A DNA stretch of 64,000 nucleotides from Hexactinellida sp. DTS-2022 (lineage: Eukaryota; Porifera; Hexactinellida). The position numbers were made by a program, and so were the translations under genes. Below are positions 1 through 64,000 of this stretch, one piece after another. The notes below the pieces were generated by a model. It did not search any database and was not told where the DNA came from. It saw only the letters and a list, made by a program, of their open reading frames with translations. Position 1 is the stretch's first letter. Each line of letters starts with the position of its first letter. The stretch covers positions 2,666,001-2,730,000 of the forward strand of contig JAPNXP010000002.1 of the NCBI GenBank assembly GCA_028753945.1, given 5' to 3'.

Positions 1-1401
1 AAATTGGATTTTCTCGATATTAGGCTCTTAAATGTATGTAAATTGAGTGAGTGGTGTTTCAGTGGCCCTGTTAGGACACCTTTGACGATAAAAACTTCTT
101 ATCATTAAAAGAAACAACTTGAATCGTCCTTTACCGATTAATTTAGCAATTTGTGAGTTTTTGACAGTCATTGCACACCAAATTGATTTTTCTCTATATT
201 AGGCAGTTAAATGAAAGATACTTGAGTTAGTGATGTTTCGGTGGCAATGTTTGGACACTTTTGTTGATAATACTTCATATCATCAAAAGAAACAACTGGT
301 AAACGTCCTTAAACCATTATTTATCATTTTGGTAGTTTCTGACAGTCATTGCGCACAAAAATTGGTTTTTTTCGATATTAGTGTCTTAAATGAATGTAAA
401 TTCAGTGAGTGGTGTTTCAGTGGCCCTGTTAGAACACCTTTGACGATAAATACTTCTTATCATCAAACGAAACAACTGGAATCGTCCTTTACCGATTAAT
501 TTATCAATTTGTGAGTTTTTGACAGTCATTGCACTCAAAAATTGGTTTTTCTCGATTTTAGGCTCTTAAATGAATGTAAATTGAGTGAGTAGAGTTTCCG
601 TGGCATTTTTAGGACACTTTTAAAGATAAATACATCTTATGATCCTACGAAACAACTGGAAACGTCCTTAAACCATTAATTTATCAATTTGGGAGTTTTT
701 GAAAGTCATTGCACTCCAAAATTGGTTTTTCTCGATATTAGGCTTCTTTAATGATTGGAAATTGACTGAGTGGCGTTTCAGTGGCACTGTTAGGAAACTT
801 TTGATGATAAATACTTCATATCATAAAAATAAACAATTGGTAACGTCCTTATACATTCATTTATCATTTTGGTAGTTTTTGATCTTCATTGCACACGAAA
901 ATTGTTTTTTCTCTATATTTGGCACATAAATGAAAGATCCTTGAGTTAGTGGTGTTTCAGTGGCACTGTTAGGACACTTTTGTTGATAAATACTTCATAT
1001 CATCAAAAGAAACAACTGGTAAACGTCCGTAAACCATTAATTTATTATTTTGGTAGTTTTTGACAGTCATTGCACATAAATTTCGTTTTTGCTCGATTTT
1101 AGGCTCTTCAATGATTGTAAATTGAGTGAGTGGAGTTTCAGTGGCACTGTTAGGACACCTTTGACAATAAATACTAATTATCATGAAATGAAACAACTTG
1201 AAACTACCTAAAACCACTAATTTAACAATTTAGGAGTCTTTCACTGTCATTGCTTCACTAAATGGTTTTTCGCGATATTAGTCTCTTAAATGAATGCTAA
1301 TTGAGTAATGGAGTTTTAGTGGCACTTTAGAAATCTTTTGACTATAAAAAATTCTTTTGATCAAAAGAAACAACTGGAAACGTCCTTAAGCGTCCTATTA
1401 A
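1..1401. repeat. ~180-bp satellite array, about 7.7 copies
   Basis: A unit containing 'TTTCAGTGGCACTGTTAGGA' recurs at about 50, 230, 407, 586, 768, 950, 1128 and 1307, giving periods of 177-182 bp. Copies differ by many substitutions and small indels, so the array is old. It runs off the left edge. Short open frames inside it are not conserved between units, so it is non-coding. The right end abuts a TTAA element at 1402. Confidence 0.93.
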
Positions 1402-2090
1402 TTAACTGTAGACTGCCTAACTGATACACGTTGTGTCAGGTGGAGAACAGGTAGATCAAATTATTCAAATTTCGTGAAATTTCGGATTTAGACATTGTTT
1501 TGTACCCTCTATCGATTTTATTTAAAAAATCATTTCTGAAATTGTTATGATGACGTAGCATAATCGTGTCCAGCTCCACTTGCTTGCCACTTCCTTTCGT
1601 ATTTTCGAAATGTTAAAATTACACCATGGAAATACCCGAAAGAAGATATTAGACTAAATATTAACTATTTAGGATATTGGGTTTGGCTAATATAGAGTTG
1701 TGATAGTTACAACTCAAATATATGTATTCTTTCGTAATCCATGGTTGATCTTAAACAGATTAGTCGATTTTTTTAAAATGATGTAACTTTCGTTTACTGA
1801 GGAGGATTTGTTCAAATTTTGAGGTATGATGACTGGCAAGAAAGTCGTGATTGTTCAAATTTAGAAACAAAGGTTTACTTGCATGTCAACGGCGTTAAAA
1901 CGATTCAAAGATAATGTATGTGTCATCACTTTTTGTCAAAATAGTTGAGAAAATCTTTTAAAAAATTCTAGTAAGTTGATTTATTATTGTGCTCTTGTTG
2001 GATTTCAAATATCCAGGTTCTAAATATTAAATACAAAGAACTACATGGTTTTCTATTTTCGTGAAAATCTCCCCGGCAGTCTACGGTTAA
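1402..2090 (+). mobile_element. TTAA element T1, copy 1 (non-autonomous, 689 bp)
   Basis: Begins TTAACTGTAGACTGCC and ends GGCAGTCTACGGTTAA, an imperfect terminal inverted repeat with TTAA at both ends. A second full copy lies at 36421-37113, a truncated reversed copy at about 57241-57633 and a diverged one at 35880-36330. TTAA target sites are known for piggyBac and Kolobok elements, so one of these may have mobilised it. No transposase is encoded. Confidence 0.88.
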
Positions 2091-2129
2091 GCTAATGATA
2101 AAGATTTCAATTTATGAAATAATGTATAC

Positions 2130-2400
2130 AGTATTGCTTCGAATAAGCGCCCATGCGCCTATTGTTTTCGTGGGCCAAAATTGTCCGGAATTCTTTTTGA
2201 AAAATCCAGAAAATAATATTTAGGTCGGTTCTAATGGTTCTCACCCATAGTAAACTTAGGTTAGCAAAATCAATGGAATTACACTCAATTTATTAACTAA
2301 TGTGTTTTAATTCTATCATACCACTGTAATTTTTATTGACCCGGCGCTTATTCAGGCCACTGGCGAATACTTAGGAAAATACGATACCTATAATAGTTAA
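2130..2400. mobile_element. MITE with 'AATAAGCGCC' ends
   Basis: Ends read 'CGAATAAGCGCC' near 2138 and its complement 'GGCGCTTATTC' near 2342, with a further end-like stretch to about 2395. The same family lies at about 37285-37552. Inner stretches such as 'TTTTCGTGGGCCAAAATT' are shared. It resembles pogo/Tigger-type miniature elements, but the exact borders and TA duplications are not clear. Confidence 0.6.
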
Positions 2401-2985
2401 CAAACGCTTTGAACAGATGGACACATTTGACTTTTATGTATAGATAGCATCTTGATTGATAAAGGAGTGCGTTGAGCCTTTTTCTTTCAACTACTTCAAA
2501 GTTCATTATGTAATCATGTAACAATTCTTTGACTTTTATTTGAATATAATATATGAGTAAACATACAATATTGTTTAATTGTAAATAAGTGATGTTGAAA
2601 AAATAACAACCTAATTTATCGAATTAGATGAGAAATAACAGAATGTATTCACCCTTGTTGACCACATTTTAGTATGGTTGCACTGTTTCTATACTAATCT
2701 ATGTATTGTTTGACAATTGTTAGAATACGTTGGTCTAATTCCTACACAGCGTTGGTCTAATTCTGAACTTTAAAATGAATTGATTTAATTCTTACCACTC
2801 CGTTGGTGTAATTCCTACCTCAAACAATGATCAAATTCCTACCTCGATTGTTGGTCTAATTCCGGCGTCTCAATGAAATCGATAACTATTTGTTAACAAT
2901 TTTTGTAGTGAGAATTATATTTAGCAAAATATGGTAAATGCACAATTGAATCTGAAAAATATATTTAATATTTCAAACCTAGGGG
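2401..2985. other. No gene seen; degenerate short repeat
   Basis: AT-rich sequence without a convincing frame. Between 2731 and 2866 the phrase GTTGGTCTAATTCC(TACC) recurs about five times at irregular spacing. I see nothing else. Confidence 0.4.
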
Positions 2986-2989
2986 GAGA

Positions 2990-3039
2990 ACTTCTGTATT
3001 CCCGCCTCGGGGGGCATTTGGTCACGGTACGCCGCTGCT
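2990..3039. repeat. hAT-type terminal fragment
   Basis: A G-rich stretch ending GGTCACGGTACGCCGCTG. On the other strand this reads CAGCGGCGTACCGTGACC, a CAG-starting end typical of hAT-like MITEs. A similar end (CAGTAGCGTACCGTGG on the minus strand) lies at 5562. The partner end is missing. Confidence 0.45.
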
Positions 3040-3783
3040 TATGCCCCTACCCACGAATTAATAATGTGTAGCTATTTTTGTCCTTATTTCGCGGCACCTA
3101 TTGAGCTAAAATTGTCACTTATGCCCTGCTTACAAATTAATATTGTCTTGCTATTTTTGTCCATATTTCCCGGCTCCCATTGAACCAAAATTGTCACATA
3201 TGCCCATTCCTACGAATTAATATTGTGGAGCTATTTTTGTCCTTATTTCCGGGCTCCTATAGAGATAAAATTGTCACTTATGCCCCTGCCTACTAAGTAA
3301 TATTGTGTAGCTATTTTTGTGCTAATTTCCCGGCTTCCATTGAGCCAAAATTGTCACTTAAGCCCCATCCTACGAATACAATATTGTGTAGCTATTTTTG
3401 TCCTTATTTCCGGGCTCCTATTTAGCTAAAATTGTCACCTATGCCCTTACCCCACGAATTAATATTGTGCAGCTAATCTTTGTGCTTATTTCCGGGCTCC
3501 TAATTAAGCTAAAATTGTCACTTATGCCCCTACCCATAAATAAAAATTGTGTAGCTATTTTTGTCGATATTTCTGAAATCCTATTGAGGTAAAATTGTCA
3601 CATTTGCCCCTAATCCCACGAATTTTATATTGTGTAGCTATTTTTGTCGATATTTCCTGGCACCAATTTGGTGAATCGTCACTTTTTCCCCTAACCCCAC
3701 GAATTAATATTGTGTAGCTATTTTTGTCCGTATTTCCGGGTTTCAATTGAGCTAAAATTGTGACTTATGCCCCTACACACGAT
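3040..3783. repeat. ~80-bp satellite array, about 9 copies
   Basis: Units of 78-82 bp start with 'CTTATGCCCCTACC' and share GTGTAGCTATTTTTGTCC and 'GAGCTAAAATTGTCAC'. Starts fall near 3040, 3118, 3196, 3277, 3357, 3437, 3519, 3600, 3682 and 3762. The array is cut at 3784 by a TTAA-ended insertion. One inverted unit is found on the far side, at 5563-5660. Confidence 0.92.
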
Positions 3784-4850
3784 TTAAGGAGATAGAATAT
3801 CAAATTTTCGACACCCGAAGACCACCAATTTTTATTGCGTTTTTAGACATGACTTTTAGTAGGAACAAATATCTGTATTATCCGAATTCTCTAAAATGAA
3901 AATTTCAATTAGATATTGATAGTTATAAAATAGCGTAATAGTGAATCCATACTAGTCAATATAAATTCTAGCAATTTTCTCTGTTAAGCTCAAGTTCTAA
4001 TTTAGTGCCAATTTAACTCTACACTAATAGTCTAAGGGATTTCGCCACACAGAATTTTTGATATCAATTTAATCTTTTTTTCTATAGATTTGCAAATAAT
4101 CAATCGATTTTTTTCAGAAAATTGGCATTATTTAATTGTTAACTCTATAACTTTGTATAAATGTTGAAAATCGACATGGCGAAATTTTAACAACTACTGA
4201 AAATGATTATTTTTGAAATAAAGTTTTTCTCTCTACGACTTATACTTTTTCAGATATGCTAGCTTTGCAAAGGTCACTATGAATTCTGAACAAAGAATTT
4301 TTCCACAGAAATTAACTATATTTTGCAATAATTAATTATTAACTCTCTAACTTTGTATTACAGTTGAAAATCGTTTCGAGGGATTTAGTAGCTCTACTGA
4401 TAAGGCTCATTTTTGGAGGATAGTTTTTTTCTCTATGACTTAAATTCTTTGAGATATGCTAAGTTGCACAAAGGTCATTTTGAAATCTCAAAAAATTATT
4501 TCCAAATGTATTTTTTTAGAAAAGTTATATTGATAAAGTTGCGGTTATAACGTATTTGAAGCATCAAAAAGGGTTGTAGGTATATTTAATGGATATATAC
4601 ATATGGGTAACATACAAACTACAATATTTGGAATGTCAGGATCAGAATAGGCATCATTTCCAATTAATAAATGCATAAATAGTAATTGTAAAGTGTTTTT
4701 GTGTTGTTTTGTTTTTTTTGGTTTTTTTGTATGTAATACATAGATAAATGCATATAATAGAATGAATAAATAAGCATGATATAAGGATATTACAAGTTTA
4801 AATGAATTAAATAATTTATTACAAATAAAACATAGCTAGTGGATATACTA
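3784..4850 (-). mobile_element. T4 element, 3'-end fragment (reversed)
   Basis: Begins TTAAGGAGATAGAATATC inside the 80-bp satellite. It then matches, in reverse, the last ~1 kb of the autonomous T4 element (49701-54228): the same subterminal block with 'ACTTTGTAT...GTTGAAAATCG', the motif AACATACAAACTAC, and the A/T-rich part with 'TTTTGTGTTGTTTTG'. The transposase part is absent. Confidence 0.82.
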
Positions 4851-4879
4851 TTACGAACAAAACAATAGCTTTTCAATCA

Positions 4880-5562
4880 TAGGCGTCGTAAATTTGGGGT
4901 CGGCCCTTCGGCCCGCCCGGACAACAAAATTATGGGCCGTACCCATTTTTTGACGGCCGTACCATTTTTTTGAGGGCCGTATCCATTTTTTGACTGCCGT
5001 AGTTCCATTAAAAATGTTCTGTACTATTAATAGATTTAGTAATAATTGGTTAGTATGTAGGCCAGGTTTTTTTAAGGTTCAGACCTTGATGTAACTCAAC
5101 ACGGCACAGGCCCTTTCCGACCCGAATCGTGGTGTAACTCCAAAGAATCTTGGTGCAAAATTTACACCAAGATCGGCCTTAAAAATACCCTGATGTAGGC
5201 CAAATAATAAAGAGCTTCCTTATATGTAGATGCTAGACGGTCTATAAAACCCCATACAAACAAAGCTCAAATTTGTAGACCGTCTATAAATATTATAGAT
5301 CGAAAGTACCTGCTGTCTATTGGTAATACTAATTAAGTCAAAAAAGACATACAGTAAAACTCGGTTAATTGTAGCAGTACAGGTTATTAATTGTAATTTG
5401 TGAAATGGTAATAGTGCAAATTGGAAACAGATAATTACTTGGATCAATTTAATTCAATACTGCATTTCTATTACTAGAATTTAACAGTTTTAAAATAAAT
5501 ATGCCGCCAACAAGAAAGTGCCGCCCGGGACGAGCCGCCCCCCCCGCCCCCCCCACGGTACG
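4880..5562. mobile_element. Probable hAT-type MITE with G/C-rich ends
   Basis: A GC-rich left part (ATAGGCGTCG..., with GGGCCGT repeated near 4933-4995) and a C-rich right end finishing CCACGGTACGCTACTG. Their base composition stands out from the AT-rich surroundings. The right end matches the fragment at 2990-3039. The left border and target duplication are not resolved. It contains the smaller MITE at 5063-5192. Confidence 0.4.
5063..5192. mobile_element. 130-bp hAT-type MITE with 8-bp target duplication
   Basis: Starts CAGGTTTTTTTAAGG and ends TTAAAAATACCCTG, flanked on both sides by ATGTAGGC (5055-5062 and 5193-5200). CAGG/CCTG ends with an 8-bp duplication are hallmarks of the hAT superfamily. 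A second copy in the opposite orientation lies at 38363-38513. Confidence 0.88.
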
Positions 5563-5660
5563 CTACTGGGCATAAGTGACAATTTTAGCTCCGTAGGAGC
5601 CCGAGAATAATGCACAAGTAGCTACACAATATTAATTCGTGGGTTAGGGGCATAAGTTAG
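5563..5660. repeat. Single inverted unit of the 80-bp satellite
   Basis: Reads GGGCATAAGTGACAATTTTA... and matches the complement of the units at 3040-3783. It shows that the DNA between was inserted or rearranged with an inversion. Confidence 0.75.
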
Positions 5661-6059
5661 GGTGACCAGATTATTTTCATCAAAACCCTGTACATTTCCA
5701 TTTTTTTCTTAAAAAATCCTGGACATTCCTGGACAGCATTGTTAAAATCCTGGACAAATCCTGGACACTTTATAAATACATGAAAATTACTAAAACACAA
5801 TAATGAATGCATTATATTTACTGAATACTGTGTAATAATATCTAAACGAGCTTCTGCTGCATATATTTATTAACAACAGATGTAGTAAAGAGTGATATAA
5901 AGATAGATGAACTAACAATTGAATATATTATATATAGTGTACGTTTGTTTACTTCACTACAAAGTAACAACTAGATTTCGAAAAATAGAATTAGAAGTGG
6001 GCAACTATAACAGCTAATAATAAGTATTTTTGACATATTTTTCAGAAAGTGTGACATTC

Positions 6060-6787
6060 TTAAGGTTAAATTACGGCAGATTCATGTAAAAAAACACATA
6101 AATTTCGTTTTGAAGTAAGATGTTTAATTTTCACATATATAATAGAAGACATTATAGCTATATCGAAACTGAAAACGAAATCGAATTATTTTGAATAAAT
6201 TCGATTTTATGGGGCGTGCAGTTTTATGGTAATACAAAAGTCCCATAGGGGGATTTCTTCAGACTCCACCTGATAAGTGTGTCGATCTCAAGATCATTAT
6301 TAGCTAAAGACATATTATGTGCGATATATCACATAGATCATCGTTATATGCTGTAGGTGACTGGTTTAGAATTTTGATTTGACCTAAATAAAAAAAGTTG
6401 CGACCTTTTGAACTAAAGAAATCATTAAAAAGGTCATGTTTTTTATGAGATATTTGATAAAATGTTTGAAAAATAATTTCAGAGTCATAATTCAAAAATG
6501 TAAACCGACTACCAACTCCGTACGCTTATAATCTTTCAATATTGATTCTGATAACAAACATTGATGGCCGCATTGCCAAATTACACTATAATATCGACCA
6601 CCACTTTTTGAAATCGCCCTATGGGAGATTTGTATTAGCCAAATATTGAAACCGACAAAAAATAAAAAGTATAATATATTGAGACATTTTCTTTTTTGTT
6701 TATTGCTTTGTATCGTACCTTGATCTATTTCTAACAATTACAGATTAATACAAGAGATTTCATTCCCGTGGGGTAATTTAACCTTAA
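6060..6787 (-). mobile_element. TTAA element T2, copy 1 (728 bp)
   Basis: Bounded by TTAAGGTTAAATTAC and its complement, sharing TTAA at both ends. Another 728-bp copy at 25914-26641, in the opposite orientation, looks identical wherever I compared it, so transposition (or conversion) was recent. The two open frames inside (minus, 81 and 63 codons) are not kept in diverged copies at 32037, 39738 and 55027, so I treat the element as non-coding. It is inserted at TTAA in the coding end of the hAT transposase. Confidence 0.92.
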
Positions 6788-7417
6788 GAAGCTCTTTGTT
6801 CTTTAAAATATGTTCATAAAATTCCATGCATGAGAAATCGAAATTACATTTAATAAATAGCATTGACCTCAGGCAATCAATGCTGAGCCGCGCCTTATCG
6901 TCTGTCCAAATATTATTCATTAATGAGAATACTCTCTCTACAGAAGCTGATGTCCCTGGCAAGGACATAGAAAACTCAACAATTTTTTCGAGATATACAG
7001 ACTCTAGTCCTTCATTCGTAAAAAGTGAAATATTTCAACCCAACGAAGATCTGGCGTCAACTCAGAATTTTTCCAATTAATTAGTTTTTCTTGAGAAATA
7101 TACTTCGAAAGAGTGTCAAATTCATCGAAAAGAGAATTATCATCAATGGATATACTCTCGCCACTTTGTTGAACAATAAATACTAGAGAATATTGTACTT
7201 GAGACCATAAAGGCTTGGTTTTTAACGAAAGCCATTGTAAAACTTCAAATTGTTCAAATGTCTTAATCCATTTGTTCAGGTATTTTACGGCATTGTCATA
7301 AAATTTCTGGGTATAATCCTCGAAATATTTACTAGAAATACCTTCTTCAACAGTGATTTTACTTAACAGTGATTTAACGAAAATAGGGAGGAATTTATAT
7401 TCATATCTATTCTGCAT
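6738..7417 (-). pseudogene. hAT transposase, C-terminal part, frameshifted
   Basis: Two minus-strand pieces. The upstream one (7417-7004, 137 codons) is the helical region before the dimerisation domain, ending ...WVEIFHFLRMKD. The second (6968-6738) begins SLPGTSASVERVFSLM, the signature of the hAT C-terminal dimerisation domain, followed by DDKARLSIDCLRSMLFIKCNF. The pieces lie in different frames, so there is at least one frameshift near 6990. The original end of the reading frame is interrupted by T2. With T2 removed, the frame continues a short way and stops near 6018. The N-terminal BED finger and the first catalytic residues are missing. Confident as hAT; the subfamily is not assigned. 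Confidence 0.9.
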
Positions 7418-7484
7418 CTTGCCTTTAATATCTTTAACGGTATCCCTGTATGAAAATTTGTCGATGATGTTTTGAAAAAGAAAT

Positions 7485-7941
7485 TATCCCGAATTTTTTT
7501 TATTTTGCCAAACAGTAGAGACGTACAAAATATATAATTTCCACATGTTTTGACTCTTTTTCATTGTTATTTTCAGAGATATGACCTATTTGCTTAGCGG
7601 TAGATTGGATTTCACCGTTTGCATCGAATGCCCGTAGTTTATTCTCCAATATTCGAAAGATTGGTGTCAACATAACTTTTTCCATGTTTTGTCTGACAAA
7701 GATAATCAACAATTGATCAAAAAACATAATTAAAAAGTCAAAATTTGAAACTTTATGGCCTATAATCCCAATCGAGGGAACGTGTTCTTGTCCATTTTCT
7801 TTCTCAAACACCCGACGTGCTGGAATCAATGTATACGTCTCAAAATACTCGCAATACCCGACTTCCTATCCGTCAATAATACATTTCGTGACCCAAACAC
7901 TCACCGTTTTCAAAATGATCCATATATGGGCATGTAATGTG
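7485..7941 (+). mobile_element. Family X arm fragment
   Basis: Matches one arm of the foldback element at 26891-32040: 'ATTATCCCGAAT', 'GAGATATGACCTATTTGC', 'CAATTGATCAAAAAA', 'TATGGCCTATAATCC' and 'CCATATATGGGCATGTAATG' in order. At 7586 it carries CCTATTTG without the 358-bp MITE found in the other copy, and so preserves that element's empty site. The long minus-strand frame across it is not conserved. Confidence 0.8.
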
Positions 7942-7943
7942 TA

Positions 7944-8060
7944 GAGGTGCACCGGATCCTGGATCCGGTTCCGGATCCGGCCGGATTTCCCCATTTGTGG
8001 TGGATCCGGGATCCGGCCGGATCCGAGATGAGGTTACCGGATCCTCCGGATCCGAATCTG
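7944..8060. repeat. GGATCC/CCGGATCCGG cluster
   Basis: Eight GGATCC hexamers lie between 7954 and 8053, several within the self-complementary CCGGATCCGG. The stretch is GC-rich inside AT-rich DNA and starts GAGGTGCACCGGATCC. Such clusters are seen at ends of some hAT-like elements, but no partner end was found. Confidence 0.7.
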
Positions 8061-9570
8061 TATGCGTATCAACTATTTAATTGATTCTATTAATCAAGAA
8101 GTAACCTCTAATTACTTACAAAAACTATTTAAGGTCATCCTGTATTGATATCCGGGCGAATACGGTGAATCTCAGAATTGCATAATTTACAACTAGGAAT
8201 ACTCTAGATGAGATAGAGATTGACTTCTATGATTTTTTTCTTCTTAATTTTCAATAAATATGGTGTTTTTTTATCAAATATGACGTCGACTTCCTTATAT
8301 GGGCATGATAATTTACAAAATTGTTGAATCTTTTTGAACTATTGAACCATGAACTACTATAGATAAGGACTGGAAACGACAATAAAAAATGGCGAATGGA
8401 TGAACTAGAAGTGCATTCGATATGTTTGCCTTTTACAATTGGTAATGAACTTTACACATGCATTATGTTGTTTTTACCTGGATTTGACTCTGTAAACTAA
8501 GTATGTAATATTGTCATATATTTGACATCCATTCATCGTAGAAATAAGTTATCCATTAACATGCAGGCAATATTATAAGTACTCAAATAACAAAATGTGA
8601 AATGAAAACAGAATTACTATGCACAGTATTTGTTATTAAATAATTGATTTCAATTTTCTTCCGAATATCCTTAGGTAATGTGCATTTAGTGGATATTATT
8701 ACTAAATATCCTCCGAACTCTACAACTATGAGAGATATTCCTTTAAGCAAGATTTATCAACGAATACGTTTTGAGCTAGTCGAATTCGCACTTTTCTAGA
8801 AGGCGGGTCAAACTTGATTGATATCTCCAACAATACCACAATTGATTCAGTTTCAATATCTGAAGGCCATTTAATAGAACCACGATCAATATATACATAT
8901 CTTACAAGGTCATATTTCGTAGCCTCTGTAATCTCAATATCCTTGTTTCAGTAAGTAGTTGATCGTTGAATATAATGATGGCAGTTAGTGGTTTCAAGAT
9001 AATAAGAGCAACCACAACAGATTGGAGAACATGAATGTCGAGGTCAATAGAGCTTAGATCATGAATAACTTCAATATCCTGGTCGCAAGAAAATGAATTA
9101 TTTCCATCTGTTGTTGAAGAAAGTGTGGATAAATTGATTAAGAAAAATTATATGTTTAACCAGAACTGTGGAGTAGATGGATTTGTCAAATCCATAACTG
9201 GGTTTAGGCCAAGTTGACTCTTTAATACTATAGATTAGGTCATGTGATATTAAGCATCGCTCATCATTCAATATAAATCCCAAATAGGTGCTCTATTGGG
9301 TAATGGGTATTCTGGAGTTATAGCTAAGAACATTCTCATAACCACAATTAGAGTGAGCTGTGAATTGGTTAATGGCAGAGCAATACAAGATTGGGAAAAA
9401 CTTTAACTTTTGAATTTTTGTGCGCTAAGTTTATCATTCTTTCCAATTGTTGAACTCCATCGCTCAAGCAATTTACAAACTGATTCAAGAAACCCAACGC
9501 TATGATATCTAGAATACTCTTCATTCAAACGCACATGTTTAAGTGAGGTAATTCAACCTTAAAAAGATTT
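8061..9570. other. No recognisable feature; possible decayed coding on minus strand
   Basis: Two minus-strand stretches look protein-like but match no family I know: about 8930-8745 (includes RYVYIDRGSIKWPSDIE) and about 9540-9410 (includes HVRLNEEYSRYHSVGFLES). A 61-codon minus frame at 9283-9098 is also open. Stops and frameshifts separate them, so a degraded transposon gene is likely. Confidence 0.3.
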
Positions 9571-9574
9571 TTGG

Positions 9575-9643
9575 TGGCTAACGCCACCAAACCACCAAAT
9601 TTGTCGAGCACTGCCTAGCACCCCTTTGGCGCCGCCCCTGATT
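9575..9643. repeat. hAT-like terminal fragment
   Basis: On the minus strand it begins CAGGGGCGGCGCCAAAGGGG, a CAGGGG-type hAT MITE end. It sits directly after the decayed Helitron frame. The partner end was not found. Confidence 0.4.
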
Positions 9644-9654
9644 CTTATTAGGCA

Positions 9655-10430
9655 ATGCTTCTCTTTTCTAAGACTATGTCTCGTTTTTCGAATTCTTGTC
9701 CAACAATCAATATGGCTACCTCATTTCTGCCTGGTGCATAAATCTTCGCTCATGTTCGCCCTCAGGGATTTTATCGAGCTTTAATTATAATTCTGTATTC
9801 CTCGTTAGACATACTTTCTATAACTGATTTGAATGAAGTAACATAACTGTTATTGTTGTGCAGTATATCTTGAAGTGAGAGAACTATTTGATTTCTAACT
9901 CTAGGGATTGTGTTGCACCTCTGAAAGGCATCCGAAATATCATCCCCCATGAAATAAATCTGAAGAAATTAGGGCACTCATTTGGTAGAGGAAGCAACGA
10001 TCACACTGAATGGTATCCGGACTCGCTAATTTTTTGTTGTTAATCCAAAAGAAGTAATTTGAAGCAAGAATTATACTTGGATATGTTTTCTAAGAAATAT
10101 ATGAATCAGCAGTCTATCCCAGCATTAAATATTCCAGCAGTTCAGGTGGCTGTTCTAGATTGGGCAGCTGTACTTTTCCGTTATTACAGCATAAGCGTGC
10201 TGTTTTGCATTGCAAAAGGAACAGATTTCTGTCATGGAACTAATCAGCAGAGAGGAGTGGTTCTTATAGTCAGTATTCGCATCATATGAAAAAGCAGCGC
10301 CAGAGTGATTATCCAATTTTTTGGATCTCGAGGTTGCAGTGGTTGCCCAATCTTTCTGCTGACGGGCCTGCTTATGTTCAACAAATGTTTGAATACGGAC
10401 TTGTCTTTGGTAGTAACTTTCATTATCAAG
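9655..10430 (-). pseudogene. Helitron Rep/helicase protein, N-terminal region, decayed
   Basis: Reading leftwards from about 10430 the minus strand carries, in several frames, the conserved order of the Helitron N-terminal domain: FSYDANTDYKNHSSLL, then the Cys motif ICSFCNAKQ, CCNNGKVQLPNLEQPPELL (near 10190-10130), IYFMGDDISDAFQRCNTIP (near 9960-9905), LQDILHNNNSYVTSFKSVIE, and APGRNEVAILIVGQEFEKRD (near 9750-9690). Helitron proteins are rolling-circle replicases. This part lies before the HUH nuclease and helicase, which are absent here. At least three stops and two frameshifts make it a pseudogene. Plus-strand frames over the same bases are shadows. Confidence 0.85.
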
Positions 10431-10779
10431 CTATATTATTGGGGGTTTGTTTACAATCATTACCAACACGCGAACTTTTTTATGTGGCATACGTAATATT
10501 TAAATGACAGGTTTGGATTTATTATGTCAATTATGGCTGAAGTTTGCAAAAATATGTCAACCCGATCTATATATAGCAATACGTGTGACTTCTAAATTTT
10601 CCAACAACACAAATGCAAGGTTGAATTTTATTGGTCTATATCTATATTCAATTGTAGTTTATACTATGGAAAATCATATAGGAACACAACAGCTATACAA
10701 CGGAATACAAATAACTGATTGGCTATACAAAAGGAACACAAATAATTGAGCGGATGAATTATTTACTCTCGCCCAATTA

Positions 10780-11078
10780 AATTAAAGTCTCTGTAAGCAT
10801 TCTGTGACTTAACAATTAATAGAGACATAAAATCCTTTTATACTAAATGAATGCTAGATGCTAATCCATACTAGTAAAACCCTCGAATTTAATTGGCGAA
10901 AGGTGTTAACACCTTGGAGATGGAAGATGATAATATTTTTCTAAAAATTCCTTATCTGGAGTGGTGAGTTAATTCCTAGATAATATGCAAAATTTGGTAC
11001 AGATCGGTTCAGGGATCTCAGAGGAGATGTGAGGACAGACAGATAGACAGACATTGTCTTTTATATATATAGATTGTT
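10780..11078 (+). repeat. Possible 3' tail of a non-LTR element or SINE
   Basis: Contains GGTACAGATCGGTTCAGGGA and then 'GGACAGACAGATAGACAGAC' followed by ATTGTCTTTTATATATATAG. A (GACA)n run followed by a short T/A microsatellite is common at the 3' end of RTE-type LINEs and their SINEs. No reverse transcriptase is seen nearby, and the 5' border is unknown. Confidence 0.4.
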
Positions 11079-11709
11079 GTGAGCTGAAGTCACGGACTAG
11101 TATGGAGTGGAGACAAACCGAGATTTCGGCCCCAACTCATAGGGATGATATATTAGCGGTTTCGTTCCATTCCAGGGACTCATCAGGAGGGTAACCGTCG
11201 CCACCTTATTGCGCTGCCTCGAGCCACTGTCGTTACTTGGGTAACCAGTGCGTCCTGCGTCCTGTGAATATGTTCTGCCGTTGTTCTGCCGTTCTGCCAA
11301 CCTACCAGGGGCAGCGCGGAATGGAGGATTGGTGAAGCTAAGCCTTGCTAAATTTAATCTTATTGACCTCTAACTAAGAAGATTTGAAGAAATGTGATCT
11401 CATATATTGTGTTAATAGCCTCCCTGATTCAGAAATCTCACGTGCAGCCTATGGTTATTATGCCCCGACAAAGTAATGTTGTGCACCCAAGCTGCCGAAC
11501 AGACTTTAGTAATATTGTGTATCCATTTTCCCTGAAAGAACGAACTAATATGGTGTAGCTATTTTGCTAACTATTTGCCTTTTTTCATGATACTATAAAT
11601 ATTCGGGAATTAAAAACTTTCAAAAAATATAACAAAATAATATGATTATTTATATATATTTAAGCATAAAGATCACAACGATACTTTTTCAAAATTTTAG
11701 TTGTTATCG
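11079..11709. other. No recognisable feature
   Basis: A moderately GC-rich stretch (11090-11340) with a duplicated GTTCTGCCG near 11270-11300 is followed by AT-rich DNA. A diverged, partial unit of the 80-bp satellite can be seen near 11460-11570 ('TATGCCCCGAC...GTAGCTATTTTG'). Confidence 0.3.
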
Positions 11710-11943
11710 TTATGCATGTTCTCCATAGTCCGTATCTTTCCTTCGAGGTACTCTATTTTTTCCTTTGTGGCTTTGTATCTCATTGTTATGTTTGTTAATT
11801 AGTTGATTTATACATTCAATTTCCTCGTTATGCCGGTTATTCTGTTCTGTTCGGATGTCCTTGAGTTCTTTGTTTATTTCTAGCTAACTTACGAACTTTG
11901 TTTGAGTATTTTGTATTTTTAGGTCCTGACTTTTGAGTTTCAT
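11710..11943 (-). pseudogene. Coiled-coil-like reading frame with one stop
   Basis: From an ATG at 11943 the minus strand reads 77 codons with one internal TAG. It is rich in K, E, Q and N in a heptad-like pattern (for example LEINKELKDIRTEQNN and EEIECINQLINKHNNEIQ), which suggests a coiled coil. It ends a few bases before the MITE at 11949. A retroelement ORF1 or tethering protein is possible, but I do not recognise it. Confidence 0.4.
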
Positions 11944-11948
11944 TTCAC

Positions 11949-12315
11949 AGGGCGGTAGAAGCAGGTTCGGCAGGTGCGGCCATGGCCACACCAATAATTT
12001 TGGTGACCACACAAATTTTCGGGAGATATTTAATGTGATCTGAATGTTTGATATTAATGTCTCGAAGTGGAAACGTATAATGTATAGTACATAGTATAAG
12101 TTTAACTAGTTAGACATGGAGTCATCGCTCGGATATCATTAATGACTTAGCAAGAATAAAAGCTTGACAAAAGTTGATTTTATGGATATGTAATGATTCA
12201 TGTATCTATGAAAATAATACATAGTAAATATATTTTCATTAATATGTATTTAGTCTTAGGGGGCCCCCCCAAAATGTATGGCCTAGGGCCCCGCACAGTA
12301 TTAATCCGGCCCTGC
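11949..12315. mobile_element. hAT-type MITE (CAGGGCGG...CCGGCCCTG)
   Basis: The left end CAGGGCGGTAGAAGCAGG is followed by 'GGTGCGGCCATGGCCAC' and CAATAATTTTGGT. The right end is TTAATCCGGCCCTG. The same two end types occur at 61290-61535 in reverse. GC-rich ends with AT-rich interior are usual for hAT MITEs. No clean 8-bp duplication is visible. Confidence 0.6.
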
Positions 12316-12317
12316 AC

Positions 12318-12767
12318 ATGACACGTAAACCTTGGCTATCTGAGATGTCCGGATGTTGGAGGTTTGAAAGTTTAAACACTAGATATTTAAAATTTTATTC
12401 GATGTTGATAATATTTGGAAACGCATCTATTGGTTTAATATTTTTTACTATGAGAATATACCTTTTTTTACGCGATTTCGTTTTACGCTGGCTTTACAAG
12501 GAACGCATCTACCGAGTAAAAAGAGGGATACCTGTATTGTATATTTCGCATATTATATTGGTTGGGTATATTCACAACAAATTTTATCCAGAAATTCAAA
12601 AATACCTAGGAAATATACCACCTTGCGCCACTGACACAATACAAATATTTGGGAGGGTTTTCGTCACATTTATAGAGAAACGAGGCCTTGGGTCTCGTTT
12701 GCTTTGCGACGATAGGTGCCATGGAGGATGTTATATACATCCCTTTCTACCATTTCACATAGTTTAA
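12318..12767 (+). CDS. Unrecognised open frame, 149 codons
   Basis: Open from ATG at 12318 to the stop at 12765. The predicted protein has hydrophobic, basic segments (for example YSMLIIFGNASIGLIFFTM near residues 27-45) and a Cys-containing C-terminus. It starts just after the end of the MITE at 12315. No family recognised. Composition looks like translated AT-rich DNA, and chance openness is quite possible. Confidence 0.2.
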   Translation: MTRKPWLSEMSGCWRFESLNTRYLKFYSMLIIFGNASIGLIFFTMRIYLFLRDFVLRWLYKERIYRVKRGIPVLYISHIILVGYIHNKFYPEIQKYLGNIPPCATDTIQIFGRVFVTFIEKRGLGSRLLCDDRCHGGCYIHPFLPFHIV

Positions 12768-13428
12768 CTTGTGTACCTATAATACCCGTTGAAAGCTAAC
12801 TCCTAGGTTCATTTTGAATTTTAATCAATATATTACTTATTCTTTGTAAACAACAACAATAAATATTCATATTAGAAATTTCTAAATGCGAATTTCTAAA
12901 CAAGCACACTTGTTTACCTAGGGACGTCACCACGGGGAATATAGGGGTGCAATCCAGCCCCCCCCCGGGTAAAATCCTCCCCCAGGGCAATGCCCCCCCC
13001 CCTGGTAAACATTTTATAACTTTCATTCTTCTGATCCACCCCTGTACGAGGCTCCAATTTCCCCTGTACATTGGCCAAGATCCCTGGACACCCAAATATT
13101 TTCTCGCACGCTCCGCTCGCTCGTCTAAGATGTAAACCTACACTTATACTGAAATGAATTACATTAACCAAATATTCTTATTATGTTTGTCATGATATAC
13201 ATGCGATCATGTTATTTAGTCTTATTCAGTTTGACTTAAATCAAAATGATCACTCAGGAACGCAGAAAATTTTGAATTATATAAAGAGAATCCCTGTACG
13301 CTTGAATAGGGTGTTAATTAACTGATTATTATTATTTTAACATTGTAACGTGTCTATTTAGCTTTTACTTGTGTGCTAACTGACAGCCAATACTTGGCAG
13401 TTTTGGATTTATAAAACTCGTTAGCCAC
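12768..13428. other. No gene; C-rich low-complexity patch
   Basis: Positions 12945-13015 hold runs of C interrupted by GGGTAAAATCC and GGTAAACATTT. Starting near 12922 (GGGACGTCACC) the region resembles a hAT-like terminus. The opposite-strand frames here are low-complexity shadows. Confidence 0.4.
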
Positions 13429-13436
13429 CGTGGGGT

Positions 13437-13751
13437 CAGGGGCGTCAGAAGTGGGGGGGCACAGGGGGGCACGTGCACCCCTCAAAAATCTCGGTGCCCC
13501 CCCCACGGTGCCCCCATCATCTGTGCATTCCCTCGCCTGTGCCTCTTTCCCTGTCCAAATAGATGAAATAACAACACCAATGATACACATGAGTTCAAAT
13601 ATCATGATACTACTGCTCTTATCCGATGAGAAACTATCAAAAAAGACATAAAATCACGTGAGATTTTATACTACTAAGAATTAGCTTTTTGTCTGTGCCC
13701 CCTCGAAATTCTGATTGCCCCCTCTCCGATTTCACGCTTCCGACGCCCCTG
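13437..13751. mobile_element. 315-bp hAT-type MITE with 8-bp target duplication
   Basis: Ends are CAGGGGCGTCAGAAG and the complement CTTCCGACGCCCCTG, followed inward by G-rich (left) and C-rich (right) tracts ending in GGGGGCAC-type motifs. Both sides are flanked by CGTGGGGT (13429-13436 and 13752-13759). Superfamily by ends plus 8-bp duplication: hAT. It sits about 45 bp before the zinc-finger/jerky pseudogene. Confidence 0.9.
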
Positions 13752-13797
13752 CGTGGGGTATGGACGAAATCATTCTACCTGACTTTCAGAACAGCCC

Positions 13798-15432
13798 ATA
13801 TTGGAATGTCCCCACTGTGATGAGAAATTCAAAAATCAACAAGGATTGATGGTACACCTAAAATGTCAACACGGTAGCATTTCAGAAAGTACTAATGTAG
13901 AAATAAACAACGTCACACTTACTTTTTGTATAGCTGAAATCGAAGATGTTTAGAACGTTTATACAGAAGAACTACAGCTAGGAGTATCTGAAACGCAAGA
14001 TATTTCAATTGAGCCACTTGCTAAAAGATCCTGTAGTCAAGATAGTAGACGGCAGTATAATTGAGTGTTCAAAGAGAAAATTGTTTCAAATCTTGAAGCA
14101 GGGGTATCACCCATGCTACTAGCTCAGAAACATACTATCAGCAAATCAATGTTATATATGTGGCGCTCGAACAAGGGAAATATAATGTTGGCGGCTTCAA
14201 ATGACCACAAAAATGACCACGAAAATTAGACCTTCGACAAAATACGCGGAATTATATAGGGATCTAAGGAAGATTTCCTAAAAGCTCGTAGTAAAGGACA
14301 CCGAGTTGATTTCAACTGGATATGGTCAAAAGCTAGAATTCTATACAGGAAGAAAACGAACGATCCAAATGCCATCGTAGGGAAGCATGTAATCGTGAAC
14401 TTTATCAAACGAAATTATTTAGGATTACGCTCTCGCCAGAGAAATCGTAAGTTAAGCAAGGAGAACTTTCGTCTCCCGATGTAACAATGGCATGCTACTA
14501 CCAGAGAGCGGTTGATAAGGACAGGATGTGCAGACTCTATAACTCCAAATGGGTAGGTATGCACCGGAGCAGCGATTTAATGTTGATCAATCTCCTTCAT
14601 CTCCGTGAACATAAAGTTTGGATAACCCAAGGAAAAAGGATAAGTGAGGATGAAAGAAATGCGTGGCACCCAGATGTTGATGTGTATTTTCAAGAAAACG
14701 CATGGGCAGATACCGCATTTTCTGTCGAATGGGTAAAACGTACCCTCTCCCCCATAGTTCAACATAGTATTGATCGTTTTGTCCTATTTTGCGACAATTT
14801 ATCAGCACAGGTATCTGACGAATTTAAGAAATCTGTTTCAGATTTAAATGGCGTTTGCTGGAATGGATTACCTAATGCAACTGACATCTGGCAACCGGTA
14901 GCTGCTGTATATGCTGAATTACTGAAAGTATTCCTAAACCAAAAGCATCATGAGTGGCTTGACTCCTATGACAATGCCACCAAGTGGTATGAAAGCACGC
15001 AAAGTTTTAGCAGGAAAGAGCGGCGTATTTGCTTACTCATTGGGTAGGTGAAGCATATAAAAAATTGGTAAATTCGCAGTAAGATTCATTCAGATTGCGG
15101 ATATGGCAAAGACTGGTTGTTTCATGACCGCTGATGGTACTGAGGATCACCTGGTGCAACCAGAAGGATTACCTGGCTACAATATTCCTCCTCCCTCTAT
15201 GATTGAACCAGACTCTGTAACTCCAGGCATGCAAAACCCAGAACCAAATGAAAATGTAGATATTGAACCCGAGAACGAAAGTCTTCTAAATGATGATGAT
15301 GATGAGCGTGAACAACTTGAGGACAATAAAGTTAATAGGATTTTCACCATGAACTCGTTGGAAAACAAGTTAAAGTGTTATATGAAAATGGGTGGTTTAT
15401 TGGAAAGATCCAATATTTTAACTTTGGTTTGA
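13798..15432 (+). pseudogene. C2H2 zinc finger + jerky/pogo-type DDE transposase, decayed
   Basis: Starts with a C2H2 finger, ECPHCDEKF...HLKCQHG (13800-13875). A first helix-turn-helix follows (KEKIVSNLEAGVSPMLLAQ..., near 14076-14190), then a CENP-B/Tc5-type DNA-binding helix region (VDFNWIWSKARILYRK... near 14305-14440). The DDE endonuclease follows: first D in RFNVDQSP near 14590 (out of frame with its neighbours), ISEDERNAWHPDVDVYFQ, second D in RFVLFCDNLSAQ (near 14790), and third in NATDIWQPVAAVYAELLK (near 14880-14930). The tail is GCFMTADGTEDHLVQPEGL and an acidic end. At least four in-frame stops and several frameshifts. Transposase of the pogo/Tigger/jerky group, or a domesticated relative that died. 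Confidence 0.9.
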
Positions 15433-15739
15433 TGAGTTTAAACTTTAAAGTAGTATTTGAAGATGATGCAATTGATTATATATCAAAGAAAGATATAGAC
15501 GATGTTGAATTATTCTTGATAAATTAATGAATGATACTATGATAGGTATATTATTTTTGGTTTTATAATCTCAGGCTGGGCAGTTCCTTAAGAGTTCCTT
15601 AAATTATTGCCAATTCTACCCTGGCGTTCCTTATAAAGGTGTTCCTTATAAAAAACAATCGTGTAAAGAGGATAAATAGAATACAAATTAAGGAAAATAA
15701 TTAGGTTTTTCAATTCCAGAGGAAACTTAGCCTTAAATG
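15433..15739. other. No gene seen
   Basis: AT-rich. GTTCCTTA(T)A is repeated four times between 15592 and 15652. Otherwise nothing. Confidence 0.4.
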
Positions 15740-16020
15740 GATTTTGATCAATGTCCGCGGCGGATTTGGTGTAACTTATAGTAAAGAGTTAATTTAGCAC
15801 TATTACAGAACTTGCGCCTAATAGAGTAAATTGCTAGCTCTTACATTATCTAGTATGGATTCACTATTAGGCTAAACTTTGACTATGAATATCAAATTCA
15901 AATTTTTCGATTTTTGAAATTCTGAGTATCTATGTCCTTCTTAGAATAATTAGTACTGGTCAAAAATGCAATAATAATTGGGTTATCGGGTGTCGAAAAT
16001 CGACTGGTCTATCTCCTTAA
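15740..16020 (+). mobile_element. T4 element, 3'-end fragment
   Basis: Matches the last ~280 bp of the T4 element at 53950-54228 (GGCGGAT(C/T)TG, 'GTAACT(A/T)ATAGTAAAGAG', 'TTGCGCCTA', CATTATCTAGTATGGATTC). It ends CTATCTCCTTAA at 16020. The terminal repeat itself has diverged (GAAAATCGACTGGTCTATC). Confidence 0.8.
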
Positions 16021-16569
16021 CGATCACAAATAAATTGTTTAACTAGCTAATTATATTTAGTGAGTTTAACTCCTCCATAATATTGTAAGTTCGAAAATTT
16101 TGCAGTAGTATAATACTTAAAAATCGTTTCATGTAAATAGCCATTTTGTAGCAACTAATAATGTTATTATGCTGGTAAATCTCAAATGTCTAAATACAAA
16201 TTATTCCTGTTTGAATTCCTTTGGACGGTTAGTGTATCTTAGTGGTATTTATATTCAAAGCCGGGGAGTGATCTCTCCACAGAACAGAGTTTAATTTAAC
16301 TAAACTTTCATTACATGTGTCTCATTGGCTACATATGTGGACTTAGATGATTCAGAATAAATTGAATATCTACTTGTACTTAAACTTGAGGAATTTCAAT
16401 TATACTAATCACGTACTTAATGCATTTGTTGGCTTTCAATTTACCCCATATTGTCATTGATGTATTACCCGAATGACGATCCTAAGTTTTTAAAGAATAG
16501 ATAAATACTTCGTTTTGACAAAATTTTGACAATAAATGATATAACATGTCCAAAAATATTCATATCGTT
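16021..16569. other. No recognisable feature
   Basis: AT-rich DNA without open frames of note on either strand. I see no repeat matched elsewhere in the window. Confidence 0.4.
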
Positions 16570-17065
16570 ATGGCAATGAAAGTTCGTGCAAATAATTTCT
16601 CCTCGGTAGAGATTACGCAGCTAGTTAACTTAGTTCTAGAGAAAAAGACCAAACTATTTGGTGCCGTATTAAGATGAAAAGAGTAAGATTTTGGAAGATA
16701 TCGTAAAAAGAAATATCACAGAATGGAACTTTCAAGAATCAAAGAGGATGTCTCCAAAAATGGTCGAATGTATTTGCTAAGTATAAACCAATAATCTGTA
16801 TCAGGGTATATTATAAGCCCATTTTTTTATTCCTGGCCCATTTTTTTATTCCTATTTCATTTTTACTCCCTTGAATAGTGAGTTTTTATCGTCTGATATC
16901 CATTTCAAGATTCCATTTCTACCGAAAATCCATTTTTTTATTCCGCGAAAACAATAAGAAACTTTTTTTTAATCCTTATAAAATACTCTGATCTGTATGA
17001 AAGTCTCTTCAGGTCGAAGGACTGCTGGTGGCTCACCTACAGCCGAACCAACAGAAATGTAGACT
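16570..17065 (+). pseudogene. Myb/SANT-like DNA-binding protein fragment
   Basis: The frame from about 16570 reads AMKVRANNFSSVEITQLVNL followed by EKKTKLFGAV, the start of the Myb/SANT-like domain found in proteins linked to Harbinger/PIF elements and many transposon-derived regulators. After a frameshift it continues to KWSNVFAKYKP at about 16760-16793. A 189-bp MITE (16802-16990) is inserted there, and the frame resumes with SGRRTAGGSPTAEPTEM and a stop at 17061. The post-domain 'GG.P' pattern fits that family. One in-frame TGA and a frameshift, so a pseudogene. Confidence 0.7.
16802..16990. mobile_element. 189-bp hAT-type MITE with 8-bp target duplication
   Basis: Starts CAGGGTATATTATAAG and ends CTTATAAAATACTCTG, flanked by ATCTGTAT at 16794-16801 and 16991-16998. 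The interior repeats CCCATTTTTTTATTCC. It interrupts the Myb/SANT-like frame, which reads on after it. Confidence 0.9.
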
Positions 17066-18620
17066 AGTTAATCAATACAACAGTAATTACCACTGTTAAA
17101 TTGAATTGGATTGATGGTATCGTTGCTGAAATAAATCAATTCGATTTGAGAAATATGTTTGAGATACTTTAAGAAACAGAACCATTCATTGGGAGACAAT
17201 TCTGCAAAGTATAAATAGAGTGGAATGGTAAAATTGTGAAATATGATCAAAGCGGCTGGCAACTGATATTGAATCTGTTTCGAACAATATGGAATTGAAT
17301 TGAATAAAAAATTTGTTGAATTCTGCTAAAGAAATGTTGGATATATTTCGACTCCTAGTTGACAACTCAAACGCATACCAATCATCCGAATTGGTTGTGT
17401 GGTTTGATACATTTACATGACAGAGAACTGCAGCAGCTCTTTCGGACAGGATGCCACACAGGAAGGTGACTAGCTTCCTGAGAGGGAGAAGTGGGCAGTG
17501 GAGTTGGAGATGTATCGAATGCTGAGACACTGCTTGGTCCAAGAATGGTTCTTTAACCAATGGGTAGCTGTGAACTCCTTCATCGTCAGGTGAGCAAAGG
17601 ACTACAGTTTTTTTGATGAGCCCTACAGCCACCTTTTTGTAGTACTCGTGTGCCAGATCGAGGCAATTGCTGGGATATTCCTCTTGTTCCATAACCAGAG
17701 TGACATTCTCCTCAGATACGAGGTCTCTGTTGGGTACTAGGAGGAACGGTAAAAACAAAATTTGCTTCAACAGGCCTGGATGTCTGGATGGAGGTCTGAC
17801 AGTGATGCGACAGGGGAGAACTAGTGTAAACCCATTCTCGACACTCATTTTCGGATTAGGTAGAGGGTCAGTTCGCTATACAGCTTGGTTAGTACGTTGT
17901 TTGAGCCAGAGTCTTTTACTTTCAGCAGAGCCGCGAATAGTTAGGCGTTGACTGGGATCAGATACAGCTGATTCATTTCCTCGTGTCTCTACATTAATTC
18001 CCAACAGGCCTTCAGTTTGGCTACGTTTTGTATTTACTACTAAAGATATATGTATCTGTAATCCTGGAAGAAACCCAGCACTTGGTACTGTCTGTATATC
18101 TTCAGTTCGTGGTTAGTGGAGATGTCTTTCTAGGCCCCGGGTCTGCTCGTGAGTATGATTGTTGATTTTGTCAGAAACTGGCGTGTGATCAACAGAACAA
18201 GGAATGTTTTCCCGAATGGTACCTTTCTTGTAAACTCATCGAGTCCGTCTATTATCAGCAGCAGTCCCTGTCCACTCGATTTCGCTCAAATGCTTTTCTA
18301 AATCAAATGTCCAACAAGGTCCCACAGGTAATCCCAGACAGAGTGACTTTTGAAAGAACTCGGATCCACCTTCCTGTCCTCTAATACCGTGTGGACTCCA
18401 GAGAGTGCCATTCTGTGTTGCGACATGCAAGAGTGGGGTTGGTTAACCGATCTTACGCTACAGTTACAATTCGATTTATCGCCACGGTTAACCGGTTAAA
18501 CGCCCATCGTACTCAATTCAATTAATCCTTTATAAAATATTATATTACAGAATACGACTTAGCTGTATAAAGTATAATCACATAAGTATATTAATATATA
18601 CATTTCCTGCTATTGGTATA

Positions 18621-18803
18621 CAGTGGAACTTCGTTAATGCGAACACCAACGGACGGTAAATTTTGTTCGCTTTGTCTGAAGTTCGTATAAACCGGAGTAA
18701 TATCCATTCAATAGGCATTGCAGGGACTTGATTCTGTGAATCTGTTTGTTCGTCTTATCTGGAAATTAGTACTAAATGTGTTCGTACTAACAAGGTTCTA
18801 CTG
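18621..18803. mobile_element. 183-bp pogo/Tigger-type MITE
   Basis: CAGTGGAACTTCGTTAATGC at the left and GTTCGTACTAACAAGGTTC... TACTG at the right form an inverted repeat, with TA duplications at 18619-18620 and 18804-18805. A sister copy is at 38575-38754. The ends are typical of pogo/Tigger relatives of Tc1/mariner. Confidence 0.87.
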
Positions 18804-18837
18804 TATTTAAATCAATTTGAATAAAAAAATTATTAGC

Positions 18838-20221
18838 GGTGTCCCTTATAGGGAAAAATCGGAAATATCGATCCAAAAAACAACATAAATTAATTTTTTT
18901 TTTGTACCAAACACTGCCGAAGGACCATAACTAACGTTTGTATATGGTTTTGAGCCACGTACGCACGTATTTTCAGAGTTATGAGCTATTTTGTACAGCG
19001 TATCACTGGTTTCTCCACTTTGAACTATTATCAGTACTGTATTCCTCAACAATGGTAAGATTGGTGGTATCATTACTCTATCCTAGCAATCAATGAAGAA
19101 AATAAAGAACAATTGATCAAAAAAAATTCGCAAAAAGTGAAAATCTAAACATTTATGGTCTATAATCTCATTCGAGGGTACGTTTTCTTGTCCATTTTCT
19201 ATCTCAGGCACCCGAGCAGCTAGAATCAACAATACGTCTCAAAATGCTCGCAATACCCGACTTCCTATACGTTCATAATACATTTTGGGACCCTAACACC
19301 CTCCGTTTTCAAAATGATCCCTATATGGGCATGTAATTGCCCAATTTTGATGACACAGCAAAATTTATATCAACGAAAGTATAAACTCTAGAGTTTAGCT
19401 CTAACCATCTATTCATATCAATATCCTAATAAAACTCATTGGAAGTACAAATGAGACTCATAACCAAATGGTCACTCTTCCATAAATTTTCATACCCATA
19501 TATGGTGGTGTCATTTCAGAAATGAAACCATGAACTTTGAAATTAAATAATAAGCTAGAGCTTAGTTCCAACTTCCTAGTAACATCAATAATCCATTTTA
19601 AGTTAGATGGTATGGTTATCGAATACTACTTCGTAAATTTAATCGTGTGGGGATTCTTTGCTGCCTTTTTCTCAAAATAATATAAATGCCGGTGTTTGGG
19701 GGCTAATGTCACGGAGTGTGACGAAATCAAGATAGTTTAAGAGCTCAAATTTTTTCTACAAGTTCTATACCACTAACATTTAAAAACAAGTGATTGAATA
19801 AGCAAAAAACACCAAACTTCTACTAATTAGAGAGAAACAATCTCAAAATAAAATAAACAATCAAAAATCCTTCCATTTAGACGCTCTCCCCTTCATATTC
19901 GTTGATGGAATTTCGAAATCACATGTTATTGGACACTGGTTGGAAAGATTGGGCCTTTATATAGTTGAATTGAGCTAGAGAACATTCTAGAACAATTAGA
20001 AACTAAGTAGATGCTTGACACTGCCTATGCTATATTGAATAGACGCACATAACTGTATATTAAAAGAATCCATACCTAGACAAAACAATTCAATATGCAC
20101 TTGAATGAATACATTCTTCGCTATTTTTATCCAGGCAAAGTTCTGAGGTTACTTGGAAGTATTCAATGAATCTATAGACATGTTCTACAGTGATTTATCA
20201 GTTTACTATAAGGGACACCGT
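18838..20221 (+). mobile_element. Family X-related element with CGGTGTCCC ends
   Basis: The left end CGGTGTCCCTTATAG and right end CTATAAGGGACACCG are perfect inverted repeats, with TTAG outside both. Inside, the order of motifs (AATTGATCAAAAAA, CATTCGAGGGTACG, AATACCCGACTTCC, TATATGGGCATGTAATT, CCATATATGGTGGTGTCA) matches the right arm of the family X element. At 19335 GGGCATGTAATTGCCC is the uninterrupted form of the RAG1-like transposon's target site. Confidence 0.75.
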
Positions 20222-20379
20222 TAGTGGTGATGGGAAATTAACTAATTTGTAACTCAGAGAGGAAAAGCGATAAATTCAAGTAACACAAGTGAAAAATGAT
20301 CAGCACACATGGTTTCCCATTATGTAAATATTACATATTGTGAGCCTGGGACGCACCGTTTTCGATATTGCCCTATATG

Positions 20380-22060
20380 GTAGTGTGAATGTGACCAATT
20401 TTGATGACACATGCAAATTTTATCTCCTAAACGGGAGACTCTAGAGCTTAGCTCTAAATTACTAATCACATTGATATATCATCTCTAAATCATTGCAAAG
20501 TCAAAAATCACTCAAAACCAAATGGTTACCTAGCTATAAATTCGAATGCCCATATATGGAGGTGTCACTCTCCCTGATGGCACCGTGTGTGATACCCTTA
20601 AGGAAGCAGCCCGTAGACGAGGCCTGTTGGAGGATGATCAGGAATCTGATGACTGCTTAACAGCAGCTGCCATAAGTGAAGTACCAACACATCTACGCCA
20701 GCTGTTTGTGACTATTCTTTTGTTCAACGAGCCATCTGAACCACTAGCTTTGTGGAATAAGCATAAAATCTCCCTTTCTGAGCACTATTTATTTAATTAG
20801 GATTACATATTCTAATTAATTTCAAAAATTTAATACTTTATACATTAATTTCCCAAAATGTGCTGATATTCAACAGACCGGCTAACTGGATATGAATATC
20901 TAACTGTTAACGCTACCTACGACTTCTCATGACGTTTACGTCATGGGTAAAATCAATACCTTTTACGATGTCAATTCAATTAGTATATAAGTTCCTTTAC
21001 CTTACAGTATAGTATATTAAAAATAACTAACATCATTGATTTCATTCTTAAACTTGCCTATATTCAATGAAAACATATATAGCGTTGCTATGTAATATAA
21101 GCCATAGATATAGTATCTAGTAGAAAATAATGATAACTTGAAACACTTTGTTTTTACTTCATAACTCGTCAAATAAATATGCATTCAACTTGCTTTTACG
21201 AGAAAATCACCAATATTATCTAAATTTATATTATTTATTTGGAATTCAAAAATTTAGGTCAATTTTTCGATGGAATTTCCCAATTTTAGAGAAATGTGGC
21301 CATACAACTTTGCGAAATTAGAGAAAAATGTGGAAACGCTCTGAACGTTATTTGGATATATATATAAACTACATCTCCCCGAAATTTCAAGTTGATACGA
21401 TAAATAATCACGGAGTTCTCTAGCTTTTTCCACAGCCGGTATTATAAAATATTTCTGTGGAGAAGAGGGTTTAGAAGGACACAATAGTGGCACAAACCTT
21501 CAATACTTCTGACAGATAATCGTTTGAAGATAATTGAAGCAGTTCATTTTCCTCGAAAACGTTTACTGATAGTGTTAGCAAGTTAGAGCTAAGCTCTTGC
21601 ACAACTCTGATTTTCATAATCGATGGTTTGTGATGGTCACATGACACCTCCATATATGGGCATGGGCTTTTAAGAATGGTAACTATTTGGAAAATAGTCC
21701 AATTTGTTATTCCAATGATATATGCATGATATATTGATGTGAATAATCGATTAGAGCTAAGCTTTACTTTCTCTAGTTTATGAGATAAAAAATTGCTGAA
21801 TCATCAAAATGTGGCACATATCCATGCCAATATATGGTCATTTGAAAATACGGGGCGTCTGAGGGTCACAAAATGTATTAGGGACGCATAGGAAGTCGTA
21901 TATTGCGAGCCTTTTTCACTAGTGCATTTTAATTCTAGGTGCACGGGTGTCTGAGAAATGTATTCAGAGGGGTGTGTTAGAAATAGGACCCCAAGGATAG
22001 ATAATGGCCCTAACTTCGCGAATTTTCTCTTTCTATATGATTCTTAATCAATTTTGGTAT
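20380..22060. mobile_element. Family X-related foldback copy
   Basis: GCCCATATATGGAGGTGTCA at 20551-20570 and its exact complement at 21644-21663 sit at the inner ends of two arms that match family X in opposite orientations (20380-20570 and 21644-22060). The 1.07-kb middle carries a Helitron helicase fragment that the other X copies lack. Confidence 0.65.
20555..20797 (+). pseudogene. Helitron helicase fragment
   Basis: The open stretch reads LPDGTVCDTLKEAARRRGLL, EDDQESDDCLTAAAISEVP, then THLRQLFVTILLFNEPSEP, LALWNKHKISLSEHYL. The pattern 'T.(K/Q)EA....GLLEDD.E...CL.EA.....P..LR.LF(V)TIL' and '(A/V)LW.K' is the segment of Helitron replicases between the helicase ATP-binding part and the later helicase motifs. 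It is only about 80 codons, without helicase motifs on either side, so it is a fragment. Base composition is less AT-rich than the surroundings. Confidence 0.85.
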
Positions 22061-23382
22061 TTACCACAGAATATCTAATGGGCCAGGTATATTCAAGGAA
22101 AATCACCAAAAATCATGTCAGTTACAGCAAACAATCCATCTGAAAGTGCTGAACCACTGAAAAAGTACACTCAGCACCCCAAATATCGTACTTATAGAGG
22201 TCAAATTATTCGAGATATTGTACGTTTGACCTTTGCATATCCTTGGGGAGTTAATCAAGCGTCTATAGACGAAATATATTTTTTTTGAGATTTTGTACCC
22301 ATTGGCAAAATAGTACTCGTAGGTAGCGTTAACCCAAGTCAGCAAAAACGGTTAACTGGTTAGCCGGTTAATCGAATCCAGGCTTGTGACATGTAACGGT
22401 GATTGTGTACTGAATGCTAACCATCATTGCTGCTGTTTCTCATGGCTGTTCTCTTCGCCAGGAACGTTTTGCCGAGCCCTGGGATCCCTAACAGGCACCA
22501 AATCTCAGGTCTTGTAGGTTCATACGTTTTCAGTTAATTTGTGAACTAAACATGTGTTATCGTTAAACTTTATATGCTCTTTTCCGGATATATGCAATCT
22601 CGTGGTAGTTAGCCTCGTCTTCCAGTTTAATCTCGTGGAGGTATTCTTGTCTTCCAGTTTTAATTGCTCTTTTCCTTCAGTATTGTCTGCTCAATGTATA
22701 CTTCTGCTAGATTAACTGCTTCGTCATAACCCTACATTTTCTGTACAGTTCCATATTGGATTTGTAGGAAGTCTTAAAGTAGTGTTTACCATTGTTTCAT
22801 TTCTTTTTCTTGTATTCCAATTTCTCACGCGGAATTTACTGTCAAACCATGCCTCCCATTTGTGCGAACAATTCAATGAATATCTGCATTCCAGCTAATT
22901 ATGTCATTCCTTTGGATTCGTTTCAGCATTTTTGTCAGCTTTTGCAGGTCTTTCTGTATATAGTCGTTTTCCAGGTGTTTGTAATGAGTCATTTCAAAAC
23001 TAATATTCTCAATGGATTCACTTGCTACTGTTATATATATAAGGGTACATTTTCTTTGGGATTTCTTGTCTCAGTAGGTTGATCAGAGTTTTCATAGAGA
23101 GTTCTTCTTATTGGTATTCACACTCCAACCGGGATTCCACTCAAAAACCACTTGAGGTCACACGCAATTGCGAGCAGGTCTGGACGGATATGCTTTATAG
23201 TCAGATATAATTGTGGGATCTCTTCCTTTCCGTCGATTCATTACGAGCATGAAGTTATATTCCTGAGTGATGTCTCTACACAAGCCTTCTGGGATCCTTA
23301 ATTCATTCTTGATTCGTATTATGTCTCCAGCTGATAACTCGTTAGTTAGTTAGGATAATGCATATATCTCTTCGAATGCCAT

Positions 23383-23799
23383 TCCAGGAGTGTTACGCTT
23401 GCGCCTAGTGACATGTTACAGTAATTATAAAAAGCTAGCGGAATCTGACTTGGATATGGCATAGCCTAGTAAACTCAGGCATGACAAGAAAATGTAAAAT
23501 GTTGACAGGGAAGTAAACGAAGTCATTAACTAAGTTTCGCAGATTTCGTGGCAAAGTTTCTAATTATTTCTGCTGTCAACTTTAATCATTGTGGTTGTGA
23601 AAAATATTTTGGTCACCCATAATATTTATACACATCTTAAATAATTTATAAAACATTTCCTATTTAGTTCATTCTTTGCTACTCACACTTGTAATAATTA
23701 TATACATTTACACTAGGACTGTTTAAGAAAACATCGATCAATTTTGCGTCTATATAACCCTGTTATCAATTTCTTTTATTAAATAATACCTTCTTGGCC
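23383..23799. other. Upstream of the NLR pseudogene; nothing seen
   Basis: No recognisable promoter, repeat or frame between the NLR start codon (23382, minus) and the THAP frame (23800, plus). The two are divergent, but both are dead. Confidence 0.35.
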
Positions 23800-23990
23800 A
23801 TGCCGAACAAAGGTTCTGCACCCAATTGTAATAGCATTTATTACTCACAGAGTCCTTATATTCCGGCATTCAAGCTTCCTAACGAGCGCCTGAATTGCGG
23901 CGGAAATGGATTAAACTCGCTTCATCGATAATACATCACCTCGGATCCCTCAAACATATATTCGACTGCCTTAAACATTTTCGCTAAGAA
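23800..23990 (+). pseudogene. THAP-type zinc finger, decayed
   Basis: From ATG at 23800 the frame reads MPNKGSAPNCNS and PAFKLPNERL. After a frameshift comes RRKWIKLASS..., ending FDCLKHF near 23980. This is the THAP fold pattern (C..C near the start, 'F..P', 'R..W', then CxxH F). The first Cys is replaced by Gly, and a stop follows CLKHFR. THAP fingers are the DNA-binding part of P-element, Kolobok and related transposases. The frame beyond stays open for about 70 codons (24000-24220) but is not recognised. Confidence 0.7.
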
Positions 23991-24720
23991 GACGTGGAGT
24001 AAAATCTAAATTACAAATGTAAATGGTTCAATAACCGAATTTCTAAGAGTCCAGCAATGGCTTACTATATACTACGGCTTGCTAAGGATAGAATTACCCA
24101 AATATTTTCCAGGCCATTGATTACATTCTGTTTGATCATGGATATATCATCTATCGTTGCATGTTCAACTATATTAGGTTTTTATATACGGCGGAAACAT
24201 CTAGACTACTTTAGAGAATAGTTCCTCATTAATTTTTAACCACACTGACGTATTCATAATTGTATTACCATATATGGTTGTTGCGTTCATTTTGTGATAA
24301 TCTTGTCAAAACTTTCCTGAAATTTAACCACATACTTTTCATATCGATACAACCCACATTATTTATATTTATAAATACTAATCAAAAGTGTCATAGGATT
24401 CACTTATGACTCAAAAACTTTTATACACAATATATGATACTTATCCCATGATTGGCTACTTTTTTTTTCATCTTTATTCTGCATTATTCAATAACAGTAC
24501 ATATATGCAAAACATGAACAGATAGAGGAAAATAGCCACTTTTTCTTTCGGCTGATCCTTCAAAATATATATTGGCTCTACGAGCAAAAGATCAAAAATC
24601 GAGTTCAAGAAATAATTACAATAGACATAGTAAAAGCACTGTAGAAAATCAGAACATTCTAGAACAAGTGTAAGCAAGTTTTCGATATAGCTATACGTAA
24701 GCAATCACGCGATTACGTTT
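23991..24720. other. No recognisable feature
   Basis: AT-rich. May hold the remains of the protein that followed the THAP finger. A minus-strand 76-codon frame at 24474-24704 is hydrophobic and unremarkable. Near 24672-24710 a motif GTAAGCAATCACGCGATTACG resembles the end of the small TTAA MITE that follows. Confidence 0.35.
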
Positions 24721-24723
24721 TTT

Positions 24724-24842
24724 TTAAGCAATTACGAGCAATTACTTTTTTTCTGTAGTGACTAATCGGATTTTTGTCATTCGAGATATTTATTGAAAAT
24801 TCCGATTAGTCACCATATAAAAGTATACACGTAATTGCTTAA
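24724..24842. mobile_element. TTAA MITE T7 (119 bp)
   Basis: TTAAGCAATTACGAG... and ...CACGTAATTGCTTAA form the ends. Inside, GTGACTAATCGGA and TCCGATTAGTCAC form a second inverted pair, so the whole can fold into a hairpin. Confidence 0.75.
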
Positions 24843-24899
24843 GAGATAAAGGCTCAGATTAATAAAAGATACATTTTTTTACCTATTTGACGTCACTAA

Positions 24900-25260
24900 A
24901 GTTCAAAATCACTGTTATTTTATACAAAATACATTCCATAAGAATTTCCGGGGAGTAACCTTGTTTATGTAGAGGTTATATGAAATATCAAAATGTATAA
25001 GTGGGAGAAAAAATGACTATCCCTCAAAAAGGATCCTTATCAGTAGAGCCACCAGATATGCCGTGTCGATTTTCAACTGTAATACAAAGTTATAGAGTTA
25101 ATAATTAATCAGAGCCAAATATTGGTAAAATTTGAGCAATTATTTTAAAATCAATAGAAAAAATAATTAAATTGATTCTGACAAATGTACGTGGCGGATC
25201 TGATGTAACTAATAGTAAAGAGTTAAATTAGCACTATTACAGTCCTTGAGCTTAAGGACA
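24900..25260 (+). mobile_element. T4 element, internal fragment
   Basis: Shares with 53740-54010 the blocks 'GATCCTTATCAGTAGAGC', 'GATTTTCAACTGTAATACAA' and GTACGTGGCGGATCTGATG. It stops before the T4 terminus. Confidence 0.8.
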
Positions 25261-25594
25261 TAGCCCATTGAATAAAAAAAGTTAATTGATTTCAAGTTTA
25301 ACGGTATTCCCAGGACTACATAGTGCCTTTTGTATGGGTAGAATATAGAGCTAATGTTTAAGTTTATCTAAACCCCAAATTGGAAGAATAAATTGAGGAA
25401 ATATAACTATGAAATTGATTGAAGCCTTTGTTTTGATTGAAGTATTGAGATATTTTTAGAATTACGTTTTTAAGCTTCATGGAGGTAACATAGTTTCAAC
25501 AGTATGTATTCTTGATCAATTTATATAACTATCTTCAGTAATGCCTTTAGAGTCTAATGAAATTTCTTAGATAGCTCAATAATCAATTCAGATA

Positions 25595-26817
25595 CAGTGC
25601 AAACTCTATAAGTGGGGTCTCTATAAATGGGGAACCTCCATAAGTGGGGAATTTTTTACCATATTCGAATATGTCCATACAAATGAACCTCTATAAGCGG
25701 GGAAGTGGGGAATGGGGGACCATAAATTTCAAGGAGTTTTTATCTGCATACAAAACAACCTCCATAAATGGGGGGAATGGACAAATCCTAACATGATTCT
25801 TATAAAATAATACAATATTTCCAATAAATCGACTCTAAAGTTCTAGAGAAAAAATATTTTCGATTGATCTACTCTGATGTTTTTAGAAGAAATCACCTAG
25901 TGTAGATCAGCAGTTAAGGTTAAATTACCCCACGGGAATGAAATCTCTTGTATTAATCTGTAATTGTTAGAAATAGATCAAGGTACGATACAAAGCAATA
26001 AACAAAAAAGAAAATGTCTCAATATATTATATTTTTTATTTTTTGTCGGTTTCAATATTTGGCTAATACAAATCTCCCATAGGGCGATTTCAAAAAGTGG
26101 TGGTCGATATTATAGTGTAATTTGGCAATGCGGCCATCAATGTTTGTTATCAGAATCAATATTGAAAGATTATAAGCGTACGGAGTTGGTAGTCGGTTTA
26201 CATTTTTGAATTATGACTCTGAAATTATTTTTCAAACATTTTATCAAATATCTCATAAAAAACATGACCTTTTTAATGATTTCTTTAGTTCAAAAGGTCG
26301 CAACTTTTTTTATTTAGGTCAAATCAAAATTCTAAACCAGTCACCTACAGCATATAACGATGATCTATGTGATATATCGCACATAATATGTCTTTAGCTA
26401 ATAATGATCTTGAGATCGACACACTTATCAGGTGGAGTCTGAAGAAATCCCCCTATGGGACTTTTGTATTACCATAAAACTGCACGCCCCATAAAATCGA
26501 ATTTATTCAAAATAATTCGATTTCGTTTTCAGTTTCGATATAGCTATAATGTCTTCTATTATATATGTGAAAATTAAACATCTTACTTCAAAACGAAATT
26601 TATGTGTTTTTTTACATGAATCTGCCGTAATTTAACCTTAACTAAATTGTCATAATATACAAATAATAACTATAACGTGCATTAATGTGTGTGTTATATG
26701 AATACTTTGTATAATATAGCATATATAATGTTTTTCCAATTGAATTTTATAACCGGGGAATGGGGGGCAATTGAAATTTTCCCCGTCCCATGCTCCCCAC
26801 TTATAGAGGTTCCACTG
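25595..26817. mobile_element. pogo/Tigger-type MITE carrying T2
   Basis: The left end CAGTGCAAACTCTATAAGTG and right end CACTTATAGAGGTTCCACTG are inverted repeats, with TA at 25593-25594 and 26818-26819. CTATAAATGGGG/CCATAAGTGGGG motifs repeat inside. Without the 728-bp T2 insertion it is about 495 bp. Confidence 0.85.
25914..26641 (+). mobile_element. TTAA element T2, copy 2 (728 bp)
   Basis: Same length as, and apparently identical to, copy 1 at 6060-6787, in the opposite orientation. TTAA at 25914-25917 and 26638-26641. It is nested in the pogo-type MITE above. Confidence 0.92.
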
Positions 26818-27899
26818 TATCTGCCTGTGGTTTATTCTATGATTTACCAAATTTTCCTGAAATAACATGGATTTATCCCCTAATCCAACTTTAAAAAAAG
26901 CACCGCCGGGTGTAAAATTTGAAAATTAGGATTCGTAGCATCAGATCTGTTCAAAAACACAATAAGAATATCTGCTAAAATTTTCAGAACTCTGAGAACA
27001 CTTTTGTGGTCCCAGTGATGTCCCCCGCCTACGTCACTATGGTCAACAATAATATTCTGAGAAAGACGCTTCCATTGTTTTTTATTATTATTATTTCCGA
27101 AACATTGGGGAATTTATCCCAAATAGTTTTCGGGTATTGTTTTAAGTGGATCATTGATATGACTGGAAAGTTAAAGCTAAGCTCTAGCTATTTTTTAAAT
27201 TCAATATTATGGACCCCAATCTGAAATTACACCACCATATATGGGCATGTGAATTTATAGAATTTTAGCAATTTGGATAATGGTCTCATTTGTTTTTCCT
27301 ATGAGTTTATAAAGGGATATTGATGTGATTAGATGGTTAGACCTAAGCTGTAGCGTCTATACTTTAAGAGAGAGGAAATTTGCTGCGTCATCAAAAATGG
27401 TCACATTACATGCCCATATATGGATCATTTTGATAACGGTGCTTGTTAGGGTCACGAAATGCATTATTCATGGATAGGAAGTCGAGTATTGCGACTATTT
27501 TGAGACGTATTCTTGGATTCCAGCACTTCGGGTGTTTGAGAAAAAAAATGGACAAGAAAACGTACCCTCGAATGGGGTTATAGGCCATAAAGTTTCAAAT
27601 TTTCACCTTTTAACTATTTTTTTTGATCAATTGTTGATTATTTTTGTCTGACGAAACATGGAAAAAGTTATGTTGACATCAGTCTTTCGAATTTTGGAGA
27701 ATGAACCACGGACAATCGACGGAAACGTTGAAATGCTATTCGAATAGAGGCTACTATTCGAATAAATACGGTATTTAGAAGAAAAAAATTATCCCGAATA
27801 TTTTTTTCTTTTTTAAAGCAGTGGTGACGGACAATATATATAGTTTGCACAAAGTTTTGACTATTTTCCATCATTCTTTTCAGAGATATGACCTATTTG

Positions 27900-28257
27900 C
27901 AAGGTTGCAACCGAATAGTTGACCGAATAGTTGCTTTCCGATTAGCTAAAAATCGAACGCTTACCCAAATTCAGGTTTATTGGTTTTTTATGCACCCTGA
28001 TGTATTTAGCTCATCAAATAAAAGCATTTGGCTTACCTGATGATAATATTTTGCTAATCTGATATTAGTATTCGGTTGACCAAGTAGTATTATTCGGTTG
28101 ACCGAATAGTACAATTTGTCAACCGAATACTAACATATATTCAACAAAATATGATTATTAGGTGAAGCAAATACTTGTATTTGTAGACATGGATATACTA
28201 TATGCGGTCCAAAATGCGGCAAGCAACTATTCGGTCAACTATTCGGTTGCAACCTTG
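27900..28257. mobile_element. 358-bp hAT-type MITE with 8-bp target duplication
   Basis: Ends CAAGGTTGCAACCGAATAG and the exact complement, with CCGAATAGTTGACCGAATAG-like repeats inside. Flanks are CCTATTTG at 27892-27899 and 28258-28265. The related family X arm at 7586 has a single CCTATTTG, the empty site. AACCGAATA-type motifs recur in the middle. Confidence 0.93.
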
Positions 28258-28600
28258 CCTATTTGTCTTTCAGTCGATCGGATTTCAGCGTTTCCATCGA
28301 TGTCCGTTGTTCATTCTCCAATATTCGAAAGACTGTGGTCAACATGACTTTCTACATGTTTTGTCAGACAAAAATAATCATCAATTGATCAAAAAAAAGA
28401 GTAAAGGTGAAAATTTGTAACTTTATGGCCTATAATCCTAATCGAGGTTGCGTTTCTTGTCGATTTTTTTCTCAAAACACGCGAGGTGCTAAAATCAAAT
28501 TTACGTCACAAAATACTCGCAATACCCGAATTCATATCCGTCAATAATACATTTCGTGACCCTAACACGGACCGTTTTCAAAATGATCCATATATGGGCA

Positions 28601-28640
28601 TGTAACACAGCGGGGAAAAATAGACACCTGAGGGGAAATA
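28601..28640 (+). repeat. Left end of RAG1-like transposon (target duplication + terminal repeat)
   Basis: TGTAA (28601-28605) is followed by CACAGCG (28606-28612), then a 23-base stretch, then AAATAGGTG starting at 28636. An earlier AAATAG copy begins 5 bases after the heptamer. One heptamer base differs from CACAGTG. Confidence 0.85.
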
Positions 28641-31521
28641 GGTGTTTGCATGCTTCCTACACATTTAAAATGGATTAATTGCATATGGGTTTTCGACTGT
28701 TAGGAATCGACTGGTATGGTTTTTTTTTTCTACAGCTTCTACCACCAAAATTATGACGTCATTGGAAAAATATGCAAAAAAATAAAATAAATTCCAATAA
28801 TGAACAAATCATTGGTTACTGAGCTGAATAGTGCTGGCATAACAAAATATAACTTTTATAAACAATGCATTTAATAGATTATCTTGTTCCGAGTGGGGAA
28901 AAGAAGTATTGCAGTGTAGTTTGCAAATGTGGCTAGGTTCTCCGCATTTCTACCAAACTACTTGATGTCTAAATGAAGTAAAAACTGGGTCGCTTTGTGA
29001 TAAAAGACGCACAAAGACTTGTTACATGATTCAACCGCTTCTTCAGAAAATTTCTCCATCCCGAACCCTTTGTTACAATCCCTAATTAACTCCGTGCTAT
29101 GAGCTAACAACTTGTGGAGGGATGGTGTAATATTCACCCATGGAAATTTACTAAGATGAATTCGTATGTTTCTCGACATAGAAGACCTTGAGTATCGGTA
29201 TTTATCTCCCTACTACTACTGCAAGAGCGCAGGATAGCTGAGAGATTGTTAAGAATTTTCGTGAGAGAATCATGGAAATCTGCTGGAACTAAGGTTGTAA
29301 TCCAATGTATGAAGTTATTATTATTGCTAAAACATTCACGAGCTAAGTTACCAGTAGATGTTGCACCTCCATCACTAGAAGGTTGGTCAATTTTGAGGCC
29401 TGTTTTCTCTTGTAAGAAATCACGAACAAATTTCAATGAGTTTTACTTTAGCAGATGTTGGTGACCATTTATTAGATCCGGAATGTAAATGGTACACAAG
29501 TGTCATGAACCATCGAAATACACATGTGTATGAATGGGGAGGAGAAGCAGGTAGTGTCTCAATTTCGGATAATGGTTCATGAGTTAGGCCAAATCGTTCT
29601 TGAGATGGGAGTGATAAATACTCAGTCTTGTAAACGGAAGCAAATATATCTCTTGCAGCTGATATACATAGTTCTATTAATTGGGAATCCAGATCTTACT
29701 AGATCAATGTCGTGAAGCTCTGCGAATGTGGCTGTGCATAATTGGCATTTTGCACCGCCATCACCGGTTAGGATACCCGACATTTTCCCATCGAACATGC
29801 TACGGTATACCTTAACTTTCACAAGGTCTTGCGGGAGATCAATACCATCTTGTTCAATAAGTTTGGTTTCGGGATTAATGATTGCCTCCATCAGGAATCG
29901 CACATTTTTCTCGCTTTCTTTCATGGCTATTAATGCAACAGGTCTAATTTGAAAATGGGAATTAGGCAGGGAATTTATCCAAACGTCGTTGTCAGAAGAA
30001 TCTTTAATTGAAAGTAGTTTGAAAGCAAATAACAAGAGGTTCTTCGAATTAAAATGTACACTCTCTTGTAGTTGGTTATAAATCTGATGGGAACCAGAAC
30101 CATCAAGGCCGTCTGATATTCTGAGCGCCAATGCGAATTGACCATCGTTTAAATTAGGGAGTGTGGAGAGCAAGCGAGTAAGTATCTATTTCAGCATCAT
30201 TCGATGTGCAATACAAATGCCAACAGTAACTTGAGTTGAGTTGTAAACGAACTGGAGATCATTAGCAAGAGTTATCTCAGCACAGTGTAGAGCTACCACC
30301 TTGTATGCTGGAAGAAAGACATTTTCTGTGTCTAACAACCTCTTTAGGTCGGTATACTTTTGTTTTCCTATCTCGAGTTGATCAAGGAGAAAAGTAGATT
30401 TTTCAATTGATATTTGTTGTCCTGTATGGCCGAAATTACCTTTAGATATTATTTCCTTACAAAATTGCGAAGTGGTTTGGTCGTGAGTTTGATTTGATAT
30501 AAGTTGGAGGCAATAAGTAGCAATAGTTTTGCTATCAAAATCTTCTTTCTCCGCAATCTGACAAATTAGATCTAATAAAGGTCCTAGTCTAACTCTCAAT
30601 CCTTTGAGAGTTAACTGTGAGATAGGTTTTCGTATTTCTGCCGACAAGTCAGCCTCAAATACTGTTTTGTCGACACAATATCGTTTAATAGCTGGGAGTT
30701 CAGTAACAAGTGCAGGCGAATAGAAGGACAAATCTACCCAAGTGGATAAATCTTTCAGTTTGAGAAAGAAGTCTCTATCCGCTTTAAGTTGGCTGAATTA
30801 CCTGAGAAAAAAATGAAATTCGCAATCTGGAATTTGAAAAGATCGTAGAAATTCGTTAACAGAGGCTCGGATCGAAGGTTGGGAACTTAGTAGTTCAAAA
30901 GCGTCCTTATTGTTCATTATAATCTATTTATTTAAATACATACAAAATATTATAATTTTGATTTTTCAAATATTTGACCAGAAGACAATGTCATATGTAA
31001 TAGAATATTTTTCTGGGAAGTTTGGGAGGCTGAAATTTACCTTAAATTAAGCTAAAATCATAAGCTACAAGATTTAATCTTCAAAACATCTGCCCACGAC
31101 CGGACACTATAAGTTTTGTAACTATATTGGCGGATTAATTTGTGTCCGATCACGAACAAATTCATCTAGAGGAAATGTAAAAATTTAGGCTGAATAATAT
31201 TAGAAAATGTTCTTGATAAACTGCTATAGTTAGTTTGAATACCTATGAAGGAAATGCCATAGAGAGGTATCAGTATCCATGTAATAAAAATAGTATGACT
31301 TGTATGAATATCAACTTCACTCTTGCGTAACCACAACAATCCATTTTTGATGAATTTTACGTCATGGATTCTACCTCAAGATTACATAATCTTGAAATAT
31401 ATTTCGACTTCGAAAATTCGTTTCTCTAGGTTTTAGATAGTGCTGAATCCGAATATGCTAAAATAATCAAGATTCATCAATGTGAAATAACACATCTATT
31501 TCTCCCCAATTCCCCACTGTG
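28606..31521 (-). mobile_element. RAG1/Transib-type DNA transposon, complete ends, 2,916 bp
   Basis: Terminal inverted repeats begin CACAGCGGGGA (left) and CACAGTGGGGA (right, minus strand). Perfect 5-bp duplications TGTAA flank the element (28601-28605, 31522-31526), as expected for Transib and RAG-type transposases. It is inserted in the right arm of family X. The left arm at 27406-27410 has the same site uninterrupted. It encodes one RAG1-like core (30917 to 28958, minus), leaving about 0.35 kb and 0.6 kb of flanking sequence, so there is no RAG2 partner. With stops and frameshifts in the gene, this copy is not autonomous. Confidence 0.92.
28958..30917 (-). pseudogene. RAG1-like / Transib-superfamily transposase, inactivated
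   Basis: ATG at 30917 (MNNKDAFELLSSQ), about 650 codons in all. The same frame continues to about 29640 with two stops (near 30800 and at 30186-30188). After a frameshift it goes on through TEYLSLPSQERFGLTHEPLS, shifts again before FVRDFLQEKTGLK (29436), and shifts once more near 29170. RAG1-type landmarks: first Asp in RISDGLDGSGSH (30113 or 30104); second in SMFDGKMSGIL (29792); the zinc pair CQLC (near 29745); GATSTGNLAREC, matching RAG1's 'NGNFARKL' block; LLAHSTELI, matching RAG1 'TLAHVPEII'; and the glutamate in EKFSEEAVESCNK (near 29041). There is no RING or nonamer-binding region at the N-terminus, as in Transib. These enzymes cut by a hairpin mechanism and insert with 5-bp duplications (family knowledge). 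Confidence 0.9.
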
Positions 31522-31526
31522 TGTAA
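31490..31526 (-). repeat. Right end of RAG1-like transposon (terminal repeat + target duplication)
   Basis: On the minus strand: CACAGTG (31521-31515), 13 bases, AAATAGATG. Outside lies TGTAA (31522-31526). CACAGTG equals the V(D)J recombination heptamer consensus. Confidence 0.88.
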
Positions 31527-32036
31527 TGTGCCCATTTTTGATGAGTCAGCAAATTTCCTCTCTAATAAAGTATAGACGCTAGAGCTTAGCACTAACCATC
31601 TTATCACATCAATATCCCATCACAAACTCATTGGAAGAACAAATGAGACCGTTATCCAAATGGCTACAATTCTAAAAATTCACATGCCCATATATGGTGG
31701 TGTCATTTCAGTGATGTGTCCATAAGTTTGAATTTTAAAAAATAGCTAGAGCTTAGCTCGAACTTTCCAGTCATATGAATGATCTATTTTAACGAATACC
31801 CTAAAAATAATTGGGATAAATTCCCCACAGTTTCGTAAATATAATTTTAATAAACTTTGCAAGCTTCTTTCCGAGAATATTATTGTTGACCATAGTGACG
31901 TAGACGGGGGACATCACTGGGACCACAAAAGTGTACTTAGAGTTCTGAAAATGTTCGCACATATTCTATTAGTGTTTTTGAACAGATCTACTACTACGAA
32001 TCGGAAATATCAAATTTTACACCCGGCGGTGCTAGT

Positions 32037-32515
32037 TTAAGGTTAAATTACGGGAGATTCTTGCAAAAAAACACAAATTTGGTTTGCAAAATCATTATTA
32101 GCTAAAGACATATTCTGTGCGATATATCATATATATCATCGTTATGGGCGGTTCGTGGCCGGTTTAGAATTTTGATTTGACCTAAATACAAGAAATTGCG
32201 ACCATTTGAACGCAAAAAATTGAAAAAGGTCATCTTTTGATGCTATATTTGATAATATGTTTGAAAAATATATTTGGAGTCATAATTCAAAAATGGTAAC
32301 CGACTACCAACTCAGTATGCTTATAATCTGTAATTATTGATTCTGATAACAAACATTGATGGCCGCATTCCCAAAATACCGCATCATTTCGGCCACCACT
32401 TTTGGAAATCGCCCTATGGGAGATTTATACCTGCCTAATTTTGAAACTGACAAAAAATAAAATGTATAATAGATAGAGACATTTTCCTTTTGGTTTATTG
32501 CTTTTAGCGCACTGT
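32037..32515 (-). mobile_element. T2 copy 4, truncated
   Basis: Begins TTAAGGTTAAATTACGGGAG, sharing its TTAA with the end of family X, and follows T2 for about 475 bp to 'GGTTTATTGCTTTTAGC'. The far end is missing. Many differences from copies 1 and 2. Confidence 0.85.
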
Positions 32516-33574
32516 AGATTGACACGGGAATTAGGCTTGATTTTCAAGTTTTTCAAATCAATACAAAAATAACTTATTCATAATAAGCACTATCGAATGC
32601 ATAGAAAGCATGTCAATTGGCAATTTATTCGTGTTATAACTACACTCCCTTAAGCTATAACTTAGTAACGTTGAAATGTAAATTAATTTGTCCATATTTG
32701 TGGTTAAAATCACTTATCTAATGTTTCTTATAAATCCCTTTAGTATTAGGCGCATAGATTTAAAATTTTCAGTTATAGAACTAGATGTGTAGTACATCTT
32801 GAATAACAGTAATTAGCTAATCTACTTGCTAAAATATTCGTTGGCGTAACATTTTGACATTCATGAGCTTACTACCATTTCGGACAACATATCCCCCCAT
32901 TATAAAATGTTGATACTTGTTGTGGCCAGTCGTGGCCATATAATTTTAAACTTTTATATTATACATTTATATACAGACTATATGAATAAATAAATTCCAG
33001 CTCCGCGAAAAGGCGCGACGGTGACCATATATTTGTTAAATAATTGTCCTTAGATTTCGACATATTCATTAAATGGAATAATATATTTGTTATACACTCC
33101 CATTATTGAATATATATCCATTATAATTGATTATTAGAATGAATAATAAGCAAGCATTTAAATTCTTAAATACTCACTCATCGATAAGATCTGCTACTGA
33201 AGAATTTATAAAACAATACGAAGTTCCGGATCAAATAATGTAACCGGATCAAGTAATATAACCAATAATCATGGGTGAACAATAAAATGTTGTTAACAAA
33301 CCAAAAATATTATTTTGACTGAATTATCATTAATTGTCTGGAACCACGTTTAGGAGGCTACATACATCATTTTCAATGATGCCATTCAATTCCCAGCAAT
33401 CAATAACCTATATGTCAATAATAATTCATGAATGGCTGTCTGCTACTAAAATGCCTATTTCCCCTAAATTGTCATTCTCGCCCACTGTGCAATGGTTAGT
33501 ATGTCAACTACATCTGAGAGAATTACCACTGAGAGTGATGTTCAGAAAAATAGATGGAGTTACCAATGGGCCAC
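32516..33574. other. No recognisable feature
   Basis: AT-rich, no convincing coding. The 106-codon plus frame at 33334-33654 runs into the satellite and has no recognisable domain. Confidence 0.35.
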
Positions 33575-35213
33575 GTACATATCAGGGAGAAATTTGTAAA
33601 AAATTCACCCTGCGGGAACAGTCTGCTCGGGCACCAGCCGTTTGGGGCTGTTGATGTGTTGCATAAATTTTAGAGAAATTTGCACAATTAGAGTCAAACT
33701 AAAGTGGACTACGACAAGCAATATAGTAAGTGGTCTGTCCTCTCCTCCTCCTGGCTGCTTGTGTCTGTTGAGGTGTGAATCTATACTTGAGAAATATGCA
33801 TAATTTGAGTCAAAACACAGTGGACTACGTCAAACTATATACCTACGGGAACAGTCTCCTCGGATAGCTGGCGTTTGGGGCTCTTGATGTGTGGGTGTAT
33901 ATCTAGAAATTTGTATAATTAGAGTCCAAATAAAGTGTACTACGACCAGTAATATACTAAGAGACTGTCCTCTCCTCCTCCTGGCCGCTAGTGCCTGTTG
34001 AGTTTGTGTTAAATATAAGAGAAAAAAGTATAATTTGAGTCAATATACAGTGGACTACGTCAAACAATATACCTACGGGAACAGTCTCCTCGGGCAACTG
34101 GCGTTTGGGGCTGTTGATGTGTTGGTATATTTGAGAGAAATATGCATAATTAGAGTCAATCATAAGTTCACTACGACAAGCAATATACTAAGTGGGCACT
34201 CGTCCCCTCCTCCACGCCGCTAAGGTCTGTTGAGTTTGAGTTAATATTAGAGAAATAAGCATAATTTGAGTCAAAACACAATGGACTACCTCAAACAATA
34301 TGCCTACGGGAACAGTCTCCTCGGGCACATGGCGTTTGGGGCTGTTGAGTTGGTGGATTTCGAGAAAATGCACAATTAGAGTCAAACATAAGTGCACTAC
34401 TACAAGCAATATACTAAGTGGACAGTCCTCTCCTCCTGGCCGCAAGTGTCTGTTGAGTTCAGAGTTAATATTAGAGAAATAAGCATAATTTGAGTTACAA
34501 TAGAGTGGACTACGTCAAACAATATACCTACGGGAACACTCTCCTCCGGCACCTGGCGTTAGTGGGTGTAGATGTGTGGGTTATTTGAGAGAAATTTGCA
34601 CAATTAGATTCAAACTAAAGTGGACTACGACAAGCAATATACAAAGTGGACAGTCCTCTCCTCCTCCTGGTCGCTAGTGTCCGTTGAGGTGAGAGTCTAT
34701 ACTAGAGAAATATGCATAATTTGAGTCAAAACACAGTGGACTACGTCAAACAATATACCTACGGGAACAGTCTCCTCGGGCTCCTGGCGTTAGAGGCTCT
34801 TGTTGTGTGGTTGCATATTAGAGAAATTATCACAATTATAGTCAAACATAAGTGCACTACGACAAGCAATATACAAAGTGGACAGTCCTCTCCTCCTCCT
34901 GGTCGCTAGTGTCCGTTGAGGTGAGAGTCTATACTAGAGAAATATACATAATTTGAGTCAAAACACAGTGGACTACGTCAAACTATATACCCACGGGAAC
35001 AGTCTCCTCGGATACCTGGCGTTTGGGGCTCTTGATGTGTGGGTGTATATCTAGAAATTTGTACAATTAGAGTCCAAATAAAGTGTACTACGACCAGTAA
35101 TATACTAAGAGACTGTCCTCTCCTCCTCCTGGCCGCTAGTGCCTGTTGAGTTTGTGTTTAATATAAGAGAGAAAAGTATAATTTGAGTCAATATACAGTG
35201 GACTACCCTAATT
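33575..35213. repeat. ~230-bp dimeric satellite, about 7 copies
   Basis: Unit starts, marked by GTG(T/C)CTGTTGAG, fall near 33765, 33991, 34228, 34446, 34679, 34909 and 35140 (218-237 bp apart). Each unit is two related ~115-bp halves: one with AGTGGACTACGTCAAACAAT and CTACGGGAACAGTCTCCTCG, the other with GTGGACTACGACAAGCAATA and AGTCCTCTCCTCCTCCTGG. It is thus a two-monomer higher-order repeat. More copies lie at 62098-62199 and 63448-63780. Confidence 0.93.
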
Positions 35214-35879
35214 TTAATGATTTTATGCTAAATTCTCCGCCTATGTTTGCTACTCCAAAGTAACAAATGATCTACTGATTGTATATTAGAATTCTATTTA
35301 CATTTAACATCATGTAATTGTAATAATCAAAAGTCAAAATCATATCCTGCCATATACCTTATGTCAAAGAATAGGAGTGTAATCAAACCGAATAGCTTAA
35401 CATAAATCAACATACCGTACTGATCGATGGTGAAGAATCTTCTTCGAAATTTAGTTCAAAATCATGTGGTGTCTAGATGGAAATAGGAATTATTTATTAA
35501 TTAATTCACACTCGATTGTTGTCTATTGGTTTGTTTGTATGTTTGTTTGCTTGTTGTTTGTTTATTTGTATGTTTGTTTGTTTGTTTGTTTCTTTGTTAT
35601 TGTATTTTCCCGGGATAATATTAAAGTGATATGGGAAACTAAACCACACTGAAAATAAAGATTGAGTCTTGCTTCCAAATGTTAAAATCGGTAAACAAGC
35701 TGGGTGCAATCAATTTCGGATTTAGTGTAGCTATTATGTATATTAATGTTGTTGTTTATATTCAGATAGATAAATTGGTGTAAATTCAAAATTCTGAACT
35801 TGTATTACGAATGGTTGGGAAATCTGTCCACATTGCAGACGTGTACTTGAAGTAATGAAAATATTACAATTCATTAATG
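35214..35879. repeat. AT-rich spacer with (TTTG)n microsatellite
   Basis: A (TTTG/TTTGTATG)n run occupies about 35519-35597. The short frames over it on both strands are low-complexity. Nothing else seen. Confidence 0.7.
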
Positions 35880-36330
35880 TAATTTGGCTGTTAACAGCTA
35901 GAATTGGGCTGTTAACTGCACCACTCGCCTGCCACTTACTTTTGCATATTGGAATTGAGAAGATTTCATCCTGGGAATGTCCAAGAGAAGATATTAGACT
36001 AAAAAATATCTTTTAGGATATTTGGTTGGCCTAAAATAGAATTGTCATAGATATAACTCGAATATATTATTTTTCGCAATCCATTGTTCATAGAAATTAG
36101 ATTTGAAAATTCTTTGAAACTGACGTTCTTTCGTTCACTTTGTCAGAATGGTTCAAATTTTGGAATCAGATAACTAACAACAAGTCGTTATTCATGTTTT
36201 TAAATGACCTCGTAGAGTGTTTCTATGTTCATAGTTATTCTCTAATGACTGTGCGATGAAGAAATGGGGGTCACTCGATTGGGTAGAAACAATATTTGAG
36301 AATGGAATGTGTCACATCCCAGCTTTGTCA
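35880..36330 (+). mobile_element. Diverged T1 fragment
   Basis: Shares with T1 in order 'GCCACTTACTTTTG', AGAAGATATTAGACTA, TTTAGGATATTTGG, CGCAATCCATTGTTCAT and 'TTCAAATTTTGGAATC', without clear ends. Confidence 0.7.
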
Positions 36331-36420
36331 AGGAATATCCTCCCTCACAAAAATGATCATGTGACCACTATAATGACTGGAAATCATATTCTGATTACGA
36401 ATATCAGCATTAAACATTGA

Positions 36421-37113
36421 TTAACTGTAGACTGCCTAACTGATACACGTTGTGTCATTAGGGAAACATGTCGATCTAATCATTCAAATTTCGAGAAAAT
36501 TCGCATTTAGACATGGTTTTGCATTCTCAATCGATTTCAATCAAAAAATCAAAATTTTCAGAATTTGTTATGATGACGTAGCATAAAGGTGAACTGCTCC
36601 ACTTGCCATACACTTACTTTTGTAGATATGAAATGTTAAAATCTCACCGTGGGAATACCCATAATAAGATATTAGACTAATCTTATCTGTTTTAGGATAT
36701 TTGGGTGGACTAATATAGAGTTGTGACAGATATAACTCAAATATATGTATATTTTCGTAATCCATGGTTCATCAAATATAGATTTATCATTTTTATGAAA
36801 ATGACGTAACTTTAGTTTCCTGATGCAGAAATGTTCAAATTTTGAGATCTGATAACTAATAAGATAGTCGTATTTGTTCGTGTTTAGAAACAAAGGAATA
36901 CTTATATATTAACGGCGTTATATCGATTGAAAGAGAAAGTATGTGTCATCACTTTTTGTCTAAATCCTCGAATAAATCTTTTCAAAAATTTCGTAATATT
37001 AATATATTATTGTGCTCTTGTTAGATTTCAAATTTATAGGTTCTACATATTATATACAAAGAACTACAGGTTAAGTTATTTTCCTGAAAATCACACCGGC
37101 AGTCTACGGTTAA
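36421..37113 (+). mobile_element. TTAA element T1, copy 2 (693 bp)
   Basis: Starts TTAACTGTAGACTGCC and ends GGCAGTCTACGGTTAA. Collinear with copy 1 at 1402-2090 throughout, with scattered differences. No coding capacity. Confidence 0.9.
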
Positions 37114-37284
37114 ACTTCAATTGACATAGTTAATTTGATTTTGTATACATATACTGTATGTACTACAATATAACTCGGTTAGTACGTACTTCGGCTTAGT
37201 AGGTACTAATTTTTCTAAACAATTAGTAAATTTATATGTATCTCAATATAATGTAAAGTCAGTTAGTACTGTAAAAATCAAATA

Positions 37285-37552
37285 CCGTATTTCCCCGAAT
37301 AAGCGCCGGGGGTTGAATAAGCGCCGGGTCAATAAAAATGACATTGGTATGATAAAATTTATACACATTAGTTGATCACTGTAATGTCTTTCCATTTATT
37401 TTGACAACTTCGGTATGTATACTATTGGTGAAAACCATTGGAACCGACATAAATATTATATATTCTGGATTTTTCTCAAAAATTTCAGCTTAATTTTGGC
37501 CCACGAAAACAATAAGCTCCGGGGAGCTTATTCTGGGTAATACGTTAGTCAC
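37285..37552. mobile_element. MITE with CCGAATAAGCGCC ends
   Basis: Starts TACCGTATTTCCCCGAATAA and ends GAGCTTATTCTGGGTAATACG. Same family as 2130-2400. It resembles miniature pogo-like elements. Confidence 0.7.
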
Positions 37553-38362
37553 CTTTCGTGTCTTCTATTTCGGCTAATTTGCACTAGTCTATTTGCGCGT
37601 TCATGATAACAAATTGGTATCAACCTGTGTTATTCGAATTGAAGATCCTTTGAAGCGTCCAAAAAATGTGTTCATTGTCGCCGGAAATTCGCATTATCCG
37701 TGTTCGTACTATGAGGTTATATTGTATATTTATATTTTTTTATTTAATTAGGATTTATTTAGTTTAAACGCTGAAAAATATTTAGGCGAGAACATTCAGG
37801 GGTTGTCCAGGTTGCATTAAAGTGATGGGGGAATGGGAATAGATTTTCATTTATACACGAGATAGAAACTAACTTCCCAATGTTATAATAGGTAAACAAG
37901 TATGTATGCTGATTTCAAATTTCGAATTTTGTTATTTTATTATGAATATTATTGTTGTTGTTCACAAAAAGGTAACAAATTAATGAATATTCAAAATCAC
38001 CCTAGAATTTTGCTTCACGACTATTTAGCTAAACAAGTTAAAAGTATGGAAATGGGAGGAATTGATGTTTACTAACTCTATAATCAATTGTTTAATGAGG
38101 AGTAAGGCCGTATAAGGGCAGTTAACTAGATATGCTTAGTACAGATCCGTCGCAAAGGCTCCAATTTTAATCCTATTTAATAACTAACAACTTACAAGAG
38201 TTTATAATTCCAACTATTAATAATCGATGATCACTGGGTATCTCGAATGGCAGGGGCGTATCGAGCCATTCACCTGGAGGATGTAGTCCCCAATCGGCGC
38301 AGACTTTTACAATATGTTTTCTTATAGTATAAGATCCACTATTTTCAGGAAATAGAATGCAC

Positions 38363-38513
38363 CAGGGTTTTTAAGGCCGATCTTGGTGTAAATTTTGCAA
38401 CAAAAAGCTTTGGAGTTACACCATGATTCGGGTCGGCAGCGGACGCTGCAGTGTTGAGTTACACCACCGCCGCTGCTGAGCTACACAAAAGTCTCAACCT
38501 TAGAAAAACCCTG
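38363..38513. mobile_element. 151-bp hAT-type MITE
   Basis: CAGGGTTTTTAAGGCCGATC ... AGAAAAACCCTG. Flanks GAATGCAC and CAATACAC are an imperfect 8-bp duplication. Sister of 5063-5192 in reverse, sharing 'GGTGTAAATTTTGCA' and TTTGGAGTTACACCA. Confidence 0.85.
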
Positions 38514-38574
38514 CAATACACATTATTGATTTATTTTAAAACATGGATAATATCTTTACATGCATGCCTATATA

Positions 38575-38754
38575 CAGTAGAACCTCGTTAATACGAGCAC
38601 CAACGGACGATAAAATTTTGTTAGCTTTATTCAGAGTTCATAATAATCGGAGTAAAACCCATTGTAGCTTGTATAGACTTGATTCTGTGGAACAGTTTGT
38701 CGCCTTATCCGCGAAATGGTAATAAACCGTGTTCGTACTAACCAGATTCTACTG
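38575..38754. mobile_element. 180-bp pogo/Tigger-type MITE
   Basis: CAGTAGAACCTCGTTAATAC ... ACCAGATTCTACTG with TA on both sides. Sister of 18621-18803, sharing 'CACCAACGGACG' and GACTTGATTCTGTG. Confidence 0.88.
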
Positions 38755-39407
38755 TAATATGGAAATATCCGTTGAATATAAGATGGGTATTGGTGTCGAA
38801 TCTGTCGATTAAACGTAGTCGACTCGCTTTATAGAGCCACCAGTTAATAGATTTATCCGCTTAATCGAGTAAAGGTTCCACAGGGTTTTTAGGACGGAAT
38901 AACATTTTGGCTTAAAATAAAACTCGGTTAGCATGTAACCCCTAAGGAGATAAAATTTGTGCATATTATCCAAGTGTACGTACTAACTGACTTTACATTA
39001 TATTGAGATAAATAGAAATTTACTAATTGGTTAAAAAATTAGTACCTACTAAGCCGAAGTACGTACTAACCGAGTTATATTCTAGTACATATATGTATAT
39101 ACAATCAAATCAACAGTAATCGCGAGAGCGGGCCTTTGTCCGACACTTTCCGACAAATTTTGGCCGTCATCTTGAAAATATTAAAATTTCGTGATGCCTC
39201 CATATCCATATCATTTATTATATATTTATCTATGTCTATGTCAATTTTCATGCTAGTATCAAAAATTGAACAATTTTATTGCTATGCTGCCCCACTATGA
39301 TAAGCTTAGTGTCCCACAGTGTGGATCTATGGGGTAATAGGTAAATTTCACATATCCAAATGCCAATTTAATGCATATTAACTTAGTAGTAACTATACAT
39401 AGTTAGG

Positions 39408-39562
39408 GGCAATGAATTTAGTTTTTGATATAGTGTTTACTTTTCACACTACTGGAGTTACTATTCGGGATTTTCTGGAAATATTTAAATTCCAGAAAAT
39501 CCGAATAGTCACCCCACTAGTGTGAAAAGTAAACACTATATCAAAAAACGAAATTCATTGCC
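39408..39562. repeat. 155-bp near-perfect hairpin
   Basis: The arm GGCAATGAATTTAGTTTTTG...TTTTCTGGAA and its complement meet at about 39485 with almost no loop. Only a handful of mismatches in some 74 bp, including AGTGTTTACTTTTCACACTA against TAGTGTGAAAAGTAAACACT. It may be a foldback MITE or transcribe into a long hairpin RNA. Confidence 0.88.
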
Positions 39563-39737
39563 AATCACTATATACTAGTACTTACTTAATCTGCATTAAC
39601 ATCGCAATGACAACAACCCAATTCTCTGATAGAATCATTTGCATAGTTTGTATTGAATAATAGCTGATAGAATAGACTAGCGGGTATTCATGTAACAATA
39701 ATTTTTTTGGTTTTAAATTGCAGGTGACAAGGGGCCT

Positions 39738-41889
39738 TATTTTACGGAATATTCTGGCAAGAAAACACAAAATTTTGTTTTGAAGTTAGGTGTTTGATTT
39801 ATCACATACGAAAGAAGACATTTTAGCCATATTATGTGTGAAATATCACATAGAACATAAATATGGGCGATTGGTGGCCGGGTAAGAATTTTGATCTGAC
39901 CTAAGTTAAAAAAATTGCAACCCTTTGAACACAAAAAATAATATAAAGTTAATCTCTTTATGCGATTTTAGATAAAATGTTTGAAAACTAATTCGGAACA
40001 TATTTAAAAAAATAACCGTCTACCAACTCCGTATGCGCATAATCTTTAAATCTTGATTCTGATAAAAACACAGATGGCAACATTGCGAAAATTGGCATAT
40101 TAGCAAACACCACTTATGGCAATCCCCTATGGGAGTTTTGTATTAGCCAAATTTCGAGACACACAAAAAATTTAAAATGCAGGCTGTGCCGACGCATGTT
40201 CCTTTGGTGGTATTATATTTTGGTGGTGGTTTATTGATAGTGCCTCCAAAGGAACATGCTGTCGGCACAGGCTGCAATTTGGGAGTTTTTTTAGCCCAGG
40301 GATCAACGCATCAAGGTGTCAAGAACCATTTCTTAAATGGTCCAAGTCACAAGGAACGGTAGAAAAATTTGAAGTTTGTTTCAATATCATGAACCATCTC
40401 GAGTTTAATTAATGCCATAAATATTGATAATAAATTATAATATAATGTTAAATTAATTTAGCAATGTTATCCACGGTGATTTGAGTTGAGTCAACAAATT
40501 CCTTATAATATATTATTTTATTTAATCCATTGTATAGTAATACTACAATTAAAAAGAAGCCAGTACGAATTCACAAGTTAAATCAATATAATTATCGCAT
40601 GTTGAAACAATTGTGGAAGATTTAACAAGATAAATCAATAAATTATTACTAGTTGAAATAAATTATTTCAGAAAGGTGTTTCAAAAGGCAACATCCCTTA
40701 GTGAGTTGGAAGTTACGTTTTAGCTCACTTCATCCCAAAAATATTCAAGTTTCAGTAGAATATAATAAGTGATGAGTCAGCATTTTTTTATGTGCGTGTT
40801 TGTTGATCACCCAACACCAACCAACCCATTCGAACCAGTATATATTCACAAAATTGTAAAAACACATTTTTTGACGATGTCATCATCACCTCAAGGTGTG
40901 AGGACCCATTTGTAGAGGTGTTACGTGGCATAAGGATCAATTGTAAAATTTGAAATTTGTTTCGATTTCTATAATCTCTGAGATTAAAGATGTTTAATTA
41001 ATTAGTATAAATAATTATAAATATTATTTATAATATAATACCAATTTCAATGTCAACTTACAATTATTAAGTTAAATTATTTTGTTATAATTAATTTGGC
41101 AATCAAATTTCAATTCCGCACACTCGATGACCCCTAATAAACAAATTGGAAGCATCTTTATAAGTCATATACTGACTTAATTAATTATAATTAATTACGT
41201 CATTATATTAACAGTGGAATAATATTATCGCAGAAGAAAATATAATCACATACTCTGTCGTTGTTATGAAATATATAATCTTAGTTTTCAAATGGAAAAT
41301 AGAAGCCTACTCGATCTCACAGGTGGAAACAATATAATTATTACAAGTTGAAAAAATATAATTTGATTTAAAACTTTCAATTGAAATGATTTGTTAGTAA
41401 ACAAAGGGAATTTAAAACTCCATTTATGGCATGAATTAAACCCATTATTAAATTCTGTCTTCTCCCATCCGACACAGAATTTTATGGTGAATCCAATGAT
41501 GAATAAAATTGAGGGTTTAGTAGAACATTCATTGAGTTATGGACCAAAGCCTCTTAAAAAGGTGTTAAAAATGTGTCCAAAATTTGTTAATCAAAAATCG
41601 AAACCCCAGGTGCAAATTAGACGGTCCCATTGCACCTATACTCCAAGTTTCAGCTCATCAACTATAAAGCTCTGGGCAGGGCACCGTCTACGGAGAAAAA
41701 AATAATTAAAAAATACAGGCAGTAAGCTCAATACTGGGCCACTATACTATAGTATAGTCGGCACAGTGAAAAGTATAATATATAGAGACATTTTATTTTG
41801 GTTTATTGCTTTGTATCGTAAAGGGATCTATTTGTAACATTTACAGATCAATATAAGAGTTTTCTTTTTGTGGGGTAATTTAACCTTAA
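39738..41889 (-). mobile_element. T2 copy 5, with nested insertion
   Basis: T2 sequence from about 39738 (TTATTTTACGGAATATTCTG) to about 40178, and again from about 41767 to TTAACCTTAA at 41889. The middle is the inserted element below. Diverged from copies 1 and 2. Confidence 0.82.
40179..41766. mobile_element. Element nested in T2, TGTGCCGAC ends
   Basis: The left edge is GCAGGCTGTGCCGACGCATG, the right edge GTCGGCACAGTG. Next to the left edge is a hairpin: 40179-40209 is matched in reverse by 40242-40275 with a 32-base loop. The 104-codon plus frame 41391-41705 lies inside and matches nothing I know. Superfamily unassigned. Confidence 0.6.
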
Positions 41890-42937
41890 CCTTAAGGATG
41901 TCATTGTGAAAGATCTTTCAAACATGTCGTAGAAGGTAACTGGGTGGGTTAGAGCATCTTGCAATTTAGCACTTAAGAGATAATAACTTTTAGAAAAATA
42001 AAATGTGTTAATTAATCGAATTTTTTTATTTCGCTATTCTCTTTTTGCACGCTGTTCATATCAATTTAGAATATAGCCATTTAAATTCATCTTTGGATAA
42101 GGAACATTGTTAATTCAGGTATCCCGGGAAAAATGGATTTACATATCGAAACGTTCTTTACTTTGAATAGTCGAAAGCATATACTTGCAAAATCAACTAG
42201 TAATATACCATAGAGCTACTTCAAAAGAATTTTGCGAGCTTCCAGCTCAACTTTCATTTATCCCTTCCCCATAACCATAATGGTGACTAATTCGTCGCAT
42301 GGCGACGGTTCACTGGATAGTTATGTTATTATCAAAACAAGAAGCTTCAATAATAGTCAGATCTGAATACACTTTCATTAATAATTACGTATATTAGTGA
42401 TCCAAAACTCTTTCGAAAAACAACATTTTTTAACGATCATTTTCATTAAAGAAATCATGATACAGCAATTCCAACTCATTAATTTCTGTGAATGTAGAAG
42501 AAATGCATCAACTCAATAGCCAGATTTGTGTACAACTCTTCTCAACATTGAGAAGAATAACAACACAAGTGTATTATATGCGTATAAAATACTTATTATA
42601 CAATACAAGGTAGTTTGCCTCGAACAACATAAATATGAATTAATTTATTTTATTTTATCTATTCAGGTTTCCTGATTACTTTATATATATAATCACACAA
42701 GCATACTTGAACATTACGGAAATACTAAGACTATATTATAGCATCAACTCTAAATAATACTACGGGATACAGTATTTGCAAATAATGAGTCGATCTTTTC
42801 CTTTACTTCACGATACCTTGTACAAGGTTTGTGACACCAGCGCGAACAACTTTCACTTTACCATACGGCTAGAAGCGCATCCTGGCAATTTACAATAGCA
42901 AAATAAAGAAATTGAAAGGGTAATTCTCCAAAAGTCC
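41890..42937. other. No recognisable feature
   Basis: AT-rich. A second TTAAGG lies right after the T2 end. No coding or repeat recognised. Confidence 0.35.
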
Positions 42938-43275
42938 TTATACTATGTTGGGGAAATGTTTGACTCTCTCAGTAATAAAACAATCACTATGATGCGACCT
43001 CGTGTTACTTTGCCGCAAGGGCTGCAAATATGAGTATCTTCCACACGCCAGTGTTGTTGCGACTGCTAAGGAGAAAACACTGAAATATCTCCCCCCACGT
43101 TGCTGTTGTATCGAGACAGCAGTGGCTTTGAGCTGTGAAGCTCTGTTAGCATACAATGAGGATATATGTATATCTAATTCATCTGAGGTTTTTCGGGTGA
43201 ACATTGAATCGTGTAGCAAAACCTTTCTATCCAGTGTAATTTGTGAAACAACTGAGTGGAGTGTCCATCATTATG
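42938..43275 (-). pseudogene. Ulp1-like (C48) cysteine protease domain fragment
   Basis: Minus strand, open from a stop near 43280. WTLHSVVSQI carries the likely catalytic His; then comes LLHDSMFTRKTSDELDIHIS, matching the 'v.VYDSL' strand with Asp. VSIQQQRGGRYFSVFSLAVA follows, where the family has 'QQ.GG.DCG.FA(I/L)A'. The end is SNTRSHHSDCFITERVKHFP ('MR.HL..C......FP'). The nucleophile motif DCG is replaced by YFS, so it cannot be active. Ulp1-like domains of this type are common in cut-and-paste and other transposons of invertebrates. Start and N-terminal part are missing. Confidence 0.72.
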
Positions 43276-43652
43276 TATTTGGAACTTCTTAATTGTGCTT
43301 TTACAAACAGCCTGTTCTAAGATATAAATGTTTTTATATTTATTCTACGTACAAGTAAGTAACTACTTGTATGTATGATTTAAGTTAAACACGCTTAAAT
43401 TTGAAAAATGGATTCTTGCAGTCCTAGTATTCCTGGAACATTGTTCATTAATATTTCCTGCGGAGCAAGTATGTATGATTAACAAGCACTTAACACCGGA
43501 AACACTTTCCAAGATGGTACCCATTTTATAGTTAAAAATTATGTGAACTCTGAACTAATCTTTACGAGAATGTACGGATTATTTAATTTCTAGCAAATTA
43601 TTTTATAATTATAGTTCGTATTAAGAATATCTCAAATACAAAAATTGTGTAA
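43276..43652. other. No recognisable feature
   Basis: AT-rich. A short duplication GTATGTATGATT is present at 43368 and 43469. Nothing else. Confidence 0.35.
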
Positions 43653-44183
43653 TTAACTTACACAAAAGCATTTATTGTATTCCGTCAGAAAATTATCAGA
43701 AGTGGATAATTCAAATAAACAATGAGAGCATAGTTCCTCACACAACACCTTAGAAATGACAGTTGGTAGTGGCATAATCGGTGTTGAAAGTTTCTCGACA
43801 AGTGATTCTATTATAAAAGGGTGCTCAGGTTGCCATCTGGGTAAATATTCTTTCGAGATAGAATTATCTTCTAAAGTCACTTGTGGGATTTCTGCTGTTG
43901 AAAACACCTAGAAAAACCTTCGCTTTTGTCATCATTTTAACAAAATCTTAGAGAGTAAATCTCTAATACTTAGTTCTTCATGTGAGTTTACAGTAACATG
44001 ATTTTTATTAGAGTTGGCATTGCTGCTAAAGTTGTTCGCAGGGAAATTCTGAGGACAAATTTGAGAATAAGTGGGATAATGTATTTTATGTACAGGCGAT
44101 GCAAGGGGTGACCTATCCAGGATGTTAACATGTGCGTGTTTGGAAATATCTTGCGCTGTCAAGATACATTTGTATGACTTCAA
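43653..44183 (-). pseudogene. Unrecognised coding-like frames
   Basis: Two minus-strand frames, 44183-43932 (83 codons, ending SIRDLLSKILLK) and 43907-43653 (84 codons, with LPRWQPEHPFIIESLVEKLS), separated by a stop and a frame change. Composition is protein-like (acidic and hydrophobic spacing, few low-complexity runs). They lie upstream of the Ulp1-like fragment on the same strand and could be part of the same dead transposon protein. No family recognised. Confidence 0.4.
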
Positions 44184-44311
44184 TAACTTTTGTAGTTTTT
44201 CTTTCGAAAATCGTTCATATTCTTATAAGGAATATCATCATCGCACCATATAGGTTTCATACTCTCATTACCATATAATCTGCAATAAAGATAACAGAGT
44301 AATAAAGATAA

Positions 44312-44378
44312 CAGTGATAATAATTTACTATATACATATAATGAATAATTATGTGTATATAGTAAATTATTATCACTG
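44312..44378. repeat. Perfect 29-bp inverted repeat
   Basis: CAGTGATAATAATTTACTAT... and its complement, with about 9 bases of loop between. Preceded by a duplicated AATAAAGATAACAG. AT-rich cruciform candidate. Confidence 0.85.
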
Positions 44379-45554
44379 TCATAAATATATAGTAATGTTA
44401 ATATTTATGCATTTATCTATACTATCCTTACATTCTTCTTTATAGTGTCAAATAACTAATATATGTAGAGCTCAGCTCTAGTAGAGTTCAGTTATCAGTA
44501 TGTGTATTCAGGCACTGATAAAGGTCGGTTTTTCTCTGACTTGTAGAAAATAAGCCTGTGGCATTTTCTGAGCAATTAGTAATCATTTATTTGTCAATTT
44601 CTTAAAATTTGGAATCACAATACCGCTCTCAAAGTTATAAATTGAGCAGAACACCATTGGTTCAAGGATTGAATAACTAGAATGAACGAGTCGCTGTGTG
44701 CGTCAGGAATCAGAGGCTGATTGGGTGGTGGTGTTGATTGTGACACAATAGACTCGTCATGAGAGTTAGAAGAGTGAAGAGCGTCAACACATTGAAATTT
44801 CTCTCAACAAGCTCAACTTGTTCAATTGACATTTGTTTTGGGCACAATTCACAAGGAGGAGTTGGAATTCTGCAAGGCACGTTCACATCTTCCTTGCGGG
44901 AACAAGAGGACCATAAAGATGTCATCTACGTAGAGTTATTGAGTAGATATGCTTCAGAAAAAGTACCCAACGCATAAATTATATAATTGACAATCTGAGA
45001 GCCTTCAACTTAGAAAATAAAAGCAAACCAAGGGGCATTATTGGCAAGTAGTGTGACCAGGTAACCGTTTGAAACAGGCAAGAGATGCAAGATGCATTTG
45101 TTTGAATAGAACCAAAATACAACAACTACAACAACAACAACTACAATTACAAATACAAATACAACTATAACAACTACATACAACACATCTAAAATAATGT
45201 TTAAAAAGATACCGATATGGAGTTGAATAAGTGAAGTGACACCTTCCAAGGAGAAGGAGTCCGCATCATCTGATAAATAAAGTATTACCTTGAGATGTCA
45301 CAAGTAACACCAAGATATCGTCCTCCATGAGTGAACTGTTAATGATCAAGGGGGATAGACAGGCATCAGCAAAGGTTGTATAACTGGTAGAGCAGTATAT
45401 AATTCGACCAGTGATCGGTCACAGATCATTAATGAGTCTATTTAGTTCATTATTTTTTCAGATAAATCATAAATTGCAAGGGAAGTTCAATCAATTCAAT
45501 TATTTAACTTTTCTAAATCGATCAACTCAAATCAATATACACTTTAAATATTTA
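44379..45554. other. No gene; (ACA/ACT)n simple repeat
   Basis: A trinucleotide-like run of ACAACTACAACAACAACAAC type spans about 45115-45190 and produces a valine-rich shadow frame on the minus strand. Frames at 44710-44977 on either strand are not recognised. Confidence 0.5.
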
Positions 45555-45845
45555 TTAAATAAGAAATATTGCGGTTTGAATACCTTTTGATATATTGTGA
45601 GTTTCATTCAACATATTATCAATATGATCACATTTATTCATTATTTGGTGAAGTATGTTATTCTTGTAGTATTCATTTGAATATTTAGAGTATATTTCAA
45701 CAAAGATATTATGTTTAGAACTTCCTTGGAATTTACGAGGAAATACATTAATATGCACATAGTTCACCAAGTCTTCCATGGATTCCAGTGTAAAGTAATA
45801 ATTTGCTAAACCTATCAAATAAGTGCATACTGTAAGATTTGTCAT
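45555..45845 (-). CDS. Unrecognised open frame, 96 codons
   Basis: Protein-like composition with aromatic and charged residues (VNYVHINVFPRKFQGSSKHN, then DHIDNMLNETHNISKG). No repeats and no known domain. Could be an exon or a transposon fragment. It lies about 110 bp before the pogo-type pseudogene, on the opposite strand. Confidence 0.3.
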   Translation of the reverse strand: MTNLTVCTYLIGLANYYFTLESMEDLVNYVHINVFPRKFQGSSKHNIFVEIYSKYSNEYYKNNILHQIMNKCDHIDNMLNETHNISKGIQTAIFLI

Positions 45846-45956
45846 TTATACATTATATTGAAAGACCTTGTTTTTAGGGAAATTTGGGGTGGGTTTGGTC
45901 CACTTTTCAATGTATTATCATCCTTATGTTTTATAGCTAATTAACCACAGTTAGCA

Positions 45957-47674
45957 ATGCCTAGATAATATTCACGGACTCCAGGAAGTAGAACCTATCA
46001 AGACTACTCGGCAGGGAATTAGAGTCCGTTTTAAAAATTATTCGCACAAAAAAGATGACTCAGCGCAATGCAGCTAAGTTTTTTAAGATTCCAAGAACCA
46101 CCTTAAGATATAAACTGAAAGGGGAACACCAGTTGCCCATTGGTGGAAACAAAGCTTTGACAGATGAAGCCGAAAATGCAATTGTACAAAATTGCATTGT
46201 GATGAGCGATTATGGATTTCCTCTTGATACGTATGATTTGAAGTGTATTGTTAAATCCTATTTAGATAAAAGTGGATGCACAGAACCAAGATTCAAACAA
46301 AACATGCCAGGAGTTGAATGGACTCGCAGTTTTCTAAAACGGAATAAAAGCATTTCTCTAGGATTTTCTTCAAATATCAATAAAAGAAAAGCTTCCATTT
46401 CTCCTGAATCAATAAATGAATTATTTAATCAAATTTCCTAGGAACTAGTTTCTATACCACCATCGAATATCTGGGACTACGATGAGACGAATTTAACTGA
46501 CGATCCTGGGACAAAGAAAGTATTTTGCAAAAGAGGAGGCAAATATCCAGAGCGAATAATAAATACATCTAAGGTATCTACGAGTATAATGTATTGTGGG
46601 AATGCTGTGGGAGAATTACTACCCCTTATGTGGTTTACAAGGCGGACCACTTGTGGAACACATGGACGGAGGGTGGTCCATCCGGTACAATATATAATAG
46701 AAGCAAGTCTGGAGGTTTGATGGTGTTATCTTTGACGATTGGTTTTTCCAACTGGCTTTACCAAAGCTCAAACGTCAGGAAGGGAAAAAAGTCTTAATAG
46801 GAGATAATTTATCATCACATATGAGTGCGGAAGTAATAAATCCTGCAATGAAGACCAAATAGCTTTAGTGTGTCTGCCACCGAACTCAACACACCTCACA
46901 CAGCCATTGGATATTGCCTTCTACAAACCCTTAAAGGTAAATTGGAGGAAAGTTCTAACAGCGTGGAAATTGAGTACACGGTCAGCCCACTGTTCAGTGA
47001 TGTCCAAGGATCAATTTCCCAGGCAGTTAAAACGACTTCATGAAGCTATTGACGGCAAAGCAGCTGAGAATCTGATTTCAGGTTTTAGGAAAGCAGGAAT
47101 TTACCCAATAGATAGAGGTCAGGTATTAACACGACTCCCTCACAAAAGGGATGATCTTGAATTAATTAGTTCTAGTTTTTTAGACAAACTAAGTGAGCTC
47201 TGAACTGATACAGCTAAAGAACCAAGAAGGAAAAAAAGGCGAATTAATGTTACACCTGGGATGAGTGTAACAGAGGAACGTATCTAAGTCGAAGGAGATT
47301 GTGGAGATAATATTCTTGATGAAGTGATAAATGATCAAGAAGAGACAAATGTAAGGAACGAAGATATTTCGAATTCAAATATTGAACTAGAAGATGTTAC
47401 TGTAGCACACACAAAACATTTGAAACCCAGAGTCGGCTCTCACGTAATTGTTGAATATGAAGGCGAACATTTTCCAGGTAGAGTCTATGTATTGGACACA
47501 AAAGGTGCAGAGGTAAACGTTATGATAAAATCTGGAAAGTACTGGAAGTGGCCGGAAAGAAAAGATGAAATGTTTTATCCGTGGAGCGAAATAAAAATGA
47601 AGATTCGAGACCCAGACCTAGTTAATAGCAGAGGGATGTACAAGGTCCCGGAATTAGAAAACCAATGGTCATGA
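45957..47674 (+). pseudogene. pogo/Tigger-type DDE transposase, nearly full length, broken
   Basis: From the ATG at about 45957 (MPR, then an early stop) the frame gives the psq-type helix-turn-helix, LESVLKIIRTKKMTQRNAAK plus FFKIPRTTLRYKLKG. Next a second DNA-binding part ends TRSFLKRNKSISLGFSSNIN. The DDE domain follows: first D in IWDYDETNLTDDPG (near 46475), second D in KKVLIGDNLSSHM (near 46800), third D in LPPNSTHLTQPLDIAFYKPL (near 46905). The C-terminus has NLISGFRKAGIYPIDR and, after two stops, a tail KPRVGSHVIVEYEGEHFPG ... YWKWPERKD. Damage: stops near 45966, 46439, 47203 and 47286, plus frameshifts near 46620 and 46800-46860. Ends of the element not found. Confidence 0.92.
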
Positions 47675-48489
47675 TTAGACTAGGATGTGTATTTGAATAC
47701 CAAAATCCCGGCATTTATTGTTTCATAATTTAATAGAGGCATTCCATGTCAATTCATCGAGCCAAAAATATGACTATCACAGAATGATTCGAAAATTTGC
47801 ACATTACAACCTCAATATTTTTTGCTATTAACCTGAAATTTTTGGATCGCAAACCCTTTAGGAAGCCAAGTTATGACACCTCTATGTTCTCCCTATTTTT
47901 CTTATATGGTTCTTCCTTCTTATTAGGGTTTTAATTCAAAGTTGAATAATTATTCACTCAATGGTTATTTTGTTTAGATATTCTTTTTCTAGGCTATATT
48001 AATACTTTAGATTCCGAATCTGATCTTCGAATAGCATTTAACAACCGTCTTCCATATAAAATTTTGCTTTTCATCTGAGTATCAGACAATTTTTCCCTGC
48101 AAGTTTAAGTCTTTGATACAAAAAAGGGCCAAATTGGATTTGATCTAAACCTCATCAAAAGTTAGTCTATCAATGGAAATCTATTATATAAAGAATTTGG
48201 AGAGGGCTTTTTTGTTATTGCTTTTTACATGACGAATATTCTCTGCGTATACAACTTAATTAAGAGAACAATATTTCGTTAGCAAATCACCTTATTTTAT
48301 TATCCACTCTACTTGTATTACAATATTTAGTATTATTACATATATATTAATTGACTAAATGTTAGAAATATTCACAAGTCAAAGATGATATGCCATTGAT
48401 TTATATCAAGTAACTAAATGTAAATATCTATTTTTACTGTAATCTATCCAATAAATGTCAAATATGTATATCCATAGCAACCTAGCGGT
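47675..48489. other. No recognisable feature
   Basis: AT-rich, no recognised repeat or coding. Confidence 0.35.
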
Positions 48490-48642
48490 TAGAATTCGCA
48501 ACGGGCCTGAATTCTAGGCCCGAGCCCGGCCCGAAGTCTTCTACCCAGATCCTAGGCCCGGCGCGGCCGCAAGGGCTTCGAGCTCGGGCCGGGCTTGCGA
48601 CCTCTATTAGAGTTCGCAACTTGCCTGAATTCTAGGCCCGAG
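48490..48642. repeat. GC-rich block with 33-bp direct repeats and inverted core
   Basis: TTCGCAAC(G/T)(G/T)GCCTGAATTC...GGCCCGAG occurs at 48496-48523 and 48609-48641. Between them GCCCGAGCCCGGCCC and CTCGGGCCGGGC are complementary. GC content contrasts sharply with flanks. Probably a small mobile repeat. Confidence 0.65.
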
Positions 48643-49155
48643 AATAAATACAATTTTTCTAATTTGTGTATGCATAAACATGACTTTGGGTTTGATGCAG
48701 AGTGGAATTTCTTTGCAACTGCACATGGAAAGTCTCCATGTGATGCTATTGGAGGCAATATCAAGCGTATTACAGCGATAGAAAGTCTAAAACGAATCAA
48801 CCATAACCAAATTCTACATCCTAAAGAAATGTATAATTTTTGCAAACAACATTTTAGCAACATCACATTCTTTTACACTTCGAAGGAAGAAATCAGTGAG
48901 ATACGAGCAAATTTACAAAGAAGATATTCCTATGCTAAGGGAATACCAGGAACAAGAAGTTACCATCGATTTAAACCAATTGGTTCTTCAATTCTCGAGA
49001 TTATGCGAACAAGTGAGCAGGATGATTGTCCTTTAACAATTAATTTAGATAATGCTGATGAGGAAAAACTTTCATTAAATCTCATTGGAAGTTATGTTCC
49101 ATCATGGCCTACTATAATACGGCTATACATGCTGCCGAATCATAGTATAAAATAA
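48643..49155 (+). pseudogene. Transposon-linked 'HGKGPCDGIGG' protein, C-terminal fragment
   Basis: Reads KYNFSNLCMHKHDFGFDAEW, NFFATAHGKSPCDAIGGNIK, then 'GIPGTRSYHRFKPI' and ends LPNHSIK. I recognise the family from many uncharacterised invertebrate and fish proteins ('ATSHGKG(P/A)CDG(I/V)GG..KR', 'GTR.YH.F.P') that occur in multicopy, transposon-like gene sets. Its biochemical role is unknown to me. The frame enters from the GC-rich repeat upstream, so the N-terminal part is lost. Confidence 0.65.
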
Positions 49156-49281
49156 GAGTCCAGTTTTGTAAATTTATTCAAAGCTAAACTATGCTTCCTA
49201 TTGGCATAATTTGTATTGTGTATGGGATAATCAACCATTGCGAGTCCAATGGAACCACTTTTGATAATCTCAGATTTGTGG
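49156..49281. other. Short spacer
   Basis: AT-rich, no feature. Confidence 0.4.
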
Positions 49282-49704
49282 TTAAGCTGTTTAGGCGCCA
49301 TTTAATGATGACGGTAACAATTTTTGGTAAATGAAAAAAAATTCAAATATCATAAATTTCAGTTACTTCCAACTTTCTAATATTTTGATAATAGGAATAC
49401 TAAAATAGGGATATATTTAATACCCCAAATGCTACTAAATCACAAAATGGCGACATTCTAAATTTAAAAAAAAATTATAAACCACATGCTAAAATACAAG
49501 TAGCATCCGATTTACAACTTACTAATTTCGTCCATAAAACGTATATAATTGCTGGTTTATATATATTCATTTCATTATATATTCGGAAAATGTATTCTTA
49601 AGTATATTAGCAAATTATTTTCTTTTTCTTGTAGTTCTTTAGACTCGAATTGTATATTTTGTATATTTGTGGTGTCATCATTAAATGGCGCCTAAACAGC
49701 TTAA
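49282..49704. mobile_element. TTAA MITE T5 (423 bp)
   Basis: TTAAGCTGTTTAGGCGCCAT and its exact complement at the right, the inverted repeat running about 31 bp (to ...ATGATGAC). TTAA at 49282-49285 and 49701-49704. The right TTAA is also the left end of T4. Confidence 0.9.
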
Positions 49705-50226
49705 GGAGATAGAATATCAAATTTCAATAAAAAATCATAATTATGAAGTAGGGTATTTTCGTATTGAATAATATTCCCTGACATGGTATGTTTCCAAATA
49801 TGATGTTAAATTTGATTCCGATTATTTTTGGATGACGTATGCCCTCTCAAACCGCATACACCCAGCCGATCTTTCTCAGAAAATCTTCAGAAAAAAATAT
49901 ATATATATATTTTTCAAAAATTCGAATATATATCAGTAAAACTACCAATAAGAGTATGAAAACTGTTAGGTAGACTTTTTTTTGTGCGTACACAATTTAG
50001 GGCATCCCTGAGTCTCGAATCCAAGACCCTCAGCTCAAAGTTCCTTTGCCAAACCAAACAGTAACCGCTACTCTTCAAAATAAGTAATGTCTGCATATAG
50101 TAATTATATTATTCAATTTATTATACACCCATAGTGAATTTATATGAGAAATATACAAGGACTACTAATTTCATAAATGTTTGTATATCCATTTATCGAT
50201 ATTTATAGCACATTTGAACTCTAGAT

Positions 50227-52260
50227 TTGATGACAAGCAAAGACGTAGCATACTTACCTCCAGAAGATTCAGACAGCAGCAGTCAGGAGATGAAGATCCA
50301 TACGGTACCTAGTACGGGTCTCTCACAGGATGTCGACATGGTGACCCTGACTTCCGGTGCTAGTACGCCTTCCAAAAGTTCGACGCCGCGCAGACGGAGG
50401 GTTTTCGGGATAAAGGTCAAGAGGAACAGAACCACCTTCGCCACGCCTCGCAAGCTGTTCCCGTCGAAGAGATGTCGGATCATAACGCCAGAGGATTCGG
50501 GAGAGACGCCATCAGCTGACAGTCCCACCAGTTCGCAAGCGCCGCCATCAGCTGATACTGCCACCACTTCACAAGCCCCTGAGAGCCCCGTCTCCAGCGC
50601 ATCGAAGAAGCTTGGTACTGGGTTTTCCCAATTTGAAGAAGAAAGGGTTACCTGTCAGATATCTGTGAGAGATCCGCAGTTGACAGAACAGATGGTATCC
50701 GTATCAGAGGTTCGTTCCAATTTGGTAATTGATTCTGGTGTATTGCAACATGTTCTATCTATCTGTGCTATTTGTAAAATATGTAAGAGAGGGGATCTAA
50801 AATTGTGGGATAAGGGTACAAAAAGTTGTTTTGGAAATTATCTTACTCTACGTTGCGGGGCGTGCGGTCGGGGCGAGGATTTCTGGACAGTTTCTGGTAA
50901 ATTTGGTAAGAAAATTGATATAGGTGGTAAATTAGTAAGTAAACGTAATGATACTGTGTACCAATCCGTTCTCGCGGGTCGCCTGATAGGGGTGGGTAGG
51001 AAAAGACTAGGGGTATACCATGACATGCTTGGACTAGCTCCTCCGCCTGACAGCTTCAATCGTATACAAGAAGATTTGTTAGTTGCAGTTGAGTTAGTGG
51101 CCAAGCAATCCATGGATAGAGCAGCGTCAGAGCTTGAGGCTCTCCATGGAAGATGTGAGAACGGGTTGATTCACGACATAGCTTCGTTCGATGGGGCGTA
51201 TCAGAAGAGGTCGACTAAAGGTGGTGGTGGTTATAGTAGGTACTGTTTTGCATCCGTGATTAGTATGACATTAGGTAAAATACTTGCTTTTGATGTCGCG
51301 TGTAATAGTTGCCGCGAGTGCACTCGTATCGCAAACATGGTAGAGGAACAATGCTTGGACAAAGAGGAACACGATAAATTAGTCGATTCCCACCAGCCTC
51401 AATGCCCGGCCAAGTATAGTGCTTACTCTAGCGTGTGTCTAGAAAACGAACTTTCTACTGTGCTCCTAGAGCAAGCACTAACCCGTGGTATTGCATTCGA
51501 TGGCTTGGTCTGCGATGGAGATAATAAAACATTTGCTAAAGTTACCCAGCATAACCCATACGCAGCCATAGCACCTCTCCATAAAATTCAGCGTTACGAG
51601 TGCCTCGCCCACGTTGGAAAAAGGATGAAGGGACACTTGATCGAGCATCAGAAAGACCAACTAAGGGAGTCAAGATCCAATAAAAAACAGGAGAGAACCA
51701 AACTTATAACATTAGGAGGAGCTGAGAAAGCCGTAGATAAGCAGCTAAAAAGTAAATACAGAGGTAAACTAGTGAGAAAAACTATACCAAGAGGTGACTG
51801 GGGTGAGGATGCGGAAGAAGTAAAGTTTCTTAGTGACGAAATGTGTTCTCGAATAACTTCATTATATCAACTTGCGGTAAAACAGCATCTTGGTAACACG
51901 CCGGATATTTTAGAAGCAGTAAAATCAATTCCATTACATTTGGGGGCTACTGATGAAAATGCATCAGAAAATCATAAGTTCTGCCCGAAGGGTCCCCAGT
52001 CGTGGTGTCGCTATCAACGAGCCATTTATTCCGTAGAAATTCCCCCACGTCACCCAAATAATCTTAGTGTCGACGCCGTAGAAATAATAACTCGAGTATT
52101 TTCCAAATATAACTATGATAAAGAATACTTTATAAACCAAATAGCAGACGGACAAACTAGTAATCATAACGAGGCAGTACATAATATTCTATTCACAATG
52201 GTAAGGAAGACAGAAGCAGTAGGATTGATAATAATGAAATTGGGGCCGCTTTGGCACTAA
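50227..52260 (+). CDS. Mutator-type DDE transposase of T4 (677 codons, C-terminus frameshifted)
   Basis: Residues 1-130 are Ser/Thr/Pro-rich with a basic stretch (TPRRRRVFGIKVKRNR near 53-68), perhaps a nuclear signal. Cys pairs at 180/183/186 and 210/213 suggest a zinc finger. The catalytic region follows the metazoan 'Mutator-like transposase' pattern: SFDGAYQKR (Asp 322), FDGLVCDGD (Asp 430), the zinc-like YECLAHVGKRMKGH (about 457-470) and SNHNEAVHN (Glu 649). Normal coding continues beyond Glu 649 in another frame (NNEIGAALALIRYN, near 52225-52268) and again in a third frame leading into the PHD part. Two small shifts within about 40 bases therefore separate the core from its tail. The ORF is otherwise intact. 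The start may be ATG at 50230, one codon after the TTG/ATG reported. Confidence 0.88.
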   Translation: MMTSKDVAYLPPEDSDSSSQEMKIHTVPSTGLSQDVDMVTLTSGASTPSKSSTPRRRRVFGIKVKRNRTTFATPRKLFPSKRCRIITPEDSGETPSADSPTSSQAPPSADTATTSQAPESPVSSASKKLGTGFSQFEEERVTCQISVRDPQLTEQMVSVSEVRSNLVIDSGVLQHVLSICAICKICKRGDLKLWDKGTKSCFGNYLTLRCGACGRGEDFWTVSGKFGKKIDIGGKLVSKRNDTVYQSVLAGRLIGVGRKRLGVYHDMLGLAPPPDSFNRIQEDLLVAVELVAKQSMDRAASELEALHGRCENGLIHDIASFDGAYQKRSTKGGGGYSRYCFASVISMTLGKILAFDVACNSCRECTRIANMVEEQCLDKEEHDKLVDSHQPQCPAKYSAYSSVCLENELSTVLLEQALTRGIAFDGLVCDGDNKTFAKVTQHNPYAAIAPLHKIQRYECLAHVGKRMKGHLIEHQKDQLRESRSNKKQERTKLITLGGAEKAVDKQLKSKYRGKLVRKTIPRGDWGEDAEEVKFLSDEMCSRITSLYQLAVKQHLGNTPDILEAVKSIPLHLGATDENASENHKFCPKGPQSWCRYQRAIYSVEIPPRHPNNLSVDAVEIITRVFSKYNYDKEYFINQIADGQTSNHNEAVHNILFTMVRKTEAVGLIIMKLGPLWH

Positions 52261-52261
52261 T

Positions 52262-52771
52262 AAGATATAATTAGGGTACCTAGGACTTTTAAAAGTTCTA
52301 GAATTGTTACACATAAAAATACATCCATGGCTAATAGAATTATTCACTAACTTAGATAAAGTAAGAGTTGAACATAGCTATAAATTAGATATAAAACAAC
52401 GTAAGCGAATTTCTTCTCGCATGAAACGTAATCGCAAAAATATCGCTAGTATTCGTAGGTTCGGTAAGGGGTACGAAAGTGGAAAATCAAGTACATCGCA
52501 CGTCAGTAATCCTGAAGGGGAAGTAGTAGCCGCCGCAAAGAATCTCGGGGTTCCTACTTCTTCACAGGATGACGACAGTTGCGTAATTTGTGGTAGAGGG
52601 GAGGCAGATGGTATTATTGATAGTCTAAATATAATCGTAAACAGTGACGTGATAGAGTGGATTAGTTGTGGTATTTGTGGCTTGTGGTTTCATAATGTTT
52701 GTGTAGGTTTAGTAGAATCGAAAGATTATTCAGAAGTTGATTGGAATTGTGCAGCGTGTGAAGACCAGTGA
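52262..52771 (+). CDS. C-terminal tail of T4 transposase with PHD finger
   Basis: Open from a stop at 52268-52270 (GYLGLLKVLELLHIKIHPWL...) to 52771. A basic region (KRISSRMKRNRKN) resembles the K/R-rich tail that follows the catalytic core in this transposase class. It is followed by a PHD-type zinc finger, SCVICGRGEADG ... ISCGICGLWFHNVCVG ... WNCAACEDQ, with the C4-H-C3 spacing. PHD fingers read histone tails, so it may guide insertion; that is inference. It most likely formed one protein with the upstream ORF. A separate second gene is possible but less likely, since there is no ATG near the start. Confidence 0.75.
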
Positions 52772-52849
52772 TGTATTGTAATGCTATTGTTTTGTTTGTA
52801 TTAGTATATATCCACTATCCATGTTTTATTATAACTCATTATACTTATA

Positions 52850-53100
52850 ATATCCTTATATTATTCATTCAATTATATGCATCATTTATGTATTAGGTAC
52901 AAAAAACAAAAACAACACAAAAAAAAAACAAAAAAACTTTACAATACTATTTAATATTTATGCATTTATTTACAATATCCCCATAACCTCATTCTACTTA
53001 TAATATACTTATATTATTCATTCCATTATATGCATTCATTTATGTATTAGGTACAAAAAACAAAAACAACACAAAAAAAAAAAAAAAAAAAAAGCAAAAC
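52850..53100. repeat. Tandem A-rich repeat in T4 3' region
   Basis: 'TATATTATTCATTC(A/C)ATTATA' through 'GGTACAAAAAACAAAAACAA' and a poly-A run occurs twice, about 155 bp apart. The T4 fragment at 3784-4850 has one copy. Confidence 0.75.
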
Positions 53101-53339
53101 AACAGAAAAAAATGCTTTACAATACTATTTATGCATGTATTTATTGGAAATGATGACTATTCTGATCCTGGCATTCCAAATAATATAGTTTGTATGTTTC
53201 CCATATGTATATACCCATTAAATATAACCTACATTCCTTTTTCATGTTTCAAATACGTTATAATCGCAACTTAAACAATAGAAGATAACTAGAAAAATTA
53301 TATTTGCCAAAATTTTTAGATCCGAATTCATAGTGAACT

Positions 53340-53990
53340 TTGTAACCTAGCATATCTCAAAAAGTATAAGTCGGAGAGAGAGAAACTATCCCTCGAAAAT
53401 GATCCTTATCAGTAGAGCTACAAATTCGCCTGCATCGGTTTTCGTGTGTTGTTCAAAGTTAGAGAGTTATTAATTAATCATACCAAAATATTATTAATTA
53501 ATTTGGAAATATTTATGTTAAGATGTCAAAGTGACCTTGAGTATATAGAGCATATCTCAATAAGTATAAGTCGGAGAGAGAAAGACTATTCTCAAAAATG
53601 ATCCTTATCAGTAGAGCTACAAATGCCTACGCATCGATCTTCGAGTGTTGTTCAAAGTTAGAGAGTTAATAATTAATCATAGGAAGATATTGTTAATTTA
53701 TTTGGAAAAATCTTTTCTTCAGATTTCAAAGTGACCTTCAATATGTAGGGCATATCGTCAAAATGTATAAGTTGGAGAAAGAAAAACTATCCATCAAAAA
53801 TGATCCTTATCAGTTGAGCTACCAGATCCGCCGCGTCGATTTTCAACTGTAATACAAAGTTATAGAGTTAATAATTAATCAGAGCCAAATATTGGTAAAA
53901 TTTGAGCAATTATTTGAAAATCAATAGAAAAAAATAATTAAATTGATTCCGATAAATGTACGTGGCGGATCTGATGTAACTAATAGTAAA
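53340..53990. repeat. Three ~200-bp subterminal repeats of T4
   Basis: Units begin CATATC(T/G)... at 53351, 53551 and about 53750, each with GTATAAGT(C/T)GGAGA and 'ATGATCCTTATCAGT(A/T)GAGCTAC'. Candidate transposase-binding array. Diverged copies are seen in the fragments at 3784 and 24900. Confidence 0.8.
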
Positions 53991-54228
53991 GAGATAAATT
54001 AGCACTATTTCAGAACTTGCGCCTACTAGAGTAAATTGCTAGCACTTACATTATCTAGTATGGATTCACTATAAGGCTAAACTTTGACTATGAATATCTA
54101 ATTCAAATTTTTCGATTTTTGAAATTCTGAGTATCCACGTCCTTCTTAGAATAATAAGTGCTGTTCAAAAAATGCAATAATAATTGGGGGTCATCGGGTC
54201 TCGAAAATTTGATATTCTATCTCCTTAA

Positions 54229-55026
54229 CTGCATTATTGAATGACCTTTTTCCTTTCACTTTTTAGAAACCTTTGCTTATTTAGTATCCATTATTCACTT
54301 AGTCAGTGTCCATTATTCTCTTATTCAGTCTCCAATATTATCTCATTCAGTCTCCAATATTCTCTATATTAATTCCCATTTTTTTCACTCGCCTTTTAAT
54401 TTTCGTGATATGCTCTTGAATGGCATCTTCTCTTCTTTCGACGGTATTACAGCCTCTTTTATTGGACCACTGTTCTACCTGTTCTACCTGTTCTACCCTC
54501 CCAACTATATCCCTTACGGGCTTTGTGTAATTATTAATAACTCACATTTTACTGGCTTGAGTGATCTCTTTGGTGGCGATCAAGATGTTTCCAATATTTC
54601 CACTACCTTTACTTTCTAGGCTACACTACCAAAATTTTGACTCAAAGGGTTACCCCAACCGACATCTTATCCCGATGGAGATCCCTATAAGCAACGAAAG
54701 GCTGGTCCCCACCTGTGTGGCTGACGATTATGAGGATTATGAAGATATATATTCCTCTGAGGAAGATTATTTTTACCCCTTTATATGACCCATTGATATA
54801 ATAAAATCAGTTGTTGTTAATTGGTTTTCTGTATTGAATGGATAACCTTGCGCACAATGTTGATTTTCTGGTATGAGAAGAGCTGGTAATTGAAAATTCT
54901 TGAGAGAGTTGTTGACTATACACAGAATTAAGTTTTCATCAAAGGTTAGAGGTATCGGTAGGGTAGAAATGGTAGGATATTCAATTGAGTTTAACTTAGG
55001 GCGTGTATTTATGTCATGACCGATGT
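54229..55026. other. No recognised gene; short open frames
   Basis: CATTATTCTCTTATTCAGTC-type phrases repeat at 54290-54370. Two overlapping plus frames (54410-54619 and 54561-54788) are open; the second ends with an acidic, Tyr-rich tail (DDYEDYEDIYSSEEDY). Not recognised. Could be a last exon of an unknown gene. Confidence 0.3.
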
Positions 55027-56991
55027 TTAAGGTTAAATTACCCCAGGTGAATGAAATTTCTTGTATTCATCAGTAATTGTGAGAAAAAGATCTCTATACG
55101 ATACAAAGCAATAAACCAAAATAAAATGTTCTAACTATTATACATTTCATCTTTTGTCGGTTTCAAAATTTGGCTAATACAAATCTCCCATTGGGCGATT
55201 TCCAAACGTGGCGGTCGATGTTAATTATATTATGCGGTATTTTGGAAATGCGGCCATCAATGTTTGTTATCGGAATCAATATTGATAGAATATATGCGTA
55301 CGGAGTTGGTAGTCGGTTTATATTTTTGAATTATGACTCCGGAATTTATTTTTTCAGACATTTATCAAATATCGGATAAAAACATGACTTTTTTAATCAT
55401 TTTACAGTTCAAAAGGACGCAATTTTTTTTATTTAGGTCAAATCAAATTCTAAACCTGCCATCAACCGCCCATAACGATGATCTATGTGAAATATCGCAC
55501 AGAATATGTCTTTAGCTAATAATGATCTTGCAAACCACACACTTATCAGGTGGAGTCTGAAGAAATCCCCTATGGGACTTTGTATTAGCAGAAAACTGGA
55601 AGCCCCATAAATCGAAATTATAGAAGTTAAGGATACTTGCCGCCAAATTATCCGGTATTTAACTACAAAAAATTAAGTGTCGATTATTGTGAAATAACAT
55701 GCAAAAATAACCCGGAATTCTGTTGGAAGTGCAAATTTTCAAAAATCTAGAATATTTTTGCTCAAAAGTGCATTATTAGTGACGTCATTTTTGATGACAT
55801 CGGTGATTATGTGAACATTCCTCACATTTATCACCATTGATGGTTATTTATGTGCATTTTGATACTAATATCAGTTCATATATAACTAATATGTATCAAC
55901 GGCACGGTGGAAAGCATATGGAGAATGTATATTTGAGGTTATGGGTTCGAATCTCTATGGTGACTATCATTTTAATTATTCTGGGATATACAGCAATTCA
56001 ATTGAAAGATTCCACACATATACATGGTGCATGTACATAGTAGTTCAAAACATTGCTGGAATGAACTTTCTGTTGAATTTCGAACAATTCTCATAGCCAA
56101 TTACATCAAATTCCTTTTCCAGCTGGTGTCCCAAAATAAAGTGGACTTGCATAAATGGATATATATCAAGTCATTTAGTTACGAACAATGACTGAATACA
56201 TGTAAAGCTTATCGTACGAATAAAAGCTTACATACTCCTTCCATACAGGGATGAAACACCTTGTAATATCTTAGTTAGAGAGTGTTTTATTCGGAAAAAC
56301 TTTGACCCTTAGAAACTCAAAACAGAGATTTCTGACCTTTGACCAATTGTTTTTTATAAAATACATATCAAAAGTCGCCAAAAATTTGGCACATATTAGT
56401 ATATAACGGTTACTATATATTTGACCTTGATTGAACAAAACGAACTTATATTGCGTGACATGTCCAAGAAAAATTGGCTAAAAATCGATCTTTTCGAACT
56501 AATGTCCGCATGTTTAGGGTATTTATATCCAAAATAAATATTTGTCAATGGATCAGTCTGAAAATGGTCAATTTTCTTCCTATAGTAGTGCTGTATATAC
56601 TCAGCAAATTTTAGAACTTGAGCTCTAACAGTTTTTATGATAATATTCTACGCCTATACAATATTTAGTATTACGGAGATAGGAAGCCATCCGCCACGTA
56701 ATATGATGGAATTCTGAAAATTGCTCATAAAAAGTTCAAAAGTCATGATTATATGCTTAGTTGGGCTATTACAGGCAATAATGGAGAATTTCAACTCAAT
56801 ATCCAAAATAATCGTAAAACTACCCATAGGGCTAATACACTTTTGGCGGCAAGCATCCTTAATTTGATTTCCATATTCAGTTTGAAACTAGCTATAATGT
56901 TTCTATCATATATTTGAAAATCAAACTCCTAAATTCAAAACGAAATTTATTTGTTTTTTTGCAAGAATTTGCCGTAATTTATTAACCTTAA
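55027..56991 (+). mobile_element. T2 copy 3, split by T3
   Basis: Starts TTAAGGTTAAATTACCCCAG and ends with 'AATTTATTAACCTTAA'. With the nested T3 removed it is about 733 bp, close to the 728 bp of the young copies. Many substitutions. Confidence 0.88.
55627..56862. mobile_element. TTAA element T3 (about 1.24 kb), nested in T2
   Basis: The left end TTAAGGATACTTGCCGCCAA and right end (minus) TTAAGGATGCTTGCCGCCAA. TTAA at 55627-55630 and 56859-56862. Host T2 sequence reads on across it. Only short frames inside, so non-autonomous. The ends resemble T6 (TTAAGG(A/G)TGCTT). Confidence 0.88.
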
Positions 56992-57240
56992 ACTTTCTAT
57001 GATAAATAATCTGTTTTTTACATTTTATCCCAAGTTCACTTTATTTTATCGTAATTTATTTTTTCATAATTTAGTTCTTAAATTTGTTTTTAATTATTCA
57101 AAAATTTCTATTATCAAGAAGTTTGTTAAAAAATCAAGGAAGGCACTCTACATACAGTTTACAGTATTTCTGTTTAGAAATATCTCAATTTGAAAATTAC
57201 AATTATTTTCCTGAAAAATTTACACATAAACCTTAACTAA

Positions 57241-57633
57241 ACGAAAGTTACATCATTATAAAAAATCGACAAACTTTTTGATGAAACATGGATTACGAAA
57301 AAATATATATATTTGAGTTATATCTATTACAACTCTGTATTAGTCAAACCAAATATACTAAATTAGATATTATTTAGTCTAATATCTTCTTTCGAGGATT
57401 TCTACGGTGAAACTATAACATTTAAAATTTACAAAAGCAAGTGGCAGGCAAGTGGAGCAGTTCACTTTTATGCTACGTCATCAGAACAATTTCTGAAAAT
57501 TTTAATTTTTTGAATGCAATCGATAGAGAGGACAAAACCATGTGTAAATCCGAATTTTCTTGATTTTTGAATTATTTGATTGACCTATTTTCCTCCTGTT
57601 ACACCGTGTATCAGTTAGGCAGACTACAGTTAA
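57241..57633 (-). mobile_element. T1 copy 3, truncated and reversed
   Basis: Ends GGCAGACTACAGTTAA at 57633 and matches the first ~390 bp of T1 in reverse. The other end is missing. Confidence 0.85.
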
Positions 57634-58913
57634 AGTGTTGTCATTTTAGAGGGAAACAATAAATGCGCACCTCTTTCCAGTTTTATCGCGATTTTGCTTA
57701 GTTTGTATTTCAACATTACACAAGTACAACATACCCTCGGTCCTAATAATAGGGGCTCCTGAATCTGAATGAGAGGAGAGAGAGAGATGGGATCTGTGTC
57801 TGTGATGCGTTTTCTGGAAACAGGTTCAGCGGGTATACTGGGATAAGCATAGCATGTTTTAGAGTGAGATTTCTTGAATGAGTTGTTAGAAGTTTAGACA
57901 AGAATGAGAGTATGACTGGATGAGGCTTCGAACGACAGAGACGAGGAGAAGCTGGACGGGAGTGTCTGAGTATTACGTCCCTATTATGCAACTACGTGTT
58001 TCACATTTGTAAATAACAGATTTTGGAAAATATACTTCGAATTCGATTAGGTTGGAGATGAGATACTAACATAGATGAGATAGAAGATAAGAAATAATTC
58101 AATGTATAAATTTTCTTTTGTCTAAGTATAGACACTTTCAATATTGAATAAAGACCGTCTGTATAACAGATAGCCCCCCTCCTACCTGGAGGAGAAGAGA
58201 ATGTTATCATAGTGATAGTACGAGATCTTCACAGACGGAGGGATGGGGATAATATATGGACTCAATTACTAGTCTGCAACAAATTGATAAATTTATCCGA
58301 TTTAGATTGATACAAGTGGTAACAAAAGTTATGACGTGGGACGCATGTTTTAGCATAACATACAAGAGGCAGTCTGTTGAGGGTATACGTATGAAATTAT
58401 AATGTACATAATTAATCATGATAACTTCTCCAGTTACAATGTAATCCATAATGTATACTACATAGGAATAATAACAGCATATACCATATGTATTTATGTA
58501 ACTCATTGCACACAATAAAAATTAACTGAATTGAAACATTTCATTTCGAAATGGTAGAAAGGGTAAATATTTGATTCCTATATTTCACTGACCATTGACA
58601 CAAAAAAAGATTATGATAAAGTAGTACTCCAAGCAAGATATACTGTGTGCAAGATTATTATAATACATGTTGTATATATTTTAAGAAATAAGAGTGATGA
58701 TACACACTGTTCATTTGTGATTTTGAATAATTCTTTCTGAACAATTTGTATAGTTACACTAGACGAATTCCAATTGTGGCTAAATAAAGTGAGGTATTAG
58801 AGCTTTTTTATCTTTTTGAAGTAATAAGATATTGCGCTTTCAGTTTAGCATTAAATTGTAACGATTTTTGACATAAGAAAAATGGCTTACTTCCAGGTGG
58901 TGTGCCACTGTGC
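57634..58913. other. No recognisable feature
   Basis: AT-rich. Minus frames at 57743-57991 and 58207-58515 show no domain. A purine-rich stretch (GAGAGGAGAGAGAGAGATG) is at 57770-57790. Confidence 0.35.
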
Positions 58914-59310
58914 ACTTTGTATATTGTTTGTCGTAGTCGACTTTCGCAGGCCCGTAGCACGGCAACATTTATTGGTGCGGCAGTGACGTCACCTTATTCA
59001 TTATAATTCGCCATGAATCTTTTCTACATATACGCTCTTTACTATATGTTTTATGTTACTCAACTAAGGGTAATACCAAAGTACAAAATACTAACCAAAT
59101 TTAGTATTGTACTGAGTTTAATGAATCGTTGAAACAGTGCTACATGCTAAAAAAATCTAATGGTTACAAATAATTAGATTATAATGGTACCGAACAGTTT
59201 GGCGTTGGCAACACCACCTATGCCCAGTCAGGATTTACTATTAGGCTAAGTAAGCTATAGTCTTCGGGCCACTACAGGTCGACGGACCACTCACCTAGAT
59301 TAATATTTAA
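58914..59310. repeat. Satellite half-unit with GC-rich insertion
   Basis: GTGCACTTTGTATATTGTTT followed by GTCGTAGTCGACTTT (58914-58947) is a diverged piece of the 230-bp satellite. CAGGCCCGTAGCACGGCAAC follows at 58949, a CAG-type hAT-like end. Its mate is not identified. Confidence 0.4.
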
Positions 59311-59684
59311 AGTTAATTTTATATAGTATTAGAAATATGTTTGCAATTTGAAAATGAGAATTTGAAACCCCAAACTATAATTTGTACTCATGATATCGTT
59401 AGTACATTTTGCAAATCTTGATTCAATTATATCAATATTGATGATCATACTACCAATATCTTCTATGGTTTTCTCGAAAAGTCCCAATTGTTTAGTTAAG
59501 GCCCCTCTTTGGTTAATTTGGTAATTGAGATTAGACTGTTTTCGTATAGTACACAGTAAAGTATTGATACATTGAAAATTTCAAGTGAATCTGAGCTCTA
59601 CTTTTGCTGTTAATACCAGTTTAGTGCTCAGGAATGTGTTTATCATCATGAAAATGTCAATTTTCAATTGAAAATATATTTACA
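59311..59684. other. No recognisable feature
   Basis: AT-rich, nothing identified. Confidence 0.35.
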
Positions 59685-60016
59685 TTTGGTTCAACTATTG
59701 CAAATTTGGTTTAAATAGTTTGAAACCAAGTCTAAACTGATGAAGACATATGTAATTCGGGGGGATTTTTCAAACTAACCACTAACATACAAACTTTGTG
59801 AGTTATAGCCCTTTGAAGTCACATTTTGACTGCCAATTTTTGCATTATTCGATGTTTTATGTAAATATGCGGTCCAAGTCGAACTTCAAAGATATAGAAT
59901 TCTGAATTTTTTTATGCTAGAGGTTAGTTTGAAAAATCCCCCCGAATTACATATGTCCTCGTTAGTTTAGACTTGGTTTCAAACAATTTGGACCAAATTT
60001 GCAATAGTTGAACCAA
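59685..60016. repeat. Foldback repeat with ~95-bp arms
   Basis: The left arm 59685-59780 (TTTGGTTCAACTATTGCAAA ... TTTTTCAAACTAACC) is matched in reverse by 59922-60016, with a ~140-base loop. Includes ATATGTAATTCGGGGGGATT and its complement. A fragment of the same family may lie at 60438-60460 (TTTGAAACCAAGTGTAAAC). Confidence 0.85.
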
Positions 60017-60069
60017 AAATAAAGGTAATTTTAAATTTACTTTTCACACTATTATGAGGGTATTCCGGT

Positions 60070-60430
60070 CAATATATAGGATAGCAATCTTTAGGAAAAT
60101 GGTTTGAATTGTGATTCCAATGGGTTTGCAATATTATATGGATGTGATGGGAAATTTAGTGCTAAGCTCCAGAGTTTATAGTTTTGAAGAAATAAATATG
60201 CTAATTCATCAAAAATGGGCACATTTTATGCCCATATATGGTCATTTGGAAGATTTTTGCGAGTTAGGGTCATAAAATGTATTATGGACGAATAGGAAAC
60301 CGGGTATTGCGAGCATTTTGCACTCAAATATTTCATTATTGGTCGACGGGTTTCTGAGATTCAATGTAGAGATGTGAAAGGACCACCCAATGAGTTGAAA
60401 GGTCAGAAAGTTTAAAATGCTAAAGCGTTC
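60070..60430 (-). mobile_element. Family X fragment
   Basis: Contains 'GCTAATTCATCAAAAATGGG', ATGCCCATATATGGTCATTT, 'TTAGGGTCATAAAATGTATT' and GGGTATTGCGAGCATTTT in the order of a family X arm, strongly diverged. Confidence 0.7.
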
Positions 60431-61289
60431 ACAGTTTTCATCCAAATTGTTTGAAACCAAGTGTAAACGATTGAATATATATTTAATATGGGAATGACCC
60501 TTGATCTAAACTTTACAATACAAACTTCCAAAGTTAATGCCCTTTGAAGTCAGATTAGGGACCTTGACAGTCCAAATCTGACTTCAAATGACTATAACTC
60601 GGAACTTAATTTTTGGAATGTTGAAAATTTAGGTTTACAACCTAAGTAGATATGCAAATATACTTTTGTATGAATAACAACTATATTGAAAACAAATTGT
60701 GGCAGTGCCAGCCTACTAAACTTTCATTCCATTTGAAAAAGTCACCCTCCATGATGTCCTTCACATTCCTGGATCTTATAATGGTCGCTACAGCAAAACT
60801 ATTAGTCAGATTCACCTGAAATTTTCAATGTGGCTTTACTTTCTGGTGTACTATCCAAAAACAATCGAATCTCAATTTATCTGACCAGCATTGTGTGGCC
60901 GTAATTTATATTACTCTCAATTTGGCCATATAACAGACATTCCCCAATTTCAAATTGCTCTAGTGAGTTCAATTGTCCTCAGAATTAAGCCAAATTTTCC
61001 TATATTATCCTCCCGGGTATTATAACTAATAAAAATGAAATAAACTCAATTATTTAAATAATTCAAAATTAACCCGAGAGGGGCCTTAACATTAGATTAA
61101 TTTATAGTAAACAGTATTTGATATGTCATAGGATAGTTCATTTTCCAATTGTTTAGTATAGAAATGTATTATACGTACTTCTATCATGTGACTTTCATGT
61201 CAGTCATTTATAGTAACCTACCCTGGCTACCTATAATTATGACAGATACCCCTGCACTGTAGAAGATGTCACTTTCTAGTTTGTCAAAA
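60431..61289. other. No gene; small inverted repeat
   Basis: TTTGAAGTCAGATT and AATCTGACTTCAAA (60543-60590) form a short hairpin. Otherwise AT-rich DNA without coding. Confidence 0.4.
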
Positions 61290-61535
61290 CAATTGAAATT
61301 TGGGGCCCCCGACCAATGTCGATCATGTTCAGGCCACTTGTGTGGTTCAGCCTTCAGGCCACTCAAAGGTAAATCCGGCCCTGCCTATGGCATACTTGTC
61401 TCTGTTGTGTTTACCAATAACTTTATGACGCTTCTATAGTTGTCGATGATTTAAATGTGAGTACAGAATATTTTTTTGGTCTACCAAAATTATTGGTACT
61501 GCCAAGGCCGCACCCGCCGCACCTACTACGACCCT
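61290..61535. mobile_element. hAT-type MITE fragments (CAGGGCCGGATT / CAGGGTCGTAGTAGG)
   Basis: AAATCCGGCCCTG at 61372-61384 and, on the minus strand, CAGGGTCGTAGTAGGTGCGG at about 61535 are the two ends seen at 11949-12315. Here they lie in an unusual arrangement, so this is a rearranged or composite copy. Confidence 0.5.
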
Positions 61536-61556
61536 GTTTCGTTTTACTCTAACTAT

Positions 61557-62097
61557 CAGGGAATGAAAGGTTCACGAACGAACTTATTGAACTTGAACTG
61601 AACGAACTGAACGATGGGCTTTTAAAGGATTCACGGTGAACGAAATGAACGAACGTCAACGGTTTCCGAATGGCAACTGAACGAACTGAATTGAATGGAT
61701 TGTACGGATTGAACGAACTGAACTGAACGAACTAAACTGAATAAAGATAAATTATAAATATAGATCCATTAAATATAATAGGTGACTCCAAAAGTACTAA
61801 TTCCGGACATCCCTTGTGGATTAATGTCTCTTAGCTTAGATTATATCTTCTTAACCTTAACTTCAATATCAGCATGGAGGGTCAACAGTATCATAAACTG
61901 AATAGTTCGACCCACTGACTGTACACTGAACGAACTGAACTAAACGAATTGAACGAACTGAATGAACTTAATTGAACGGAGTGAACGAACGCTGGTGGAG
62001 CTGAAGTTAGGAGGTGAACTTGAACGAACTGAACGTGCGTAATTTGAGATGAACTGAATACATCAATTTAGTCCGTTCGTTAACCTTTCATTCCCTG
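61557..62097. mobile_element. 541-bp hAT-type MITE filled with GAACGAACT repeats
   Basis: CAGGGAATGAAAGGTTCACG and its near-complement at the right form the ends. The flanks CTAACTAT (61549-61556) and CTAATTAT (62098-62105) are an 8-bp duplication with one difference. The interior next to both ends is a run of GAACGAACTGAAC-type units (61570-61745, 61920-62060). Confidence 0.88.
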
Positions 62098-62199
62098 CTA
62101 ATTATGCATATTTCTCTAATATAGACCCACACTTTAACAACCGGCCAGGTTGAGGGAGAGACTGTCCACTTAGTGTGGTTTGTCATAGTCCACTGTCGT
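62098..62199. repeat. 230-bp satellite, partial unit
   Basis: TAATTATGCATATTTCTCTA ... ACTGTCCACTTAGTGTGGTT matches, in reverse, the second half-unit of the array at 33575-35213. It is cut by T6 at 62200. Confidence 0.75.
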
Positions 62200-63447
62200 T
62201 TAAGGGTGCTTAGGGTGAAAAATGTATTAGCGGTATGGGTGGTTTTAGCGTCTTTGTAGATATTGAAGTGTAATTCTCCAATCTGCTCTGTAATTGCATA
62301 ACTAAGCTTAAAATGTATACAGCATATCTAAGTCCAAACTATTTTTCGAGTAGCATTTAATTCTTTAGGGGTAATACTGTTTTATTAGATTTCACTGAAT
62401 TAATTCTTATAAAGTATATTCGATATAGCTCCAAAAATTTGTATGATTGATCAGTACCATTAGCACGACATTTGCTTAGCTCACCAGACGCCTATCCCAA
62501 GTTTAACCAATTCTTAACTTACGAATCCTAAAATTCGTCAAAAAAGGGGCCAGAAAGTGGTATTTTTGCTCCTTGCTTGGATCCGACTCAGACATTAATT
62601 GTTAGTTTGCTTCAATGAGCTTGCAAAATGACCATTATACTATTTTGAACTATATCTGAATTTTTGAAAGCAGTCCCTTATGAACTTTATTAGATAAAAT
62701 TCGGGATATGTCAAAAAACTACAATTGAGTTATTGAAGGCTGAAGATATTTGATTGTGAAATGCATATGTGCTATTAAATTTGTCAGTATAACAACCGGA
62801 TTAGTTTCAATATACTAGATAAGTTTCATACTATATACTAAATATGTATTGAAACATCATAGTGAACAAACGACTTGATTAAATCGAATTCTATGCAAGT
62901 TTCTGTCATATTAATGGAGTCCGATTTCTTTTGGGACATCATTATAAGTGATTAAATCATGTCTAACGTAGTGATTAATGCTCTAATATGTATAATATGT
63001 CCATACTAGTTGGGATACAGTATGAATATACTAATATATATGACAATTGAGTTGAATAATATAATATGGCCAAATAATCTGTTGATGATGCATACAAAAA
63101 TTAAAAAATATGCAGATCAGAATTTCTAGCCCATTATCAACTGGTTTTGGCAAAATATGCTAATCACTGAGATATTTGTGCATATTAATGTTAGTTTATA
63201 TACATAAAGTATATAAGTGCAAGATAAGGTACATATAAAACCAAGGAATGTCAATTGAGATAATAAAAAAGCTACATCATCAACAATGAAGTCACCAAAT
63301 TTACATTTTGAAGACTTTTTAGAATATTTTTTAACAAAAATTCACTTCTCACATAATTTAATGATATATTTGCTTCATTTCACAGAAAAAACTCGCATTT
63401 CAATTTTCTCATTAAAAGACCAAAAATCTCACCCGAAGCATCCTTAA
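62200..63447. mobile_element. TTAA element T6 (about 1.25 kb)
   Basis: TTAAGGGTGCTTAGGGTGA (left) and TTAAGGATGCTTCGGGTGA (right, minus). TTAA at 62200-62203 and 63444-63447. It lies inside the 230-bp satellite, which continues on both sides. No frame of note inside. Confidence 0.85.
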
Positions 63448-63780
63448 CTCTAATTATGCATATTTCTCAAAATATCCCACACTTCAACAGGTCTTAACGG
63501 CCATGGGTAGAGGGAGACCCCCCCTAGGTATTTCTTTGTCAGGGTCCACTTTGGTTTTAAACTAATTATGCATATTTATATAAATATATACCTACACTTC
63601 AACATCCGGCATTGCGAGACTGTCGACTTAGTATCTTGTTTGTCGTTGTCCACTTTGGTTTTTCTCTAACTATGCTTATTTCTCTAATATAGACCCACAC
63701 TTCAACATGCCCTAACTGCCAGGGGGAGGCGGATGCCGTCCACTTAAGGGGTGAGTCTGGTAGGGTCACTTCTACCAAAA
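63448..63780. repeat. 230-bp satellite, reversed copies
   Basis: Units with TAATTATGCATATTT(C/A)T, ACACTTCAACA and 'GTCCACTTTGG' at roughly 115-bp spacing, matching the 33.6-35.2 kb array in reverse but more diverged. The minus frame here is a shadow. Confidence 0.75.
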
Positions 63781-64000
63781 CAACTGAACTTAAGACTTGA
63801 AATTTAGTGAGTGTTTTCAAACTGCAGAGAAACAGCCAAAAGCGCTATGAAATATAACTGAACTACTCAGTAAAATTCAACTTTTTAAAGCATAGTATAC
63901 TATGATAATGTTATTAAAAATAATATTTGGTCTTTAAAAAAAATTAAAAAGAAAAATTATACAAAAATATTTTCGAGCACAAATAATGCTGTTTTTGAAT
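63781..64000. other. No recognisable feature
   Basis: AT-rich to the window edge. Confidence 0.35.

Follow-up and report, generated by a model that had tools for sequence, protein, structure and literature searches.

A probable Subgroup I Transib transposon with one short and one long end in a glass sponge genome

Does the broken, RAG1-like transposon in this stretch of glass sponge DNA stand with RAG1 or with Transib, and what do its two ends say about the 12/23 rule? The RAG1/Transib family is the source of the antibody-gene recombinase, and the origin of the 12/23 rule is debated; the sponge elements described here bear on that debate. By the window we mean the whole stretch that was analysed (64,000 nucleotides), and relatives of the element were searched for in the 112-Mb assembly of 18 contigs. 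We are fairly confident that the element is a dead copy of an autonomous cut-and-paste transposon in the Transib superfamily, for which 'Subgroup I' is the best place, that its one gene encoded a RAG1-like transposase some 710 residues long, and that it pairs a short with a long end.

We re-derived the borders of the element and obtained positions 28606-31521 (2,916 bp), exactly as in the initial annotation; these borders are common to other copies in the same genome. The perfect TGTAA duplications described there were confirmed at 28601-28605 on the left and at 31522-31526 on the right. Both copies match each other and the empty site. A genome search with the two flanks joined by a single TGTAA gave 687 candidates at first look, and in 40 of the 40 that were scored the repeat copy matches across the junction, with 88-91% identity. 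Since other copies of the repeat are continuous across the joined flanks, the insertion in the window and its duplication are real. The host repeat itself (28480-28605 and 31527-31697) is short and, with that many first-look candidates genome-wide, very abundant; it has inverted arms of 16 bp (CCATATATGGGCATGT), located at 28588-28603 and 31682-31697.

The transposase gene occupies 28809-30917 on the minus strand, with its ATG at 30915-30917, and it is dead, as had been supposed: it is broken into five pieces in three frames, as is its alignment with an intact relative. About 21 residues are missing near element position 412; several other copies have some 60-70 bp extra at about this position. 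The D, D, CxxC and E motifs could be assigned to codons in that order on the minus strand, namely the first catalytic Asp (DGLDG) at 30102-30104, the second (MFDGKM) at 29790-29792, the CQLC zinc ligands at 29736-29747 and the catalytic Glu (EEAVESCNK) at 29030-29032. Part of a C-terminal zinc-knuckle-like motif, in a C..SH..C version, lies at 28910-28946 on the same strand. A Pfam search with the pieces of the window gene returned no transposase match and two noise hits. Elsewhere in the window, a 680-codon open frame at 50218-52260 (plus strand) matches a Mutator-like transposase (PF20700, 3.4e-38); no 2-kb bin of the window is richer in GC than the one in which it lies.

The genome holds at least 54 matches to the element at the DNA level, with identities from 100% (the element itself) down to 65%. 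Two of these relatives, L021 and L022, are intact, each with an uninterrupted gene of 712 codons. They share 98.95% identity over 2,769 bp, and both have exact 5-bp duplications (TGCCA and TGCCC); recent activity is likely. The locus L022 contains a complete element of 3,010 bp, and the transposase is its sole open reading frame of at least 140 amino acids, in agreement with the earlier remark that RAG2 is missing from the element. With L021 as the reference, the proteins of L021, L026, L020 and L017 show 53-59% identity. By a crude count, from which we draw no conclusion, dN/dS is 0.68 between L021 and L022 (from 17 differences) and 0.25-0.86 between lineages. Those close homologs whose source is named all belong to the glass sponge Oopsacas minuta; one search gave 3 such names among 48 homologs, another 16 among 88. 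Beside the intact Transib of L021, a 300-codon frame (L021:153-1052) reads like a pogo/Tigger-type transposase, and the translation of L012:6402-9851 suggests retroelement-like polyprotein frames.

The initial annotation had called the element RAG1-like and seen in it a Transib-like lineage. Its placement in the RAG1/Transib superfamily, with cut-and-paste chemistry, stands; within the superfamily, the protein of the window family matches all three profiles, and HzTransib (5.9e-47) far better than amphioxus RAG1L (3e-18) or RAG1 (1.8e-14). Transib is also the best fold match for two structure models. In Pfam, RAG1 is the sole family above the cut-off, in three of five genome proteins. The label PF26100 is precomputed for many sponge-type proteins among P0001-P0135, and hmmscan against Pfam gave no PF26100 match in any that we tried. 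Judged by its profile scores, the protein is a Transib transposase with intermediate features, not RAG1-like in opposition to Transib. That the element belongs elsewhere, for instance to CACTA or Chapaev, and resembles RAG1 by chance is an idea to which we give almost no credence: nothing supports it, and the 5-bp duplications, the fold match and the profile scores with Transib first contradict it.

The intermediate features invite another explanation, that of a RAGL element which has lost its RAG2L gene. A domain of the RAG1 nonamer-binding type, in keeping with such an origin, starts near residue 90 of the intact 712-aa protein and extends to about residue 156; for the second structure model, the nonamer-binding-domain entry 3gna is absent among the 50 fold matches listed. 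The zinc tail of RAG1L type is likewise in keeping with it: of the 38 sponge proteins whose C terminus can be read, Cx2Cx3[GN]Hx3-8C is present in 19, CxxC alone in 8 and neither in 11, and the tail occurs in 0 of 96 readable HzTransib relatives. The core identity to BbRAG1L is also slightly higher for the sponge proteins (23.9%) than for proteins of the HzTransib type (20.9%). However, the profile scores are far closer to HzTransib, the N-terminal zinc/RING region of RAG1 was not found in the intact 712-aa protein, and the complete intact element L022 has one gene and no RAG2-like gene, so that we regard a loss of RAG2L as very improbable. A search for RAG2 across the genome gave no match, but neither did its control. 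In a tree, sponge, HzTransib-type and RAG proteins form three separate clans on very long branches; because the tree is unrooted and its BbRAG1L and mouse RAG1 rows are partial, it cannot order these clans.

Genome-wide, the ends of the family are bipartite, with CACAGTGGG and the box GGAARTAGG separated by a spacer of one of two classes. The pattern CACAGYGGGN{2,30}GGAARTAGG has 296 exact matches in the genome, and the reversed-pattern control has none. The short class, with spacers of 10-12 bp, comprises 94 of the 296 ends (91 of 11 bp, two of 12 and one of 10), and the long class, with 19-22 bp, comprises 200 (among 100 listed, 67 of 21 bp and 33 of 20); two ends fall outside both classes. 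All 194 ends listed of these 294 (94 of the 94 short and 100 of the 200 long) have the heptamer CACAGTG, as counted with a search pattern that admitted CACAGYG alone. The family heptamer is exactly CACAGTG, which the initial annotation had recognised as that of V(D)J recombination.

In the window copy, the long end is found on the 3' side of the gene (28606-28642, plus strand) and consists of CACAGCG, a 21-bp spacer and GGAAATAGG. The short end, on the 5' side (31485-31521, minus strand), has CACAGTG, an 11-bp spacer and the degenerate box AGAAATAGA, a 7/9 match at 11 bp with which other offsets tie; in the close copies L009 and L010 the box matches 8/9 at 11 bp. Both of the heptamers first described, CACAGCG and CACAGTG, are present. 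The former is private to the window copy, and the same end reads CACAGTG in four of four close copies examined, with a spacer of 21 bp in L010, L011 and L014 and of 20 bp in L015. The window has one more long end of Transib type, at 33454-33489 on the minus strand, in which CACAGTG is followed after 20 bp by GGAAATAGG. Neither a partner end nor a duplication for it was found in 24001-33400, and it is a solo or decayed copy.

Pairing was scored where both lists of ends are complete (153 ends), among neighbours within 8 kb. Of 31 facing pairs, 29 join a short with a long end, one is short+short and one long+long, whereas the class proportions predict short+long in 45%. Non-facing neighbours within 8 kb number seven more. 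The flanks of the fetched pairs match exactly over 5 bp in 19 of 31, all 19 of them short+long, in line with the 5-bp duplication inferred from the window copy; the other 12 include one duplication off by one base, one exact 6-bp and one exact 4-bp repeat, and the two same-class pairs have no flank match.

The box was left aside in a second check, in which ends of the form CAC[AT][AG][TC]G with an exact duplication were sought at 21 loci found by similarity to the element. Six loci have both ends and the duplication, and displaced flanks, used as the control, matched in 0 of 90 cases. The long/short spacers are 21/11 in the window copy, L010 and L027, 20/11 in L021 and L022, and 21/7 in L020, the exception to a short spacer of about 11 bp. 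Both ends and the orientation are known for eight distinct elements (the window copy, L010, L020, L021, L022=L060, L027=L069, L059 and L061), and in all eight the short end is on the 5' side of the gene; L059 has no duplication and that of L061 is off by one base. The bipartite asymmetric ends, like the intact relatives and the Subgroup I class, were missed by the initial annotation, whose overall interpretation holds for the superfamily, the 5-bp duplications and the dead gene.

Our observations cover the homology and catalytic residues of the protein, the borders and duplications, repeat copies without the insertion, spacers of two classes and the short+long pairing; the steps of transposition may be pictured as follows. 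By analogy with HzTransib and RAG, from which the chemistry is borrowed, a transposase dimer would nick the DNA and form hairpins at the CACAGTG heptamers, cut-and-paste chemistry and a 5-bp stagger being expected from the family. The RAG1-type nonamer-binding domain would grip the box GGAARTAGG, as the fold and the example of RAG1 suggest, and the zinc tail, where present, might touch the DNA next to the heptamer as in amphioxus RAG1L. Synapsis would join an end with its box 11 bp away to an end with its box 20-21 bp away, a requirement that we infer from the pairing, and insertion with a 5-bp stagger would then follow.

Does the transposase enforce this pairing? We tentatively propose, at not quite even chances, that a transposase of a non-bilaterian animal, without RAG2, enforces a rule of one short and one long end through a nonamer-binding domain that reads the box at 11 or at 20-21 bp, and that the 12/23 logic is a property of the RAG1/Transib subunit, older than RAG2 and chordates. 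On the other hand, these Transibs may simply have inherited one end of each kind from their founders, the transposase having no need of the asymmetry; we consider this main alternative a serious but somewhat doubtful possibility. Since 19 of the 31 pairs have a length of 1.13-1.17 kb and many come from short families that are related, the copies are not independent events, and a probability that treats the pairs as independent overstates the case. Also in favour of inheritance, the 21/7 of L020 shows that the spacing is able to change. Yet the asymmetry was kept in diverged gene-bearing lineages (window/L010, L021/L022, L020 and L027) while the spacer sequences differ: the 31 short spacers comprise 15 distinct sequences and the 31 long spacers 18.

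If a rule of one short and one long end is indeed enforced, the 12/23 logic would predate RAG2 and chordates. According to PMC8355894, the spacer asymmetry is recognised only when RAG1 is together with RAG2, in jawed vertebrates; asymmetric ends have also been argued to be ancestral (Tao 2022, PMC9435367). Since this genome has some 300 natural ends, intact transposase genes at two loci and numerous short non-autonomous copies whose duplications are exact, the question becomes testable in elements without RAG2. The value of the sponge family is that hundreds of copies display the end rule, with no RAG2 in the element.

Among the titles and abstract beginnings of the open-access literature, we found no report of sponge Transibs. 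The main texts of two glass-sponge genome papers (PMC10280926, PMC10282587) contain none of the whole words transposon, transposable, Transib or RAG, a count that leaves plurals aside, with one word starting in 'transposon' in each. The tree of Tao 2022 is rooted on bacterial Transib-like proteins, one of them named after Candidatus Thioglobus (PMC9435367); we suspected that a protein of this kind could stem from sponge DNA binned with a symbiont. Scanned with a sponge alignment and again with a sponge+insect alignment, the GTDB contigs gave 86 and 76 pattern matches, and a scan of viral contigs gave 46; none was confirmed. No relative is reachable by those motif patterns, which neither supports nor refutes contamination.

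How does the sponge family compare with known systems? Tao et al. 2022 (PMC9435367) characterise Subgroup I Transibs as close to RAG1L, with ends that are asymmetric, a tail of type I (Cx2Cx3GHx4C-like) and an alpha11-alpha12 region. Going by the text description there, the sponge elements share asymmetric ends, the type I tail, the stretch after CxxC and a nonamer-binding-type domain. That stretch is about 35-40 residues long in the sponge rows of our alignment and missing in HzTransib-type rows; it is a candidate counterpart of RAG1 alpha11-alpha12. Where tested, the family fits as a further member of this known class (Tao 2022); it differs in its glass-sponge host and in its tail motif, which half of the readable sponge C termini lack or have in altered form. 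The host would add a sponge lineage to a class that has been proposed as an intermediate between Transib and RAG1L.

HzTransib and similar insect Transibs (Subgroup II) share the catalytic core, the fold and a protein of about 700 aa, and also the 5-bp duplication and the single gene (PMC7204232). Proteins of this type differ by a core identity of only about 26% to the sponge proteins and by having neither zinc tail nor post-CxxC stretch; ends like 12/23 occur in a few insect Transibs (PMC8355894). With the V(D)J RSS the sponge ends share the heptamer CACAGTG and a second element placed at either of two distances that differ by roughly one turn of the helix (11 versus 20-21 here, 12 versus 23 in the RSS), and with RAG1 the sponge transposase shares a nonamer-binding domain. 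In contrast, the box GGAARTAGG is unlike the nonamer ACAAAAACC, and as distinct from the RAG1/RAG2 system we have here a transposon, not a recombinase, with no RAG2 in the element. RAGL transposons, such as amphioxus ProtoRAG and algal AanRAGL, likewise have bipartite asymmetric ends, but they carry RAG2L, and their RAG1L has the N-terminal region missing in the sponge protein. The spacing in ProtoRAG is 27/31 (PMC8289069), and AanRAGL ends consist of a 13-bp element, spaces of 4/13 bp and a 10-bp element (PMC9435367). Recounted from a 7-bp heptamer by our own arithmetic, the AanRAGL spacing is 10/19, near the 11/20-21 of the sponge ends.
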